Translations under genes and position numbers: made by a program
NCBI RefSeq assembly: GCF_009805585.1
Contig: NZ_VHIN01000010.1
Location: 310,001 to 374,000, forward strand
From: Glutamicibacter sp. JC586
GTDB lineage: Bacteria > Actinomycetota > Actinomycetes > Actinomycetales > Micrococcaceae
Length of the DNA: 64,000 bases
Direction: 5' to 3'
In this document: piece after piece, positions 1 to 64,000 of the stretch
How the letters are laid out: each line of letters opens with the position of its first letter
Numbering within the stretch: the first letter of the stretch is position 1
The notes under the pieces: model-generated
Databases searched by the model: none
Seen by the model: the letters and a program-made list of their open reading frames with translations, nothing else
Told to the model about the DNA's origin: nothing

Positions 1-350
1 CTCTTTGGTAGCCGCAGTGCTCGTATTTCGCGTCATCAAGCCGGTATTTAAGTAAACTTGGCGCACCACTTGCCCAAATTTTTGATTAATTGGTTCAAAG
101 TTATTCAATTGTCGACGGCAAGCACGTAGGCTAGGCAGTGTAGTTCCAAAGTAATTCGCGAAGTACCCGTTAGAAGTATGTGAATGTCGAACCACCTCGG
201 TTGACGCGAGCCCCCTTCTAGACGTGCAGTGAATGACTTGGCTGCTTCGCAAGTTCCATTCTTCCTTTGCGGAAGATGACTCTTGCGTAGATTACAACCA
301 AGATCGCCAATAGAACCGGCGAGAAACGTCTGAAAGGACCAAAGAGAAAT
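1..350. other. Upstream region of the cold-shock gene, no credible gene
   Basis: No reading frame here looks like a protein: the open frames are short, unconserved in appearance and run through the cold-shock gene in other frames. A ribosome binding site (GAAAGGA) sits just before the ATG at 351. Cold-shock genes often carry long 5' leaders, so part of this stretch may be transcribed leader. I could not identify a convincing -10/-35 pair. Confidence 0.5.
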
Positions 351-554
351 ATGGCAACCGGAATCGTAAAGTGGTTCAACGCTGAAAAGGGCTTCGGCTT
401 CATCGCACCAGACAGCGGAGATCCAGATGTCTTCGCACACTTCAGCGCCATCCAGACCCAGGGTTTCCGTACCCTGGACGAAGGCCAGAAGGTCGAGTTC
501 GAAGTTGTTGAGGGTCCAAAGGGTCTGCAGGCTGCAGATATCCGCGCTCTCTAA
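351..554 (+). CDS. cspA: Cold-shock protein (CspA family)
   Basis: A 67-residue single cold-shock domain, the usual length for the family. It starts [18 protein letters not shown], which contains RNP-1 (KGFGFI), and continues into the RNP-2-like stretch DVFAHF at about residues 26-31, so both aromatic nucleic-acid-binding faces are present. Such proteins are cytoplasmic RNA chaperones that melt mRNA structure during cold shock or growth transitions. The gene has a good Shine-Dalgarno sequence and is followed by a strong hairpin terminator at 590-623, so it is probably monocistronic. Several paralogues are normal in this group, so the symbol is a family label. Confidence 0.97.
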
Positions 555-589
555 AGAAGGTCTTTGGCGCTAACGCCTGACTTTTCTAA

Positions 590-623
590 GACGGTCACCG
601 GCATTGCCGGTGACCGTCTTTTT
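590..623 (+). terminator. Rho-independent terminator after the cold-shock gene
   Basis: GACGGTCACCGGC and GCCGGTGACCGTC form a 13-bp perfect stem with a three-base loop, followed by a run of T. It separates the cold-shock gene from the next gene. Confidence 0.93.
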
Positions 624-679
624 GTAATGAGCGTTGCAGATCACGGAATACATCAGTCCACCGACCGGTTGTACTAGAG

Positions 680-1672
680 GTGAAGCTATCTATTTTGGAT
701 CTTGCCCCGGTCGCTCCCGGGCAAACAATCGCCGACTCCTTTAAATCCTCCGTCCGTCTGGCCCAGACCGCAGAACGCCATGGTTATGAGCGTGTGTGGT
801 ACGCCGAACACCACAACATGTCGACCATTGCCTCTAGCGCGACATCGCTGCTGATCAGCCACGTCGCCCACCACACCGACAAAATTCGTTTGGGCTCGGG
901 CGGAGTCATGCTACCCAATCACTCCCCACTAGTGATCGCCGAGCAGTTCGGTACCCTAGCCACGATCTACGGCGACCGCATCGACCTTGGCCTGGGCCGA
1001 GCTCCGGGCACCGACATGACCACCTTGCGCGCGCTGCGCCGTGACCCATCGTCGGCAGATTCTTTCCCACATGACGTGCTGGAGCTGCAGGCTTACCTTG
1101 CCGGTGAGTCGCGTGTGCCAACGGTCTCTGCCACTCCGGGCGCCGGGACGAATGTACCGCTGTACATTCTGGGTTCATCATTATTCGGCGCGAAGCTCGC
1201 CGCCCAGCTGGGACTTCCGTATTCCTTCGCCTCGCACTTCGCCCCGGCAGCTTTACATGAGGCCATCCGCGTTTACCGCGATGAGTTCCAGCCTTCAGAA
1301 CAGTTGGCGCAGCCTTATGTGATCGCCGGTGTGGGTGTCGCTGCGGCAGAAACCGCGCAGAAGGCACATGAGTTACTGAACGTAGCCAAACGTCACCGCG
1401 TGGCCAGCTTCTTGGGCCGAAATGCTAAAAAGGAATTCACCGAGGCAGAGATCGACATGCTCATGGATACCCCACAGGCAGAACAGATCCTAGACATGAT
1501 GCGCTATACAGCGGTGGGTACCGGAGAGCAGGTTGCGGACTACCTGCAGCACTTTGCGACCACGTCGCAGGCCGATGAACTGATCACCATTCACTACCCG
1601 AACGAAGAACGTGAACGTTTGGAATCTGTGATGATCACCGCCAAGGCCACCGAACTGCTGGCTACCAAGTAG
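680..1672 (+). CDS. LLM-class flavin-dependent oxidoreductase
   Basis: A 330-aa protein of the bacterial luciferase-like monooxygenase fold, close in style to the YhbW/MsnO8 subgroup. Family hallmarks are the opening [14 protein letters not shown], the segment [10 protein letters not shown] at residues 39-48, [20 protein letters not shown] and [10 protein letters not shown]. These enzymes use reduced FMN or F420-type cofactors to oxidise small substrates; the substrate cannot be told from sequence. The GTG start at 680 directly abuts AGAGG, too close to act as a Shine-Dalgarno sequence, so the mRNA may be leaderless. The N-terminus fits the family well. It converges on the MFS gene across a shared hairpin terminator. 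Confidence 0.9.
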
Positions 1673-1695
1673 TCTTCGCAAACAGTACATACAGT

Positions 1696-1733
1696 TTCGC
1701 CCTCGTGCTCATTGAGCTCGAGGGCGAAGTTTT
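1696..1733. terminator. Terminator between convergent genes
   Basis: TTCGCCCTCG pairs with CGAGGGCGAA (10 bp), with an inner GCTC/GAGC extension, followed by TTTT on the + strand. It lies between the oxidoreductase and the MFS gene and could serve both. Confidence 0.85.
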
Positions 1734-2970
1734 ATGCTTTGCTACGGTCGGTGGCCATGGACCATAGGCCCAGGGCTGCAGCCAGGACCGAGCAACAAAT
1801 AGCAAAGACCAGAATGCTGATTTCCTGTCCAAAGACCCCAACAGCCCAGCCCAGGGCAATTACCGGTACAGCACTGCCGAGGTAGGTAACGAGGTAAATC
1901 GTGGAGACCGTTTGGGCATGCTGAGCATCATTGACCGAGTCCACGGCCTTAGCGAAGGCAGTTCGGAAGCTCATGCCCTGCCCCAGACCGACCAGCCCTA
2001 GAGCTAGAAGAGCGAGAATCAGCTGGTGGTGTTCGGCGGCAATCGCTAAAAGGACGGTGGACACTGCCATCAGCCCCAGACCGACGGGCAGAAGTTTTGC
2101 CCCTCCCCTAACCACTACCTGCGATAAGGCCGAGATACCCAAGGGCAATCCGGCAATGAGGCCGATGACCCATCGTGATTCCAGGCCGAACACCTGGGCG
2201 AAGTAGCCCGGTGCCAAGGAGAGCACGAAGCCGAAGATCGCGAAGCTCAGGAAGCCAACCAGTGCGGCTAACCAGAATTGTGAACGCGCGGTACTTGGAA
2301 TCCCTAGGCGCCGTGGGGCCAGTGCCTTTCCACGCTGTCCGCGTTCGGCCATGGCGATCGCCGGACGAGCCTGCAATGTACCCAGCGGAATCAGGATCAA
2401 TAACAACAACACCGCTTGGATCATAAAGACGGTAATTCGTCCGCCCGGAAGATTGGCTAACAATCCACCAAGTACCGGACCAAAGGCGACCCCGCCAGAA
2501 GAAGCTAGGAGCGTGAAGCGCGAGGCCCATTCGGGCTTGGAAGGTAGCAATTCTCGCAATGCTGCGGCGCTAGCGCCAGTTGCTAGGGCGACACCGGTTC
2601 CTTGCAGACCGCGCCCAAGGCACAGTTCCACCAGATTGGAGGCCGAGGCAAAAACGAGTGTACCCATCAGCGAAACCAGCACTGCGATGACCAAGGCCGC
2701 ACGACGTCCGATGTGATCGGACCAGTGCCCCACGGTGGAGAGGAACAGCATCAGCGAGCAAACATAGCTGGCGAAGGCAATGGTGGTTCCCATCGCACCC
2801 AAATGTAGTTCGGCTTGAAGCGCTGGGTACAAAGGGGTGGCAAGGTTGGCGCCCACGAGCAGCAGGAAGCTCACCGATACCGTGATGACCAGACGAGTGG
2901 TCAATCCCGGGTTCCAGGAAAGCGTCCGATTGGTCATGGGCTGCATGCGCAGTTCACTGATGACAGACAC
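1732..2970 (-). CDS. MFS transporter (drug/metabolite exporter type)
   Basis: About 412 aa with twelve predicted hydrophobic segments and the family loop GHWSDHIGRRAAL (motif A, between helices 2 and 3). It resembles proton-driven DHA1-type exporters; the substrate is unknown. The longest frame opens at a TTG at 2988, but GGGAG lies 5 nt before a GTG at 2970, and internal ATGs (2946, 2937) are also possible. I chose the GTG because of the ribosome site. It is divergent from the AsnC/Lrp regulator at 3212, a typical arrangement of exporter and regulator, so regulation by that protein is plausible but inferred. Confidence 0.88.
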   Translation of the reverse strand: MSVISELRMQPMTNRTLSWNPGLTTRLVITVSVSFLLLVGANLATPLYPALQAELHLGAMGTTIAFASYVCSLMLFLSTVGHWSDHIGRRAALVIAVLVSLMGTLVFASASNLVELCLGRGLQGTGVALATGASAAALRELLPSKPEWASRFTLLASSGGVAFGPVLGGLLANLPGGRITVFMIQAVLLLLILIPLGTLQARPAIAMAERGQRGKALAPRRLGIPSTARSQFWLAALVGFLSFAIFGFVLSLAPGYFAQVFGLESRWVIGLIAGLPLGISALSQVVVRGGAKLLPVGLGLMAVSTVLLAIAAEHHQLILALLALGLVGLGQGMSFRTAFAKAVDSVNDAQHAQTVSTIYLVTYLGSAVPVIALGWAVGVFGQEISILVFAICCSVLAAALGLWSMATDRSKA

Positions 2971-3033
2971 GTTCACTCCCGGTATCAAATAGGTCAGGCC
3001 TTGGGATTCAGAAACAGTCCCGAAAGAGTTTTA

Positions 3034-3063
3034 ACCGGTGGGGCTACTCGCTTCCCCACCGGT
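3034..3063. promoter_or_regulatory. Perfect hairpin in a divergent intergenic region
   Basis: ACCGGTGGGG and CCCCACCGGT form a 10-bp perfect inverted repeat with a 10-nt loop. It lies between the divergent MFS and AsnC/Lrp genes. Neither strand has a convincing T-run after it, so a regulatory role (operator or leader structure) is as likely as termination. Confidence 0.45.
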
Positions 3064-3211
3064 GAGTTGAGCGTTCTGCTTGAGTTTGTCTACTGCAACA
3101 GATCGTTCACTCACTAATATCCCCGGTTTCGAAGCAGGTAGAAGTCTTTCTTGCTAGAATTTGAGCAGTTTGGTCAAAATAATGGTCTTCGACAACCCCT
3201 GGAGTGAGCAT

Positions 3212-3688
3212 ATGGTGCGATTAGACGACGTGGACCTCAAGGTACTGCTGGCACTGATTAAGGATCCTCGCATCCAAATTTCCGAGCTTGCCGATGAAGT
3301 GGGGATCGCTCGCAATACCGCTCAGTCGCGGTTGCGCAGGCTGCAACGTTCCGAAATTCTTCGTGACGGTGGCCGTGATATTGATCTAGGAAAACTCGGC
3401 TACGATGTTCTGGCCTTTGTCACCTTGGAAGTAAGTCACCGTGACCTTGACTCGGTAATCACCGCATTGCGTCAAATCCCTAATGTTCTAGAGATCCATG
3501 AGACCTCCGGACGCGGAGACGTTTGGGCTCGGCTCATTGCCACCGACACACATCAGCTGCAGTCTGCCCTGCGCCAGATCTTGCGCATCAAGGGTGTCAC
3601 CCGCTCGGAGACCACTTTTGCGTTGCACACTCATCTGGCCTACCGCGCCTCTCCTTTGTTGGAACACTACACCGAACACAACCACTAA
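3212..3688 (+). CDS. AsnC/Lrp family transcriptional regulator
   Basis: A 158-aa protein with an N-terminal winged HTH (VDLKVLLALIKDPRIQISEL, then an RNTAQSRLRRL recognition helix) and a C-terminal RAM-type ligand domain (from about residue 65). The open frame extends upstream to a TTG at 3161, but ATG 3212 has GGAG seven bases before it and gives the standard family N-terminus (MVRLDDVDLKVL). It is divergent from the MFS exporter, which is a likely target together with its own promoter. The effector is unknown. Confidence 0.92.
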   Translation: MVRLDDVDLKVLLALIKDPRIQISELADEVGIARNTAQSRLRRLQRSEILRDGGRDIDLGKLGYDVLAFVTLEVSHRDLDSVITALRQIPNVLEIHETSGRGDVWARLIATDTHQLQSALRQILRIKGVTRSETTFALHTHLAYRASPLLEHYTEHNH

Positions 3689-3812
3689 AAAACTAATTTT
3701 TTTCAAGTCTTTAGTTTCGCCAATCACCGTCCTAGGCTGGTGCTACGAGAAGTCACGAGGCGTATCCCCGGCTTCCACCAGCGGATCCCTCGTAATTACG
3801 AAGGAGTGCGAG

Positions 3813-4073
3813 ATGACCAGAGATTTTGAACCCACAGAATTCGGCACCGAGTTCGGCAATGACATCTATGAACCAGATGACGGGCGCGATTCTCAGGCTT
3901 ATGAAGGTTCCAGCGACATGCCCGAAACCATGCGCAATCATGATCCGCTTGCCCAGCGTCAATATCTCTACGATGACGACCTTGAAACCGAAGATGATCT
4001 GGATAATGAGTTCACCAGCGATGGTTCAGAGGATGACGATGAAGATTCCTATGATCCTGAGGATGATGACTAA
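3813..4073 (+). CDS. Small, highly acidic hypothetical protein
   Basis: An 86-aa protein starting MTRDFEPTEFGTEFG, preceded by an AAGGAG ribosome site at 3801-3806. The last 30 residues are almost entirely Asp, Glu, Ser and Tyr, ending EDDDEDSYDPEDDD. No catalytic motif, membrane segment or signal peptide is visible. The long frame from 3498 is an artefact of overlap with the AsnC/Lrp gene. I do not recognise the family. The charge suggests a disordered protein binding cations or basic partners, which is inference only. Confidence 0.75.
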   Translation: MTRDFEPTEFGTEFGNDIYEPDDGRDSQAYEGSSDMPETMRNHDPLAQRQYLYDDDLETEDDLDNEFTSDGSEDDDEDSYDPEDDD

Positions 4074-4119
4074 CGCCGCGGCTAAGCAAAACTTGGGCTA
4101 AAGGCCATAGACTTTAGAA

Positions 4120-5025
4120 GTGATTAATCCAGTTCATCTGCGCACACTGCTTGAAGTCGTCGCGCATCGTTCCTTTGCCACGGCCGCAACTCGCCTGGGC
4201 TACACGGCCAGTGCTGTATCCCAGCAGATGACAGCCCTAGAGCGCAGCACCGGGACCACCCTGTTTGTTCGAGGTGCACGCTCGATCACTCCAACTCCCG
4301 GCGCCATGCGCATGGTGCGCCACGCCAAACGCGTACTCACCGACCTTGACGCGTTGATGGCCGATGTCGCTACCATCTCTACCGAGTCCACGGACCTCGA
4401 GGAAATCAAGCTTGGCATCTTCCCCTCGTTGGCCACCTACGCCTTACCTCAAATCCTCAAAGCACCCGATTGGGCCTCGTTGGGAATCAATTTGCGTTTG
4501 TGGATCGGCGAACCACAACAGACCGTCGCGGGACTAGGGTCCGGCGGAGATCTAGACTTGGCGCTGATTTTCCAGGTGGGCCCCGGTGGACTTTCTTGGC
4601 CTGCATCTCTTGAGCGCACGTGGTTGGGTGATGATCAATTCCGTGTTGTCATCCCCGCGTCCTGGCCGATCGCCGAAGACTCGCAACTCACCGTTGACCA
4701 GTTGGCTGAATGGCCGTGGATCTTCCACCATCCTGGGACCTCGGACGCGACACTGATCTCGCGATTGTTCTCCTCCTACAATATTCATCCGCAGGTGGCG
4801 GCCTACTGCGACGACTTCAACGCATCGCTCAGCCTGGTCTCCTCGGGTCTAGGTGCTGCACTGGTTCCTGACCTAGCCATGGCTAATGCTCCTGAAGGCA
4901 TCCGTATTGTTGATGCTCCAGAGATTCGTTTGGCACGTTCCATCTTTGCGCTCAAGCCGGAGAACTCTAAAAAACCAAAGGTGGCTCTGGTCTTGGACCG
5001 GCTCACCCAGATCCTGGCACAGTAA
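4120..5025 (+). CDS. LysR family transcriptional regulator
   Basis: A 301-aa LysR regulator. The N-terminal HTH (LRTLLEVVAHRSFATAATRLGYTASAVSQQMTALE) is followed by a periplasmic-binding-protein-like effector domain of the type found in the shorter actinobacterial LysR proteins. It starts with a GTG at 4120 and has no strong Shine-Dalgarno sequence. It lies just upstream of, and on the same strand as, the crotonase-type gene at 5100, about 75 bp apart. A role in controlling that acyl-CoA gene is possible but unproven. Confidence 0.92.
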   Translation: MINPVHLRTLLEVVAHRSFATAATRLGYTASAVSQQMTALERSTGTTLFVRGARSITPTPGAMRMVRHAKRVLTDLDALMADVATISTESTDLEEIKLGIFPSLATYALPQILKAPDWASLGINLRLWIGEPQQTVAGLGSGGDLDLALIFQVGPGGLSWPASLERTWLGDDQFRVVIPASWPIAEDSQLTVDQLAEWPWIFHHPGTSDATLISRLFSSYNIHPQVAAYCDDFNASLSLVSSGLGAALVPDLAMANAPEGIRIVDAPEIRLARSIFALKPENSKKPKVALVLDRLTQILAQ

Positions 5026-5099
5026 AAAATAAGAGCACTAGGCCTGGTACCTGTCTTCCCGTGCGAGCAGTACCGATGAATATTCAAGAGAGTCTGAGG

Positions 5100-6155
5100 A
5101 TGACCAGCGTTCAGAACCCCGTCAATAGCGTGCCGACTGTCATTTCCACGGTGTATGGGGCCATCGGACATGTCGAGCTCAACCGCCCGGAAAAACTCAA
5201 CGCGCTCACCTTAGAGATGCTTACCGAGTTGGATCGTGTGCTCAAAGTCTGGGCCGAAGATTCCTCAATCCAGTTAGTTCTCCTAACCGGTCGCGGCGAG
5301 CGAGGCTTCTGTGCAGGCGGGGACATTGCGGACTTCCATCAAGCAATCACAACCGGCAAACATCAGGACTTCATCAATCTACTGTCCAGCGAATTTGATC
5401 TCGACTATCTGATCTCTACCTACCCCAAACCACTGATTACTCTGGCACATGGGATCACCATGGGTGGTGGTGTGGGGTTGGCCAGCCACGCTCCAGTTCG
5501 ACTGGTCACCGCCAGTGCCAAAATGGGAATGCCCGAAGCCAAGATTGGTTACACCCCGGATGTGGGCGGAAGTCATCTACTGGCCAATGCTCCTGGCTAT
5601 CTGGGCGAATACTTTGCGATGAGTGCCGCCTCGTTCTGTGGAGCAGACGCCGTCTTCATGGGATTTGCTGATGTGGTGGTCACCGACGCCTTTGCCGAAA
5701 ACATCTTGGATGAACTTGATGAGCTGCTGGGCCTGAGCCCCGCAGAAATCATCTCCGCTATCGAAGTTCTGCACGGCGCACCAGAGTCCTTCGCCCTCCA
5801 GCAAACCCAGGGCTGGGTTGATCATGCTTTCAGCGCCCAAACCCCACAAGAAGTGATCGAACGCCTTGAGCAGATGGTGCATCCGGCAGCAGGTCAGGCC
5901 GCACAATTACTAGCCGCTAACTCGCCATCGAGCATCTGTGCTGCGTTCTATTCGGTCCGCGAGGCACGCGCTGAACAAGACCTTCGCTCCGCCCTAAACC
6001 GTGAACTGCGCTTGGCCAGCTTTTTGATGCACCAACCAGATCTGGCAGAAGGAATCCGCGCCCAGGTCATAGACAAGGACCGCAACCCGCACTGGTCACC
6101 AGCGCTTTTGGCCGACGTCTTCCAGGATGAATTACGGTCCCTAGTCCGCGAATGA
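5100..6155 (+). CDS. Enoyl-CoA hydratase/isomerase family protein, 3-hydroxyisobutyryl-CoA hydrolase type
   Basis: A 351-aa crotonase-fold protein. The oxyanion-hole segments are visible as FCAGGDIADFH and TMGGGVGLASHA, with the catalytic-region MPEAKIGYTPDVGGSHLL following. The length (about 350 rather than 260 aa) and C-terminal extension match the 3-hydroxyisobutyryl-CoA hydrolase subgroup, which releases 3-hydroxyisobutyrate in valine catabolism. The frame opens at a GTG at 5061, but AAGAGAG lies 7 nt before ATG 5100. It ends five bases from the convergent FMN-glutamate-synthase gene. A general enoyl-CoA hydratase is the main alternative. Confidence 0.88.
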   Translation: MTSVQNPVNSVPTVISTVYGAIGHVELNRPEKLNALTLEMLTELDRVLKVWAEDSSIQLVLLTGRGERGFCAGGDIADFHQAITTGKHQDFINLLSSEFDLDYLISTYPKPLITLAHGITMGGGVGLASHAPVRLVTASAKMGMPEAKIGYTPDVGGSHLLANAPGYLGEYFAMSAASFCGADAVFMGFADVVVTDAFAENILDELDELLGLSPAEIISAIEVLHGAPESFALQQTQGWVDHAFSAQTPQEVIERLEQMVHPAAGQAAQLLAANSPSSICAAFYSVREARAEQDLRSALNRELRLASFLMHQPDLAEGIRAQVIDKDRNPHWSPALLADVFQDELRSLVRE

Positions 6156-6160
6156 CATAT

Positions 6161-7927
6161 TTAGCTATCTGCTCCAGGTCTGCCCTCGGGACGGGTCACA
6201 TCCGAATGCACCGGACGAACCTTCGCTGAATCCCTGGGCTCGATACGTGGTGCACTGACCGCGTCCTGTGGCTCGCGCACCACTGGTGGTTCGATGCCCA
6301 CACCCATCGGTTCTTCAAAGTGCAAGGGTGCGTGCTCCCCGAAGTGATCGGCATCTGCTTCCTCCCAGTCCTCTTTCCACGAACCCGGGGCATCTTCAAG
6401 CAGTTCTCCGGGACGCAGCCAGTGGAACAATGATGCGTAGGACCTGGTTGATTGCAGGTTGACTCGGCGACGAAGCATTCGCGTGTTCAGCTGCTTGGGG
6501 CTGCTTAGCCCCATGGACGCCATGATCTGCGCAGCTTCGGTGACCGTCAGACGGTGATAGTTGTAGACGCGGTGCCCTTTGTCTTCCACGTCCAAGGCAC
6601 GCATCAACCGCTTGTTCTGTGTGGCCACACCGACCGGGCAGTGATTGGTATGGCACTGTTGCGCCTGAATACATCCGGTAGCCATCATCATGGAACGTGC
6701 CGAGAAGGTGAAGTCAGCGCCTTGAATCAGACGCTTGATGATATCTGATCCATTGGCAATTTTTCCTGCAGCTGCCACACGGATTTCTTCGCGCAGTCCT
6801 GCACCCACCAAAGTATTGTGCACCAGCATCAGCCCTTCGGTCAGCGGTGCACCTACGTGATCTTCGTACTCCAGTGGTGCAGCACCGGTGCCACCTTCGG
6901 CGCCATCCACGGTAATGAAGTCCACCAAAATTCCGGTGTCCAGCATGCCCTTGCATAGGGCCATGATGTCGGTTCGGGAGCCGACACAGAACTTCACACC
7001 AATAGGCTTGCCGCCGCTAAGCTCACGCAGTTGAGCAACAAAGTGCATGAGCTCGCGTGGGGTGGAGAACTCGGCATGGCTGGCCGGTGAAATGCAGTCC
7101 TGACCCATGGGAACATCGCGGGCCTCAGCAATTTCAGCGGTGACCTTGGCTGCCGGCAGCACGCCTCCAAGCCCGGGCTTAGCTCCTTGGGAGAGCTTGA
7201 TGGTGATGCCTTTGACCTTCTCGTGGCTGGCTTTTTTGGCGAAGGTTTCTGGGTTGAACCGACCTTCGGATGTACGACAACCGAAGTATCCCGAACCGAT
7301 TTCCCAGAACAGGTCGGCCCCGTATTCCAGGTGGTACTTGGTCAGCCCACCTTCCCCGGTTTCATGAACGAACTCACCCATGGCAGCACCCTTGTTCATG
7401 GCCAATACTGCGTTAGCCGACAAAGCCCCGAAGCTCATCGATGAGATATTCATCAGAGAAATCTCGTACGGCTGGGTGCATTGGCTTGAGCCTACGGTGA
7501 CCCGGAACTGGTTGGTGGGCGGTGCCACCGGAGCAGCCGAATGCAACAGATACTCGTGTCCCAGCTCGTTGACATTGCGTTCGGTGCCGAAGGCTTTGTG
7601 GCTATCGGCTCCCTTAGCGCGAGCGTAGATCAATGAACGGGTATCACGGTCAAAGGGTTTGCCGTCGGTGTTGCGCTCAATGAAGTACTGCTGAATTTCT
7701 GGGCGGATGAATTCAAACAAATAGCGTGCATGCCCCACGATCGGAAAGTTGCGAAGAATCGCATGCTTTTTCTGCAGCAGGTCTCGTATTCCGAGCAGAA
7801 CAAGAAGCCCGGTCAGGGCCACTAAGATCCACCAGACCCAACCACCTGAGGTACTAGCCAGGATTGCGGTGACCACAAATCCTGTAGCGAGGACACCTAA
7901 GAACAGGAGAACCACTATTCGCATCAT
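6161..7927 (-). CDS. FMN-binding glutamate synthase family protein
   Basis: A 588-aa protein with two N-terminal hydrophobic segments (about residues 4-24 and 29-47) followed by a glutamate-synthase central/FMN domain. Motifs typical of GltB-like FMN barrels are present: ITIKLSQGAKPGLGG, DFITVDGAEGGTGAAP and a Cys-rich CIQAQQCHTNHCPVGVATQ segment for the iron-sulfur cluster. It lacks the glutaminase domain of true glutamate synthase, so it is one of the stand-alone membrane-anchored FMN proteins of unknown substrate. The C-terminal 70 residues are acidic then Pro/Arg-rich. Monocistronic, convergent with the crotonase gene. Confidence 0.9.
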   Translation of the reverse strand: MMRIVVLLFLGVLATGFVVTAILASTSGGWVWWILVALTGLLVLLGIRDLLQKKHAILRNFPIVGHARYLFEFIRPEIQQYFIERNTDGKPFDRDTRSLIYARAKGADSHKAFGTERNVNELGHEYLLHSAAPVAPPTNQFRVTVGSSQCTQPYEISLMNISSMSFGALSANAVLAMNKGAAMGEFVHETGEGGLTKYHLEYGADLFWEIGSGYFGCRTSEGRFNPETFAKKASHEKVKGITIKLSQGAKPGLGGVLPAAKVTAEIAEARDVPMGQDCISPASHAEFSTPRELMHFVAQLRELSGGKPIGVKFCVGSRTDIMALCKGMLDTGILVDFITVDGAEGGTGAAPLEYEDHVGAPLTEGLMLVHNTLVGAGLREEIRVAAAGKIANGSDIIKRLIQGADFTFSARSMMMATGCIQAQQCHTNHCPVGVATQNKRLMRALDVEDKGHRVYNYHRLTVTEAAQIMASMGLSSPKQLNTRMLRRRVNLQSTRSYASLFHWLRPGELLEDAPGSWKEDWEEADADHFGEHAPLHFEEPMGVGIEPPVVREPQDAVSAPRIEPRDSAKVRPVHSDVTRPEGRPGADS

Positions 7928-7967
7928 GGTGCCGAGCCTAGTAGCTATGTGCGCGCTTGTCAGGCAC

Positions 7968-9728
7968 CTAGGCCGGAAGGATTCGGTCCATCTCTCGGAT
8001 TGCCATCAGGGAGAACATCGATTTCTGATCTTTCAAGAGCTGCTCGGCGCTACCGGTCTCGGCCACGGCTCCATCGTCCAAGACCAGAATCTGATCCGCG
8101 TGACTCACCGTTGCCAAACGGTGGCTTATCATGATGACGCTCATGCCCAACTGACGTCGACGCTCAATGGCTTGCAACACCAGATGTTCGCTAGCCGAAT
8201 CCAACGCGCTGGTGGACTCATCAAGGATCAGAACTTTTGGATCGCGAATCAGTGCGCGAGCCAATGCTAGGCGTTGACGTTGTCCGCCAGAGAGCCTAGA
8301 GGAGCGGTCACCCAGGCGCGTGTCTAGTCCGGATTTTTGCTGGCTAAGCCAAGCATCAAGACCCAGCTCGCCCAGCACTTGTTCTAGTTGTTCATCACTG
8401 AATTCGCTCTGTCCCAATTGGAGATTTTCACGCAGTGTTCCGCGAACCATCACTGCTTCTTGAGTAACTAACATGACCTTGGTGCGCAATTGGCTCAGGC
8501 TGGCTTCGGTGATATTTACACCGCCGAAGGTGATTTTCCCGTCGTAGTTCAGTGAGCGTACCAGGGCCGCTGCGATCGAGGATTTTCCGGATCCGCTTTC
8601 TCCAACCATCGCCAGCATGCCGCCGGGAGCAATTTCAAAGTTCACGGCTTCAAGCACTTGCTGTTCACCGTAGCTAATAGCCAGATTGTTGGCCTGCAGG
8701 ATTCCAGTTTCCGGTAGCGCGACTGGCATGGCAGGATCTACCACCACAGGTTTTAGGGTGGCGGTGGCATGAAGTCTGCGAGCGCTGGCTAGCGAATCTT
8801 GAAGCCCCAGCACAAAACCGTCAACGGTACGCACTGCCTCGTAAGAAGGAACCGCGACGCACCCCAAGATGATCAGTGCGCCAAGTTGGTTTTGCCCTCC
8901 AAGGACAAGGAACAGGGCCAGCATGCTGCCCCAGATACTTAGCTGAGTTAGGGTCGCTCGAACCGCGGTGATGGTGCCGGTGCGTACCGTAGCGTTGCCC
9001 GCTGTGCTGGTGCTTTCGCGTAGTTTTTTCATCGCTTCGTTTCCACCACGGAAGCTGTGCAGGACTTCAATCCCCCACATGGCCTGATTCATCAGCTGAT
9101 TTTGAGCTGACCTTTCCGAAGCAGTAATTGCGGCGTTAACCTTCAGCTTGCGTACCGAGATGGCTGGAATGATCAGGCCTATCAGTACATAGCCGCCCAG
9201 CAGGATCAGCGCGGGAAGCGCTCCGAAATACATCCAGGTTCCCCACGTCGCCACGGCGCTGACTACAATGGCCGCCACCGCTGGAGGAAGAGTGTGGGCA
9301 AAAAAGACTTCCACTTTGTCGATATCGCTGGTGGCTCTGGCTAGTAACCGTCCAGAGTTTTTTGTTGCTGCGTTGAAGGGAGCTTGACGTTCAAAAGCTG
9401 CATACATTTCTTGGCGCAGGCGAGCCAATGAAAGGAAAGCTACCCGGTGCCCCACGTACTGTTCGAGGTAGCGTAAGACACCTTTAACCAAGCTCAGCAC
9501 AATAATGCCTGAAACCAGCCACCACCAGTTCAGGGAGCTAAGGAACTGAAGACTATTCAAGTTCAATGCCTTGCTCAATCCCACACCTGCCATCAGGTAA
9601 ATTCCGATGGAGCTCAAGCGCGTCAGGCAGGAAAATATGCTGGCCAAGGCCAACGGAGCAATAAGGTCCTTGGTGGTTGAGATGAGCCACAAGACTGTCG
9701 AGAGGGTTCGCTTCTTTTCTCGGCTCAT
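7968..9728 (-). CDS. ABC exporter half-transporter, CydC-like
   Basis: A 586-aa fusion of an exporter-type membrane domain (six hydrophobic segments in about residues 1-310) and an ATPase domain with Walker A GESGSGKSS, signature LSGGQRQR and Walker B VLILDESTSAL. It overlaps the preceding ABC half-transporter by 4 bp (ATGA), so the two are co-translated and surely form a heterodimer. Size and arrangement fit CydDC, which exports cysteine and glutathione for cytochrome bd assembly. No cydAB genes are in the window, so the assignment remains tentative. Peptide or siderophore exporters are alternatives. Confidence 0.8.
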   Translation of the reverse strand: MSREKKRTLSTVLWLISTTKDLIAPLALASIFSCLTRLSSIGIYLMAGVGLSKALNLNSLQFLSSLNWWWLVSGIIVLSLVKGVLRYLEQYVGHRVAFLSLARLRQEMYAAFERQAPFNAATKNSGRLLARATSDIDKVEVFFAHTLPPAVAAIVVSAVATWGTWMYFGALPALILLGGYVLIGLIIPAISVRKLKVNAAITASERSAQNQLMNQAMWGIEVLHSFRGGNEAMKKLRESTSTAGNATVRTGTITAVRATLTQLSIWGSMLALFLVLGGQNQLGALIILGCVAVPSYEAVRTVDGFVLGLQDSLASARRLHATATLKPVVVDPAMPVALPETGILQANNLAISYGEQQVLEAVNFEIAPGGMLAMVGESGSGKSSIAAALVRSLNYDGKITFGGVNITEASLSQLRTKVMLVTQEAVMVRGTLRENLQLGQSEFSDEQLEQVLGELGLDAWLSQQKSGLDTRLGDRSSRLSGGQRQRLALARALIRDPKVLILDESTSALDSASEHLVLQAIERRRQLGMSVIMISHRLATVSHADQILVLDDGAVAETGSAEQLLKDQKSMFSLMAIREMDRILPA

Positions 9729-11467
9729 GCTTCCTTCTCCCCCAAGGCCCGCAGACCACTTGACTGCAACTGGGCAGTGCGTTCATCCAGCACGCTCAAC
9801 GCTTTGTTCAAGTAACCCTCCTGTTTAACCAGTTGTTCACGTGGGCCAAACTGTATGACTCTGCCATGATCCATGACCACCACGTAGTCATAGTCCTGAA
9901 GCAAACCGAGGCGGTGCGTGACCGTAATGATGGTGGTTGAAGCGCCAAGCTCGCGAAGGATCTTTCGGATCTCCGCTTCACTGTGAACATCTAATGCACT
10001 GGTGGGTTCATCAAGCAGTAGCACCGGGCGCTGGGCCAGCAAAGCCCGGGCCAGGGCGAGTCGTTGGGCTTGGCCACCTGAAAGACGAGCTCCACCTTCG
10101 CCCAGTGGTTGGTCAAGTCCCAGCGGTTGGGCCGCCAGCCAGGAAGCTAAACGAACTTGGCTCAGGGCAGCAAGTAGTTGTTCATCGGTAGCTTGCGGAG
10201 CGCCTATGCGCAGGTTTTCTCCAACGCTCACGCCGAAAAGTGTCGCCTGTTGTTCTACAACCGCGGTGTTGGCCTTCAAAGTAGCCGGTCCCATCGCTTG
10301 ACGACCGTCGTGGATCAGACCGGCAGAGGATTCTAGTTGTCCTTGCAAGACTCGAATCAACGTGCTCTTGCCACTTCCCGATGGCCCCACGATGGCGGTG
10401 CGTGAGCCGGCAGGGAACTGAAGATTGATTTCGTTCAGTGCAAGATCAGCGTTGTTGTACGTGGCGCATACGTTTTGGATGAACAGTCCGTTATCTTTCA
10501 GATTAACCGTCAGAGGGTTAGCCATGGAGGGATGCATCGGAATCTCTTGGATCTCGGCCAGTTGTTTCTCGGCTGCTCGTCCGGTCATTCCAATGTAGAA
10601 GAAACTACCGACGTAGTTCACCGGGGCAAGCATCAGATAGCTGAGGATAATCAGCGCAAAACCCGCTCCGGGGCTGAGGGCCTCAGAGCTAGTACGCCAC
10701 CAGGCCAACCCCGCAGAGCTGGCCAAGAGCAGTACCGCGAAGCTGGAATCAATGACCAAGAGTATGAGCTGGTTTCGCGCCAAGAGTTTCATGACCTGCT
10801 GGCGTACCCGCTCGGTGGCAGCATTGATGGTTTTGCCCATCCAGATACTGCCCGAATTTAGCTTGAGCATATTCAGCGAGCGCAGGGCGTCGAGGAAAGT
10901 TGCCGACAAGATACCTTGGGCGCGACGGTATTCTCCGCTGGATCCGCCAAACCGCTTCTGGAATCCCAATACAATCGCCGGCACCAGCCCGGTGGGGATC
11001 AGCAGCAAAATCGCGCTGAGCGGGTCAATGAATAAGGCAATGAAGATCAGGATTAATACCGGTGTGGCCGCAGCTGCGCTGGCAGGCCCTAGGAAGGTGG
11101 AACGGTACTTCACCGAGCGGTCCACCGACTCCATGGCCGCATGCACCAGTTCGCCCTCGCCGGTTTTGCGCACAGCCAGTGGACCGATGGAAAGGTAATG
11201 TTTGAGCAGTATCGAGCGGTGGTAGGAGGTGAGCAGTTGGCTGTCGTGAGAGATCACCACTGGAACGAGGAATGTTGACAGGGCCAGCGCGAGTAACTCG
11301 CCGCCTACTCCGATATACCACTGCGTATCTAGCGCTTCGCCTCGATACAACAGGTCGAATCCTTGCCCGAGCAAGATGACCAATCCGGCGGTGGCGGCGG
11401 CGGCAAAGATGCTCAGGGCCACGACTATCACTGTTGCTACCGAGAAATATCCAAAGAGCCTACGCAC
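9725..11467 (-). CDS. ABC exporter half-transporter, CydD-like
   Basis: A 580-aa ABC membrane-ATPase fusion, first gene of a two-gene operon. Membrane segments occupy about residues 1-300, with a CydD-like loop (SATFLDALRSLNMLKLNS). The ATPase domain shows Walker [10 protein letters not shown], signature LSGGQAQR and Walker B VLLLDEPTSALD. Both ATPase sites of the heterodimer keep a glutamate or equivalent after Walker B, so neither looks degenerate. It is divergent from the thioesterase gene at 11557 with an 89-bp gap. The identification as CydD rests on domain order and pairing, not on cydAB context. Confidence 0.8.
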   Translation of the reverse strand: MRRLFGYFSVATVIVVALSIFAAAATAGLVILLGQGFDLLYRGEALDTQWYIGVGGELLALALSTFLVPVVISHDSQLLTSYHRSILLKHYLSIGPLAVRKTGEGELVHAAMESVDRSVKYRSTFLGPASAAAATPVLILIFIALFIDPLSAILLLIPTGLVPAIVLGFQKRFGGSSGEYRRAQGILSATFLDALRSLNMLKLNSGSIWMGKTINAATERVRQQVMKLLARNQLILLVIDSSFAVLLLASSAGLAWWRTSSEALSPGAGFALIILSYLMLAPVNYVGSFFYIGMTGRAAEKQLAEIQEIPMHPSMANPLTVNLKDNGLFIQNVCATYNNADLALNEINLQFPAGSRTAIVGPSGSGKSTLIRVLQGQLESSAGLIHDGRQAMGPATLKANTAVVEQQATLFGVSVGENLRIGAPQATDEQLLAALSQVRLASWLAAQPLGLDQPLGEGGARLSGGQAQRLALARALLAQRPVLLLDEPTSALDVHSEAEIRKILRELGASTTIITVTHRLGLLQDYDYVVVMDHGRVIQFGPREQLVKQEGYLNKALSVLDERTAQLQSSGLRALGEKEA

Positions 11468-11556
11468 ACCACTATCCTAGGCCAGATCGATTCGTGGTTC
11501 GCAGGTGCGATGTCACACATTGCCGGTGGGAGCGTGATTGAGAGAAACTTGAGTGC

Positions 11557-12540
11557 ATGAGCACTTCGGAGCTACAACAGCGCCCCCATTCTGTCACCCT
11601 GCGTTTTCTTGCCGCCCCCACCGACGTTGATGTCACGGGGATGGTTCCTGCAGGCACCGTTCTAGAGTGGGTCGACAAGGCTGCTTACGCAGCAGCTGTT
11701 GGTTGGTCCACGAGTTATTGTGTCACCGCCTATGTAGGCAATATCCACTTCGCAGATCCTATTCACTCTGGTGACCTAGTTGAGGTCACGGCCTCGGTCG
11801 TTTACACCGGAACTAGCTCTATGCATATTCAGACGGAGGTTTCTTTCCGAGACCCTCGCGAATCGCGCCCCGTGGCTTCGAGCAATTGCTTGGTGATTTT
11901 TGTTGCTGTAGATGATTCAGGTAAGCCCGCTGCTGTGCCAAGTTTTACCCCGGGCACCCTGCGTGAAATCGAACTTCGCGATAACGCGCTGGCTCGTATT
12001 GATATTCGTGAGCAGATTGTTGCCTCGATGAAGGACCAGCGCTACACAGACTCCGGTACCGCCGAACGCGTCACCCTACGCTTCTTAGCAGCCCCTACCG
12101 ATGTGAACTGGGGCGGCAAGGTACATGGTGGCATCGTGATGAAGTGGATTGATGAAGCAGCAGCGCTGTGTGCTTCACGCTATTGCCAAGAAGATACCGT
12201 TGCGGTGTTCTCCGGTGGTGTGCGTTTCTATCGACCACTGTTCATTGGACATCTGGTCGAGGTGGAAGCCCGATTGGTGTACACCGGCAGCAAGGGCATG
12301 CATATTGCTGTGCATGTGCGCTCCGGTGATCCAAAAACTAGAGAAATGAATCTGACAACTTATTGCCTGACGGTCATGGTTACCCGTGATGAGACTGGTA
12401 CAGCTGTGCCGGTGAAGCCGTGGGTTCCGGTCAGCGAAGAAGATCAGCGCTTATGGGATCACGCTCGTGAGTTGGTGGCGATTCGCGCGAATGCTCCGGG
12501 TGGTTACACCCCGGTACATCTAGCAGGAACGAGCGCGTGA
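11557..12540 (+). CDS. Acyl-CoA thioesterase with two hotdog domains
   Basis: A 327-aa protein made of two tandem hotdog domains that clearly repeat each other: VTLRFLAAPTDVDVTGMVPAGTV near residue 12 and VTLRFLAAPTDVNWGGKVHGGIV near residue 173, and VYTGTSSMHI versus VYTGSKGMHI. This is the layout of cytosolic long-chain acyl-CoA hydrolases (ACOT7/BFIT type), which release CoA from fatty acyl-CoA. The second domain keeps the NWGGKVHGG motif with the usual catalytic-region Asn; in the first it is replaced (VDVTGM), so only one site may be active. It overlaps trpF downstream by one base. Confidence 0.92.
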   Translation: MSTSELQQRPHSVTLRFLAAPTDVDVTGMVPAGTVLEWVDKAAYAAAVGWSTSYCVTAYVGNIHFADPIHSGDLVEVTASVVYTGTSSMHIQTEVSFRDPRESRPVASSNCLVIFVAVDDSGKPAAVPSFTPGTLREIELRDNALARIDIREQIVASMKDQRYTDSGTAERVTLRFLAAPTDVNWGGKVHGGIVMKWIDEAAALCASRYCQEDTVAVFSGGVRFYRPLFIGHLVEVEARLVYTGSKGMHIAVHVRSGDPKTREMNLTTYCLTVMVTRDETGTAVPVKPWVPVSEEDQRLWDHARELVAIRANAPGGYTPVHLAGTSA

Positions 12541-13151
12541 TGAGTAACCGGAAACCATTAGTCAAAGTATGCGGGCTCTCCACCGCCAACGATGTTCAGG
12601 TAGCTATCGATCACGGCGCCGATGCATTGGGTTTTGTGCTGACTTCTAGCGCTCGAGAAATCACGCCAGAAGATGCGGCGCCATTGGTGCGCATGGTGCC
12701 CGAAGGTATCGAAACTGTGGCAGTCTTCCGTTCTGAAGATATCCCTACCGTCGTTGCGCGCTCTCGAGAAGCGGGCGTGGGCTGGGTTCAGCTTCATGGT
12801 CAACGGAGCAAGCTGGACGTGGCGGCTGCCCACGCCGCAGGTTTCAAAGTCATCCGTGCCGTGCGCCGAGATGCCATTGCTGAAGAATTCGCTGACTGGG
12901 GCGAAGAACTACTGCTCATTGATGCCTCCGTACCGGGAAGCGGAGAAAGTTGGGATTACGCTGCGGTACGCGAGCTGGCTACAGGCCGTCAATGGTTGGT
13001 GGCAGGCGGTCTCACCCCGATGAATGTTGCGGAAGCTATCAAGATTTCTGGTGCTACCGGAGCAGATGTTTCATCGGGAGTTGAGTCCTCGCGCGGCGTC
13101 AAAGACCCGGGATTGATTGCTCAGTTCCTCGACGCTGCGAAAGCCGTATGA
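12540..13151 (+). CDS. trpF: Phosphoribosylanthranilate isomerase
   Basis: About 203 aa, a complete TIM-barrel PRAI. Family motifs are KVCGLS at the N-terminus (catalytic Cys), VQLHG, LLIDAS with the catalytic Asp region, LAGGL-like VAGGLTP and ADVSSGVE for phosphate binding. It isomerises N-(5-phosphoribosyl)anthranilate in tryptophan synthesis. The ATG at 12540 overlaps the thioesterase stop; a GTG at 12537 is equally possible. No other trp gene is nearby, so trpF is dispersed here and translationally coupled to an unrelated thioesterase. Confidence 0.93.
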   Translation: MSNRKPLVKVCGLSTANDVQVAIDHGADALGFVLTSSAREITPEDAAPLVRMVPEGIETVAVFRSEDIPTVVARSREAGVGWVQLHGQRSKLDVAAAHAAGFKVIRAVRRDAIAEEFADWGEELLLIDASVPGSGESWDYAAVRELATGRQWLVAGGLTPMNVAEAIKISGATGADVSSGVESSRGVKDPGLIAQFLDAAKAV

Positions 13152-13154
13152 CTA

Positions 13155-13706
13155 TTAACTCAGCCAGTTATGTGGTGCCGGTTTGCGTGAGCCCGGAAGC
13201 GCTCCTTGCTCACGCCACTGGTGCACCCATTCAGGGACCACTCGATCCTCGGGTACATCCAGTCCGACAGCGGCGAGGATCTCTTCGTTAGGGACTGCAC
13301 CCTTTTTGGAGGTCATGCGCGTGGCAATATACCCGCGGGCATAAATTTCACCATCAACAACAATGCGCTGTTCAAAGTAGATGCACTTGTCATCCAGACC
13401 CAGCAGCTTAGTTTCCTGTGAGAATTTGGTGCCTAGGCGCACTGATTTGCGGAAGGTGATGGTTTCGGTCTGGACCACCGGCGTCCATTTGTTCTTACGC
13501 ATAATGTCCCAAACGCCAGAGCGGAACATTAGATCAAAGCGACCAAGGTCAAAGATGGAGAAATACATACCGTTATTAATATGACCGGCAAAGTCGATGT
13601 CGGTCAGGGTAGCTCGCATTTTCACCGAGCTGGTATCAAACATGGTGAGTCTGGTGGCCTTTTTACTGTTTAGGAAGACCATGAGAATTCGAAAAATCAT
13701 GTGCAT
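13155..13706 (-). CDS. Thioesterase family protein (single hotdog domain)
   Basis: A 183-aa protein with a 4HBT-like hotdog domain. The motif DIDFAGHINNGMYFSIFDLGR is the characteristic D-x-x-x-H-x-N-N-x-x-Y active-site region of the acyl-CoA thioesterase/THEM6-like group. The first 20 residues are hydrophobic then basic and may be leader or a wrong start; an internal ATG at residue 22 (MFDTSSVKMRATLTD) is an alternative. It converges on trpF with a 3-bp gap. The substrate is unknown. Confidence 0.86.
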   Translation of the reverse strand: MHMIFRILMVFLNSKKATRLTMFDTSSVKMRATLTDIDFAGHINNGMYFSIFDLGRFDLMFRSGVWDIMRKNKWTPVVQTETITFRKSVRLGTKFSQETKLLGLDDKCIYFEQRIVVDGEIYARGYIATRMTSKKGAVPNEEILAAVGLDVPEDRVVPEWVHQWREQGALPGSRKPAPHNWLS

Positions 13707-13796
13707 ACCATCACATTACCGTCCGGTAACTTTTCTGCCTAGTCCGCTGTGAATCGAAACAGCCTTCGCACAGTGAGCTTTACTAGACTTGTTCTA

Positions 13797-14396
13797 GTGA
13801 GCGTCGAAAAACCATTGATTCAATTGCCCGCCCGACTCGTTGGAGTTTGGCTCGCCTTGATTGTCGGCATTGCCGGATCTACCTTGCTGGCCACAGCACA
13901 CTACGTCACCGGTGGAAGCCTGCTAATCATCCTTTCTTTGTGGGTCATTCGTGTACTGGCAATCTCAAGCTTCTGGCTGTTACCTGGGCGTACCGACACC
14001 AAGATCTTTGCCATGGCTTTGGCCTTACTTTCACTGATTTTGGATGTCGTGCTGAAACTACCGGTGATCGATACCGTTGAATATGGCGATTGGTTCTTGG
14101 TTTCGGCCCTGGATCTCACCGGTCAATACGCCGGTTATTTCACGGTGTGGGGCCTCTTGCTCCCCCTTCTTGCATTGACCGGCTGGTTCGTACTGCGGGC
14201 ACGCAAACTCGTCGGCTGGCTTACCGGTCTGCTCAGCGCGCTCGCCCTGGGTTTTGCAGCTCAAGCTACCGTAACCTCGGACCAAGGATCGCTCACCGCA
14301 TTTGTCATCGTGAGTATGGCTCGTTTTGTAGTTCCTGCCATCTTGGCCGCACTGGCCGACTTCTTGGTGACCAGGTATAAACGGCCCAAAATCTAA
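13797..14396 (+). CDS. Integral membrane protein of unknown function
   Basis: A 199-aa protein with about six hydrophobic segments and few charged residues, ending in a short basic tail (VTRYKRPKI). I do not recognise a family. The longest frame opens at 13749, but a GTG at 13797 lies 7 bases after a TAGACT -10-like element (13784-13789), so transcription may start at or near the start codon (leaderless). A strong bidirectional hairpin follows. Confidence 0.72.
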   Translation: MSVEKPLIQLPARLVGVWLALIVGIAGSTLLATAHYVTGGSLLIILSLWVIRVLAISSFWLLPGRTDTKIFAMALALLSLILDVVLKLPVIDTVEYGDWFLVSALDLTGQYAGYFTVWGLLLPLLALTGWFVLRARKLVGWLTGLLSALALGFAAQATVTSDQGSLTAFVIVSMARFVVPAILAALADFLVTRYKRPKI

Positions 14397-14411
14397 GTCA
14401 CTTTAAAAAGG

Positions 14412-14457
14412 TACGGATCGTGTTCCCCAGCTAAGGGAACACGATCCGTAATTATTT
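14412..14457. terminator. Bidirectional terminator before putA
   Basis: TACGGATCGTGTTCCC pairs with GGGAACACGATCCGTA, a 16-bp perfect stem with a 7-nt loop. It is flanked by an A-run on the left (T-run for the minus strand) and ATTATTT on the right, so it ends both the membrane-protein gene and putA. Confidence 0.93.
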
Positions 14458-14468
14458 GTCTGTATCTA

Positions 14469-17400
14469 CTAGATCAAACCATCGCTGAGGTGGTTTGGCG
14501 TACCAAAACGGTGAGCCGTAATAGATACTGCTTGCTCGTGCAGGAAGGGCAGTAGCTCCACTCGGCCGGCACCCGTGACTGGGGAAGCATAGATAGCAAC
14601 ATCTGGCTTGCCGTCGGTGGCTTGGGCAACAGCCTTCACCGATCCACCGATCAGACGGATACGTGCCGCAGAATCCGGTCCGGTCTTAGCAGCCAGCTTG
14701 GCAGCGTAGGTGGCAAACTGATCTGCATCTTCGCGTACTACTGTGACCGAGTGTTCGGCCAACACTGCTCGAACCTGTGCTGAAAGCTCGCCAGCAAGGG
14801 ACAGACGAACCCGTGAACCTGCAGCGACACCGGCAGCTGCAACTCGCAACGCCTCAGCCAGACCGTGGCTGCTGCTTTCTTGTTCAAAACGAACGGTAAC
14901 TTCCACCGAGCAGTAACGGAAGACATTGCGTTCAGCCTGCAAACCCGAACGATCCTTGGCCTTATTGAACTCAGCATTCCACCAGTACTTGTCGCTGCCT
15001 AAGGCGGCAGTTAGCCACTGGGTCTGCGGCTCATCCAGCTGCGCTGCTGCTAGCAGACGCTCGTCAAAGCGCGAGAGGGCGGCAGTGTCATTGACCGGAG
15101 CATCATTCCAGCTGCCCATACCGATCAGGTAGTTTGGACCTCCGGCCTTGGTGCCTGCACCAATGGCCGACTTCTTCCAACCGCCAAATGGCTGACGCTG
15201 AACAATGGCACCGGTGATACCACGGTTTACATAAATGTTGCCGGCCTGGATGTTATCCATCCAGTACGCCATTTCGCCCCGATCCAGCGAGTGCAGACCT
15301 GAGGTCAGTCCGTAGTCCACCTCGTTGACCATTTGGACCGCTTCCTCCAAAGTTTCTGCGGTCATGACGCCCAGGATTGGGCCAAAGTATTCGGTCAGAT
15401 GATATTCGCTGCCACGTTGCACGCCATAACGCACACCCGGCGAATACAGTTTGCCCGAGTCATCGAGCTGTTGTGGCTCAACTTCCCAACGTTCGCCCTT
15501 ACCTAGGGTGGTCAATCCGCGCTTGAGCTTCTCGCCTGGCTCACCAATCAATGGGCCCATCTGCGATTCTGGGTTCCATGGGTAGCCGACCTTCAGTGAT
15601 TTCACCGCATCGATCAGCTGGTTGTTGAAGCGACGCGATTCGGCCACCGAGCCAACCAGTACTACCAATGAAGCTGCCGAGCATTTCTGACCGGCGTGAC
15701 CGAAGGCAGACTGCACGACGTCGCGAGCAGCCAGATCAAGGTCCGCATGCGGGGTGACAATAATGGCGTTTTTACCCGAGGTCTCGGCCAACAGTGGCAG
15801 ATCCTTACGGAAAGAACGGAAGAGTTCGGCAGTTTCGTAACCGCCGGTGAGAATCAGACGGTCAACACGTTCATCGGATACCAACTGCTGTCCCAGCGAG
15901 CGGTCCCCCACAAAGACCAACTGCAGAACATCCTTAGGAACACCTGCATCCCATAGACACTGCACCATCACCGAACCCACGCGGGCAGCCTGGGTGGCTG
16001 GCTTGATGATCACTGCCGAGCCCGAGGCCAACGCCGAGAGCGTTGAGCCTGCCGGAATGGCCATTGGGAAGTTCCATGGCGGGGTGACCACGGTCAGCTT
16101 TGATGGTACGTACGTTGCGCCATCCACCTGATCAAGTTCGCGGCCCAACTGCGAGTAGTAGTGGGCGAAATCAATTGCTTCGGAAATTTCCACGTCGCCT
16201 TGGTCAATGGTCTTGCCGCACTCTGAACCTAGGACCTCAAGCAAGGTGGCGCGACGCTCTTCAAAGAGTTGACCGGCACGGTGCAAGATCTCGGCGCGCT
16301 GCGCCGAGCCCATAGCCTGCCAGTCGCTCGAAGCGTCTACGCCCATTGCGATGGCTTCATCCAATTCGCCCGCGGCATTGATGGTATTTGCCTTGACCAG
16401 ATCCTTACCCAGCGGTGAATCCTGCATCTTGGACAGGATTTCGCGGCCCCAGTTTCGGTTCTGACTCAAGTCTGGGTCGGTATCTGGGGTGTTGAAGAAG
16501 TCGGTACTGCCATCGGCAAGACCAGCGACTCGTTCAGCCAGCGTTGGATCGTCACTGGTGCGGTCCTGCACGCGGTGCGGGGCAGGGACCTGATCGGTCA
16601 TGGCTTCCAGGGATGCGAGGAAACGATTCTTTTCACGTTCAAAGAGCTGCTCATTTTTGGAGAGTTCAAAGACCGCGGACATGAAGTTTTCCTGGCTTGC
16701 GCCTTCTTCAAGGCGACGAATCAGGTAGGCGATGGCCACGTCGAATTCTTGTGGATGCACTACCGGAGTGTAGAGCAGCAGCGAACCGACTTCCTTGCGG
16801 ACCGCTTCGGCCTGACCGGTGGCCATGCCCAGCAGCATCTCGAATTCGATGCCGTCGGCGACATTGCGGGACTTGGCCAGAAGCCAGGCCAAGGCAACAT
16901 CAAAGAGGTTGTGTCCGGCAACGCCGATGCGCACGTTCTTTACATGCTCCGGGCGTAGTGCGTATTCCAGTACGGACTTATAGCTGGTGTCCGAATCCTG
17001 CTTGCTATGCCAGGTAGCCAGCGGCCAGTTGTGGATGTCAGCTTCCATGGTTTCCATAGGCAAATTTGCGCCCTTAACCACTCGCACCTTGATCGGCGCA
17101 CCGCCTTGCGCAACACGAGCTGCAGAGAATTCCTGCAGCTCGATCATCGCAGCCAGCGCATCGGGTAGGTAAGCCTGCAGCACGATCCCGGCAGCCAGAT
17201 CCTTAAACTCTGGCTTGGACAGGATCTTGGTGAAGACCGCAATGGTCAGCTCCAAGTCCTTGTACTCTTCCATGTCCAGGTTGATGAACTTCTTCTTAGG
17301 ATGATTTACCGCATGGGCGTAGAGCGGGCTGAGCTTTTCAACGATGTGCTCCACTGCCTCATCAAAGGCCCAGTGATTATGCGGGGCCACGGTGGAAGAA

Positions 17401-17987
17401 ACCTTGATGGACACGTAGTCAACGTCATCGCGCTCTAGCAGCGTGGTGGTTCCTTCTAAACGGCGGGCGGCTTCGCCTTCGCCCAGGATTGCTTCTCCCA
17501 GCAGGTTCACGTTCAGGTTTACACCTTCACGCTTGATCTTCTTGATTGCCCCGCCCAGTTTCGCCTCCGACGCATCAATGATCAGGTGGCCGACCATTTC
17601 GCGTAAGACCTTGCGGGCGATAGGGACAACTACCTGTGGCACTACCGGCGCCATAACGCCCCCTAAGCCCACAGCTTTGCGCATGTACCAAGGAAGGAAG
17701 CTCGGAACCTTGGGGGCCAGCTTTTTCAAGTTGGCTGCAGCCACACTCAAGTCCTCGGGACGGATGACGCCGTCAACAAATCCCACGGTGAAGTCCAATC
17801 CGTTGGGATCTTTGAGCACACCGGCCAAGCGGGCCGCCGCAGCATCAACCGGATAGTCGGATGCTTCGGTGAGCCAGCGGCGCACCAGCGCAATCACTTC
17901 ATCGGCAAGTTCTGCCGGCGAGGTCAGCGGGTTGCCCTCAGCATCAAGCGCTGCAGGCACGGTGTGCTGGGTGGAGAGAGAAGACAA
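14469..17987 (-). CDS. putA: Bifunctional proline dehydrogenase / L-glutamate gamma-semialdehyde dehydrogenase
   Basis: A 1172-aa PutA that oxidises proline to glutamate in two steps. The FAD-dependent PRODH barrel is in about residues 1-480 (DYVSIKVSS, INLDMEEYKDLELT, IVLQAYLPDA, RVVKGANLPME). The aldehyde dehydrogenase domain follows at about 520-1020, with VVTPPWNFPMAIP, catalytic Cys in GHAGQKCSAASLV, and the NAD site around LTGGYETAELF. A C-terminal 150-residue segment is less conserved. There is no DNA-binding ribbon-helix-helix at the N-terminus, so unlike enteric PutA it is not a repressor. It is divergent from a LysR gene and close to putP, forming a proline-use module. Confidence 0.96.
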   Translation of the reverse strand: MSSLSTQHTVPAALDAEGNPLTSPAELADEVIALVRRWLTEASDYPVDAAAARLAGVLKDPNGLDFTVGFVDGVIRPEDLSVAAANLKKLAPKVPSFLPWYMRKAVGLGGVMAPVVPQVVVPIARKVLREMVGHLIIDASEAKLGGAIKKIKREGVNLNVNLLGEAILGEGEAARRLEGTTTLLERDDVDYVSIKVSSTVAPHNHWAFDEAVEHIVEKLSPLYAHAVNHPKKKFINLDMEEYKDLELTIAVFTKILSKPEFKDLAAGIVLQAYLPDALAAMIELQEFSAARVAQGGAPIKVRVVKGANLPMETMEADIHNWPLATWHSKQDSDTSYKSVLEYALRPEHVKNVRIGVAGHNLFDVALAWLLAKSRNVADGIEFEMLLGMATGQAEAVRKEVGSLLLYTPVVHPQEFDVAIAYLIRRLEEGASQENFMSAVFELSKNEQLFEREKNRFLASLEAMTDQVPAPHRVQDRTSDDPTLAERVAGLADGSTDFFNTPDTDPDLSQNRNWGREILSKMQDSPLGKDLVKANTINAAGELDEAIAMGVDASSDWQAMGSAQRAEILHRAGQLFEERRATLLEVLGSECGKTIDQGDVEISEAIDFAHYYSQLGRELDQVDGATYVPSKLTVVTPPWNFPMAIPAGSTLSALASGSAVIIKPATQAARVGSVMVQCLWDAGVPKDVLQLVFVGDRSLGQQLVSDERVDRLILTGGYETAELFRSFRKDLPLLAETSGKNAIIVTPHADLDLAARDVVQSAFGHAGQKCSAASLVVLVGSVAESRRFNNQLIDAVKSLKVGYPWNPESQMGPLIGEPGEKLKRGLTTLGKGERWEVEPQQLDDSGKLYSPGVRYGVQRGSEYHLTEYFGPILGVMTAETLEEAVQMVNEVDYGLTSGLHSLDRGEMAYWMDNIQAGNIYVNRGITGAIVQRQPFGGWKKSAIGAGTKAGGPNYLIGMGSWNDAPVNDTAALSRFDERLLAAAQLDEPQTQWLTAALGSDKYWWNAEFNKAKDRSGLQAERNVFRYCSVEVTVRFEQESSSHGLAEALRVAAAGVAAGSRVRLSLAGELSAQVRAVLAEHSVTVVREDADQFATYAAKLAAKTGPDSAARIRLIGGSVKAVAQATDGKPDVAIYASPVTGAGRVELLPFLHEQAVSITAHRFGTPNHLSDGLI

Positions 17988-18211
17988 TTAGTGGTCCCTT
18001 CGATGCAAAGTTATTCAGTCTGGGTTCGGCACCGAACGTTGATGTCGTTATGGCTTTTGTTGCGTTGATTTCCGCAGAAAAAGCTGTGTGCAAGTTCGAG
18101 TATGAACCTAAGTTGCGTTAAGCAAAAGTGAACAAATCCGAAGATATTTATTCGGGTTTGCTAATGTATCTTTACGCCTCAAATCTTCCCCAACCGAACG
18201 GCGGAAAAACC

Positions 18212-19201
18212 GTGCTTGAACTGCGACGTTTACGACTTCTCCGCGAACTGAGTATCCGCGGAACCATCGCCGAAGTGGCTGACTCCCTGAGCTATTCCCC
18301 CTCGTCGGTTTCACAGCAGCTGAGTCAATTGGAATCGGAAGTTGGAGTAGAACTGCTGCGCCGCACCGGACGCACCCTCAAACTCACCGCTCAGGCCCAA
18401 CTACTGGTGACACACACCGAAACCCTGCTCGAAGCCATGGAGCACGCCGAGGCAGATCTGGCTGGCACCATGTCTACCGTGGCAGGCACAGTACGTCTGG
18501 CCGTCTTCCAAACTGCCATGCTCGCACTCATGCCACCGGTCTTGCGCGAAATGCGCGAAAAATTCCCTGACTTGCGGGTTGAAATGAGCCAGCAGGAACC
18601 CGCCGACGCACTGCAAGAAACCAGTAGCCGCAGCTTTGACCTCGTGGTTGCAGAGCAATATTCCGGGCACTCCGCCCCGCACTATTCAAACCTTGACCGC
18701 AGGGTTTTGACGCACGACCCGATCCGTTTGGCGCTTCCGGTCCTAGGCGCCCCGGGCAACGAAGCCTTTGACCAAGTCACAATCTTGGAGCATGCAGCCA
18801 GTCTGCCGTGGGTCGTTGAACCCGATGGCGCCGCCAGTCGACACTGGGCGTTACAAGCTTGCCGCCTGGCTGGATTTGAGCCCGATCTTCGCTACGAAAC
18901 CGCCGACTTGCAGGCCCACGTGGAGCTGGTGCAAACCGGAAATGCCGTGGCCATGTTGCCGGATCTGGTGTTGCGTGCCAATCACAGCACCTTGCGCACA
19001 GTGGATTTACCCGGTGCTCCAGCCCGCACCATCTTCACCGCAATGAGACGCTCCTCTACCAAGTCACCGGGCATTCAAGCGGTGCGTCAGATGCTGCACG
19101 CGCAGCCCGGAATGAGTGATGCAAACGACTCTGTAATTTTGGCTACACCCCAAGACTTCGATACGGTCGATGAGGAAAAAGCATCATCAAGACAGAAATG
19201 A
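18212..19201 (+). CDS. LysR family regulator, probable control of proline genes
   Basis: About 329 aa. The HTH reads ELRRLRLLRELSIRGTIAEVADSLSYSPSSVSQQL, the form typical of actinobacterial LysR proteins that start ML/VELRRL. For that reason I chose the GTG at 18212 (GGCGG upstream) over the longer frame from 18128, which adds 28 unlike residues. The effector domain runs to about residue 290, and the tail is Asp/Glu/Ser-rich. It sits between divergent putA and co-directional putP, so it is the obvious candidate regulator of proline catabolism. That is inferred from position only. Confidence 0.85.
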   Translation: MLELRRLRLLRELSIRGTIAEVADSLSYSPSSVSQQLSQLESEVGVELLRRTGRTLKLTAQAQLLVTHTETLLEAMEHAEADLAGTMSTVAGTVRLAVFQTAMLALMPPVLREMREKFPDLRVEMSQQEPADALQETSSRSFDLVVAEQYSGHSAPHYSNLDRRVLTHDPIRLALPVLGAPGNEAFDQVTILEHAASLPWVVEPDGAASRHWALQACRLAGFEPDLRYETADLQAHVELVQTGNAVAMLPDLVLRANHSTLRTVDLPGAPARTIFTAMRRSSTKSPGIQAVRQMLHAQPGMSDANDSVILATPQDFDTVDEEKASSRQK

Positions 19202-19308
19202 CACTTGCGACAAAGCGAACAATTCGTGTCATAGTGGTGACTCGCACCACTTGAATCCGCGTTCCGGATTACGTCAACGATCCGGGACAGCAACGGTAAT
19301 GAGGAACT

Positions 19309-20814
19309 ATGTCCGACCAGACCTTCCAGATGATTGCGATCGCAATTTACATGGCCGCCATGCTTGGCATCGGCTATATTGCGTATCGCCGAACCAACAA
19401 TATCGACGACTACATGCTGGCCGACCGTGGCCTAAAACCCTGGGTAGCCGCACTTTCTGCCGGCGCCTCCGACATGTCCGGATGGCTGCTCATGGGCCTT
19501 CCCGGAGCGATCTACCTCGGCGGATTGCACGAAGCCTGGATCGCCATCGGCCTTTTGATTGGCGCGTGGCTGAACTGGAAGTTTGTCGCTCCGCGACTTC
19601 GTTCCTACACCGCCATTTCCGATAACGCGATCACCATTCCGAGCTTCTTCGAGAAGCGATTGAAGGATAATGCGCACCTATTGCGCATCGGATCATCCCT
19701 GATCATCTTGGTGTTCTTCACCTTCTATGTCTCTTCAGGCATGGTGGCCGCCGGAAAGTTCTTCGATAGTTCCTTCGGCTGGCCGTACCTGACAGGTATG
19801 TTCTTTGTTGCGGTCATTACCCTGCTCTACACCCTCTTCGGCGGCTTCCTCGGAGCGTCCTTGACCGACATGGTGCAGGGCATCTTGATGTTCGCCGCGT
19901 TGATCGCAGTGCCGATTGTTGCGGTGATTCGCATGGGCGATATCCAGACCCTTGGCTCCCGCATCACTACGACTAACCCTGATGCCTTTAACCTGTTCTC
20001 ATCCTTCAATGACAACAACTGGGCTTTGGCCGCCGTGGCGATCTTCTCCACCGCAGCATGGGGTTTTGGTTACTTTGGCCAGCCACACATCATCGTTCGT
20101 TTCATGGCGTTGCGCTCCCCAGGTGAAGCCAAGGCTGCCCGCGGTATCGGCATGAGCTGGATGTTCTTGACCACCTTGGGTGCGGTACTGACCGCGCTGA
20201 TTGGCATCGTCTACTTCGCGAAGTCACCGCTGGATAAGTCTTCCAGCGAGTCGGTCTTCTTGCTGCTCAGCCAGATCTTCTTCCACCCGTTGATTGCCGG
20301 ATTGGTGCTGGCCGCCGTGCTGGCAGCGATCATGTCCACCATGTCTTCACAGTTGATCGTTTGTTCCTCGGCTTTGGTAGAGGACCTGTACAACATCACC
20401 GGCCGCAAGGCTTCACCAAAAGCCTTGGTCAACCTTGGCCGTGGCGGAGTTCTGCTGATCGCCGTCATCGCAGCGCTGCTGGCATTGAACCCGAACTCCT
20501 CAATCTTGGAACTCGTGTCCTTCGCATGGGCTGGCTTCGGCGCAGCCTTCGGTCCAATCGTCTTGCTGGCACTGTACTGGCGCAAGCTGACCGCGGTAGG
20601 CGGATTCGCCGGCATGGTATCCGGCGCAGTGGTGGTCTTCATCTGGGGCAACATCGACGCGTTGTCTTCTGCGATGTATGAAATCGTTCCAGGTTTTGCT
20701 GTCGCACTGGTGGTCGCCTGGTTGGTCTCTCGGGCCACCTACCGTCCGAACCCAACCATCGATGCGGAATTCTCCGAGATGGAAAAGGAAGTTGGAGCCA
20801 AGGTTACTGCCTAG
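19309..20814 (+). CDS. putP: Sodium/proline symporter
   Basis: A 501-aa sodium:solute symporter (SSF family) with about 13 membrane helices. Typical PutP segments are visible: YMLADRGLKPWVAALSAGASDMSGWLLMGLPGA near residue 35, FGGFLGASLTDMVQG, WGFGYFGQPHIIVRFMA and the helix AAVLAAIMSTMSSQLIVCSSALVEDLY that carries sodium ligands. It imports proline with sodium. It has a GAGGAAC ribosome site and is followed by a strong terminator. It lies next to the LysR gene and near putA, so uptake and oxidation of proline are encoded together. Confidence 0.95.
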   Translation: MSDQTFQMIAIAIYMAAMLGIGYIAYRRTNNIDDYMLADRGLKPWVAALSAGASDMSGWLLMGLPGAIYLGGLHEAWIAIGLLIGAWLNWKFVAPRLRSYTAISDNAITIPSFFEKRLKDNAHLLRIGSSLIILVFFTFYVSSGMVAAGKFFDSSFGWPYLTGMFFVAVITLLYTLFGGFLGASLTDMVQGILMFAALIAVPIVAVIRMGDIQTLGSRITTTNPDAFNLFSSFNDNNWALAAVAIFSTAAWGFGYFGQPHIIVRFMALRSPGEAKAARGIGMSWMFLTTLGAVLTALIGIVYFAKSPLDKSSSESVFLLLSQIFFHPLIAGLVLAAVLAAIMSTMSSQLIVCSSALVEDLYNITGRKASPKALVNLGRGGVLLIAVIAALLALNPNSSILELVSFAWAGFGAAFGPIVLLALYWRKLTAVGGFAGMVSGAVVVFIWGNIDALSSAMYEIVPGFAVALVVAWLVSRATYRPNPTIDAEFSEMEKEVGAKVTA

Positions 20815-20829
20815 CATTACTTCCGCGAG

Positions 20830-20864
20830 CTCCCCTGTCCACAGTTAGTGGCAGGGGAGTTTTT
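20830..20864 (+). terminator. Terminator after putP
   Basis: CTCCCCTG pairs with CAGGGGAG, with an inner CCAC/GTGG pair, followed by TTTTT. It marks the end of the proline module; the IS graveyard begins about 20 bp further on. Confidence 0.92.
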
Positions 20865-20881
20865 CATGCCCTTATCCGGGG

Positions 20882-21624
20882 AAAACTAGCCCAGATTTTT
20901 CATCTAGGTTCTGACGCCCACCATGATCCGATGCACAGGACCACTGGTGGACGTATCAGCACCCTGCCCACGACAAAAAGCGCCTGAACCACCAGCGCAG
21001 GGTGCCAAGCTCCACCTACCTGGACTGAAATGATCTTTCAAAAACAAAGAACCAAGACGACGGCCATGACCAGGTCAGGTAGCCAGTTCACCATGCCGCC
21101 ACAGCTGGAACAGCAAACCAATATTCTGGTGAAGCTGAAATAGTAGCTGCACTTCCTGTGCACTTTCATGGATCAGTAGCCGGCGCTGCCGGCCACCAGA
21201 AACGATTTTCCCCGCCATGAAAAACAGCCGGTACCGCCACCGCTTCACATCCCAACAACCTGCCTCATGCCCGCCAGGCAGCGCAGCAAGTTGCAGCCAC
21301 GACACCAAATTCAGTGCGAACATCGCCAAGTCCGCCCAGGCCTGGTTCGCGGCAAAAGACCAATACGGCAGCTTGCCCAACCCCGTATTCTTCAACGTCT
21401 TGATCCTGTTTTCACACCGACCCCGCGCACGATGCCTCGCGTCAAGAAACGCCACGTTGAACCGCGGACTGTTGGTCAAGAACGCCGTCACTCGGTTCCC
21501 ATCCTTATCGAACAAGTTCGCCCTGGCACCAGGATGCATCGGCTCAGCACGCAAATGAATCCGAGTCCCAGACGGGTAGTCCTTGAGCTCCATGACCTTG
21601 CTCGCGTCAATCACCCACGCGTTA
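20882..21624 (-). mobile_element. IS1380-family 3' relic (copy A)
   Basis: The left end AAAACTAGCCCAGATTTTTCATC matches, with few changes, the left end of the intact IS1380 at 32490. The copy is cut at 21624, where the IS3 element begins, so the 5' half of the element is missing. Confidence 0.88.
21075..21624 (-). pseudogene. IS1380-family transposase, C-terminal fragment
   Basis: About 183 residues, starting at AWVIDASKVMELKDYP, align almost residue for residue with the C-terminal third of the intact transposase at 32680-34116 (shared FNVAFLDARHRARGRCENRIKTLK, AALPGGHEA, WDVKRWRYRLF). The N-terminal two thirds, including the first DDE residues, are lost at the IS3 junction. The divergence (for example SGTRIHLRAEPMHPGARA against PGTRIYLRAEPLHPGAKA) shows it is a different IS1380 isoform, not a recent duplicate. 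Confidence 0.9.
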
Positions 21625-21650
21625 GGGTCTGCTGAAGGTTTGGTTGACAC
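21625..21650 (+). repeat. IS3 terminal inverted repeat, left
   Basis: Perfect reverse complement of 22880-22905 over 26 bp. Confidence 0.93.
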
Positions 21651-21656
21651 CAAGGC

Positions 21657-22537
21657 TCATGCTGCCAGAGCGACAGACTCGATCATTCTAGCCTCGAACT
21701 GGATCGGGGTCATTTTACCCAACCCTCGTTGTTTGCGCTTGCGGTGATACTTCCCCTCCAGCCACCCAATAACGGCCAAGCGAAGTTGTTGGCGGGAGGA
21801 CCACCATCGGCGGTCCAGGACGTTCTTCTGAAGCAAGCTGAAGAACGACTCCATGGCGGCATTGTCACCGGCTGCCCCGACCCGGCCCATCGAACCGACC
21901 AGCCCATGACGTTCTAACGCCTGGGTGAATTTCCTGGACCGGAATTGGCTACCGCGGTCGCTGTGGACCTTGACCCCGCGCGGGTACCCACGATGGGCCA
22001 CAGCCATTTCCACGGCGTTGACCGCCAGCTGGGCCTTCATCCTTGAGTCCATCGAATACCCCACGATCCGGTTACTGAACACGTCCTTGATCGCACACAA
22101 GTACAGTTTTCCCTCGCTCGTAGGGTGCTCGGTATTATCGGTCAGCCACAACTGGTTAGGCTGATCAGCGGTGAACTTCCGCCGCACCAAATCGTCATGC
22201 ACCGCAGGGCCCGCCGGGACGTGCTTGCGTTTGCGCTTGCTGATCACAGAACGGATCCCCCTGGCGGCACAACCGCCACACCCGGCGCTCTGAGACCTGG
22301 TATCCGGCGTCTTCCAGATCATCCGCAAGGACTCGGTAACCACCTTCGGGATCCTCCTCGTCAAGCTCGTGCACCTTGGCCATCAACTCCCGCTCTTCGA
22401 CTTCTCGAGCGGAGACGGGGTTCTTCAGCCACTTGTAGTACGCCTGGGTACTGAATCCCAAGACCTAAGCACGTCACCGCCACAGGAATGCGCTTCCTGC
22501 CTGATCTGGCGGCCAATTCTCGGACGAGCGGGCCCAT
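21657..22537 (-). pseudogene. IS3-family transposase orfB, two frameshifts
   Basis: Read in pieces: MGPLVRELAARSGRKRIPVAVTC from ATG 22537, then a shift near 22470 into VLGFSTQAYYKWLKNP, then a second shift near 22250 into the main catalytic part. That part contains LWLTDNTEHP, KVHSDRGSQF and NAAMESFFSLLQKN, so the three DDE acids survive. The orfB start overlaps the orfA stop (TAATG). Because the shifts are not at a usual slippery site, they look like decay rather than programmed frameshifting. Confidence 0.87.
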
Positions 22538-22827
22538 TATTTTGGGGAGCGAATATGCGGCTGCGAAAGATAGGCTGCGGCCTTGCGCACCACTTCGTTC
22601 TCCAATTCGAGCTCCCTGATGCGTTTGAGAGCTTGGGACATTTCTTTGCGTTCGTCAGCGTCGGAGGACGGGTTCATTCCGTGGGATTGGAAACGGGCGT
22701 CGCGGACCCAAGTTTCCAGTGCGGTCTTTGAGACACCTAGGTCCGCAGCGACTTGCTTCTGGGACATCCCCGACTCCACGAGAGCGACGGCGTCCTTCTT
22801 GAACTCGTAAGTGAAGATTCTTGGCAT
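22537..22827 (-). CDS. IS3-family transposase orfA
   Basis: A 96-aa protein with an HTH (FKKDAVALVESGMSQKQVAADLGVSKTALETWVRDA) and a C-terminal leucine-zipper-like coil (MSQALKRIRELELENEVVRKAAAYL), the normal form of IS3 OrfA, which binds the IS ends. It is intact. The stop overlaps the start of orfB. Confidence 0.93.
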   Translation of the reverse strand: MPRIFTYEFKKDAVALVESGMSQKQVAADLGVSKTALETWVRDARFQSHGMNPSSDADERKEMSQALKRIRELELENEVVRKAAAYLSQPHIRSPK

Positions 22828-22879
22828 GGTGATTGTTTCCTTCGGTTGGGCATAACCATAGCTGGGTTATGCGGTCGAA

Positions 22880-22905
22880 GTGTCAACCAAACCTTCAGCA
22901 GACCC
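22880..22905 (-). repeat. IS3 terminal inverted repeat, right
   Basis: Perfect reverse complement of 21625-21650. Confidence 0.93.
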
Positions 22906-23671
22906 AAATGATCCACACTGACCTTGGCTTTCGGCAGGTTCTCCCGCACTGCTTTCCGGAACTCTGAAGACATATCAATCGCCACGTACGCCACCCGTTG
23001 ACCCAATAACGTGGCCGCTTCTTCAACCAGTTCTTCACTGCTGCACCGCGACGGCCGTCCACAATATCTAAGATCTTTCCGGTGCTCAGATCGGTGAACA
23101 CGATAGACCACGGCTCAATCCTCACCACTTTGCCACCCCTGCCACGTGCGTACCGGACTTTGCGGAACCGGTGCTCATCAATGCCTAACCGGCTTACGAG
23201 CATCCGGTCCACCTCCCCGACCAGTTCACCGACAATGTTGAGCCGGGCCATGACCGTAGGCCATGAAACATCGTGCACTGCCGCGACACGAGAAACAGCG
23301 CGTAGTTCACTGCTCATCTCACTGACAAGTTGTTCAGTGAGCCGGGTGGTGATCCTGCCCCGGAAAGGCAACTGCTCGGTGGATTGCACGAAGGAACGGC
23401 GCGAGCATGCTACTTCTTTGCAGGCCAGGCGTCGCTTGCGAACCATTACTTGCAGGCCATCACCGCCAGCTGGCAGGTCCTTGACCCGGTGGACCGGCCT
23501 AGCCTGGATCCTGGTAGTCAGCACGCCACAGGAAAGGCAGGCAGCTTCGGTAGATATGGGCTCGACAAGTACTTGTCGCCCGGAAGATTCATGGGTGGCA
23601 TCGATGACTCGGTAGTCGTTGAGGTTCAGCAGAATCGACGCAGCGTCGATTAGCCCGGTATCCTTGAACAC
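22906..23671 (-). pseudogene. ISL3-family transposase, N-terminal part, frameshifted and truncated
   Basis: The N-terminal zinc-finger domain (ACLSCGVLTTRIQARPVHRVKDLP, CKEVACSRRSF) and the start of the DDE domain (GIDEHRFRKVRYARG, FTDLSTGKILDIVDGR) are clear. A one-base shift near 22990-23000 moves the frame to VAYVAIDMSSEFRKAVRENLPKAKVSVDH, where the protein ends at the IS3 boundary. The expected FHxxKL and the C-terminal half are missing. The upstream ISL3 terminal repeat survives at 23758-23779. Confidence 0.87.
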
Positions 23672-23757
23672 GGCTCGTAGTTCCTTGCAGATGAATTTGT
23701 TTTAGTCGACATCCATCTTCGCAGAGGGGCTGCGAGCCTTACTTATTTTGGGGTCAT

Positions 23758-23779
23758 CACGCTAAAACTTGAAGAGCCC
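23758..23779 (+). repeat. ISL3 terminal inverted repeat
   Basis: CACGCTAAAACTTGAAGAGC plus CC; read on the other strand it begins GGGCTCTTC, the usual outer tip of ISL3 elements. It lies 87 bp upstream of the transposase relic. A near-identical copy (20 of 22 bases) occurs alone at 28940-28961. Confidence 0.82.
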
Positions 23780-24053
23780 ATTAATGCTATGGGATGGCAG
23801 TGCCAACCAACAATGTTGCGAAAGATTCAGGCGCGCAAGCAATGGACCGAATTCCTGCCTGGATAATTTCAGCAAATAACCTCGGTTAGTTCTGCGTATC
23901 TTGCCAAGATACACGCAAGAATGATCCTATTTCTCCAGAAGAATACTAGGAAACTTTGAGTAAAAAATGACCACAAATCACAACGGTCTGCCGATTTATC
24001 GGATATCATCGAAAGGCACGTATCTTCTGGTCGACACTCGTGAAAGTGAATGG
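23780..24053. other. Non-coding region between the ISL3 end and the repeat-protein gene
   Basis: About 270 bp without a supportable gene, AT-richer by eye than the core genes. It must hold the promoter of the exported protein at 24054. No clear -35/-10 pair or hairpin was found. Confidence 0.4.
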
Positions 24054-25424
24054 ATGAAACTCGTCAAATCAATGGTGCCAGTCGCTGCCATTGTTTCCTT
24101 AGCCGCGGGGCTATTCGGCGCATCACCTGCCCAAGCAGCGGTAAAGTTACCAGCTGGATGCACCACCCAATATTCTCCTCGGAATAATTCCGAGGTTTTC
24201 TCTTTGGAGTGCAAGACGCTGGCTAAATCGGCAACATTCGCTCAATATGAGAATCTGCAATCACTCATCATAGGGCCAAAGAATAGTGGCGAAAAGTCGA
24301 AGGTTGCGATCACCAGCATTCCCAAACTCCCGGCAGGCCTAACTTACTTGTCGATTAACGCGCCTAAAGTTCAAAGCTATGCCCCCGTGGGACAAATCAA
24401 GAACCTCACGGTGCTCAACCTCGGTAACGGCAGTAGCGGATTGAGTATGAGCACTCTGGCGAAAGCGTCGCCAAAGCTGACCTACTTGGCCATCATGAAT
24501 GCCGCCCCGATTGACTACTCACCGTTAGGCAAACTCAAGCAGCTGCAATCTGTGTATGTTTCAGGTGATCTACCTTCTCAGAAAACTGTCGAAAACCAAT
24601 GGACGAAGGCTAAATATCCGGTAGCACTCAACGGTAGTTTAGTGCTGCCCGTCAATAATGATCAAGTCGATGAACGCGGACGAAAGATTGGCAAGGAATA
24701 CTCCTACGATGCACAGTCAAGGAAGCTTCGGTGGAATGGTTGCTGGAAGGGGCGAGACTACGTTAAGTTCGCTCCGAAGAATCCCGCAACCAAAGAGCAG
24801 CCGCAACTAAAGTCCGCTGGCATCTACTTCAACGGCCCGATCGAGGTTAGCTGCCTCTCCGAGTGGGCCAAGGATTCAAAGGCGAAGCTTCAAATAATGG
24901 GCAAGCCACAGATCGGAAAGACCGTCACCGCAAAGCTTTCCCATTCCAAGGACTACATCGACACATACCAGTGGACCCGCAGCGGCAAGCCGATTAGGGG
25001 TGCCACTAACGCGTCATACAAACTCGTCAAGGCCGATCTAGGTAAGCAGATCTCAGTTACTGCTACAGACAAGATTGACACATTTGGTTTCACTGGTGGG
25101 TCATTCCCCAAAACTGTGCCGTATTCCGTAACCAAAGTTGCGACGAAGAAAGCTCTTTACGGATTCACCACAAAGAAACCAACCACTTCTGGTCAAGCCA
25201 AAGTGGGCAAGAAACTCACGGCAAAGACTGCAAAGTGGGGAGGTTCCCCTACCAGATATGCGTACCAGTGGCTAAGGAACGGTAAGAACATCGGGGGCGC
25301 AACTAAGAGCTCTTACAAACTAGTCCAGGCCGATCGCAATAAAAAAATATCTGTGAGGATGACTGGTTCCAAGAAAAACTACCAGAACGCGTCGGCAACA
25401 TCCGGAACGGTGACTGTGCGCTAG
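24054..25424 (+). CDS. Secreted protein with LRR-like and Ig-like repeats
   Basis: A 456-aa exported protein. The signal peptide is MKLVKSMVPVAAIVSLAAGLFGASPAQA with cleavage after AQA. Residues of about 60-190 contain leucine-rich-like turns (LTYLSINAPKVQSYAPVGQIKNLTVLNLGN, LTYLAIMNAAPIDYSPLGKLKQLQSVYVSG). The C-terminal part has two related repeats (KVGKKLTAKTAKW...YAYQWLRNGKNIGGATKSSYKL; earlier KIGKTVTAKLSHSKDYIDTYQWTRSGKPIRGATNASYKL) of the type found in actinobacterial surface proteins. No LPXTG or GW anchor is seen. The open frame extends upstream to 23967; I chose ATG 24054 because it places the signal peptide at the start. It probably acts in adhesion or binding. Confidence 0.85.
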   Translation: MKLVKSMVPVAAIVSLAAGLFGASPAQAAVKLPAGCTTQYSPRNNSEVFSLECKTLAKSATFAQYENLQSLIIGPKNSGEKSKVAITSIPKLPAGLTYLSINAPKVQSYAPVGQIKNLTVLNLGNGSSGLSMSTLAKASPKLTYLAIMNAAPIDYSPLGKLKQLQSVYVSGDLPSQKTVENQWTKAKYPVALNGSLVLPVNNDQVDERGRKIGKEYSYDAQSRKLRWNGCWKGRDYVKFAPKNPATKEQPQLKSAGIYFNGPIEVSCLSEWAKDSKAKLQIMGKPQIGKTVTAKLSHSKDYIDTYQWTRSGKPIRGATNASYKLVKADLGKQISVTATDKIDTFGFTGGSFPKTVPYSVTKVATKKALYGFTTKKPTTSGQAKVGKKLTAKTAKWGGSPTRYAYQWLRNGKNIGGATKSSYKLVQADRNKKISVRMTGSKKNYQNASATSGTVTVR

Positions 25425-25589
25425 CGGTGATTCGACGCTACGTTTCCTGACCTAGCGGGAGTAACTATCTACGAGTCGGTAGCAACATCAAGACTCTTAC
25501 TGTGGGTTTCTGTTGCGTCACGTCGATATCTCCGGGAACTGAGCCGGTCAAGTTTTTGAGACACAAACTATGATTTTTTCTTATTAAAC

Positions 25590-25870
25590 TCAGGCCGCAT
25601 TAGCCACAGAATTCTGCTCCCAATCCCAGTCCAGAAGCATCCGAGGACTCAATCCACCATTAGCGGTGTGCGGACACTTTCGGTTATACCAAACCTCAAT
25701 GAAGTCCATCACCGCGGTCCGAGCCGCAATCCGACTCGTAAAAGCACGGTGGTTGAGCTGGAATGATGTGGTGATAAATCTCGTACTTAATCGTCGAGAA
25801 CGCTGACTCCGCCATCGCATTATCCCGACGTTAACCGTACGACCCACGAGCATCGCTTTGATCACTGATT
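25590..25870 (-). pseudogene. IS3-family transposase fragment, C-terminal, frameshifted
   Basis: One frame gives RDNAMAESAFSTIKYEIYHH (the DDE glutamate region), and after a shift the next gives RTAVMDFIEVWYNRKCPHTANGGLSPRML, the standard IS3 OrfB C-terminus. Only about 90 codons remain. It is not a copy of the IS3 at 21625, whose C-terminus reads GKYHRKRKQRGLGKMTP. Confidence 0.8.
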
Positions 25871-25991
25871 TCATGACCGTTTTTTGACCGCACTGCTTGA
25901 ATAAAAGCATTCTTGGCCGCTTCCCTTGGATATTCTTACCACGTCAAAGTTCGAACAAGCTCGCTATCACACTCTCACCAAAGGAAACACC

Positions 25992-26861
25992 ATGTGGAAC
26001 ACTCTGCACGAGAAAACGGTCGTGTCCATCGCAGCCTTGGCGCTGGTAGCTGTCGGCCTTGGCGGCTGCTCTAGCGCGACCAATGCCGAGACCACCAGTG
26101 CCAGCCCCTCAAAGACAGTCTCCGCACCTGCGGAAACTTCGCCCTCACCGTCTCAAAGCGCCACCTCGACTAAGTCGATGACGCGTTATGACTACGCCAA
26201 GCACGACATGAAATTTCTTGTCCTGCGTTCATCAGAGAGTTCCCCATACGGTGCCGATCCCGAATTCGCCAAGGTCACTTCCGAAGACGGCACCATAGCT
26301 TTCAGTGCCATGGACACACAGTCTGCATTCAAAGTTGGGATGAACACCTACCTGAAGCTTCGCACCGACCCCAAGTTCAGCAGGACAACCCGTACTCCTG
26401 AATCTGACGCCCAAGAGTTACAAAAATATAAGACCTTGAGCGACTTCCTACTAAAGGATGCCAAAAAATCAACGGATTCAGGCAAGCATTTCGACTTCGT
26501 CCCCTACCACATCATGTTGAGTGCATCGTTGTGGGAGAGCGAGGATAAAGACGTCAATGACCATGACACGTACCTAATTGATACCCAGCAGCGACAGACC
26601 ATCGGTTTCGACGGGTTCGAGTTCGTTGCAGGCACCGATGAAGTATCCGGCCATGAGCTTCTAGAAATTATCTTCACTGAAGAGGACCAATACAAGCTGG
26701 CAGAAGAACACACTGGAAGTGTAACGAGTGTCATTCGCGTTGTCATGGCGAAGATAGACGGTGAATGGTTGGTTGACGGCTTGCATTGGAAAACCTGGAC
26801 GATAAACGTCCAGGATAAGAACGGCAAGAAGGTCCTGAACATGGAAGATTTCCCGTACTAA
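25992..26861 (+). CDS. Lipoprotein of unknown function
   Basis: A 289-aa lipoprotein. The signal peptide ends in lipobox LGGC (residues about 17-20), followed by a Ser/Thr/Pro/Ala-rich linker to about residue 65 and a globular domain with many charged residues ending DGEWLVDGLHWKTWTINVQDKNG. The frame reaches back to 25926, but ATG 25992 has AAAGGAA upstream and starts the signal peptide, so it is preferred. I do not recognise the domain; the C-terminal GEWLVDG-type strand is reminiscent of NTF2-like proteins. An IS3 fragment lies 120 bp upstream. Confidence 0.82.
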   Translation: MWNTLHEKTVVSIAALALVAVGLGGCSSATNAETTSASPSKTVSAPAETSPSPSQSATSTKSMTRYDYAKHDMKFLVLRSSESSPYGADPEFAKVTSEDGTIAFSAMDTQSAFKVGMNTYLKLRTDPKFSRTTRTPESDAQELQKYKTLSDFLLKDAKKSTDSGKHFDFVPYHIMLSASLWESEDKDVNDHDTYLIDTQQRQTIGFDGFEFVAGTDEVSGHELLEIIFTEEDQYKLAEEHTGSVTSVIRVVMAKIDGEWLVDGLHWKTWTINVQDKNGKKVLNMEDFPY

Positions 26862-26881
26862 GAGAATTCATGTATTCACAC

Positions 26882-27121
26882 ACCAGCTTCGCTATCCGTA
26901 GCACCAAGCCACGCATCCACGGCACCACGATCATCACCCTCGGTGATGGTCAGCTTATCCATCTCCGTGACCAAGGCTTGTAGACCGCAGCTCAGCGCAC
27001 CGGCCTCGGCCTTGACGGCCTAGAGATCTTCCACGAAATCAGGTGGAAGCAGGATCGAAGCAAGGATCCTTGCGGTCGCAGCACTGAGGAGATCCTCGAA
27101 TACCTGGACAGTTTCTACTAG
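26882..27121 (+). pseudogene. Degenerate reading frame, unrecognised
   Basis: One frame reads TSFAIRSTKPRIHGTTIITLGDGQLIHL, one in-frame stop, then TAAQRTGLGLDGLEIFHEIRWKQD and RSTEEILEYLDSFY before a second stop. The codon use looks protein-like and there is no start codon with a ribosome site, so this may be the tail of a decayed gene. I cannot name the family. Confidence 0.3.
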
Positions 27122-27137
27122 TCGCTTTTCTGAATGA

Positions 27138-27169
27138 CAATGCCGCCCCTAAATTTGGGGGCGGCATTG
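27138..27169. terminator. Strong hairpin, terminator-like, abutting a group II intron
   Basis: CAATGCCGCCCC pairs with GGGGCGGCATTG (12 bp, loop TAAATTTG). The T-run after it is short (TGTTG) because the intron 5' end begins 6 bp downstream. Confidence 0.85.
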
Positions 27170-27174
27170 CTGTT

Positions 27175-27668
27175 GTACGCCCGGCATGGGCATCTACTTA
27201 AGGGAGAAACTACCTTGGAGGAGAAGGTGGTTTAACTCCTGACCAATTGCAACTGCGTCGCAGTGAGGTGGGGTGGGAAGGAAACCGGAGGCAAACCTCT
27301 GCATTGAGGAACGCGAATCACCAACAAGGCATGTTTGCCGGGGTAAGCGAGCAAGAGATGGTGAAGTCCGTTCCACTAGTTTTGTTCCAGCAACAAGCGG
27401 CAATTGTGTAAATGTGGCAGGCGCAGAGTGAAAGTAATTGTTCTTATCCGGGGAGGTCTATCCTAGTGCACCACCGGATTATCCAGTGGGGCGGTTCTGG
27501 TCGTGAGGTCAGTAACTGATGGGGCAGCAGTCAGCAGAGGTCATAATACCTGAGTAGGAATCGCGTTGGGTGAGGAGCCCGAACGTTTCCCCGAGACCCA
27601 TTGTGGTTGATGCGGGAGGCAGGGAAGGGCTGAACGCTTGGAAATGAGTATCTGAAGCAGTGATACTC
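27175..27668 (+). mobile_element. Group IIC intron, 5' part (domains I-III/IV), truncated
   Basis: The sequence from GTACGCCCGGCATGGGCA follows the order of conserved group IIC RNA blocks known from the Oceanobacillus iheyensis intron: 5' end GUGYGCCCGGCAUGGG, then GGAGGCAAACCTC...TGAGGAACGCGAA (27285-27320), CTTATCCGGGGAGGTCT (27448-27464) and CAGTCAGCAGAGGTCATAATACC (about 27527-27550). The third base is A where G is expected (GTACG). No reverse-transcriptase frame and no domain V/VI (cytosine-rich CCG...CGTACGG stem) follow; the homology ends in a small hairpin (GAGTATC/GATACTC) at about 27645-27668. It is therefore a dead 5' remnant. It lies directly after a hairpin, the usual IIC target. 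Confidence 0.85.
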
Positions 27669-27860
27669 ATGACAGCTCAACCCGACCTTCTCCTTGCCAG
27701 AGACTGCAGCACCATTCTTCACCGTAAACTTTACCTTCGCCACCGACGAAGCCTTGGAAGTAGCGCACAAAGTGCGGTTGCGTCCCTTACCAGTTGCAGT
27801 CATCACCACATTGAACTTTTTGCCACTGTCAGACAAACCCAAATTGCAATCGGTTTTAAT
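27669..27860 (-). pseudogene. Fragment of a secreted-type repeat protein
   Basis: On the minus strand, a frame reads DCNLGLSDSGKKFNVVMTATGK, then NRTLCATSKASSVAKVKFTVKNG and AAVSGKEKVGLS, with the Thr/Lys/Val-rich beta-strand style of actinobacterial exported proteins. It has no start and is cut at the intron remnant. It lies just downstream of the lipoprotein gene on the same strand. I cannot name the parent family. Confidence 0.35.
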
Positions 27861-27873
27861 GCGACAATGCAGA

Positions 27874-28587
27874 CTATAAAGTTACCGGTTCAAGGGCATC
27901 AAAGGCTGCATCGATATCTTGGTCAACGATTTCCCAACCACCATCTTTATTCTGTGCAAGATCCAGATCGTAGGACCACTTTCCGGTTGCCTTAACAGTC
28001 GCGTCGATCTCATTGCTCCACAGCGGAAACTCAGAGGTTTGCGTGAAGTGCACATTGACGATTTTCCGTGATTTATCAACTTTGCTCGTCGCTTTTCCTT
28101 GCTTCAGAGAAAGTATGCACGCTTTAGAATTCTGTTCGGTACACTTCTCATAAGGCTTGTAGAAATCCGTTTCGTCCCAGAACATGATAAGCGGCACAGT
28201 CAAGTCTGCGAATTCCTCGTTTTCCAGGTCCTTACCTTTCCACGAAGCCACCGGTTTCAGCTCGTCAGCGGAGTAGTACTTACCAAGGAAATTTATCATT
28301 TCGTCTATCGAGGCTCCGTCCTTAACCCATTGCCCGCTGAGGTAGTACCCGTTCGTATGGGAAGCACGAGCGTACTTCATCGCGTGAGCAACTGCTTCCT
28401 CGGTAGCTTCGGCAGTGCCAAACTCAGGAGCGGTGCTAGCCTTGGGGGTCGCTGTGGCGCTAGTTTTCACTTCATCTGCCGGGCTCTTACCCGCAGGAGA
28501 TCCTGTGGCCGCACAACCTGCCATAGCGATTGCGGTCGCAGCAATCAAAGCAAATGACGCCGCTTGGGGCCGGATAGAAAATGTCAT
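27874..28587 (-). CDS. Lipoprotein of unknown function
   Basis: A 237-aa lipoprotein. The signal peptide MTFSIRPQAASFALIAATAIAMAGC ends in lipobox MAGC, followed by a Ser/Thr/Ala/Lys linker (to about residue 55) and a domain with KYARASHTNGYYLSGQWVKDG and a C-terminal segment KWSYDLDLAQNKDGGWEIVDQ, again NTF2-like in look. A TTG at 28608 also opens the frame, but AAGGAA lies before ATG 28587. Its length and organisation resemble the lipoprotein at 25992, and both sit in the same IS-rich island. Function unknown. Confidence 0.82.
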   Translation of the reverse strand: MTFSIRPQAASFALIAATAIAMAGCAATGSPAGKSPADEVKTSATATPKASTAPEFGTAEATEEAVAHAMKYARASHTNGYYLSGQWVKDGASIDEMINFLGKYYSADELKPVASWKGKDLENEEFADLTVPLIMFWDETDFYKPYEKCTEQNSKACILSLKQGKATSKVDKSRKIVNVHFTQTSEFPLWSNEIDATVKATGKWSYDLDLAQNKDGGWEIVDQDIDAAFDALEPVTL

Positions 28588-28759
28588 TCTTTGGGGTTTC
28601 CTTATCAATTAGTTAATAGCTGACGTTGTATGCGATGAAGCAGGCTGGCATGTTGACCATCTCAGTACTCAAGAACCAGCGATCAGTTTAGCCACAAGGA
28701 GCCAGACCACGGCTGGTCCTGGGTTAGTTCCGGTCTACAGCGGACGGTTCCAGATCGAT

Positions 28760-28939
28760 TCACTGGTCAAGGCCTTGCGCCTCAGCTAGATGGGTGGCAA
28801 CGAGACGTGGGAACGCATGTGGCCCTAACTTCGCGCCATTACCCGTTTCTCCGGTTTTCCTTTCGAAGTCACGTAGTGATCGACGATACGCACTTGGTGC
28901 GGCGTGCTTCCCAGCCCGTGTCGCAAAGAGGGGATTTTC
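28760..28939 (-). pseudogene. Tyrosine recombinase, catalytic-domain fragment
   Basis: The minus strand reads NPLFATRAGKHAAPSAYRRSLRDFERKTGE then GAKLGPHAFPRLVATHLAEAQGLD. This is the H-x-x-R region of phage-type integrases (usually PHAFRRTVAT); the conserved RR is changed to PR. The fragment ends after 10 more codons and lacks the catalytic tyrosine. On the other side it joins an ISL3 end at 28940. It is dead. Confidence 0.62.
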
Positions 28940-28961
28940 CACGCTAAAAATCGAAGAGCCC
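28940..28961 (+). repeat. Orphan ISL3 terminal repeat
   Basis: CACGCTAAAAATCGAAGAGC plus CC matches the ISL3 end at 23758-23779 at 20 of 22 positions and in the same orientation. The interior of the element should lie to the left, but a recombinase fragment is there instead. Only this end survives. Confidence 0.7.
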
Positions 28962-29151
28962 CTAAACTGAGCGTCGTAATAAAATTCTTTGAGAAGCGCA
29001 ATGCTTTTAGCGCCGAGAGCTAAGGAGCCTGCAGAAGCTGCCGTTTTTGCGTCCGACCTCGGACGGCGTCGTGTCATATTCCTTGAAGACGCGACGAAGG
29101 ATATTCACATCTGCTTCGCTTGGCGCATGTACCACGCGCAGGCCACGGGCA

Positions 29152-29215
29152 GCGGGTTCTAACGGTAATGGGAACTTCTGATTGTTCAGGGAGTCCACCT
29201 GCCGTTAGAACCCGC
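29152..29215. repeat. 14-bp perfect inverted repeat with 36-bp spacer
   Basis: GCGGGTTCTAACGG (29152-29165) and CCGTTAGAACCCGC (29202-29215) are exact reverse complements. The spacer holds a small GAAC/GTTC hairpin. The region has no recognised gene and lies between a recombinase relic and a secreted-protein gene. It may be a recombination site, an IS remnant or an RNA structure. Confidence 0.6.
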
Positions 29216-29252
29216 CACACTTGTGAGCGGGGTCAAGGGACCTAGTTGGCCG

Positions 29253-29999
29253 TTACTTGGTAACTGGCGCAGTGGTCGTTGCTACAGCCCAGGAGGCCTT
29301 AGGAACGGTCACTCGGTAGGTCTTCTTCTTGGAATCCTTCAAGGTCACTGAAGCCTTGCCCTTGGTGAGCTTCACCGTCTTGATAGTCTTCCAGGTCTTG
29401 CCTGACTTGACTTGCAATGTTGCGTTCTTTGGGTTGTACCCAACGTAGCGGTTTTTCTCAGGAGAGAAAACGGTGGCAGTAGTCGTCAACGTGACTTTCT
29501 TTCCCGAGCGCTTGACGGAAAGGTTGCTCTTGGTTTTTCCTCGAACGTAGAACGACTTCTTGGTCGTGTCCCAGTAATCGCGCGTTGCCAGGCTGGGGGT
29601 TCCGTCATCCAAGTAATTGAAGGTCGCAACGACATACGCCGGAGCAATCGTGTAAACGCCAAGACCAGTGCGGTCTGGGCAGATTTCAATTCGATCGTTG
29701 CGAGTCGTCTGCTTCTTATTTACGAAGTCGAAGCCATAGTGATCCCACAGCTCGTCACCATTATGAGACACGTAGGATTCAACAGCTGCATCATTGAAAT
29801 CGTTGGCGAATTTAGCTTTCGCTGTCACCAAAATGTTTTTGCAAGAATCACTTGAAACAACAACATCTGAAACACTGTACCCTGTAATGTCGATTGGACG
29901 GTTGCTGGCTTGTGCTGGTGCAGCACCGAAAGCTAATGCACCGATCAGCGATACTACAGCTGAGGCACCGAGTGCTTTTTTGCGCGAGAAAATCCCCAT
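29253..29999 (-). CDS. Secreted protein of unknown function
   Basis: A 248-aa exported protein. The signal peptide MGIFSRKKALGASAVVSLIGALAFGAAPAQA has cleavage after AQA. The mature part is beta-rich, with two Cys that could form a disulfide (SDSCKNI and IEICPDR). The C-terminal third has the Lys/Thr-rich strand pattern SGKTWKTIKTVKLTKGKASVTLKDSKKKTYRVTVPKA typical of repeated extracellular modules in actinobacteria. An AAAGGG ribosome site precedes ATG 29999, and the longer frame to 30203 is not credible. It is divergent from the IS630 insertion and, before that insertion, from the Lys-rich gene at 31393. Confidence 0.8.
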   Translation of the reverse strand: MGIFSRKKALGASAVVSLIGALAFGAAPAQASNRPIDITGYSVSDVVVSSDSCKNILVTAKAKFANDFNDAAVESYVSHNGDELWDHYGFDFVNKKQTTRNDRIEICPDRTGLGVYTIAPAYVVATFNYLDDGTPSLATRDYWDTTKKSFYVRGKTKSNLSVKRSGKKVTLTTTATVFSPEKNRYVGYNPKNATLQVKSGKTWKTIKTVKLTKGKASVTLKDSKKKTYRVTVPKASWAVATTTAPVTK

Positions 30000-30193
30000 G
30001 TGATGACCCTTTTGTTCCGAGGGCGCCCCATGACAGCCCTTCGAAAATACTCTAAAGCATTTTCCCCATTGGCGAAGAAATATTTCACCTGACAAGTCAC
30101 TGAGAAAATTTTTCACTATCGAAAAGCGCCCGAAATAAACGGCAGTTTCGCAGTGCACACAAGAATGTGCGTTCCGCGAAAAGTCGCGTACTA

Positions 30194-31349
30194 TGGCGGG
30201 CACACTTCAAAAACGGATTCAATAACCTAAACCCGACCGGCGCGTTAATGCCTGCGTGAACCACACTGGGTGTTAATTTGTGGGTATGCCAAACCCCGAA
30301 GTCACCGACGCCGAACGCCGACTGCTCAAAGACTACAAGAACACTGCTCCCCACAAACTCGTGGTGAAGAAAGCAGAGGCACTCTTACTGCTTTCTGCGG
30401 GTGTTGACCCGGTGATCGTTGCTGACTTCGTCGACCGTGAACCTTCCACGCTGGAGGACTGGGCCCGGGACTGGAATAAGCAGCGTATGGCGTCCTTGTT
30501 TACAGGTCACGCAGGAAACCTGAACCGTAGTTTCCTCACTGAGAAGCAACGAGAGATTGCCGCTCAGGTCCTCTCCCAGCCACCAGGTGACCAGTACTTG
30601 CCAGCACAGTTCTGGGATGTTCCGAAACTAGATCACTGGTTATCCACGACGTTCAACGTTGAATATGCGTCCGCGACTTCGTATCAGTTCTTGTTGCGCA
30701 TGGCGGGGTTGTCTTTTCACAAGCCGGAGAAGTTTGACCGCAGACGAGGTGATGACAAGGCCATTGACCTGCGGATCAAAGAGATCCGTGAAGAACTCAC
30801 GGTCCCGTTAGCTGACGAGGACACGTTGGTCTTCGCTGCGGACGAGGTACGTATTGATCAGGAAGCCGTTGTCCGGCGGGCTTGGTATGAGAAGGGCACG
30901 AAAACCGTGGTGAAGGTTGACCGGCAGAAGGCTTCGCAGTCGTTTATCGGGTTCTTGGATCAGAACTCTGGTCAGTGTTTGACGTTGCGGTTGGATTGGC
31001 AGAACGCCGCCACGATCCTTGAAGCTGTGCAAACGTTGGTGGGGTTGCATCCAGGGAAACGGATAGTGATTGTGTGGGATAACGCGACGTGGCATAAGAA
31101 CCAGTTGCTACGTGCAGAGCTAGCTCAGGGCGAAACGTTGCAGGATGTTCATTTGATCAGTTTTCCGCCGTACGCTCCGGATCATAATCCGATTGAGCCT
31201 GTGTGGAATGATGCGAAGAACGCGATCAGTAATGTTCAGCGTGATGACTTTGAATCGACGGTGACGGCGTTTGAAGCGCATATCCGGTCACGGTTGTTTC
31301 ATTACAAGATCTGAGGTTTTGGCTGACCGATTTTGAAATGTGAGAGCCA
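30194..31349 (+). mobile_element. IS630-family insertion sequence, complete, with TA duplication
   Basis: It is bounded by imperfect 23-bp inverted repeats (TGGCGGGCACACTTCAAAA plus ACGG against TGGCTCTCACATTTCAAAA plus TCGG, 18 of 23 identical) and flanked on both sides by TA (30192-30193 and 31350-31351), the family's target duplication. The 1156-bp element carries one intact transposase gene. It separates the secreted gene at 29253 from the Lys-rich gene at 31393. Confidence 0.88.
30280..31314 (+). CDS. IS630-family transposase
   Basis: About 344 aa. An N-terminal HTH region is followed by an intact DDE domain: first Asp in LVFAADEVRI, second in IVIVWDNATWHK, and Glu in YAPDHNPIEPVW. The frame opens at a GTG at 30280; an ATG two codons later is an alternative. 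Length and motifs are complete, so this copy may still be active. Confidence 0.93.
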   Translation: MGMPNPEVTDAERRLLKDYKNTAPHKLVVKKAEALLLLSAGVDPVIVADFVDREPSTLEDWARDWNKQRMASLFTGHAGNLNRSFLTEKQREIAAQVLSQPPGDQYLPAQFWDVPKLDHWLSTTFNVEYASATSYQFLLRMAGLSFHKPEKFDRRRGDDKAIDLRIKEIREELTVPLADEDTLVFAADEVRIDQEAVVRRAWYEKGTKTVVKVDRQKASQSFIGFLDQNSGQCLTLRLDWQNAATILEAVQTLVGLHPGKRIVIVWDNATWHKNQLLRAELAQGETLQDVHLISFPPYAPDHNPIEPVWNDAKNAISNVQRDDFESTVTAFEAHIRSRLFHYKI

Positions 31350-31392
31350 TAGAATTATCCTAAGACTCATTTTCGAGAAAGATCGTAATACT

Positions 31393-32439
31393 TTGCGTAA
31401 AATCATTGCGGCCGTCGTCGCAGCATTCATGTTTGTCGGCGTTTCAGCGGTCCCATCACAGGCGGCGCCGTTAGACAATCCAGCTTTTACTATGGCCAGT
31501 GTCTACCGTGAAGAAACACCTGAATGCCGAACTGGCAAGATTTATGAAAAACCCCAATGTTTCAGTATCCATGTAGAGGCCTACAAGGAATACGAGAAAC
31601 GGGATATGCCGGAAAGTCGAGAACGAACTGGCAGTGCCACCATGGTGCTGACACAGTCGCAGACTGGCAAGAAGTTCAAGCCAACCGCGTACGTCAATGT
31701 CACTCATTTCTATGGACCGGCCTACGTTGGAGCCTCTACTGGGTTCAAGGCGAGCGAGCTTCCAAATCTCAAGCCTCCATACAATGTTTTTGAGCTTGAA
31801 ACGACCGTAAACCTTCCACGAGGGTCGATCTGCGACTGGCAAGGCTGGTGCGAGGAAGCCCCTGCAGTGAAAGACACTCGGTTCTACCGGGTGACCATCG
31901 ACGAAGAGACCTTCCGAAGTCGAGAAATCTTCAAGGCTACAGCGACCCAGAAGGTCACGAAGAAGGCGACGACAACTGCTGAAAAGTCAGCGTCCTACAC
32001 GGGCAAGGCATCGTATAAGGCGACGGAAACCGCAACCTACCGTTACAAGGGCAAAAACTACAAGGCGACTGCATCCCACACGGTGACCAAGACCAAAAAG
32101 GTCACCAAGAAGGCTAAAGCTTCAGCTAGCGCCAGTGCAACCAAGACTGCCACTAAAACAGTGGTGAGCACCAAGTCAGCCAAGGATGCTAAGGCTCAAG
32201 CGTCCTCCCAAGCGTCCTCCCAGGCTGCAAAGGATGCTACTGCAGCTGCCACCAAGGCGGCTAAGAAATCGGCCGAAAAGAAAGCTGCCTCCGAAGCGAA
32301 AAAGAAGATCACCAAGAAGGTGAAGTCTCAAGCCAAGGCAGACGCAAAGAAGAAGATCACCGAAAAGGTGAAAGCAGGGGCAAAGAAAGAAGCTCAGAAG
32401 AAAGCATTAGCCACCGCCAAGAAGAAAGCCAAAAAGTAG
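31393..32439 (+). CDS. Secreted Lys/Ala-rich basic protein
   Basis: A 348-aa exported protein with a TTG start. The signal peptide is MRKIIAAVVAAFMFVGVSAVPSQA. An N-terminal globular domain (residues about 25-180) has three Cys pairs or near-pairs (PECRTGK, QCFSIH, SICDWQGWCEE). From about 185 to the end the protein is low-complexity: repeated KVTKKATTT, YKATET, KKVTKKAKASASASATKTATKT, then SQASSQAAKDATAAATKAAKK and EKKAASEAKKKITKKVKSQAKA. That region is strongly basic, like histone-H1 or heparin-binding tails, and would bind teichoic acid, DNA or glycans. The IS630 element lies 43 bp upstream, so its original promoter is displaced. A terminator follows. Confidence 0.8.
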   Translation: MRKIIAAVVAAFMFVGVSAVPSQAAPLDNPAFTMASVYREETPECRTGKIYEKPQCFSIHVEAYKEYEKRDMPESRERTGSATMVLTQSQTGKKFKPTAYVNVTHFYGPAYVGASTGFKASELPNLKPPYNVFELETTVNLPRGSICDWQGWCEEAPAVKDTRFYRVTIDEETFRSREIFKATATQKVTKKATTTAEKSASYTGKASYKATETATYRYKGKNYKATASHTVTKTKKVTKKAKASASASATKTATKTVVSTKSAKDAKAQASSQASSQAAKDATAAATKAAKKSAEKKAASEAKKKITKKVKSQAKADAKKKITEKVKAGAKKEAQKKALATAKKKAKK

Positions 32440-32454
32440 CCAGCAGCTACCGGC

Positions 32455-32483
32455 CCCAGAGGAACTAGCCTCTGGGTCCTTCT
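32455..32483 (+). terminator. Terminator after the Lys-rich secreted protein
   Basis: CCCAGAGG pairs with CCTCTGGG (loop AACTAG), followed by TCCTTCTT. Confidence 0.75.
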
Positions 32484-32489
32484 TGACGT

Positions 32490-34161
32490 AAAACTAGCCC
32501 AAGTTTTTCATCACGGCGCTGACGGCCACCGAAATCCATACCCAAGGGATTCTCGGTGGCCATCTCCGCTTCTGCCCACGACAAAAAGCGCCCGAACCAC
32601 CAGCGCTGAGTACCAGGCTCCACCGACCTGGGTTGTAATGACCTTTCGAAATCAAAGAAACAACAGGACAACCACCAGTTCAGGCAGCCAGCTCGCCGTG
32701 CCGCCAACGCTGAAACAATGCGCCGATGCCCTCAATCAATTGGCATAGCAGCTGAGCTTCCGGCGCTCTCTCAGGGATCAGAAGCCGGCGTTGCCGGCCA
32801 CCAGAAACAATCTTCCCTGCCATCGAGAACAGCCGGTACCGCCACCGCTTCACATCCCACACCGAAGCCTCATGCCCGCCAGGTAGCGCAGCAAGTTGAA
32901 GCCACGACATCAAATTCACTGCGAACATCGCCAAGCCAGCCCACGCCTGGTTCGCGGCGAAAGACCAATACGGCAACATACCCAACCCCGCACTCTTCAG
33001 CGTTTTGATCCTGTTCTCGCACCGGCCACGGGCACGGTGCCGGGCATCGAGGAACGCCACATTGAACCGCGGCGCATTGGTCAAGAACGCGGTGACTCGG
33101 TTCCCGTCCGTATCGAACAAGTTCGCTTTCGCCCCGGGATGCAACGGCTCAGCACGCAAATAAATCCGTGTTCCCGGAGGGTAGTCCTTCAGCTCCATGA
33201 CCTTGGACGCGTCAATCACCCACGCATCATCACGCTGGCCACCGTCAGCGCTCAGCGCTGGTTCCCAGTACTTCTTCTCATCGATCCACCGGATGAACCG
33301 CTCCTTGACGACCGGTAGCGAATACGAGGTGGAGAACTGGAGCCCCAGCGAATCCAGGTGGTGCAAGAACTCCCGGGAGGACCCGGCGCTATCGGTGCGG
33401 ACCAGGACCTTCTCACCACACAGATTCCCGTGCTCATCATAGAAATCATCTGGCAGCTGAGCCAACGCCTGATCGAGTATGTCGATGTGGGATTTGGCGG
33501 AATTCGCTCCACGCTTTCCAGGGCGCAACTGCACGGCAAGCACTTCGCCGGTGCCGTTGGCTTTGCCGTAATCAGCCATAGCAATCATCGGTGAGAAAAC
33601 GTACCCACCTTTATAGGTGCCAGCACTATGTTCCTTATCTGAGTGGACATGAACTAACGGGGCGTCGATATCGATGACCAGCGGGTTGATTGCCGTGGCC
33701 AGCTTAGCTGGATCCCGTGGTCCAGCTGCCGCCCAGACCTTGGACCGCAAGGTCCGGGTCATAGTGGCGAAGCCATAGGCGAAAGCGTCTGGTTGTTTCT
33801 TAATGCGGCTCATGAATCGGCTGACCGTCGCGTCGGACGCCACTGTCCCGAACAGATCCGGTGCAGCGCGAAGCTGATCGATGTCTGTGGCTTGTTCACC
33901 GCCAGCTGCCATCGACAGGGCGAGCGCGCCGAGGATCTTTCCTGGCCGGTGGGTTGCAGTGGCTGGTACGAACTGGGAGAAACGATCTTCACAAAGCTGG
34001 CGGAAGTCCAGTGCGTTCAAAAAACCAGTGAGGACTGAAAGCCCTGCGTGGGAGACCAGATTCTGGCCGGTGAGTTGGGACGGGAGGGAAGGGAACACAT
34101 GGGTAGAATGGTTCACTGATCCTTTTATGTCTCATGTCAAGGTGAAAATCTTCTCTAGTTG
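32490..34161 (-). mobile_element. IS1380-family insertion sequence (copy B)
   Basis: Left end AAAACTAGCCCAAGTTTTTCATC; the putative right end at 34141-34161 (read on the minus strand, CAACTAGAGAAGATTTTCACC) matches it and, better, the copy A left end, allowing one gap. If that is right, the element is about 1.67 kb and has replaced the last codons of the IS110 gene next to it. Confidence 0.75.
32680..34116 (-). CDS. IS1380-family transposase, full length
   Basis: A 478-aa DDE transposase. N-terminal segments LVSHAGLSVLTGFLNALDF and the GTVASDATVSRFMSR region, first Asp in LVIDIDAPLVHVHSDKEH, second in VRTDSAGSSREFL, then RHRARGRCENRIKTLK with the catalytic Glu. The start is a GTG at 34116 with AAAGGATCA upstream. 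It appears intact. The C-terminal third is closely related to the relic at 21075. Confidence 0.93.
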   Translation of the reverse strand: MNHSTHVFPSLPSQLTGQNLVSHAGLSVLTGFLNALDFRQLCEDRFSQFVPATATHRPGKILGALALSMAAGGEQATDIDQLRAAPDLFGTVASDATVSRFMSRIKKQPDAFAYGFATMTRTLRSKVWAAAGPRDPAKLATAINPLVIDIDAPLVHVHSDKEHSAGTYKGGYVFSPMIAMADYGKANGTGEVLAVQLRPGKRGANSAKSHIDILDQALAQLPDDFYDEHGNLCGEKVLVRTDSAGSSREFLHHLDSLGLQFSTSYSLPVVKERFIRWIDEKKYWEPALSADGGQRDDAWVIDASKVMELKDYPPGTRIYLRAEPLHPGAKANLFDTDGNRVTAFLTNAPRFNVAFLDARHRARGRCENRIKTLKSAGLGMLPYWSFAANQAWAGLAMFAVNLMSWLQLAALPGGHEASVWDVKRWRYRLFSMAGKIVSGGRQRRLLIPERAPEAQLLCQLIEGIGALFQRWRHGELAA

Positions 34162-35198
34162 CCGGAACATACTACGTGCGAGATATCGTTTCAGAACACG
34201 TTTGATCTCCCGATAGCTCAACCCTTCAGCTGTACGCCTGTCAACGTACTCCTTGGTCGTTTGATCGTGGATCATTCGGTTCTTGACCACTATGTCTAAA
34301 GCCATGTTGAGTTGACGGTCACCGTGACGATTTAACCGATGTCTGGTGACGTTACCCGACGAGGCCTGCAGAGGCGCCGCACCCGACATGGACGCGAACG
34401 CCGCACCCGACATGGACGCGAACGCGGCTTCTGAACGGAACCGGCCATGGTGCGAATAGGACACAAGAATGATTCCCGAGGTTACGGGCCCTAGACCGGG
34501 TTGCTCCTGGAATCCAGGAGCAAGCTCCTCGCTGAGCTCAGCCAACTGTGATTTATTGTCTTTCAAGCGTGCGGACGCTCTGAGGATATCGATAGCTAAT
34601 TCTGTGGCTTCTTGCCGGGCGATGCATTGATTAATTCTGTCGCTGCGACGGCCTCGCCAAGCACTGATTTCTGTGATTTGCTGGTCTGTCAAGGCTCGAT
34701 GTGTATCCAAACCAAGATCGGCCTGACGAACCAAAGCGCTCAGTGCGTTGCGGTTGGCTGTGCACTGCTGTTCCATTCGCCGACGGCGGGTCAGCAAAAG
34801 GTTCATTGCTGACCGAATTCCGTCGGCACGGGGCCGTAATAACAATTCAATTTCAGTGCCGAGGATACTCATCGCTGCGGCAGTTGCATCGATTTCGTCA
34901 GTCTTTCCCACCCCGGCACGGGCTTGTTTGCGTGGCGGCTTGACCTCAGTGACGGTGATGCCAGCGCTAGTGAGCTCACGGCAGATCGACGCTCCATAAG
35001 ACCTGCTGCCTCCACCGCAACAATGATTTCGTTGCTCGTGTTGCGTCGAATCCAGGCGATGGCTCTGCCCATGCCAGGCCCCGATACTGGGAAAGCTTCG
35101 CAGCCTATACGAGCGCCAGTTCCGGTGTTGATGATCGCATAAGTGTGGGTACGGGCGTGGGTGTCGATTCCGATGACGTAGTCGTATTTCTCTGCCAT
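34132..35198 (-). pseudogene. IS110-family transposase, frameshifted, C-terminus overwritten
   Basis: The N-terminus MAEKYDYVIGIDTHARTHTYAIIN carries the first catalytic Asp and continues to VAVEAAG; a single missing base near 35001 shifts the frame, and the protein resumes as SYGASICRELTSAGITVTEV and runs through KTDEIDATAAA to the C-terminal domain with the conserved ASSGN serine region. An 8-codon tandem duplication lies before that region. The last ~10 codons overlap the presumed IS1380 end. The 421-aa open frame from 35397 is mostly a shadow before residue 133. Confidence 0.85.
34376..34423. repeat. 24-bp tandem duplication in the IS110 relic
   Basis: GCCGCACCCGACATGGACGC plus GAAC occurs twice back to back (34376-34399 and 34400-34423). 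In the protein it doubles the eight residues of AAFASMSG. It keeps the frame. Confidence 0.9.
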
Positions 35199-35639
35199 GA
35201 TGGTCATGATGGTGGACCTCTGTTCCAATTGGCGGCCGTAGTTGAGGCACCTGTCTGGAAAGGAGTCTTGTCAGGCAGTTCTTTAATGAGGCACGCCTCT
35301 TGGAAGAAGTGGCCAGCCTTTTACTAAGCCATGGCAAGGGGCCAGACTGATGCCAGCCCGTCACAGCGGACAAATCAGTGACAAGGCACAGGAGCATACC
35401 CCTGGCCAGAAAGGGTGTGAATCACGCTGTGTCAGGTTGGCATCGATCTTGCCAGCGGGTAACCAGACCTGCCAAGACCATTAAAGAAAAGGTGATCCTT
35501 GATTTCGGTGGAATAGAAGCTTGACACTCCTATTACCCCAAGTCCGGATCACTTTTTCGTTTTAATGACTGTTAATGACGTGCCTGCCATGAAACCACTG
35601 GGCTAGAACTTCAATATATTCAGCCCAAAGGAGCAATCC
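35199..35639. other. Non-coding stretch after the IS110 relic
   Basis: About 440 bp without a supportable gene. It probably holds the 5' non-coding end of IS110. A GTGATCC/GGATCAC pair (35492-35498 and 35546-35552), followed by TTTTT at 35553-35557, can form a long-loop hairpin that looks like a terminator or an IS end. The promoter of the nucleotidyltransferase gene must lie at its right edge. Confidence 0.45.
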
Positions 35640-36311
35640 GTGAAGTTCGATAAGACTACAGCGCAAGCTATCGATCACCATTTCATTGTTTCGTTTAAAC
35701 GGAAAGAGCATTCTGTTTATATGAAACAGCCTAGTCCAGCACTCGCTCCCCTGCTCCGATCCGACGCTCAAGGGGACCTACTAGCCTACTTGTTGCTGCA
35801 ACCTGAACGTGAAAGTACCCTCAGCGAAATCGCGAGACAAATTGACGCGCAGCTCACCACCGTTCATCGTGAGGTAGACCGCCTCGTCACCTCTGGCCTA
35901 TTGACCGAACGCCGTATTGGTACGGCCCGCCTCATTCGTGCAAATGTCGAGGACCGTCTGTACCTTCCAATGCGGTCTTTGCTTGAAGCAACCTACGGGC
36001 CGAAAGTTGTATTGGAAAGTGTTCTAGCAGGGCATCCAGACGTAGAATCAGCCTTCACATTTGGTTCTTGGGGTGCCCGATATTCCGGCAAACAAGGAGC
36101 CTCGCCGAATGACTTGGATGTCCTCATCGTCGGCACGCTAAGTCGTCGTGATACCTACCCCTTGGCCCAGCAGGTAGAAGATCTCTTACAGATGGAAGTG
36201 AACGCCGAGAAGGTCGATGCAACTCAGTGGATCGACGGAACCGATGCGTTCGTCGCTGGCCTCAAGAGCCGCCCGTTAGTGCAACTCAAACTTGAAATGG
36301 ATCTGAAGTGA
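35640..36311 (+). CDS. Winged-HTH nucleotidyltransferase (MNT-type antitoxin-like)
   Basis: A 223-aa protein. A winged HTH occupies about residues 35-105 (LSEIARQIDAQLTTVHREVDRLVTSGLL). The second half is a minimal nucleotidyltransferase with the GS signature and D-x-D pair in FTFGSWGARYSGKQGASPNDLDVLIVG. In MNT-HEPN toxin-antitoxin pairs the MNT protein AMPylates the HEPN RNase. The GTG start at 35640 has AAAGGAG six bases upstream. The stop overlaps the GTG of the broken HEPN gene (GTGA), the normal operon arrangement. The combination of HTH and NTase suggests autoregulation. Confidence 0.82.
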   Translation: MKFDKTTAQAIDHHFIVSFKRKEHSVYMKQPSPALAPLLRSDAQGDLLAYLLLQPERESTLSEIARQIDAQLTTVHREVDRLVTSGLLTERRIGTARLIRANVEDRLYLPMRSLLEATYGPKVVLESVLAGHPDVESAFTFGSWGARYSGKQGASPNDLDVLIVGTLSRRDTYPLAQQVEDLLQMEVNAEKVDATQWIDGTDAFVAGLKSRPLVQLKLEMDLK

Positions 36312-36512
36312 CTAGGTGGCAAAAGGGTAGCGCGGAAATCGGAAAGTTGCTCTCTAACGGTCAATTGCAACGAGTCCCGACTAACAAGTTCGTGGGACCA
36401 GAAATTATTAGGTATCGCAGCCGAACATCTGTCGGCTGCAGAGGCAATAGTCGAGCTATCCGCCATCAGCGCTTTTAGCCTGTCATACGATGCAGTTCAT
36501 AACGACAGTTGA
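36308..36512 (+). pseudogene. HEPN-domain toxin partner, frameshifted and truncated
   Basis: The GTG at 36308 gives VTRWQKGSAEIGKLLSNGQLQRV, the usual N-terminus of actinobacterial HEPN partners. After a shift near 36378 the frame continues SSWDQKLLGIAAEHLSAAEAIV then ELSAISAFSLSYDAVH, matching the HEPN helices (AYALAYDAARKA in relatives), and stops at 36510. The R-x4-6-H catalytic motif, which would follow, is absent. The toxin is therefore dead while its antitoxin-like partner remains. Confidence 0.72.
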
Positions 36513-36642
36513 GGTGACTGCATTGATCGCACTATTACCCACCATATTTCGCGCCCGGCGTTGATGTCGCTCATGCCGTTCTAAGGCGAGCACAGTAGCC
36601 TTGAGCTATGCCCGAACTCCCGAGCTGGAAGGAACTATAACG

Positions 36643-38046
36643 ATGAGCACCCAGAATAAATTCACCCACTGGCAGCGCACCGAAACGCAGTTCCTAGCCG
36701 CCGATCCCAAAGCCGTCTATTCCATCGTCGGCAACCTGTCACAGACCGGCGAATGGATGAAGAGCTTCGACGGATTTGTGGTCCACGATGACCAACGCGG
36801 AGTAGGTACCAGAGTTGATCTGCTCGCTCCGGGTAAGCTCTTCGGACCCCTGCACCGCAGTACCGCACCGTCGGGTTCTATCACCCGGCGCAACCATCAA
36901 ACACGCATGGTGGAGTTCACCCAGCCCCAGCCCGGTGGCTCAATGATTCTGCGCTGGCAGGTTGATGAGCACGAGGGCGGAGCACTGCTCCACTTCACCG
37001 TTGAACTCTCGGGTCCGGGCACCACCGCCTTCAAATTCACCGTGGCCAATACCCTGTGCCAAGACTTCGCTGTTGCTGCAGCGCGACTGTATAAGATCAT
37101 CGCGCCAACTGCTCACCGTAAGCGTGATGCGCGGGTCGTGATTTCTGGAGGACGAGGTTTCTTGGGGAGGAACCTCGCTGCCGATCTGACCTGCCGCGGC
37201 ATCACCGTAGCGGTGCTGACGCGCAACGCCGAGGAAGACTTCCCTGCCGAGCAGTTCATCTGGGACGGTGTGCACCAAGGTCCCTGGACCAGCGTTCTAC
37301 GCAGCGATTATCCGGTACACCTGATCAACTTGGCCGGCGAACGAGTCGACAAGCGCAACACCCCGTCCAATATTGCCGCCCTCACCGACTCGCGGGTGAC
37401 TTCCACCCAAACGTTGGCCCACGCCGCGGCAGCAGCGCCACAGTTGGCCACGTGGATCCAAGCCAGCACCACCGCCATTTTCGGTGACGGAGGGGAAGCT
37501 GACTTTACCGAGTCCAGCCCACTACCCACCGATCGTCGTGCCCTGCCAGAAATGACTGGCGTCGCCTCCGCGTGGGAACAAGCCTTTGACGAAGCAAAGG
37601 TGAACGCGGAACAGCGTTACGTGCTACGTACCTCCTTGGTGATGCACCCCGATGCCCCACTACTTGGCCCACTGAACATGCTGGTTAATACCGGTCTGGG
37701 CGGTCCGATGGGTGATGGACAACAATGGTTCAGCTGGATTGGCTTACAAGATTGGCTACACGTCATTCGTTGCATGCTCGGATTCGAAACCCCACACATC
37801 CCTGCCGGCCTAGTTCACGCCACCTGCCCCACTCCCCTGCGCAACAAAGAAGTCATGGCTGCTCTGCGTTCGGTGACCGGTTTGCCAGGGATCCCCACCG
37901 GCTCAGTACTACCAAAAATTGGTGCCGCAGTGATGGGCTCGAACGCCCGAGTTGCCCTGACCGGCCGCAAAGTCACCAGTGAAGTGCTCTCAAAGGCAGG
38001 ATTCGAATTCCACGACACTGATTTCGCTACAACGATATCGGGCTAA
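36643..38046 (+). CDS. SRPBCC-SDR fusion, TIGR01777 family epimerase
   Basis: A 467-aa protein with an N-terminal SRPBCC/START-like ligand domain (about residues 1-150; FLAADPKAVYSIVGNLSQTGEWMKSFDGF) and a C-terminal extended SDR domain (from about 165; VVISGGRGFLGRNLAADLTCRG for NAD binding, then INLAGERVDKR and TVTSTQTLAHA-like segments). TIGR01777 proteins such as YfcH/SulA are epimerase-like with unknown substrates. ATG 36643 with GGAAGGA upstream is preferred to the longer frame at 36601. Monocistronic. Confidence 0.88.
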   Translation: MSTQNKFTHWQRTETQFLAADPKAVYSIVGNLSQTGEWMKSFDGFVVHDDQRGVGTRVDLLAPGKLFGPLHRSTAPSGSITRRNHQTRMVEFTQPQPGGSMILRWQVDEHEGGALLHFTVELSGPGTTAFKFTVANTLCQDFAVAAARLYKIIAPTAHRKRDARVVISGGRGFLGRNLAADLTCRGITVAVLTRNAEEDFPAEQFIWDGVHQGPWTSVLRSDYPVHLINLAGERVDKRNTPSNIAALTDSRVTSTQTLAHAAAAAPQLATWIQASTTAIFGDGGEADFTESSPLPTDRRALPEMTGVASAWEQAFDEAKVNAEQRYVLRTSLVMHPDAPLLGPLNMLVNTGLGGPMGDGQQWFSWIGLQDWLHVIRCMLGFETPHIPAGLVHATCPTPLRNKEVMAALRSVTGLPGIPTGSVLPKIGAAVMGSNARVALTGRKVTSEVLSKAGFEFHDTDFATTISG

Positions 38047-38263
38047 CTTGCTGAAATAATCAGTCATTTTCTGCATTCTACCTACCCGTCCTTTCAGCTT
38101 CCGCCTAGTCGCAGGCGGATGCTGAAAGAACGATGAGAATGTTCACCACGCGTTCATTCCAATAGTCTCTACTGCTCACGAACAGAACCGAGCATGAAAC
38201 TGTCACCCAGTGTGCCTTGCACACGATCCTTCCTCAGACAGTTTCAAAGGACAGCAACGCATC

Positions 38264-39889
38264 ATGGCAGATCTTCTTGAAGCCCACTCACTGGCTTCAC
38301 GTCCCCGAATGCCCAAGCCCAGCGATTTGGACAAGCTTCGGCACAAGGCGCGTACCGCGACTGACCAGCTCAGCGCCAATGTCGCCGTCGACGCCGCCTA
38401 CAACGAAGAACTGCGCGAAGATCAAATCTCAAAAGTTCTTCCCTTTGAACGCAAGCTGAAGAACATGAGCGAGGTGCGCCATTTCTTCCGAACCAATAGG
38501 ACCCCTATCTTCTTTATCGGGGCCACCCCGGTCAACCTTCTAGGCTTAGATCGCTGGGTGCGCAAGTTCAGCTACATCACCTACTACGACGGTTGGGATG
38601 GAAACCACCCCCATGTCTTCACTCCTGATGAAAAACCGTACATAGAATTCCAAAGCGCTGAAGAGATCAACAATTGGTTACTGGAAAATCCTGAAGTTCG
38701 CGAATACATCGACTCGCAGTGCACCCCTGGGGCAGAACGTCCAAAGATCGCCATGGTCTTCTTTGACGAAGAAACCGAAGCGATCTGCGAAGAGCTAGGC
38801 TACGACCTGATCCTGCCACCCTCTTCTTTACGTGAAGAACTCGATTCAAAAATTGTCACCACCAAGCTCGGTAATGCAGCTGGAGCCCCATCGGTTCCAA
38901 ATATTCTGGGCAAGGCTTCAAGCTATGAGGAGCTAATTCAGCTGGCCGAAGAAGCCGAACTAGGTGATGACCTGGTGGTGCAAACTCCGTACGGCGATTC
39001 GGGGAAAACTACCTTCTTCATTGATTCCAAGGCACAGTGGAAGCAATACTCCAAGAACATCATCGGCGAAGAGCTGAAGATCATGAAGCGGATCAACAAC
39101 CAGCCGGTAGCCGTCGAAGCAGTGCTCACCGCATGCGGCACCGTGGTTGGCCCGATCCTGACCGAGTTGGCCGGCTACAAGGAGCTCACTCCTTACAAGG
39201 GTGGCTGGTGTGGCAACGAAATGCACCCCGACGTTCTCACCGATTCTCAACGTTCACGCACCATCGACCTAGTACGGAAGGTTGGCAATGGCCTGCAGCA
39301 GGCCGGCTACCGCGGGTTCTTCGAAGTTGATGTTCTGGTCGATACCGACACGGATGACGTATACCTCGGTGAGCTGAACCCGCGCATTTCCGGGGCCAGT
39401 GCCATTACTAACGTCACCGCCGGAGCCTACGCTGATGTTCCTTTGTTCCTCTTCCACCTCTTGGAGTTCCTCGACGTAGAGTTTGACCTCGATGTTGATG
39501 AGATCAACGAACGCTGGGAACAGATGAGTGGGGCTGATGTTTGGAGCCACATGATCATCAAGGAAACCGATGACATTCTTCAGTACATTACCCACGCGCC
39601 GCGCACGGGTAACTACTTCCTCGATTCGCGTGGCAAGCTGCAGTTCTCCCGTTCGGCGCTGGACTGGCACCAGTTGCAATCTCATAAAGAAGCATTCTTC
39701 CTGCGTATCTACGGGGTAGAAGATTACCGTTGGAAAGGGGCCGACCTTGGGGTCCTGGTCACCAAGGCCAAACTGCAGTACGAAGGCAAGAAGAAGACCA
39801 AGCTCAGCATCGACGCCAAGCACTTCATCGCTTCCATCCGTTCCCAGTACAAGGGCATTGATGTTCCCACCGCCGAACATGGCGACTGA
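38264..39889 (+). CDS. ATP-grasp protein, biotin-carboxylase-like, substrate unknown
   Basis: A 541-aa cytoplasmic protein. A ~190-residue N-terminal domain precedes an ATP-grasp fold: the glycine loop YGDSGKTTFFI near residue 240, then EAVLTACGTVVGPILTE and the metal-binding FFEVDVLVDTDTDDVYLGELNPRISG (E, D and N-P-R). It lacks a biotin carrier or carboxyltransferase. Such stand-alone enzymes usually ligate a carboxylate to an amine. The last 11 bases overlap the serine-hydrolase gene, which suggests joint expression. ATG 38264 is the first Met that gives a plausible N-terminus; the substrate cannot be predicted. Confidence 0.82.
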   Translation: MADLLEAHSLASRPRMPKPSDLDKLRHKARTATDQLSANVAVDAAYNEELREDQISKVLPFERKLKNMSEVRHFFRTNRTPIFFIGATPVNLLGLDRWVRKFSYITYYDGWDGNHPHVFTPDEKPYIEFQSAEEINNWLLENPEVREYIDSQCTPGAERPKIAMVFFDEETEAICEELGYDLILPPSSLREELDSKIVTTKLGNAAGAPSVPNILGKASSYEELIQLAEEAELGDDLVVQTPYGDSGKTTFFIDSKAQWKQYSKNIIGEELKIMKRINNQPVAVEAVLTACGTVVGPILTELAGYKELTPYKGGWCGNEMHPDVLTDSQRSRTIDLVRKVGNGLQQAGYRGFFEVDVLVDTDTDDVYLGELNPRISGASAITNVTAGAYADVPLFLFHLLEFLDVEFDLDVDEINERWEQMSGADVWSHMIIKETDDILQYITHAPRTGNYFLDSRGKLQFSRSALDWHQLQSHKEAFFLRIYGVEDYRWKGADLGVLVTKAKLQYEGKKKTKLSIDAKHFIASIRSQYKGIDVPTAEHGD

Positions 39890-41108
39890 GGCTACCGACG
39901 CCGCGCATCAGCCGGCTGAAACCTCGCCGGGCAGCGGCAACGAACTGAATATCGCTAACTGGCAGTACCCACAGAACGTCAAGCGTTCTTTCCAGAACAT
40001 TGCTCGCATTCACCCGACGGTGAAGGTCTCACGTGGGGACGGTCCCATCGTGAAGCTGCACCTCGCCGAAGAAAAGTTGGGCAAACTAGAGGTCGCCAAG
40101 GCGAATTTTACCGACCCTGCCCTCACCGTCCGCGGCGTCATGCATGCGACTAATACTGACGCGGTGCTCATCATGCACAATGGGCGTATTCTCTGGGAGA
40201 AGTACTACAACACCATGACCTCGCTGACCGACCATCTGCTGATGTCGGTGAGCAAAACCTTGGTGGGAACCCTCGCCGGAGTGCTCATTGACGCAGGAGT
40301 CATCGATCCAGAGCAAGAAGTCACCGCCTATGTTCCTGCCCTTGCCACCAGCGGTTACGCCGGGGCACGGGTACGCGACATCCTGGATATGCGCTCAGGG
40401 ATCAAGTTCTCCGAGGAGTACCTTGATCCGGACGCTGAAGTCCGCCTGCTTGAAGAGGCCATCGGTTGGGCTCCGCCCCACGGCCGGGTTGGCCCAATTG
40501 GCATGTATGAGTTCCTCAGGACGTTGCAAGCCAAGTCAGCACACGGTGGAGCATTCGAGTATCGGTCCTGCGAAACCGACGTCTTGGGTTGGGTGATTGA
40601 ATCTGCTGGCGGAGCACCATTGCAAGAGTTGCTCTCGGATCATGTGTGGTCAAAGATTGGCGCCCAACAGGATCTGGTAATGGGCGTAGATCAATTCGGT
40701 ACCGGCATGTTTGATGGTGGATTGAACGCCACTTTGCGAGACCTAGCGCGCTTTGGACATATTTACGTCAACGGCGGTCGAGCCTTAACTGGAAAACAGG
40801 TGGTCTCCGAAAACTGGCTAGCTGATACCTTTACCGTTGATCCGCTACAGCAACAAGCTTTTGCGCAATCGCCGAGCGACAACCTGATGCCTGGCGGCAG
40901 GTACCGCAACCAGATCTGGTTCCCGAATCCTGCCACCAACGCCGCCGTCGCTCTGGGCATTCACGGGCAAATGATCTATATGGATCCTGCCACGAAACTG
41001 GTTGCGGTTAAGCTCTCCAGCTGGCCGTTGCCGCAGGATGCTTCGAAACTCTTCCCGACGATTAGGGCCTTTGAAGCGGTTTCCGGTTATTTGGCATCTA
41101 AACAATAA
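39879..41108 (+). CDS. Beta-lactamase-family serine hydrolase
   Basis: A 409-aa class C beta-lactamase/penicillin-binding-like hydrolase. The catalytic S-x-x-K is SVSK at residues 123-126, the Y-x-S/N-like motif is EYRSCET, and the third HxG-type motif is IHGQ near residue 370. There is no signal peptide; the N-terminus MATEATDAAHQPAETSPG is polar, so the enzyme is probably cytoplasmic, unlike secreted DD-peptidases. Its start lies inside the ATP-grasp gene (11-bp overlap), so the pair is translationally coupled. It might hydrolyse what the ligase makes, or an ester/amide in the same pathway (inference). Confidence 0.87.
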   Translation: MATEATDAAHQPAETSPGSGNELNIANWQYPQNVKRSFQNIARIHPTVKVSRGDGPIVKLHLAEEKLGKLEVAKANFTDPALTVRGVMHATNTDAVLIMHNGRILWEKYYNTMTSLTDHLLMSVSKTLVGTLAGVLIDAGVIDPEQEVTAYVPALATSGYAGARVRDILDMRSGIKFSEEYLDPDAEVRLLEEAIGWAPPHGRVGPIGMYEFLRTLQAKSAHGGAFEYRSCETDVLGWVIESAGGAPLQELLSDHVWSKIGAQQDLVMGVDQFGTGMFDGGLNATLRDLARFGHIYVNGGRALTGKQVVSENWLADTFTVDPLQQQAFAQSPSDNLMPGGRYRNQIWFPNPATNAAVALGIHGQMIYMDPATKLVAVKLSSWPLPQDASKLFPTIRAFEAVSGYLASKQ

Positions 41109-41186
41109 CGGTCAGCATAGGCCAGCAAGTTCGACACGCATTGCTAGATATGGTGAACAACCACCGTACTACAGGTGTACGAGTGT

Positions 41187-41462
41187 TTAGGGTCTGGGTA
41201 GCTGGCTATAGGTTTCAAACGTTTTGACCCATGCTGCTACTTCCGTGGAGCGCAATGAAATTAGTTCATGATGTGCGATTCGATTTCTCGGTAACCGGAT
41301 TTCTTTCAAATCGTTTCGAACTCGATTCCGAGCCTCGTTCACGGACGTACCCGCAGTGTTGGGCAGAACTCGCGAGATCTGTTGACTCCACAAACGGACG
41401 TCGTGTCGCGCCGTGCGACGGCAGAATTGCTCGGTCACGCAACCAGAATAAAGTATTACCAA
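41187..41462 (-). pseudogene. Abi-like/HEPN-domain fragment
   Basis: The minus strand reads LWSQQISRVLPNTAGTSVNEARNRVRNDLKEIRL followed by PRNRIAHHELI, a strong match to the R-N-R-I-A-H-H-E core of Abi-like HEPN proteins, and ends after 30 more residues. Upstream residues turn nonsensical near 41400, where a recombinase relic begins on the other strand. It is a truncated phage-defence-type gene remnant. Confidence 0.5.
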
Positions 41463-41510
41463 CGAGCTGTGTTGGATTCGTGGGCTTCGGCCTCCCCACC
41501 AGACGAATGA
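41400..41510 (+). pseudogene. Tyrosine recombinase C-terminal fragment
   Basis: The + strand reads VVSRRATAELLGHATRIKYYQRAVLDSWASASPPDE and stops. AELLGHA...YY is the terminal part of phage-type integrases, including the active tyrosine. Everything upstream is lost. A good terminator follows at 41517, which may be the terminator of the parent gene. Confidence 0.5.
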
Positions 41511-41516
41511 TTTATG

Positions 41517-41544
41517 GAAGGACCCGAGAGGGGTCCTTCTTTTC
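41517..41544 (+). terminator. Terminator after the recombinase relic
   Basis: GAAGGACCC pairs with GGGTCCTTC (loop GAGAG), followed by TTTTCT. There is no intact + strand gene just before it; the nearest is the serine hydrolase 410 bp upstream, so it probably belonged to the lost recombinase gene. Confidence 0.85.
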
Positions 41545-41585
41545 TATCTGCTCCTCATCTCCCGCATTCGGGCATAACCTCGGTC

Positions 41586-44294
41586 CTACGCACCTGCCAA
41601 TGTCTCGCCGGTGAACACCTGATATCCCAGAGCCTGGTGATACCCGTGAATCTCACGAGTATCTAGCCGGTCCATGTAATCCAAGATGTTCAAGGTAACC
41701 ACCTGTCCGGGGACCAATACCGGGAAACCTGGCGGGTAAGGAGTGACAAAGAGCGCCGAGACAATCTGTTCGCCTGCTGCAATTCGTTCGCGAATCTGGG
41801 CCGAGGACAAGAAGTGCGTTGCCGGGTCTTGGTAGGTCAGGTAGTAGGCCTTGCGTACGTCCCCGCTGCCCCCGCCGGTATCAAATTCCGGGGCGAAAGA
41901 ACTGAAGTCAGGCAGACAGACCGAGTTCTCATCGTCACTAGTGTTCAGTGCTGGGAGCTGGCCTTCCAGTCGTATCTTACGTTCCAACTCTTCGGCGATT
42001 TTCACCAGCACTTCAATCAGGTGCGCCACGGCAGAACGCGTAGTTCCGATATTGGTCATGAGCAGCACTGACGTACGGCTGGTCTTATTAACCTGAATTG
42101 AGTGCCCGTCCATCAGGTACTGGTGTTTGAAGGTATCCCCATCCACGCCGGTCCGGCTAATATCCAAGGTCAACCGTGACGGATCCACCACAAACTCGTC
42201 GTTGCCCCAGGCTTCATCCCAGGCGGCCAATCCGTCGCGTACCGGTGTCGCGCTGGTGGAGCACCGGTATTCGTCTGGGATCAGATCTTTGGAATCTAGA
42301 ATCCGGAAGTATTTGCCCAATAACGCGTTACGAGTCATGGCCCGGCAAATAGACTGCGCCAAATCCACCTGACGTTGGACCAGCGCATAGCCTTCCAATT
42401 CCGCTTGACGACGCCCAATATCAAGAGAAGCCAGGATCTGATAATTAGGCGAGGTCGAGGTGTGGGTCATGTACGCTTCACGGAAGGCATTGCGGTTACG
42501 CATCGCAAAGTCCTGATCAAAGACGTGAATCATGGAGCCTTGGCGCAAGGACGTCAGCGTCTTGTGCGTGGACTGCGTCGAGTAAACGCGCAGTCTAACC
42601 AGCCCAGGATCTGGGATCAGTCGCGTATTCAGCCACAGTTCATCATTCTGCGGCGCATCGATAGTCCCCGGCTCTGGTAGTTGCTGAACCTGCTGAGCGA
42701 AGCGCTGTTGATACTCCTGCGTTTCCATCTGTGCTTCCAACCGGGAGGCCACGCTCATAGCGGTGCGTTGCCGGTAGACCGGATGGAACCCCGCAAAAGC
42801 GAACCATGCTTCATCCCACAAGAAAACCAGATCTGGTTTGATCGCGAGGCATTCTTCCATGACCCTGCGGGGGTCATAGATGATCCCGTCAAAAGTACAG
42901 TTGGTCAGCGTGATCATCTTGACCTTGTGCAGCAGACCTTCACGGCGTAGTTGCAGCAGTCGCGCTTTGATCTCGCGCAGCGGCACCGCACCATACATCG
43001 AATGTTCGTTCAGCGGATAGGCTTCAAGGTAGCTGACATGGGCGCCGGCCAGCACCAATGAATAGTGATGAGACTTGTGGCAGTTGCGGTCCACCAACAC
43101 GATATCTCCAGGGGCCAGGATCGACTGGTGCACGATTTTATTGGCCGTCGAAGTTCCGTTGGTGACGAAGTAGGTTCGGTGACTGCCAAAGGCACGGGCC
43201 GCAAGCTCGTGGGCTTTTTTGATGGAGCTTTGTGGATCGAGTAGGGAATCTAGACCGCCGGAGGTGGCTGAGGTTTCTGCCAACAATAGGTTCTTGCCGT
43301 AGAAGTCCACCAGGTCTCGGGCCCACGGTGAATTTTGCACCGATCCGGCGCGGGAAATCGGCATCGCGTGGAAGACACCGCCAGGACGCTTGGCATACTT
43401 CTGCAGGGCGGCAAAGAACGGGGTGTGGTACCGCTCGATGACCTCGGCAATGATGGACAGGTGCAGGTCCATGCCGTCGTTGCGCGAAAAGATACGCCGG
43501 AAGCGTCCGGTGATCTCGTGGGCAATGGATTCTAGAGCCACGCCGGCCATCAGATAAACCGGCAACTGCGGATGTAAGGTATCGAGGATCTCTTCAAGAT
43601 CCAACAGTCGCTGAATCTGTCGAGTGGATTCGAAGTAGCCGGCCGTGCGGTTCGTGATGAACTTGTGAAGCGTGGAAGACAGTCGGCGCCGGGTCGCCAG
43701 TTCAAAGCGGGCAGTGAGCACCACGCCCTGAATGCTGGGATTGATTACGACAGCTGCCAAGGCATCTTCGACGCTGGGCACCACAATAAAGTTGTAGTGG
43801 AACGGATCAGTGCGCCCCCGTTGGGCGGCTAGTTCCTCGGTAAATTTAGCTATCTCATCGGCGGGGCCATTATCCAGCAGTAAGATCTCGACCATCGGCA
43901 CATAGGGCTTGATGCCACCAGCTGGATCTTCACCCTCACTCTGAGGTTGATCGTGACCATCCATGTCGACGTATTGAGTAATGGTCCTGAACGACTGATT
44001 GGCTTGATAAACCAATTGCATCGCATCGGCATAATGGCCGTTGGACATCAGCTCCACTACGTCGTTCAAGTAGTCAACACCGGGGTTGGCCCAATACGGC
44101 TCGATGGAAGCTAGTAGCCCCAGCAAGCGGCCGGCTTCAAGTTCATGTTCCTTACGGCCCGGTTCATCGTGATGTTCCGAGGCGATTTCGCTCAGTACAT
44201 ATCCGAGGTGCTCCCACGCGTCTTTGCGTTTACGCCATGCACTTTCTGGTGTTGCAACGGCCTGATTCTTCCCTGAGGTCAACCTCTTGCTCAC
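41586..44294 (-). CDS. Orn/Lys/Arg-type basic amino acid decarboxylase
   Basis: About 900 aa, PLP-dependent (fold type I) Orn/Lys/Arg decarboxylase family. Visible parts: an N-terminal wing-like domain (about 1-290), the PLP domain with VTNGTSTANKIVHQSILAPGDIVLVDRNCHKSHHYSL, LWDEAWFAFAGFHPVYR, and the PLP lysine in STQSTHKTLTSLRQGSMIH, then a C-terminal domain ending FPVLVPGQVVTLNILDYM. Size and wing domain suit arginine or lysine decarboxylase, used for acid resistance and polyamine supply. I chose GTG 44294 (GAAAGGA upstream) over GTG 44315. A GTTAAC palindrome lies just upstream. Substrate unassigned. Confidence 0.9.
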   Translation of the reverse strand: MSKRLTSGKNQAVATPESAWRKRKDAWEHLGYVLSEIASEHHDEPGRKEHELEAGRLLGLLASIEPYWANPGVDYLNDVVELMSNGHYADAMQLVYQANQSFRTITQYVDMDGHDQPQSEGEDPAGGIKPYVPMVEILLLDNGPADEIAKFTEELAAQRGRTDPFHYNFIVVPSVEDALAAVVINPSIQGVVLTARFELATRRRLSSTLHKFITNRTAGYFESTRQIQRLLDLEEILDTLHPQLPVYLMAGVALESIAHEITGRFRRIFSRNDGMDLHLSIIAEVIERYHTPFFAALQKYAKRPGGVFHAMPISRAGSVQNSPWARDLVDFYGKNLLLAETSATSGGLDSLLDPQSSIKKAHELAARAFGSHRTYFVTNGTSTANKIVHQSILAPGDIVLVDRNCHKSHHYSLVLAGAHVSYLEAYPLNEHSMYGAVPLREIKARLLQLRREGLLHKVKMITLTNCTFDGIIYDPRRVMEECLAIKPDLVFLWDEAWFAFAGFHPVYRQRTAMSVASRLEAQMETQEYQQRFAQQVQQLPEPGTIDAPQNDELWLNTRLIPDPGLVRLRVYSTQSTHKTLTSLRQGSMIHVFDQDFAMRNRNAFREAYMTHTSTSPNYQILASLDIGRRQAELEGYALVQRQVDLAQSICRAMTRNALLGKYFRILDSKDLIPDEYRCSTSATPVRDGLAAWDEAWGNDEFVVDPSRLTLDISRTGVDGDTFKHQYLMDGHSIQVNKTSRTSVLLMTNIGTTRSAVAHLIEVLVKIAEELERKIRLEGQLPALNTSDDENSVCLPDFSSFAPEFDTGGGSGDVRKAYYLTYQDPATHFLSSAQIRERIAAGEQIVSALFVTPYPPGFPVLVPGQVVTLNILDYMDRLDTREIHGYHQALGYQVFTGETLAGA

Positions 44295-44322
44295 GGTTGC
44301 CGGTATTCCTTTCACCCTGCAC

Positions 44323-44341
44323 GGTTAACTGGTTGTTAACC
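44323..44341. promoter_or_regulatory. GTTAAC palindrome upstream of the decarboxylase gene
   Basis: GGTTAAC-TGGTT-GTTAACC, 7-bp arms, about 30 bp before the decarboxylase start. It is in the right place for an operator or transcription-factor site. The rest of 44342-44638 contains no gene I can support. Confidence 0.45.
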
Positions 44342-44638
44342 CGCCGAGTGATCTTTTCGCACCCAGCAGGGCGAGAGTATGTCACTACCGGTAAGTAGAG
44401 ATTCGAATTATTGGCTTGTTACGCAGAAAAATCGCTACTCACCCAAAGATTCATCTGGCATTTACTTCACCGGTGCCCGCAGGCAAAATCTTCTCCACGC
44501 TTCGGTGAACTGACCATGACCAACTAAAGCACTATTGTTGTGGGCCACCTTCAGCTAACTGCATCGTACCGGGGTGGTGTTCATAGGGGTACCAGCAGAA
44601 CCTCCCCAAAACAATGTGGCAATGCCTAGAGTAAAAAG

Positions 44639-45070
44639 ATGAACAAGAACTCTGATCAGCCCTTTGCACTGGGTAAACCAAACGATGCCTACACGCAATA
44701 TTTCACTGGGCAAAGCTACCTGGCTCCACTTGCCGATGGCAGTGTGCCATTGAACAACGTCAGCTTTGAGCCCGGTTGCCGGAACAACTAGCATATCCAC
44801 CACGGTGCCAACGGAAGTGGCGACCAGATCTTGATCTGCACCGCCGGATCCGGCTGGTACCAAGCCGAAGGCCAAGAGCCAATCAGCATGGAACCTGGGA
44901 GAGTAATTCGGGTTCCCGCCGGAACCAAGCATTGGCATGGTGCCAAAGCCGATGCGTGGTTCAGCCACCTCGCCTACATCACCCCAGGAGATAGCGTTCG
45001 CAATGAGTGGCTGGAGCCGGTCACCGACGAGGCTTACCGTGCACTACACAACGAGGGAGAACAAGCTTGA
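44639..45070 (+). pseudogene. Cupin-domain protein with an in-frame stop
   Basis: The frame MNKNSDQPFALGKPNDAYTQYFTGQ then SYLAPLADGS and SFEPGCRNN runs to a TAG at codon 51 (44789-44791), then continues without a shift as HIHHGANGSGDQILICTAGSGWYQAEGQEP and RVPAGTKHWHGAK to 45070. Relatives read CRNNWHIHH at this point, so the codon is a TGG changed to TAG. Both cupin metal motifs (HxH, and GxxxxP-x4-H-x3-H) are otherwise present. About 143 codons. It heads an operon with the aldo-keto reductase (TTGA overlap) and a CMD protein, a common trio in oxidative-stress loci. A sequencing error is possible. Confidence 0.82.
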
Positions 45071-45924
45071 GCGCACTGACCGACACCTATTCACTGTTAA
45101 ACGAAGTTCAGATCCCCAAGCTTGGTCTTGGCACCTGGTTCATTGACGACGCCGCAGCCCCGGCAGCGGTGAGTGCCGCCATAGGACTCGGCTACCGCAA
45201 CATCGATACCGCACAGGCCTACGGCAATGAGCGAGGAGTCGGAGAAGGTCTGCGACGCAGCGGTGTAGCCCGCGAGGAGCTCTTCGTTTCGACCAAGCTC
45301 GCCGCAGAAATCAAAGACTACGACCAAGCGGTAGCCGCCATCGATGAGTCGCTGGAAAAGCTCGGATTGGACTACGTTGACCTGTTCCTGATTCATGCGC
45401 CGCAGCCCTGGGATCAGTTCCGTGACGGCGATAATGCCGAAGGGAATCTCGCCGCGTGGAACGCGCTAGAAGTGGCCTATCGTTCAGGGAAGATCCGTTC
45501 TATTGGGGTCTCGAACTTCCTTGAAAAGGACATAGAAAACTTGATCGGCAAGGCTGAGATAGCGCCCCAGGTTAATCAGATCCTGTTGCACGCCGGAAAC
45601 ACTCCCACTGAATTGCTTGACTACTGCAAACAGCAGGACATCCTGATTCAGGCTTACTCCCCCATGGGCCACGGTGAAATTCTCGGCAACGCGGAGATCA
45701 CTGAAATGGCCCACAAGTATGGCGTCAGCGTCCCCCAGCTGTGCATCAAATACACCCTTCAGCTCGGTACGGTGTCCTTACCCAAGACAGCGAACCCGGA
45801 GCATATGAAGGCGAACTCCGAACTGGACTTTGAAATTTCCGACCACGATATGCAATCGCTGCAGAACCTCAATGTGCGTGACTACGGAAAATCCATCGCG
45901 TTCCCGGTTTACAGCGGTAAGTAA
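45067..45924 (+). CDS. Aldo/keto reductase
   Basis: A 285-aa NADPH-dependent reductase. Hallmarks: IPKLGLGTWF, the catalytic D-Y pair in YRNIDTAQAYGNERGVGEGL, VDLFLIHAPQPW with the active-site His, GVSNF and the C-terminal NADPH loop LPKTANPEHMKAN. The length is right for the AKR5/2,5-diketogluconate-reductase group. The TTG at 45067 with GGGAGAA upstream is preferred; the longer frame at 45007 is inside the cupin. It overlaps the cupin stop by 4 bp (TTGA) and is followed 9 bp later by the CMD gene. Confidence 0.93.
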   Translation: MSALTDTYSLLNEVQIPKLGLGTWFIDDAAAPAAVSAAIGLGYRNIDTAQAYGNERGVGEGLRRSGVAREELFVSTKLAAEIKDYDQAVAAIDESLEKLGLDYVDLFLIHAPQPWDQFRDGDNAEGNLAAWNALEVAYRSGKIRSIGVSNFLEKDIENLIGKAEIAPQVNQILLHAGNTPTELLDYCKQQDILIQAYSPMGHGEILGNAEITEMAHKYGVSVPQLCIKYTLQLGTVSLPKTANPEHMKANSELDFEISDHDMQSLQNLNVRDYGKSIAFPVYSGK

Positions 45925-45933
45925 GGATTAGAC

Positions 45934-46245
45934 ATGACAGAAAAAGTCACTGCAGGACGCGATGCTATGGGTGAATTTGCACCAAAATTTGCCGCGCTGA
46001 ATGATGATGTTCTCTTTGGCGAGGTTTGGAGCCGCGCCGCGCAGCTCTCCGCGCGCGATCGAAGCATCGTTACCGTCACCGCTTTGTTGTCCACCGGTAG
46101 TCTGGACAGCTCGTTGGAACACCACATTCGTCGGGCCAAGGCTAATTCGGTCACCGCGGAAGTGATTACCCACGCGGCATTCTATTCCGGTTGGCCTAAA
46201 GCTTGGGGCGCCTTGCGCATCGCCAAAGACGTTTACGCTGAATAG
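45934..46245 (+). CDS. Carboxymuconolactone decarboxylase family protein
   Basis: A 103-aa CMD-fold protein (about the usual length for gamma-CMD-like or AhpD-like singles). Typical helices include RDRSIVTVTALLSTGS and LEHHIRRAKANSVTAEVITHAAFYSGWPKAWGAL. The Cys-x-x-Cys of peroxidase-type CMD proteins is absent, so a decarboxylase-like or unknown role is more likely than redox. Third gene of the cupin/AKR/CMD operon; the cupin is broken. Confidence 0.9.
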   Translation: MTEKVTAGRDAMGEFAPKFAALNDDVLFGEVWSRAAQLSARDRSIVTVTALLSTGSLDSSLEHHIRRAKANSVTAEVITHAAFYSGWPKAWGALRIAKDVYAE

Positions 46246-46248
46246 AAT

Positions 46249-46288
46249 TTGCCCTCCATGCTTGGCTTTGGCCGAACATGGAGGGCAA
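46249..46288. terminator. Terminator between the CMD and HAD genes
   Basis: TTGCCCTCCATG pairs with CATGGAGGGCAA (12 bp). It lies between convergent genes and could serve both strands. Confidence 0.85.
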
Positions 46289-46292
46289 TTAC

Positions 46293-47108
46293 TTAGAGCT
46301 GGCTGCGACCCTCGAGGTAAGCGCGTAGCACCTGCAGCACACCGTGTTCGGTATTGGCGGGCGCGGTGAAGTTTGCTGCTGCAGCTACTTCAGGGTGGGC
46401 ATTGGCCATGGCGAAAGAGTAGGTGGCAGCCTTGATCATTTCCAGATCGTTCGGGTAATCACCGAAGACCACGGTTTGATCATCGGTGATGCCCAGTTCC
46501 TTCTGCAGGGCACCTAAGGCCAGGCCCTTATGAACTCCGTGGTTCATGGCATCCACCCAATGAGTGCCCGAGACGACCACCTGCAGTGGAACCTCCAGCG
46601 CATCGGCCATGTCTTGGACCTGGCCGGTGCCCACGTTGACTGCCATCTTGATGATGTCGCCTTGGACCTCGGACAGGTCCTCAACAAACTTCACTGCACG
46701 GTAGTACGGGGCGACGGCCTGCATGAACTTTTCGTCGTTGCGTTCCACATAGGCGGTGCGTCGCCCGCAGATCACCAGCCCGGCGTCCAGGTCTTGGTGC
46801 TCGCGTACCGCTTCAATGACCGTTTTCACCGCGGCGGGGTCGATGACGTTGGAGTAGATTTCTTCTTCTCCGTCCATCACGACGGTGCCGTTTTCGGCGA
46901 TGATCGCGATTTCTCCCAGCGCGGCGAACTGTTCGCGCAGGGTGACGAACTGTCGTCCCGAGGCAGGAACAAATTTGATGCCTCGGGCCTGCAGTTGGTC
47001 AATCACACCCCAGGCTTCGTCCGGGATTTGACCGTTACCGTCCAAAAAGGTGCCGTCCATGTCAACGGCAACGAGCTTGATCTGGGCGTTCGGGTCAATG
47101 GTGTGCAT
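46293..47108 (-). CDS. HAD-IIB family hydrolase (Cof-like phosphatase)
   Basis: A 271-aa Cof-type HAD phosphatase. Motif I is VDMDGTFLD (nucleophile Asp), motif II is PASGRQF, motif IV is GDYPNDLEMIKAA; a C2-type cap lies between. It dephosphorylates sugar phosphates or similar. The frame extends to 47252, but ATG 47108 has AAGGAAT upstream and begins MHTIDPNAQIKLVAVDMDG, which is the expected N-terminus. It is 13 bp downstream of the glucokinase gene, so it probably belongs to the same operon. Confidence 0.92.
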   Translation of the reverse strand: MHTIDPNAQIKLVAVDMDGTFLDGNGQIPDEAWGVIDQLQARGIKFVPASGRQFVTLREQFAALGEIAIIAENGTVVMDGEEEIYSNVIDPAAVKTVIEAVREHQDLDAGLVICGRRTAYVERNDEKFMQAVAPYYRAVKFVEDLSEVQGDIIKMAVNVGTGQVQDMADALEVPLQVVVSGTHWVDAMNHGVHKGLALGALQKELGITDDQTVVFGDYPNDLEMIKAATYSFAMANAHPEVAAAANFTAPANTEHGVLQVLRAYLEGRSQL

Positions 47109-47121
47109 ATATTCCTTAGGT

Positions 47122-47925
47122 CTATGGATGCATGGCGCGTTGCGCGGCGCCCAACACCCCGGCGGCGTTGTTGAATGCTGCGGGTACGAGTTTTGCTCGC
47201 AAGTCCAGCTTAGGCAAGAAATGCTCGTGGTCCTCGGAGATTGCGCCACCAATCACAATCAAGTCTGGGCTGCACAGGAATTCCACGTGGGAAAGGTAGC
47301 GCTGCAAGCGGGCGATGTACTCATCCCAGCTCAGGTTCTCTTCGCGCATGACGCGGGCAGCGGCCTTGCTTTCGGCATCAAAGCCGTCGATTTCCAGGTG
47401 GCCAAATTCCAGGTTCGGGAACAGCACACCATCGCGGAAGAAGGCAGAGCCAATGCCGGTGCCCAGGGTCAGCAGTAGGGTGCTGCCCTTGATCGGAGCA
47501 CCGTCTTTAGAGCCAGCGCCGGCATACACTTCGGCCACACCGGCGGCGTCGGCGTCGTTGAGCAGGTGAACTTCGCGGTCCAGCACCTTGCTGAGCATGG
47601 CGGTGGCATCCAGGCCGATCCAGGCCTTGTCGATATTTGCTGCCGAGTGCACCACGCCGTCAATGACGATGCCCGGAACGGCAACGCCGACTGGCAGGCC
47701 CGCGAGGTCTTCGCCGGTGACTTCTTGAAGGTCACGAATAATTTGTGCCATGACCTCGGCGACGGCGTCGGGATGTGCGCCTTCTGGGGTGATCGCCTTG
47801 TTCAGGGTACTTTCGACAAGTTCCCCGTCGGTGGTGACTAGAGCGTACTTGATCGATGATCCGCCCATGTCAAGGCCGATGGCAGCGAACTGCGGTGTGG
47901 ATGCTGGTGCGGCAGATGTTGCCAT
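47122..47925 (-). CDS. ppgK: Polyphosphate glucokinase-type ROK kinase
   Basis: A 267-aa ROK kinase. The phosphate motif is IGLDMGGSSIKYALV, the catalytic Asp is in LLNDADAAGVAEV, and TLGTGIGSAFF and SPDLIVIGGAISEDHEHFLPKL complete the pattern. The C-terminal segment PAAFNNAAGVLGAAQRA matches actinobacterial PpgK, which can use polyphosphate or ATP to phosphorylate glucose. ATG 47925 has GGGGAGAA upstream. Upstream on the same strand is an ROK-type regulator (69 bp apart), downstream an HAD phosphatase. Confidence 0.87.
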   Translation of the reverse strand: MATSAAPASTPQFAAIGLDMGGSSIKYALVTTDGELVESTLNKAITPEGAHPDAVAEVMAQIIRDLQEVTGEDLAGLPVGVAVPGIVIDGVVHSAANIDKAWIGLDATAMLSKVLDREVHLLNDADAAGVAEVYAGAGSKDGAPIKGSTLLLTLGTGIGSAFFRDGVLFPNLEFGHLEIDGFDAESKAAARVMREENLSWDEYIARLQRYLSHVEFLCSPDLIVIGGAISEDHEHFLPKLDLRAKLVPAAFNNAAGVLGAAQRAMHP

Positions 47926-47993
47926 CAGGATTCTCCCCAACGTTGCAAAGAAATTTTAAGGACTCTTTACGATATAAAGCTTCCGCCGTTTGG

Positions 47994-49058
47994 TCAACGT
48001 TCGCGGTAGTTTTCCCAAAGATTACCCAAAGCGATTTCCCGGGCCCCAGCAATGGCTCCATGCGCCGCCGCGTGAGCACCAAATACCGAAGCGTGCACCT
48101 GCACCGGAACCACTAGACGATTATTAACCTCGTCAGCCAAGGCTTGGCACAATTCTTCACTCACTGCCGGGCCAGCAACCACCAGTTGTTGCGGGTCCAC
48201 AAAGCCCACCACATTGGCCATCACCTGGCTAAGCGGTCCAAAAAATTTAGGCCAGTTGCTACGCTGCTCCAATTTCTCCCACAGCACCCGAGTCTGGAAC
48301 ATGCCGGCCTCACCGAGGACCTCGCGCAGGTTCTTCTCCCCCAGCAACTGGTTCTCCAACTCGCCGGCCATGCCGTGGCGACCACGATGCAGTTTTCCAT
48401 CGATCACCAATCCGGCACCCAAACCAGAACCGATGTAGAGCATCATCAGTGAGCCGTCATGGTTTTCGGCCTCAGCCACCGCCATCCAGTTCACGTCATT
48501 ATCCAGAACCACCGGCACATCCTCGGCAAAGAGACCGGCCAGATTGGCACCCGAGGCCGGGAAGATCACCGTGGGAACAACATGCTCGGCCTCATCACGC
48601 AACACTGGCGCCGCCTGTGAGACCGCGGCGGCCAACAGAGGCGAACCAAGTTCGGCACCCACCCGGGTGATCTCGGCGGCCGCCATGACTTCCACCTCGG
48701 CCGCAGTGCTGTGCTCGGTCAAATCGTGGAACTGGTCAATAAGGATATTGCCTGCCAGATCGGAGACTCGAACCTGAAGGGACTCGGCCTGCAGACACAG
48801 TGCCATAAGGTGACCAAATTCGGCACGCAGCGCATAACGTTCCGGGGTGCGACCGCGCTTGGTTTCCGACGGTCTCTCCACTGCCACTGCAAGCCCGTTT
48901 TCTTCCAAGCGTGAGATCGCCTGCGAGGCGGTGGGTTTGGAGATGCCAAGGTCCGCAGAAATCTGAGTGCGTGTGGCCGGGGCGGCGCACAGGTAGTCGA
49001 ACACCCTAATGTCGGTCAAAGTTGCCAGAGCCCTTGGGCCAGCGGTCGAATCAGTCAC
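47994..49058 (-). CDS. ROK family transcriptional regulator
   Basis: A 354-aa protein with an N-terminal winged HTH (RVFDYLCAAPATRTQISADLGISKPTASQAISRLEENGL) and a ROK sugar-kinase-like domain (from about 85; LYIGSGLGAGLVIDGKLHRGRHGMAGELEN). The ROK zinc ligands CxCGxxGC are not present, which is common in regulators. It probably senses a sugar or sugar phosphate and controls the downstream glucokinase and HAD genes. Confidence 0.9.
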   Translation of the reverse strand: MTDSTAGPRALATLTDIRVFDYLCAAPATRTQISADLGISKPTASQAISRLEENGLAVAVERPSETKRGRTPERYALRAEFGHLMALCLQAESLQVRVSDLAGNILIDQFHDLTEHSTAAEVEVMAAAEITRVGAELGSPLLAAAVSQAAPVLRDEAEHVVPTVIFPASGANLAGLFAEDVPVVLDNDVNWMAVAEAENHDGSLMMLYIGSGLGAGLVIDGKLHRGRHGMAGELENQLLGEKNLREVLGEAGMFQTRVLWEKLEQRSNWPKFFGPLSQVMANVVGFVDPQQLVVAGPAVSEELCQALADEVNNRLVVPVQVHASVFGAHAAAHGAIAGAREIALGNLWENYRER

Positions 49059-49074
49059 CTCTCAAGTTTACTGG

Positions 49075-50172
49075 TCATGGGAGTAAGACTTGGCGAACCG
49101 AACGTCCCTGCGCCAGTTCATCGAGGGCCTGGTTGATCTCTTCCAATTTTCTGGTGCGCACCAATTTTTCCACCGGCAGCTTGCCGGCCCGCCACAATTC
49201 CTCGTAGTAAGGGATATCCGTGGCCGGCAGCGCCGAGCCCATGTAGCTTCCAATGATGGTGCGTGCCCCAGCGGTCAGTGCCAGAGGTTCAATGCTGCTC
49301 ATCGCTCCGGGGGCCGGAAGTCCCACCGTCACCAAGGTTCCACCCACGCCGGTGACTTTTAGGGCGGTCTCAAAGGCCCGCGGGTGCCCGGCTGCTTCGA
49401 TCACGATCTGCACCTCAACCCCATCCACGTCATCGGGGGTAGCCACCTGATCGACACCCAGTTCCAACGCGGTGTCAAGCTTTTCAGGGTTGGCGTCAAT
49501 GGCCAGAATTTTCCCCGTGGTGCGTTGCCCGACGGCCACCAGGAGCGCAGCCATGCCCACACCGCCCAGGCCCACGATCGCCACATCTTCGGCACCGGTA
49601 GCCTTAGCCGCATTGCGAAGCGCACCGCCACCGGTGAGCACCGCACAACCCAGTACCGCTGCCACTTCAGGTGGCACATCCTGACCCACGGGTACCAGCG
49701 AACGAGCATCCATCACCGCATAGTCGGCGAAGGCCGAAACTCCCAGATGGTGATGGACCGGCTGCCCGTCCATCACCAGTCGGCGAGCGCCGGTGAGCAG
49801 GGTGCCGGCAGTATTGGATTTGGTCCCGGCAGTGCATGGCAGTTTGCCGCCGGTGGCGCAGGCGCCGCACTGCTCACAGCGTGGAAGGAACACCGAAATC
49901 ACCTGTTGCCCCACGCTGAGCTCAACCCCAACTCCTACCTGTTCGATGATGCCGGCCGATTCGTGCCCCAGGACCATCGGCACCGGCCGCGGCCGGTTAC
50001 CGTCAATCACCGACAGGTCAGAGTGGCACAGCCCGGCGGCGGTAATCCTTACCAGCACTTCTCCGGCGCCGGGCTCTTCGAGCTGCAGTGTGCGCAGAGC
50101 AAGCGGCTGGTGCTCGGCGTAAGGCGGTTGGTTCTCGCGCTGTTCAAGTACGGCGGCTCTAATCTGACGCAT
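49075..50172 (-). CDS. Zinc-dependent alcohol dehydrogenase
   Basis: A 365-aa medium-chain dehydrogenase. Catalytic zinc ligands Cys in AAGLCHSD and the GHE motif LGHESAGIIEQVG; the structural zinc site is the four-Cys loop RCEQCGACATGGKLPC; the Rossmann motif is IVGLGGVGMAALL. It is closest in form to class III/aryl-alcohol dehydrogenases and would oxidise alcohols with NAD. ATG 50172 (CAGGGAAAC upstream) is preferred to the frame from 50199. It lies 2 bp after the stop of the HIBADH-type gene, so they form an operon under the divergent LysR. Confidence 0.9.
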   Translation of the reverse strand: MRQIRAAVLEQRENQPPYAEHQPLALRTLQLEEPGAGEVLVRITAAGLCHSDLSVIDGNRPRPVPMVLGHESAGIIEQVGVGVELSVGQQVISVFLPRCEQCGACATGGKLPCTAGTKSNTAGTLLTGARRLVMDGQPVHHHLGVSAFADYAVMDARSLVPVGQDVPPEVAAVLGCAVLTGGGALRNAAKATGAEDVAIVGLGGVGMAALLVAVGQRTTGKILAIDANPEKLDTALELGVDQVATPDDVDGVEVQIVIEAAGHPRAFETALKVTGVGGTLVTVGLPAPGAMSSIEPLALTAGARTIIGSYMGSALPATDIPYYEELWRAGKLPVEKLVRTRKLEEINQALDELAQGRSVRQVLLP

Positions 50173-50174
50173 GC

Positions 50175-51101
50175 TCAGTTTCCCTGCTCGGGGTTCCAAC
50201 CCCGCACGGTTCCGTCGGGTGTAATGTTCTTGACGATCAATGAGCAGTCCTTGTCCCCCAGACCTTGGGAAATCAGCTCATCAAAGTGTTCGGCCGCTAG
50301 GGTTGCCGCCGGAAGGCGCACCCCGGTGCTCTGCCCGGCATCCAAGGCGAGCCCAACATCCTTGCGGGCCAGATCGGTGCGGAAGGTCGCAGCAAAGTTG
50401 TTGTTGGCGGCGGCCGTATCAATAATGTCTGGGACCGGGTACCAGGTCTGCTGTGCCCAGGACCGTCCCGAGGAGACCGAGGCAATCTCCCAGAAGACCT
50501 CGGGATCTAGTCCAAGTTGATGAGCCAACTGTGATCCTTCGGCGCTGGCCATCAGGTCGATAAAGAGCATCATGTTATTGCAGATCTTCGCCGCAATGCC
50601 CATGCTTGCCGCTCCGGCAACAATGGTGCGACCACTCATTGGCGCGATGTAGTTGGTGGCCCGCTCCATCAACTCTTCTGCGCCGCCGAGCATGAAGGCC
50701 AGGGTGCCGGACGCCGCGCCGGAGATCCCGCCGGAGACCGGGGCATCAACAAAGCTCAGCCCACGCTGGGCTGAACCCTCATGGATGTATCGGGAGGTTT
50801 CAATGTCCACCGTGGAGGAATCGATGAGTAGCATCTGGTTGGTGGCGTGAGCCCAAATGCCTTGCTCACCTTCGTAGACCGAGCGCACATGCGCCCCCTT
50901 AGGCAGCATCGTGAAAACCACGTCAGCACCCTCGATGGCTTCAATTACCGAGGAGACAATCTGCACGCCGCCCTTGGCCGCTTCGGCGCAGGCCTGCTCA
51001 CTGAGGTCAAAACCGCGGACCTCATGCCCTGCAGCGACGATGTTGGCGGTCATCGGACCACCCATATTGCCCAAGCCAATCCATGCGTACGTGCTCATCA
51101 T
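50175..51101 (-). CDS. 3-hydroxyisobutyrate dehydrogenase-family oxidoreductase
   Basis: A 308-aa beta-hydroxyacid dehydrogenase. The nucleotide-binding motif is YAWIGLGNMGGPMTANI; substrate motif DAPVSGGISGAASGTLAFMLGG; catalytic Lys region MGIAAKICNNMML. It oxidises 3-hydroxyisobutyrate or a close hydroxyacid. Two ATGs in tandem (51101, 51098) are possible starts. It is followed directly by a zinc alcohol dehydrogenase, and the LysR gene at 51240 reads away from it. The pair would suit valine or hydroxyacid catabolism (inferred). Confidence 0.9.
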   Translation of the reverse strand: MMSTYAWIGLGNMGGPMTANIVAAGHEVRGFDLSEQACAEAAKGGVQIVSSVIEAIEGADVVFTMLPKGAHVRSVYEGEQGIWAHATNQMLLIDSSTVDIETSRYIHEGSAQRGLSFVDAPVSGGISGAASGTLAFMLGGAEELMERATNYIAPMSGRTIVAGAASMGIAAKICNNMMLFIDLMASAEGSQLAHQLGLDPEVFWEIASVSSGRSWAQQTWYPVPDIIDTAAANNNFAATFRTDLARKDVGLALDAGQSTGVRLPAATLAAEHFDELISQGLGDKDCSLIVKNITPDGTVRGWNPEQGN

Positions 51102-51239
51102 CCCGTTCCTCGCCATTGAGTATTAGTTACCTTCAGGCCAGCGTAGGGTGCGGCGCATGACCCGCTCAATGCTTCACGGCAGGACAATTGCGCAGGGGTA
51201 GTGTGCGCTGGCGCACACCGAACATGGCAGACTGGTGCC

Positions 51240-52163
51240 ATGGAACGTCAGATCGATTACCGCCATCTCGAATCCCTCATCGCCCTACTGACCGTCGCTC
51301 GACTAGGGCGTTACACCGCAGCAGCCTCCGTACTTGGGGTAAACCACTCGACGATTTCCCGGCGCATCGATGCACTGCAAAAGGCCATGGGCGGCCACCT
51401 ACTGACCCAAACCCCTAGCGGGTGGGAACTGACAGACCTCGGCCGACGAGCCATGACCAGCGCCGAAGCCATCGAACAGGCGGTGGCGGCGATCAGCACC
51501 GAAGATGACTCCCCTGCGCTCGCCGGTCACGTCCGGTTGGCGGCCCCGGATGCCTTTAGCGCCCACCTAGCGGCCCCGACCTTGGCGAAGTTGCAGGCCA
51601 AGCACCCACAACTGGTTTTTGAGATTGTCTCGGAAACTACCCGCGCCAGGCAGACCCGCACCGGTATGGATTTGGAAATTGTTATCGGGCGCCCCAATGT
51701 ACGTAAGGCGTCCACCACTAAGCTCATGGACTATGAATTGCGACTGTATGCCACCGCTGAATATCTTCAGACTCATGGCACCCCTGGCCAGCTCTCGGAT
51801 CTTGAGGGTCACAGCCTGAACTACTACATCGATACTGCGCTGACCGTGGACAAACTTGATGAAGCGACCAGTCACCTACCACCCATGCACCGAGCCATCT
51901 CCTCCACCAGCATTGCCGTGCAGTACGCTGCCACGATGAATCATGCAGGCTTTGGGCTACTACCAGTCTTCCTCTCCAAGCATTACCCAAATCTGGTTCC
52001 GGTGTTGCACGATCAGTTCAGCTACGTCTCTGAATACTGGTTGGTGGGCCGCGAGGAAGCGTTGCGCAACAAGGCCGTTCAGGCGACCGTTCGGGCCTTG
52101 AACGATGCGGCGGCCAATGGGGATTGGTTTATTTTCCCTACTGGCTCTCAGGCTCCCAGCTAA
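51240..52163 (+). CDS. LysR family transcriptional regulator
   Basis: A 307-aa regulator. HTH: HLESLIALLTVARLGRYTAAASVLGVNHSTISRRIDALQKAMGG; the effector domain follows from about residue 90. ATG 51240 is chosen because it gives MERQIDYRHLESL, a normal family N-terminus; the frame from 51201 has no ribosome site. Divergent from the dehydrogenase pair with a 138-bp gap, which it most likely regulates. Its last 26 bases overlap the 3' end of the convergent kinase gene. Confidence 0.9.
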   Translation: MERQIDYRHLESLIALLTVARLGRYTAAASVLGVNHSTISRRIDALQKAMGGHLLTQTPSGWELTDLGRRAMTSAEAIEQAVAAISTEDDSPALAGHVRLAAPDAFSAHLAAPTLAKLQAKHPQLVFEIVSETTRARQTRTGMDLEIVIGRPNVRKASTTKLMDYELRLYATAEYLQTHGTPGQLSDLEGHSLNYYIDTALTVDKLDEATSHLPPMHRAISSTSIAVQYAATMNHAGFGLLPVFLSKHYPNLVPVLHDQFSYVSEYWLVGREEALRNKAVQATVRALNDAAANGDWFIFPTGSQAPS

Positions 52164-52677
52164 GTACGGCATCACGCAAGTGCTGCACACTCTGCGTGCT
52201 GTCTAACCTCAAAATTGGACAGTCTAAAGTTGCCAACCACGCCTCATGCTTCGCCCTGCTACGACCATGGAATTGTGGATCATCGTAGCTTTGGGACCAT
52301 TGCATGAACTCTTCAAATGCTTCACTATCAATAGCTTCACCGTTGCGGCGAATAGACTCACGCTGTTCGGCTCTTTGACGTCGCTGCCCAACCTCTAAGC
52401 TCATGAACACCACTGCGTCGCACAGTTGCAAGATCTTTTCACCCCACCCGTTGACCGAGCCCGATAGGACCCATGCCGGGCGGGGAGCAAAAACGCTCTC
52501 CATCAGGTCCACACGTTCTGCAGCTGGCCGAACTAGGGTGTAGGGAGGATTGGTCGGGATCCAAAAGTAGTCGTCTGAATCGGCATGTGGCACGGACCAG
52601 GCATCTGCCACTGCACTCCCTAGGGTGGTCGTCCCTGAACCACTGGCGCCGACGATATACAGTCGACACGATTGCAT
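52138..52677 (-). CDS. Small P-loop kinase (adenylate-kinase-like, topology-modulation type)
   Basis: A 179-aa P-loop protein. Walker A is IVGASGSGTTTLG (the usual Lys is replaced by Thr, GSGTTT instead of GSGKST) and the following DSDDYFWIPTNPPYT is typical of FlaR/adenylate-kinase-like proteins; VLSGSVNGWGEKI carries a second family motif. The missing Lys suggests altered or lost ATP binding, but many members of this subgroup have GSGTTT. It is convergent with the LysR gene and overlaps it by 26 bp. Function unknown. Confidence 0.8.
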   Translation of the reverse strand: MQSCRLYIVGASGSGTTTLGSAVADAWSVPHADSDDYFWIPTNPPYTLVRPAAERVDLMESVFAPRPAWVLSGSVNGWGEKILQLCDAVVFMSLEVGQRRQRAEQRESIRRNGEAIDSEAFEEFMQWSQSYDDPQFHGRSRAKHEAWLATLDCPILRLDSTQSVQHLRDAVLSWEPESQ

Positions 52678-53062
52678 CTAATTCTCCTTGGACGAGTTTT
52701 TCCCAGACCAAGAGTCTACGCCCGCACCCCCGGAAGGCTCCGCTGGATTCGCCCTCAGATGCAACCCATGGATGACAAGTGGCGACGATTTGATCCGATT
52801 TGTGATGCCGGCAAGTGAACCTCATGGGCAATCGACTAGTCTTCGCTCTCTGCTCCTGTCTTACCCGTCGAGAGGCTCAAGCCGAAGCCCTCGAATTCGA
52901 GGTAAGTACACACAGCGTAAATTATCTACGTCGAAATGCGTGTGAAAAGGATCTCTACCCTCCAACAGCGTCACAATTAGGACAACGAATTGATATTGAT
53001 TACCGTTGATTTCGGTATTACATGCCATCCATCATCATTCGTACCTTTGAAAAGGAAATATT
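52678..53062. other. Intergenic region upstream of the bacteriocin gene
   Basis: About 385 bp between the divergent kinase and bacteriocin genes. No gene could be supported. The last 100 bp are AT-rich and end with a good ribosome site (AAAAGGAAAT) before 53063, so the bacteriocin promoter should be here; no clear operator was found. Confidence 0.5.
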
Positions 53063-53377
53063 ATGCGTAAAACCCGAAGTAAATATGTTTCAGGTCTAGC
53101 TTCAACCATCATCGCCATGGCAATGCTTGTGCCGGCTGTCGGCGCGGCTCAGGCGGCGCCGATTTGGAACTACGGCACTGTCGACGCGCCTGGCTGGAAT
53201 ACTCGATACGTCTGGTCCAGCTTTGACGACACTGAGAGAAAACATGGGTCCACCGCAGTTGGCGACATTGGCGGAACTAACAAGTCCCCCTGCCTTCTGC
53301 CAAACAAAAGAGCGTATTCAGAATCCATATACTCGCCGTCCGGTGGCTTTCATCACGCCTATTACCGTTACTGCTAA
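53063..53377 (+). CDS. Lactococcin 972 family bacteriocin precursor
   Basis: A 104-aa precursor. The Sec signal peptide MRKTRSKYVSGLASTIIAMAMLVPAVGAAQA is followed by a mature part of about 73 aa with the family pattern IWNYG...YVWSSF..TERKHGSTAVGD...AYYRYC. Lactococcin 972 blocks septum formation by binding lipid II. Two Cys in the mature part (SPCLLP and the terminal YRYC) could form a disulfide. The AAGGAAATATT ribosome site is strong. It is followed by a hairpin and by the two-gene membrane protein/ATPase unit typical of this family. Confidence 0.93.
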   Translation: MRKTRSKYVSGLASTIIAMAMLVPAVGAAQAAPIWNYGTVDAPGWNTRYVWSSFDDTERKHGSTAVGDIGGTNKSPCLLPNKRAYSESIYSPSGGFHHAYYRYC

Positions 53378-53390
53378 TTAATCAAATGCC

Positions 53391-53422
53391 AGCTGGGAGT
53401 TGCAGATTTGCGATTCTCAGCT
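53391..53422 (+). promoter_or_regulatory. Hairpin between the bacteriocin and transporter genes
   Basis: AGCTGGGA pairs with TCTCAGCT (one G-T pair), loop of 16 nt. There is no T-run. It may slow or partly stop transcription, so the precursor is made in excess over the membrane proteins, or protect the bacteriocin mRNA end. Confidence 0.45.
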
Positions 53423-53443
53423 CCGGCTCAGGAGTACGTATAG

Positions 53444-55483
53444 ATGAAAAGCTCGGGCCTGCGCCTAGCAGTTGTAATTGCTGCAATATATGCCATTTTT
53501 GCCGGATTTATGTCGACGGCAATCATGGACGAATCAATGCTCGACGGATCTACGCAGATTCTAGTGAGCGGATCTGCAACATCTGAGGGTGGGGATGACT
53601 TACCAACTGTCGCGCAAAATATCGCCGACTCTTCCGAGACAGTCATAGTTAAGCAAGTAAGAGACCTGCACGATACGAATATTCGGAATCTTTTTGTAGT
53701 CGTAGGAAACGAGAATTCGAGGCAAGCTCGTTGGCTTACCGACGGATTCCCTGATTTTAGCCGTAATCGGACATCCAATGTTCACTCAGTTAGTCATCTA
53801 AACGGTGTAGATCCAAGAGGTAAATACTACATTTTTGGGAACGCCAAGGCGGACCACAAAGTAACCGAAGAGTTTGAAAAACTCGGATATACCATTGAGT
53901 ATCCGTCAGGCTCGACAGCTGAATTCGTGGTCATGGCCCAAGGGCCAACCGGCCCGCCCACCTTGGTGACGCTGCTCTTGATTACTCTCATCTCCGGGTT
54001 ATCCGCAATCTCTCAAATAAAGCGCTATGCCATCCAACGGCTTCACGGCCATGATAAAAAATCGATCATGTGGCAGGCCATAAAGAGCTTGTTTCCCGGC
54101 ACCGCCATCGCGATACTTACGTTGTGCTGTGGCAGCATCATGTCGCTGTATTTCTACAACGGGCTCAATCAGTTCGGCAGGTTCGCACAAACAACTTCGA
54201 TCATTTTCGCCATTGCCGCCACTTTTGCTATAGCAGTTCATCTTGTTGTGCTGCTCATTCTTTGGAACTCCTCCATTCTCGAAGGACTGAAGGGACGGCT
54301 CAGTTTCCGCGTAACGGTACCGGCTGCATACCTCATCAGAATCCCAGGAATTTTGCTAGCCGTCTCGCTCATTGCATCCAGCTTCGCAGCAGCAACTGCC
54401 GTTCAAGACGCGGCTACTACTCGTGCCGAGTTTGACAACGCTGGGAACACAGCAAAAATCGTGTTTGAGGGTCTGATGCCTCCCGAGGAAATGGAATCAT
54501 TGTCATACGAGTCCGGGGCTTGGCTTAAAGAGGAGGACAAGGCCGGAAGGACGTTGCTGGTAGCGCCTTTTCCTTTAGTCGGCGATCAACTCCGCGGTTC
54601 AAAGAATATACTGTTGGTGAACAACTCGTACCTCAAAGCGAATCCGATCCTGAATGATGTTGGCGAGAAACTTGACGAGGTATCTCCATCTCAAGTCCGC
54701 GCCTTCATTCCTGAAAACTCCCCGGTGTCTCAACAGGAAATAGAGAATTTCCTCAGTGGGATCTCATCCAGCCCTGAGACCACCCATCACCTCGGTTTCG
54801 GCCGATTGAGCGAAGGTCAGAATCACTTCCTCTATGAGCCTAATGTTTCAAGCAATAGGTATCCACAGTGGATGCAAGACCCGGTAGTTGTCGTAGTTGG
54901 CGCCGATTCAGGACTCATCCGGGACGATGACTATCTGGCCCTTGCCACTAGCGGACGCGTGCTGATGACAGACTCCGAAACAGCAGTTGAGAACACCCCA
55001 AATCAGTTCATGGGAAAGTGGATTTCCGCTTACGTTCCGGTGGCACAGACAGCCGCTGACCAATATGGTGACCGCGTATCCGAATTCAAAGTCATCGCGG
55101 CCAGCTCCCTCATCGCCATGTTCGTCTTGTTAGCAACAGCCGTAGGTTTGGCTCAAATGCACGTCCAAGGCAACGCTCAATCCATTCTTGTTCGTTACCT
55201 CCATGGCTGGACTTTCTATTCGACTCATCGGTGGTTAGTCCGTGCCGAATTGTTGATCTTTACCGTCGTTACCGCATGGTCGTTGGTGAGGTTCTTGATT
55301 CTCTTGATTCAGCCGAAGGGCGGCGATGTACCGGCAACCGAGAATGACATGGCTTTGGCAATCGCTACGTGGCATCCATTGGCAGTTGCCGTTGTAGCGG
55401 TGATTAACCTCGTTCTACTTATTGGACTGGTCCAGCTCCGAACGCAAAGAATGATCCGTACCCACAGTGAGGAAACAGCATGA
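53444..55483 (+). CDS. Bacteriocin-associated integral membrane protein (lactococcin 972 group)
   Basis: A 679-aa membrane protein with one N-terminal helix (residues 9-27), about four helices between 160 and 320, a large extracytoplasmic domain, and three more at about 540-565, 600-625 and 650-670. The layout resembles an FtsX/MacB-like permease in the lactococcin-972 immunity/export family (also described as a 7TM bacteriocin-associated protein). It works with the ATPase encoded 4 bp upstream of its stop. CAGGAG lies 9 nt before the ATG at 53444. Whether it exports the peptide or gives immunity is not settled for this family. Confidence 0.88.
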   Translation: MKSSGLRLAVVIAAIYAIFAGFMSTAIMDESMLDGSTQILVSGSATSEGGDDLPTVAQNIADSSETVIVKQVRDLHDTNIRNLFVVVGNENSRQARWLTDGFPDFSRNRTSNVHSVSHLNGVDPRGKYYIFGNAKADHKVTEEFEKLGYTIEYPSGSTAEFVVMAQGPTGPPTLVTLLLITLISGLSAISQIKRYAIQRLHGHDKKSIMWQAIKSLFPGTAIAILTLCCGSIMSLYFYNGLNQFGRFAQTTSIIFAIAATFAIAVHLVVLLILWNSSILEGLKGRLSFRVTVPAAYLIRIPGILLAVSLIASSFAAATAVQDAATTRAEFDNAGNTAKIVFEGLMPPEEMESLSYESGAWLKEEDKAGRTLLVAPFPLVGDQLRGSKNILLVNNSYLKANPILNDVGEKLDEVSPSQVRAFIPENSPVSQQEIENFLSGISSSPETTHHLGFGRLSEGQNHFLYEPNVSSNRYPQWMQDPVVVVVGADSGLIRDDDYLALATSGRVLMTDSETAVENTPNQFMGKWISAYVPVAQTAADQYGDRVSEFKVIAASSLIAMFVLLATAVGLAQMHVQGNAQSILVRYLHGWTFYSTHRWLVRAELLIFTVVTAWSLVRFLILLIQPKGGDVPATENDMALAIATWHPLAVAVVAVINLVLLIGLVQLRTQRMIRTHSEETA

Positions 55484-56115
55484 CCAATATTATCGTTGAG
55501 AATGCAGCAAAATCATTCAATAACCACCAGCTGTTCTCTGGTCTGTCGTTCCACGTGGAGTCCGGCCAGTTGACTGCCCTGACTGGTCCCTCTGGCTCAG
55601 GAAAGTCTACGTTGCTCAATTGCATTGGACTTTTAGAACGTCTCGATAAGGGGCAGATTTACGTCGAAAACAAAAAAATTGCGCGTATGAATTCCGAATC
55701 GCAGCGCAAGTTTCGTCGAGATACTCTTGGGTACATGTTTCAGAACTATGCACTAGTCGAGAACGCGACCATTTCTGAAAATCTTGAAATCGCTGTGTCA
55801 GCCAAAGGTAGACGGGCGGTCGCCAAAGCCGATTTCGAAGGTGCGCTGCGCAGAGTTGGTTTGGCAGGTCGCCGGAAAGAGCATGTTTACACGCTTTCTG
55901 GTGGTGAACAACAACGAGTTGCTCTGGCCAGACTCATCGTCAAAAAGCCATCTATCATCCTTGCCGATGAACCGACCGGGGCCTTGGACGCCACGAATTC
56001 TCAGATGGTGCTCGGCGAGCTGGAGCGCATTGCCCAAGAAGGTGCAGCGGTAATTATTGCTACCCACTCAAAACAGGTCGTGGACGCATGTAGTCAGGTC
56101 ATTTCACTGACATAA
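55480..56115 (+). CDS. ABC transporter ATP-binding protein, lactococcin 972 group
   Basis: A 211-aa ATPase of the MacB/LolD type. Walker [13 protein letters not shown]-loop YMFQNYALV, signature [12 protein letters not shown], Walker [13 protein letters not shown], His switch in ATHS. It is the partner of the membrane protein before it (ATGA overlap). Energy from ATP is coupled across the membrane protein to move the bacteriocin or to protect the cell. A perfect terminator follows. Confidence 0.95.
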
Positions 56116-56136
56116 GGATTGCGTGCAATTTTAATG

Positions 56137-56173
56137 ACTAAGGGCTAGATCCCACGTGGATCTAGCCCTTAGT
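56137..56173. terminator. Terminator after the bacteriocin operon
   Basis: ACTAAGGGCTAGATCC pairs with GGATCTAGCCCTTAGT, 16 bp perfect, loop CACGT. It lies between convergent genes and can work for the MHS transporter gene on the other strand. Confidence 0.92.
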
Positions 56174-56187
56174 TCTATCGGAACGTG

Positions 56188-57564
56188 TTACTGCATCTTC
56201 AGGTGCTTTGCCGCTTCAACTTCGCCGTCAACGGCCAGGCGGTCCGCCTCATCAATGGCTCCCAAGTCGGCGCCCTTGGTCTCACGCATGAAGTAGACGG
56301 CCACCAAGGTCACCAGCGCCGCAAAGACGATGTAACCGGCGACAGGAACCCAAGATCCGTAGACCTTCAGCAGCCAGGTGGCGATGATTGGTGCCATGGA
56401 ACCGGCCACGATCGAGGTCACCTGGTAGCCCAGGGAGACACCCGAGTAACGCATGCGGGTAGGGAACATTTCAGCCATGATGGCTGGCTGTCCGGCATAC
56501 ATCAGGGCGTGCACCGCCAAGCCAAGCACAATAGTTGCCAAAATGATCGCGTCGTTAGCGGTGTTGAACATCGGGAAGGCTACGACGCCCCACACGGCCA
56601 TGAGGATGACGCCGGTGCCGTAAACCGGGCGACGTCCACGAGTATCGGTGAATCGGCCCACCACTGGAACCAAGATGGCGTGAATGACATGGGCGATGAG
56701 CATCAGCCCCAGGATCGTGGAGGTATCCATCTTCAGCTGAGTGGCCATGTAAGTAATAGAGAAGGTCACGACCATGTAGTACATGATGTTCTCCCCAAAG
56801 CGCAGGCCCATGGCGGTGAAGACACCGCGCGGGTAACGCTTGAAGACCTCGGCTACACCGTATCCGGCGGCCGCATTCTGCTCCAGTTCGGCCTTGGCTT
56901 CTTTGAAGATCGGAGCATCTGCGACTCGGGTGCGAATGTAGTAACCAACAATCACGATGACCACGGAGAGCCAGAAGCCAACGCGCCAGCCCCACGCGAG
57001 GAAGGCTTCGTCACTCAGAGTTGAGGACAGCACCAGCAGGACGATCGTGGCCAGCAGGTTACCGACCGGCACTGCGGCCTGCGGCCAGGAAGCCCAGAAG
57101 CCGCGTTCCTTATTCGGCGCATGCTCGGCCACCAACAACACCGCACCGCCCCATTCACCGCCGACCGCGAAGCCCTGCAAGAAGCGCAACACGATCAACA
57201 GGATCGGAGCCGCATATCCAATGGCATCAAAGGTCGGCAGGCAACCCATCAGGAAGGTGGTGGTACCCACCAACACGATGGCGACCTGCAGCAAGTGCTT
57301 GCGTCCGTACTTGTCGCCGAAGTGGCCAAAGACGATGCCACCGATGGGTCGGGCGATAAAGCCCACCGCGTAGGTCAGGAACGCCTTGATGATGTTGTCC
57401 AGGTCGTTGCCATTATCTGGGAAGAAGATCTTGTTGAACACCAGGGTTGCCGCGGTGGCGTAGAGGAAAAATTCGTACCACTCAACCACGGTGCCAGCCA
57501 TGGAGGCCGCAACGACCCTGCGCAATCCCTTGCGTTCAGATTTTGATGACGTTTCACTGACCAC
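56188..57564 (-). CDS. MHS-family metabolite/proton symporter
   Basis: A 458-aa MFS transporter with 12 helices. Motif A is GHFGDKYGRKHLL (residues about 82-94), and the RFLQGFAVGGEWGGAVLLVAEHAP segment is the hallmark of the metabolite:H+ symporter (MHS; KgtP, ShiA, ProP) group. It is closest in layout to importers of carboxylates, shikimate or proline/betaine; the substrate cannot be set. Convergent with the bacteriocin operon. Confidence 0.92.
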   Translation of the reverse strand: MVSETSSKSERKGLRRVVAASMAGTVVEWYEFFLYATAATLVFNKIFFPDNGNDLDNIIKAFLTYAVGFIARPIGGIVFGHFGDKYGRKHLLQVAIVLVGTTTFLMGCLPTFDAIGYAAPILLIVLRFLQGFAVGGEWGGAVLLVAEHAPNKERGFWASWPQAAVPVGNLLATIVLLVLSSTLSDEAFLAWGWRVGFWLSVVIVIVGYYIRTRVADAPIFKEAKAELEQNAAAGYGVAEVFKRYPRGVFTAMGLRFGENIMYYMVVTFSITYMATQLKMDTSTILGLMLIAHVIHAILVPVVGRFTDTRGRRPVYGTGVILMAVWGVVAFPMFNTANDAIILATIVLGLAVHALMYAGQPAIMAEMFPTRMRYSGVSLGYQVTSIVAGSMAPIIATWLLKVYGSWVPVAGYIVFAALVTLVAVYFMRETKGADLGAIDEADRLAVDGEVEAAKHLKMQ

Positions 57565-57731
57565 AGTGCGTTCCTTCCGCCCTTGCTAGTTACCCCATTG
57601 GAACTAACCTCAACAGCGAGTATGACCCGGATCACATCGCCAAAGATAGCCCAAAGGGTGCATAGTGGGACACAGATTGTGCACATTCGGCGTGCTTTTT
57701 TGCACAGGCCATCAAGTTCTTAGGAGGTCCC

Positions 57732-58061
57732 GTGGCGATAAACGTGAGTTTGCGTGGTGTGCAGATGGATGAACAAACCAGATGCGCTCACTATCATCAG
57801 CTCCGCGACGTCATCGCGCTCAAACACTACTGCTGCGACACCTATTACCCGTGCCACCTCTGCCACGCCGAATTGGCTGAACATCCGGCCCAACTTTGGC
57901 CGGCATATAAGTTTGATCAACCCGCAGTTCTCTGCGGAGTTTGCCGCTGCGAACTAAGCGTTGATGAATACCGTGCTTCATCTTCATGCCCGCACTGCCA
58001 AGCGCTATTCAACCCCGGCTGCAAACTCCACGAAAATCTGTATTTTGATTTGTCGTCCTAG
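57732..58061 (+). CDS. CHY zinc-finger protein
   Basis: A 109-aa protein of the CHY zinc-finger family. Metal ligands: CAHYHQ, DVIALKHYCC, YYPCHLCH, ...VLCGVCRCEL, and CPHCQALFNPGCKLHE, enough Cys/His for two or three zinc ions. The eukaryotic relative is Hot13, which helps mitochondrial redox import; bacterial roles are unknown. It starts with a GTG. It overlaps the convergent universal stress gene by 4 bp. Confidence 0.92.
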   Translation: MAINVSLRGVQMDEQTRCAHYHQLRDVIALKHYCCDTYYPCHLCHAELAEHPAQLWPAYKFDQPAVLCGVCRCELSVDEYRASSSCPHCQALFNPGCKLHENLYFDLSS

Positions 58062-58498
58062 AAGTCTTCGGCAGCTTCAGGCTGTCGAGGAATAACCAAT
58101 ACGGGGCGCAGCTGTTTGTGCGCCAAGGTGACGGCAATGGAGCCGTCAATGATTTCAGTCATTCTGTTGCGCAAGCCAGCTCTTCGAGTACCGACAACAA
58201 TCATTTGAGCATCAAGTTGCTCGGCTACTGCGCTGAGCACCTTTGCTGGGTCGCCGGCAATTGTGTAGGTTTCGAATTGGACACCAGTGATCACCGAGGA
58301 AATCTCCCACGCTAGTTCCTCTGAGACTTTGCCCGCCGAGGTTAGCAGGTCTCCGGCGGCCAACTTTTGCGTCACGATCCGTCCAGAGTCTGCATAAACG
58401 CACACCAAACGTGCATGCAATTCTCGCGCCAGCTTTCCAGCGGCCGCCAACACGGCTGCATTCATTCCAGGTTCCACACCCAAAACCATCGTGCCCAT
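58058..58498 (-). CDS. Universal stress protein (UspA-like)
   Basis: A 146-aa Usp-fold protein. MVLGVEPGMNAAVLAAAGKLARELHARLVCVYADS is the N-terminal strand-helix, and IVVGTRRAGLRNRMTEIIDGSIAVTLAHKQLRPVLVIP is the C-terminal part. The ATP-binding G-x2-G-x9-G-S/T motif is loosely kept (GTRRAG...GSIA). Usp proteins support survival under starvation or stress. Convergent with the CHY gene; the FAD reductase gene lies downstream on the same strand. Confidence 0.9.
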   Translation of the reverse strand: MGTMVLGVEPGMNAAVLAAAGKLARELHARLVCVYADSGRIVTQKLAAGDLLTSAGKVSEELAWEISSVITGVQFETYTIAGDPAKVLSAVAEQLDAQMIVVGTRRAGLRNRMTEIIDGSIAVTLAHKQLRPVLVIPRQPEAAEDF

Positions 58499-58547
58499 CA
58501 GCTGTTCCTGCTTTCTAACGAACCAGTATTCTCCAAAAAATCCTAAA

Positions 58548-59753
58548 CTAAAGTTGCGTCAAATCAATCTGGGCATCGGCCAAACGTTCCGCGTCGATGT
58601 TGCGCCCCACCAGCGTCCGCAACGTATCGTTGACGTCCCAAATATTCACGTTGGCCGCAGCAGTCACCGTCTGGCCGTGCTGCCAGAAAATGATGAATTC
58701 TCCAGATTCAGTATCTCCACGGATCACCGTTTTGTCATCCGGTGAACTGTGGCCAACATATTCCATACCCAGATCAAACTGGTCTGTAAAGAAGTACGGC
58801 AACCAGTCAGAGGACTCATCAGCGCCGGTGAGCGTAGCGGCGGCCAGCTTCCCTTGGCGTATTGCGTTATCCCAGTGTTCTACGCGCAGGTGGCGATCGA
58901 GATGTGTGTTAAAAGCTTGGGCGACATCTCCCACTGCGAGAATCTGTCGATTGCTACTTCGTAGGCTCTGGTCAACAACTACGCCACCGTCCACGTCCAA
59001 CCCCGCAGTTTCAGCCAGTTCCAGATTCGGAACCGCACCCATCGCTAGGATTACAACGTCAGCACGGGAGGATCCAGCATCCGAATACACTTGCAGATGC
59101 CCGTCCGCTTGTTCGATGCCCTGTACCCGTGCTGTACGCACATCGACACCGTGACGTTGATGTAGCTCCAAGAGATAGTTTCCGAAGCGCTCGCCAAAAA
59201 CCTTGCTCAGCGGAACGTCGGTAGGCGAATAGACGGTGACCCGCGCTCCGCTCTGACGCGTCGAGGCAGCGACCTCCATACCAATCCAGCCAGAGCCGAC
59301 CACGGCTACTTGCGTTCCTTCAGTGATGTCCTCACGCAGAGACTTTGCGTCATTCAGCGTCCGCAACACATGCACACCAGGCAAGTCATAGCCGGCAATC
59401 GGAGCCTCTTTCCCGAGGCTGGCCCGCGATCCGGTGGCTAGAACCAGATGGTCATAGCTCACCGAATCGCCATCCGCTAGCAGTACTCGTTGCTGTTCCG
59501 CTTCAATACTGATCCCGGCCACACCCAGACGCAGAGTAACCCCATGTTCGGAGTACCAAATGGAGTCATGAACGATGAAGTCCGCTGGCTCTTCCTTGCC
59601 TTGCAAGAAGCCTTTAGATAACGGCGGACGTTCATAGGGCAGGTCGGTTTCATCACTGATCAAGGTCAGCTTTCCGGAATAACCGCGCTCACGTAATTCG
59701 CTCACGACGCTTGCTGCGGCTAAACCCCCGCCAAGGACAACGATCGATTCCAT
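58548..59753 (-). CDS. FAD-dependent ferredoxin/rubredoxin-reductase-type oxidoreductase
   Basis: A 401-aa two-dinucleotide-binding flavoprotein. The FAD motif is VVLGGGLAAASVVSELRERGY, with YERPPLSKGFLQG; the NAD motif is VAVVGSGWIGMEVAASTRQSGARVTVYSP; a second FAD motif is ILAVGDVAQ. It is of the size of ferredoxin reductases for P450 or dioxygenase systems. ATG 59753 is preferred to the longer frame, which adds 27 unlike residues. It lies 81 bp downstream of lpd, on the same strand. Confidence 0.9.
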   Translation of the reverse strand: MESIVVLGGGLAAASVVSELRERGYSGKLTLISDETDLPYERPPLSKGFLQGKEEPADFIVHDSIWYSEHGVTLRLGVAGISIEAEQQRVLLADGDSVSYDHLVLATGSRASLGKEAPIAGYDLPGVHVLRTLNDAKSLREDITEGTQVAVVGSGWIGMEVAASTRQSGARVTVYSPTDVPLSKVFGERFGNYLLELHQRHGVDVRTARVQGIEQADGHLQVYSDAGSSRADVVILAMGAVPNLELAETAGLDVDGGVVVDQSLRSSNRQILAVGDVAQAFNTHLDRHLRVEHWDNAIRQGKLAAATLTGADESSDWLPYFFTDQFDLGMEYVGHSSPDDKTVIRGDTESGEFIIFWQHGQTVTAAANVNIWDVNDTLRTLVGRNIDAERLADAQIDLTQL

Positions 59754-59834
59754 GCTGCACCCGATTCCTCGACAACCATGTACCTCGATACTCACACCCG
59801 GACGCTGTGCTTGGCAAGGACTTAATCGACTCAC

Positions 59835-61244
59835 TCAGAGATTGATCATGTGTCCAGTAAGACCGTGGAAACTTTCCTGTAAAGCTTCTCCCAACGTCGG
59901 GTGAACGTGCACGTTACGGGCAAGTTCGGTCGCGGTCAGATCCCACTTTTGAGCGAGCGTGAGTTCTGGCAACAGCTCAGCCACATCGGCACCGATCAGG
60001 TGTGCGCCAAGCAGCTCGCCATACTGAGTATCGGCAATGATTTTCACGAATCCTCCGGGTTCACCCAGGCCGTGTGCCTTTGCGTTGGCGGTAAATGGGA
60101 ACTTAGCAATTTTCAGCTCGTGGCCCTCATCTCGCGCTTGCTGTTCAGTCAATCCGAAGGAGGCAACCTGCGGCTGCGAGAAGGTCGCGCGCGGCATCAT
60201 CCGGTAGTCGCCCAGCGTCTGGGTTTCTGCACCGGCGATGGTTTCCGCTGCCACGACGCCCTGGGCCTCGGCCACGTGGGCCAGCTGCAGTTTTGCGGTC
60301 ACATCTCCAATCGCGTACAGGTGTGGCACGTTAGTGCGCATGTAGTCGTCGATACCGATGGCACCGCGATCGGTCAATGTGATGCCCGTATTTTCCAGCC
60401 CATAGCCATCGGTGCGTGGAGCAAAGCCCACGGACATTAGCACCTTGTCCACAACGATGCTTTTGGGTTCAGCACCCTTCGGTGTATAGGTCACGGTCAC
60501 TAAGGATCCATCATCTTCGACGGTATTCACCGAGGCCGAGGTGAGCAGGGTGATACCCAACTTCTTATACTGCTTGGCGATCTCTTTGGAAACTTCTGGA
60601 TCTTCATTGGGTAGAGCCCGGTCAAGGTATTCAATAATCGTGACCTCGACTCCATAGTTGGCGAGGACATAGGCGAATTCCATCCCGATGGCTCCGGCAC
60701 CGACGATCACCATGGAGTTTGGCAGTTCGCGGGAAAGGATCTGAGACTCGAAGGTCACCACGTTCTTACTTAATTCCACCCCTGGCAGCAGTTTCACAGT
60801 GGAGCCCGTTGCAATGATGGCGTTGTCAAAAGTGACGGTTTGGCTTCCGTCCTCGGAGAGCTGAACCTGAAGGGTGCGAGCGTCGCTGAAGCTACCCAGT
60901 CCGTTGATCTCGGTGATGCCGTTTTTCTTCATGAGGAAGTGCACACCCTTAACTCTTCCCTCGGCTACGGTGCGACTGCGGTCAAAAGCGACCGAGAAAT
61001 CAAAGTCCACCTCTCCGCGGATGCCGAACTGTTCAGCTTGATGAGTGAAGGTGTGAGCAAGTTCAGCGTTGCGCAGCAGGGCCTTGGAAGGAACACAGCC
61101 CACATTAAGGCACACCCCACCCCAGTACTGCTTTTCAATGACGGCCACCGATTTGCCCAGTTGCGCGGCACGGATAGCGGCGACATAACCACCGGGGCCC
61201 GCGCCGAGAACTACAACGTCAAAGTGATTAGTACTGGTGTTCAT
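59835..61244 (-). CDS. lpd: Dihydrolipoyl dehydrogenase
   Basis: A 469-aa E3 flavoprotein. FAD motif [21 protein letters not shown], redox disulfide [16 protein letters not shown] motif [16 protein letters not shown], second FAD motif [20 protein letters not shown] and the C-terminal [10 protein letters not shown] active-site His-Glu. It reoxidises dihydrolipoamide in 2-oxoacid dehydrogenase complexes. AAAGGAG precedes the ATG. It overlaps the 3' end of the TetR gene by 17 bp, so they are one operon; no E1/E2 genes are here. Confidence 0.95.
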
Positions 61245-61878
61245 GGAAGTTCTCCTTTAGATACAGAATTGTTTCTCTTGGCAAGATTGCTGCGATCTGC
61301 TGTTCAACGTTGGCGCGGATGACAGGCAATGAGTCATCTAGGTACATGGTGGCCGTTGCAGTGACATGGACTATCGAGGTGATCACACGAGCGAGTATCG
61401 CTCCGTCAAGGCCAGCGTACTCCGAGAGCACCTTTCGCATTCCTTGTTCCCAACGCTGGGCATGGGCCAGTCCCTCGGCTCGATGAGGTTCTGCGGGGTC
61501 GCCAAAAACTAGCTCATGCATGTAGGTGCGACCATTTTCTGGATGCTCTCGAATACAGGTCAGCACCGGGTCTATCAGAGCCATGAGGTCTCGAACGGGG
61601 TGAGGATCCGGCCCCTTAGTCAAGGTGTCGGCAGCCAGCCCTTCTTCGATTGCGGTGGCGAATTTTTGGTTCTGCACCATAATCAAAAGCTCCGCTTTGG
61701 TTCCCGCGTAGAGGTATAGGGTTCCGATAGCGATATCTGCTTTGTCAGCAACCTGTTGCGTTGTGACACTGTTGATTCCCTCTTTGGCGAGCAGGTAGCT
61801 GGCTGCGGACAAAATTCGCTTAAGTTTTTCTTCTTTGGCCCGTTCCCGGCGACCACGGGGAGCATAGACTGACTTCAT
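61228..61878 (-). CDS. TetR family transcriptional regulator
   Basis: A 216-aa TetR regulator. [47 protein letters not shown] (residues about 24-67); the effector domain is all-alpha. GGGAGG lies before ATG 61878. It reads into lpd and is divergent from the hydrolase. The palindrome TGAGCTTGCTCA at 61903-61914, inside the hydrolase promoter, is a likely operator. Ligand unknown. Confidence 0.92.
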
Positions 61879-61888
61879 ATTTCCTCCC

Positions 61889-61918
61889 TTGACAAAAATA
61901 TCTGAGCTTGCTCATAAT
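61889..61918 (+). promoter_or_regulatory. Promoter with TetR-type operator for the hydrolase gene
   Basis: TTGACA at 61889-61894 and CATAAT at 61913-61918, spacing 18. The inverted repeat TGAGC-TT-GCTCA (61903-61914) lies between them and touches the -10. A repressor bound here would block transcription of the alpha/beta hydrolase and, because the tetR start is only 10 bp to the left, its own gene too. Confidence 0.65.
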
Positions 61919-61941
61919 TGAGTATACTCGGAAGTATGGAG

Positions 61942-62862
61942 ATGAAAACCTTTCATCCTCACAGCGAACAAGGCAGGAAGCACACAGCGCAAATGACAAA
62001 GCAACCTAACGAAGATCACGGTGCCACAGCATCGCTTGTTGCTGCGGAAAATCGCACGGTGGATGCCGCCGGGGCACAATTCATCTACCGCGAACTTGGT
62101 AATGGTCAGGACGAGACCTTGCCACTGGTCGGGCTGACCCATTTGGGCGCGAACCTCGATAGCTGGGATCCAGAACTCATCGACCCCATCGCCGCCACGC
62201 GACGAGTCATCCTGATCGGCTACCGCGGCGTGGGTGCTTCTACCGGAACACCGCAAGATAATTTCGAAGCCATGGCTCAAGATGCGATAGCGGCCATCCG
62301 AGCATTAGGCCTAGCTCAAATTGATCTATTTGGACTCTCCATGGGTGGGATGGTGGCACTGGAAGTCTTACGCCAAGCACCCGAGTTAGTGAACCGCGTG
62401 GTCTTCGCCGGGACCGGACCACAGAGCGGTCCTAGACTGACGCAAATGACCAAGACTTTCATCAGCGGTGTCCTACGTGGGGCAGTCACCTTGACCAACC
62501 CCACCTCCGTCTTGTTTTTCACAAAAACTGATAACGCCAAGCACGCCGCCAAAGAGTATCAGGCTCGGCTCAAGCTCCGAACCAGCAGTCGCGACAAGCC
62601 GGTAGCGCCGAACGTATTAGTGGCCCAGTTACGCGCAGTCAAACGTTGGGGCCAAGCGACGCCCGTGACCCTGGGGTTCACTGGCCCCGTACTAGATTTG
62701 CACGGCGATTCTGACGCAATGGTCTTCCCAGAAAACACCGAAGCGCTCAGACGCGTACTCCCCCAAACGCAGGTGCAGATCTACCCGGACGCCGGGCATG
62801 GTGTTGTCTCCCAACACCGTGCATCAATTTCACAAACCATCACTAAATTCTTGAGTCGCTGA
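61942..62862 (+). CDS. Alpha/beta hydrolase
   Basis: A 306-aa hydrolase. The nucleophile elbow is GLSMGG (Ser near residue 137), with LIGYRGVGAST before and the catalytic Asp and His in DLHGDSDAMVFPE and YPDAGHGVVSQH. The substrate is unknown; the sequence is similar in pattern to haloperoxidase/3-oxoadipate enol-lactonase-like enzymes. The start at 61942 has GGAAG seven bases upstream; ATG 61936 and ATG 61993 are also in frame. It is transcribed from the TetR-controlled promoter. Confidence 0.87.
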   Translation: MKTFHPHSEQGRKHTAQMTKQPNEDHGATASLVAAENRTVDAAGAQFIYRELGNGQDETLPLVGLTHLGANLDSWDPELIDPIAATRRVILIGYRGVGASTGTPQDNFEAMAQDAIAAIRALGLAQIDLFGLSMGGMVALEVLRQAPELVNRVVFAGTGPQSGPRLTQMTKTFISGVLRGAVTLTNPTSVLFFTKTDNAKHAAKEYQARLKLRTSSRDKPVAPNVLVAQLRAVKRWGQATPVTLGFTGPVLDLHGDSDAMVFPENTEALRRVLPQTQVQIYPDAGHGVVSQHRASISQTITKFLSR

Positions 62863-62914
62863 CCGAGCGACGTTTCGACAAATGTCCAAGCATCAGCCAA
62901 GAGGAGCACATAAC

Positions 62915-63910
62915 ATGCGAGCATTCGCTATCGATAAATACAAAGGTACGCTCAGCGAGACCAACAGTCCCGAGCCAACCCTCGGCGAGCGCGACGTACT
63001 GGTGAAGGTACTGGCAGCTGGCGTGAACCAACTGGACGAAAAGATTCGTGAAGGCGAATTCAAAACTATCCTTCCCTACAAGACTCCTCTGGTCCTTGGC
63101 CATGACGTTGCCGGTACTGTCATCAGTGTCGGCTCCCAGGTCCGCGGATTCAAAGTCGGGGACACGGTCTACGCTCGCCCCCGCGATTTCCGCATTGGGA
63201 CCTTTGCCGAACGCATCGCCATCGACGAGGCCGACGTTGCTCTGGCCCCAACCACCATCACTATCGCAGAGGCCGCTTCGTTACCGTTGGTTGCGCTCAC
63301 TGCATGGCAGGCCCTGGTAGTCCGCGCAAATATTCAGCCGGGACAGAAGGTACTGATCCACGCTGGTGCCGGCGGCGTTGGCTCAATCACGATCCAGCTC
63401 GCCAAGCACCTCGGTGCATATGTGGCCACTACTGCGTCTGCCAAGAATGCCGACTTTGTCCGCGAACTGGGAGCCGATGAAGTTATTGACTACCGCAACC
63501 AGGACTTCGAAAAGGAACTCTCCGGATACGATCTAGTGCTCGATTCACTTGGCGGCGAAAACCTGGAGAAATCCCTGCGCATCCTGCGTCCGGGCGGCAA
63601 GGCCATCGGCATCTCAGGACCACCAGATCCTGCCTTCGCAGCCAAGGCCGGCCTGAACGTAGTGTTCCGTTTAGCCGTCACCGCATTGAGCGCCAAAATC
63701 CGCAAGCAGGCCAAGAAACTTGGGGTCAGCTACGAATTCTTGTTCATGGATGCCAGCGGCGAACAGCTGCGCGAAATCGCCAAGCTCATCGACAATGATG
63801 TGCTCAATCCGGTAGTTGGCAAGACCTTTGAATTTGATCAGGCACCTCAAGCTTTGGAAGCTCTAGCCAAAGGTGGCGCCCGCGGCAAAGTTGTTATCCT
63901 CGGCGCCTAG
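62915..63910 (+). CDS. NADP-dependent quinone oxidoreductase-type dehydrogenase
   Basis: A 331-aa medium-chain dehydrogenase without zinc ligands (zeta-crystallin/QOR type). Motifs: LAAGVNQLDEKIREGEF, GHDVAGTVISVG, and the NADPH loop VLIHAGAGGVGSITIQLAKHLGA; YDLVLDSLGGENLEKSLRIL follows. It reduces quinones or enones with NADPH. ATG 62915 with GAGGAG upstream is preferred to the frame from 62882. It lies 52 bp after the hydrolase and is probably in the same operon. Confidence 0.9.
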   Translation: MRAFAIDKYKGTLSETNSPEPTLGERDVLVKVLAAGVNQLDEKIREGEFKTILPYKTPLVLGHDVAGTVISVGSQVRGFKVGDTVYARPRDFRIGTFAERIAIDEADVALAPTTITIAEAASLPLVALTAWQALVVRANIQPGQKVLIHAGAGGVGSITIQLAKHLGAYVATTASAKNADFVRELGADEVIDYRNQDFEKELSGYDLVLDSLGGENLEKSLRILRPGGKAIGISGPPDPAFAAKAGLNVVFRLAVTALSAKIRKQAKKLGVSYEFLFMDASGEQLREIAKLIDNDVLNPVVGKTFEFDQAPQALEALAKGGARGKVVILGA

Positions 63911-63956
63911 TTCTCATACCATTTAGCATTCCCCAAGCTCAGAAGGAGCAGAAATC

Positions 63957-64000
63957 ATGTCCACAAATGAACCAGTCATCAGTTCCTACGCGCAAGCACC
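63957..64000 (+). CDS. 5' end of a gene that continues beyond the window
   Basis: ATG at 63957 is preceded by GAAGGAG. The first residues are MSTNEPVISSYAQA; too short to assign. It is co-directional with the QOR-type gene, 46 bp downstream, and probably the third gene of the TetR-regulated operon. Confidence 0.7.
   Translation, partial: MSTNEPVISSYAQA

What the first reader, a model, noticed from the sequence alone, without database searches (positions are those of the whole stretch)
27138..27668. Group IIC intron 5' remnant parked directly after a hairpin terminator
The sequence shows, in order, the conserved RNA blocks of a group IIC intron (GTACGCCCGGCATGGG; GGAGGCAAACCTC...GAGGAACGCGAA; CTTATCCGGGGAGGTCT; GTCAGCAGAGGTCATAATACC). 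It starts 5 bp after a 12-bp perfect hairpin. Group IIC introns are known to insert behind terminators, so this is a textbook insertion site. The intron has lost its reverse transcriptase, domains V/VI and 3' splice site; its 3' boundary is joined to a fragment of a secreted-protein gene. A +3 change (GTACG) may also weaken the 5' splice site.
Basis: partly seen in the sequence, partly recalled or inferred. Interest (0 to 1): 0.72.

Follow-up and report, generated by a model that had tools for sequence, protein, structure and literature searches.

The report
Broken half of a group IIC intron
This is the decayed front half of a common kind of bacterial jumping intron, sitting just behind a terminator-like hairpin where such introns normally land; it is real but ordinary and very probably dead.

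Summary
Rfam models find group II intron RNA at 27257-27442 (RF02001, 89 bits) and 27492-27630 (RF01998, 43.9 bits). The other 1486 nt (rest of DIV with the RT gene, DV, DVI, 3' splice site) are missing here and were not found elsewhere in this genome. A 12-bp perfect hairpin ends 5 nt upstream; the 13 other copies scored also sit behind hairpins. The closest solved relative of the family's RT is GsI-IIC RT. The 5' end fits the published class C consensus, and GTACG is in all copies examined, so the proposed +3 lesion is not supported. The copy is decayed: 17 of 119 consensus pairs are broken, against 0-4 in 13 relatives. The right side is joined to an internal piece of a secreted-protein gene. 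A majority of bacterial group II intron copies are truncated (PMC4028801, passage). Verdict: an ordinary, dead retroelement remnant; new member of a known kind.

The parts
27138..27169 (.). 12-bp perfect hairpin (arms 27138-27149 / 27158-27169), terminator-like target of the intron; the intron begins 5 nt after it
   Evidence: letters checked; hairpin scan with 300 random controls, 0 as good, for a longer register with one mismatch. The T-run rule of the terminator scan is not met
27170..27174 (+). CTGTT, last bases of the 5' exon side (presumed IBS1 region)
   Evidence: position before the 5' splice site; IBS1-EBS1 pairing was not demonstrated
27175..27659 (+). group IIC intron remnant: 5' splice site, DI, DII, DIII and the start of DIV
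   Evidence: 79% identity to positions 1-473 of the full-length 1959-nt intron L031:3216-5174; 82% to L029
27175..27189 (+). GTACGCCCGGCATGG, exact match to the class C 5' consensus GUNYGCCNRGCAUGG; only match on the + strand of the window (the only strand scanned)
   Evidence: consensus from PMC4028801
27257..27442 (+). Rfam RF02001 (group-II-D1D4-3), DI part
   Evidence: 89 bits, E 2.2e-17
27492..27630 (+). Rfam RF01998 (group-II-D1D4-1), taken here as the DII-DIII part
   Evidence: 43.9 bits, E 1.7e-5; domain names of the stretch are recalled
27660..27677 (.). junction stretch, not firmly assigned; may be a few more bases of DIV (holds most of one arm of a 9-bp inverted repeat ATGAGTATC / GATACTCAT, 27644-27670)
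   Evidence: alignment; similarity to relatives' DIV only marginal; repeat coordinates
27678..27860 (-). internal fragment of a secreted Ig-like-repeat protein gene, apparently lacking both ends
   Evidence: 52% identity over 61 residues to part of a 592-aa ORF in G015 and 38% to a 581-aa ORF in G001; position inside those ORFs; Ig-type Pfam matches in the G015 ORF, none in the fragment itself

Best explanation
A group IIC (class C) intron inserted by retrotransposition behind a terminator-like hairpin in an ancestor of this genome. A later deletion removed about 1.49 kb of the intron (rest of DIV with the reverse transcriptase gene, DV, DVI, 3' splice site) together with the end of a neighbouring convergent gene. 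The remaining 485 nt can neither splice nor move: DV, the catalytic heart, and the maturase are missing here and were found nowhere else in the genome. The stretch has since drifted, losing base pairs in DI-DIII. Shown: identity, left boundary, missing parts, hairpin, pair decay. Inferred: insertion by reverse splicing, the order of events, and the lack of function.
For: Rfam DI-DIV models. Alignment to full-length same-genus introns that start at the same base and carry an open RT frame; 4 of the 5 same-genus loci fetched at length have a DV match over the gathering score, the fifth, L029, has a DV-like sequence (by eye) that is not listed at that score. No RVT_1, no TIGR04416, no RF00029 and no further intron sequence in the own genome. 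Hairpin directly upstream in 14 of 14 copies scored, the window's included. The family's RT (L031) is nearest to GsI-IIC RT, E 9.8e-144, and matches TIGR04416. 24 private substitutions at 232 columns invariant in the nine other representatives, against 1-8 at 194-216 columns for those nine; 17 of 119 consensus pairs broken, against 0-4 in the 13 relatives. Longer terminal branch (0.15) than the nearest same-genus copy L029a (0.012, or 0.046 with the internal branch). A gene fragment cut at the right-hand join.
Against: No empty or full-length version of this very site was found: the left flank matches only short pieces in the genus, and the open stretch before the hairpin has no match in the 196 other genomes searched, so insertion followed by deletion is inferred. 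Two pairs of the window copy changed on both sides yet still pair and three changed on one side, so part of its divergence may predate decay. The hairpin lacks a T-run and is not listed as a terminator. Long branches also occur in other copies (L039 0.183, L040 0.103, L037 0.083; L034's 0.17 is inflated by non-homologous flank in the alignment), so branch length alone does not show decay. The consensus structure was fitted to nine of the 13 relatives, which favours those.
Confidence: 0.95

Rival explanations
1. The fragment is one half of a split, trans-splicing intron whose DIV-DVI half lies elsewhere in the genome.
For: The break lies in DIV, where natural and engineered split introns are usually broken (recalled; PMC3410883 on tripartite introns seen only as a search listing with the start of its abstract).
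Against: No RF00029 match at E <= 0.001 in the genome (150 of 210 candidates scored, and this model at gathering score also misses L029). A search with the full 1959-nt relative finds nothing beyond position 473 except chance-level short hits, E >= 0.49. No RT. 17 of 119 pairs broken. The assembly has 26 contigs, so a missing piece is not fully excluded.
Confidence: 0.02
2. The retained 485-nt RNA has been domesticated, for example as a structured 3' UTR or small RNA behind the hairpin.
For: It still folds (-169.3 kcal/mol over 485 nt; not compared with shuffles) and two pairs changed on both sides but still pair.
Against: Pairs are breaking well beyond the level of the relatives. It lies behind a hairpin and in front of a convergent gene fragment. 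No remnant of the same site was seen in the 17 other genomes of the genus: the hits there are copies with an RT frame in four genomes, a distant broken copy in G013 and a short piece in G001, and the left flank has only short matches.
Confidence: 0.03
3. The copy arose already truncated, by incomplete reverse transcription during insertion.
For: Truncated group II introns are common (PMC4028801).
Against: Target-primed synthesis starts at the intron's 3' end, so incomplete copying loses the 5' end; here the 5' end is complete and the 3' end is lost (established mechanism, recalled). The neighbouring gene is cut at the same join.
Confidence: 0.04

Closest known systems
Group IIC (bacterial class C) introns, e.g. 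the GsI-IIC intron
   Same: 5' end GUNYGCC..., the relatives' 3' end CCTACTCGAT, DI-DIII RNA, a GsI-IIC-like RT in full-length relatives, insertion directly behind a hairpin
   Different: the window copy keeps 485 nt, matching positions 1-473 of 1959, and has broken pairs
   Same: 79-82% identity over the retained part, same 5' boundary, same kind of site
   Different: they keep the RT frame, DV, DVI and the 3' splice site; flanks differ
Intron on plasmid pYJN5-2 of Paenarthrobacter sp. YJN-5 (NZ_CP053546.1), the one hit among 72,556 plasmid records
   Same: 72.5% identity over 71% of the query, behind a hairpin
   Different: its RT frame is broken (longest open stretch 253 codons); no feature is annotated under the match
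Group II introns on contigs of an Akkermansia MAG (L026), a Spirochaetaceae MAG (L027) and a Lachnospiraceae genome (L028)
   Same: share the exact 21-base block at 27530-27550 and match RF02001 and RF01998
   Different: not aligned to the window further; RF02001 scores 95.8-149.9 bits against 89 here

Membership tests
Group IIC intron | group II DI-DIII RNA | tested here: met
   RF02001 and RF01998 over gathering scores
Group IIC intron | class C 5' boundary GUNYGCCNRGCAUGG | tested here: met
   exact match at 27175 (consensus from PMC4028801)
Group IIC intron | insertion behind a terminator-like hairpin | tested here: met
   14 of 14 copies scored; the window hairpin lacks a T-run
Group IIC intron | class C reverse transcriptase/maturase | tested here: not met
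   not found in the window copy or own genome; present in full-length relatives, nearest to GsI-IIC RT (no tree of RT classes built). Hence filed as a remnant of the family, not as a functional member
Group IIC intron | DV, DVI and 3' boundary CCUACYCGAU | tested here: not met
   not found here; four same-genus relatives end CCTACTCGAT
Group IIC intron | EBS1-IBS1 and EBS3-IBS3 exon pairings only | not tested
   EBS positions were not assigned
Group IIC intron | self-splicing and mobility | not testable with these tools
   needs the bench; not expected without DV

The most novel reading that the evidence does not exclude
The 485-nt DI-DIII remnant is a retained, functional RNA (for example a hairpin-anchored 3' RNA that competes for or guides intron machinery brought in from related strains), rather than a dead relic.
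Probability: 0.02. Interest if true: 0.5.

Novelty: new member of a known kind. Interest (0 to 1): 0.12.

Why it matters
As a single locus it matters little: it records one past invasion of this lineage by a class C intron that still looks intact in four related genomes and now seems extinct here. It is a clean example of how such copies die (deletion from DIV into the neighbouring gene, then loss of RNA pairs), and it shows that DI-DIII models find remnants that searches for the RT or DV miss.

Tried and rejected
The +3 splice-site lesion was tested and rejected. A protein-coding explanation of the blocks: ORFs over 27175-27659 exist (69 aa at 27194-27403 minus; the 103-aa ORF 27531-27842 minus, which runs out of the gene fragment into the intron). 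The 69-aa ORF was not put through a family search; RNA models and full-length relatives explain the DNA better. Search for an intact version of the left flank or of the gene behind the hairpin: nothing useful. Search for the organism through plasmids: no match. A terminator scan with the T-run rule did not list the hairpin. I first read the 9-bp inverted repeat at the join as filler from a template switch. The alignment suggests that the stretch from 27660 may simply be more DIV, but shuffles give only weak support (59 to 284 of 2000 as good for five of nine relatives, 911 to 1678 for the other four), so it is left open. One search gave 9 broken pairs and 12 private substitutions for the truncated copy L034, which looked like shared decay; with its non-homologous flank set aside these fall to 1 of 104 pairs and 2 of 194 columns, so L034 is truncated but its retained pairs are not decayed. 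Two copies with the same 3' flank and 5' flanks that do not align (L031, L033) looked like transduction of flanking DNA. The flank proved to match different places in the genus and, in L031, to be cut by a transposase-like ORF, so it was not pursued. Not examined: 9 of the 22 places in other genomes listed (the shorter matches; three of them, L015, L016 and L024, were only scanned with Rfam, and only L015 matched), three of the five copies of G014 and the third copy of G013.

Full report
WHAT WAS CHECKED. The window is bases 310001-374000 of contig 3 of a 3.52-Mb genome in 26 contigs. No call names the organism; the one plasmid hit of the element is in Paenarthrobacter, family Micrococcaceae. 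Rfam cmscan of 24000-33000 gives two group II intron matches, RF02001 at 27257-27442 (89 bits, E 2.2e-17) and RF01998 at 27492-27630 (43.9 bits, E 1.7e-5), both on the + strand and over gathering score. One of them, the 21-base block at 27530-27550, occurs exactly in three contigs of the genome collection, from an Akkermansia MAG, a Spirochaetaceae MAG and a Lachnospiraceae genome, and all three have RF02001 and RF01998 matches.

BOUNDARIES FROM RELATIVES. A DNA search of 295 related genomes finds the element in 19, the own genome included (two candidates were scored per genome in the rows shown, so copies per genome are lower bounds). The nearest are six copies in four other genomes of the same genus, at 79-82% identity, from query bases 44-46 (27173-27175) to 27659; a fifth same-genus genome, G001, has only a 66-base piece. 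In those four genomes the intron is 1959 nt long, from GTACGCCC to CCTACTCGAT, with a 470-codon open frame of a reverse transcriptase in DIV and DV over the gathering score in L030-L033. The DV of L029 is not listed at that score. A search of the own genome with the full 1959-nt relative L031 gives 27175-27659 (relative positions 1-473) and otherwise only short hits with E of 0.49 or more. Positions 474-1959, 1486 nt, are therefore missing. The own genome has no RVT_1, no TIGR04416 and no RF00029 match (150 of 210 candidates scored). Within the genus, RF02001 matches in 5 of 18 genomes, the own one included, and TIGR04416 in 7 of 18, over its cut-off in 4. Of the five with the RNA, this genome is the only one without the RT.

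CLASS. The RT of the relative L031 matches TIGR04416 group II RT/maturase, RVT_1 and GIIM, and among solved structures is closest to GsI-IIC RT (E 9.8e-144), next to another group II RT/maturase, 7uim (1.7e-100), ahead of LtrA (2.2e-36). A tree of RT classes was not built. The class C boundary consensus in PMC4028801 (passages seen) is 5' GUNYGCCNRGCAUGG and CCUACYCGAU 3'. The window's GTACGCCCGGCATGG fits it and is the only fit on the window's + strand.

SITE. The hairpin 27138-27149/27158-27169 is a perfect 12-bp stem, 5 nt before the intron. In a hairpin score over the 50 nt before each 5' splice site, which allows one mismatch and G-T pairs, all 14 copies scored have hairpins ending 0-7 nt from the intron, and 0-4 of 300 random 50-mers of the same locus score as high. 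These are the window, the plasmid copy and 12 of the 22 places in other genomes listed. The second copy of the L029 tandem was left out because its upstream DNA is the first copy's DVI, and nine shorter matches were not scored. That class C introns insert behind rho-independent terminators is established (PMC4424553, passages; PMC8919778, passages). The window hairpin is not followed by a T-run and is not listed by the terminator scan; the intron sits where the T-run would be expected.

DECAY. In a 14-row alignment of the 5' half, ten representatives were compared, dropping the near-identical L030, L032, L033 and L036. A first count made the truncated copy L034 look decayed too; that was an artefact of its non-homologous flank, so the figures used are those, with that flank set aside. 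The window has 24 private substitutions at 232 columns invariant in the nine others; each of those nine has 1-8 at 194-216 columns. Of 119 pairs of a consensus structure computed from nine relatives without the window, the window breaks 17; the 13 relatives break 0-4 (L034 1 of its 104 countable pairs). The structure was fitted to nine of the 13, which favours them, but L030, L032, L033 and L034 were not used and break 1-2. Two window pairs changed on both sides yet still pair. In the tree the window branches next to the same-genus copies with a terminal branch of 0.15, against 0.012 for L029a. L039 (0.183, shortened RT frame), L040 (0.103) and L037 (0.083, cut RT frame) also have long branches, and L034's 0.17 includes its flank, so branch length is weak evidence.

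RIGHT JOIN. On the minus strand, 27678-27860 encodes 61 residues 52% identical to an internal part of a 592-aa ORF of G015, and a slightly shorter stretch 38% identical to a 581-aa ORF of G001. The G015 ORF continues for about 70 residues beyond the similar stretch, which the window lacks, so the gene fragment is cut at the join; it also seems cut at its other end, next to the ORF 27874-28608. Between 27660 and 27677 the assignment is open.

INTERPRETATION. Insertion behind a hairpin by an intact class C intron, then a deletion running from DIV through the 3' end into the neighbouring gene, then drift, accounts for what is seen. Loss of the 3' end with a complete 5' end is not what incomplete target-primed reverse transcription gives (recalled mechanism). 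Trans-splicing is disfavoured because no DV or RT was found in the genome. PMC4028801 states that a majority of bacterial group II intron copies are truncated, and PMC3522654 describes fragments that generally have no counterpart of the same intron in the same genome, in Enterobacteriales (passages). The finding is therefore correct, but ordinary.

Noticed in passing
L029:3942-5900 and 5901-7859 (genome G014): Two 100% identical full-length class C introns stand head to tail without any base between them, the second directly behind the DVI hairpin of the first; this genome has five copies with the same RF02001 score. Either a repeat insertion at the same site or behind the intron's own hairpin, or an assembly duplicate.
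   Followed up: partly
L034, L037, L038, L039, L003: Further damaged copies of the same intron family: L034 loses homology at about the end of DIII, L037 has a cut RT frame, L038 a stop in the RT, L039 a shortened RT frame (intron of about 1548 nt), L003 a broken RT frame.
   Followed up: partly
L031:3212-6030 and L033:3448-6266: Two genomes share the intron plus 856 bp of 3' flank at 99% identity while the 5' flanks do not align at E 1e-10. Parts of the flank match different places in the genus.
   Followed up: partly
G013:C3:234016-238531 (no locus fetched): A third, more distant group II intron, RF02001 at 71.5 bits with the RT match split into two pieces.
   Followed up: no
window 21657-34116: Transposon-rich surroundings: IS3 (21657-22364 minus, over cut-off; 25590-25910 minus, weak and below cut-off), IS630 (30280-31314, plus), IS1380 (32680-34116, minus); 22895-23671 minus resembles the transposase-like ORF beside L031 (by eye).
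   Followed up: partly
window 25992-26861 (+) and 27874-28608 (-): Two ORFs on either side of the remnant that look like lipoproteins (by eye), without a Pfam match over cut-off.
   Followed up: partly
window 26984-27122 (+): An open 45-codon stretch ending just before the hairpin, apparently a gene end, with a match in 1 of 197 genomes searched, its own.
   Followed up: partly
window 27644-27670: A 9-bp perfect inverted repeat (9-nt loop) spans the join between intron and the unassigned stretch; cause unknown.
   Followed up: partly
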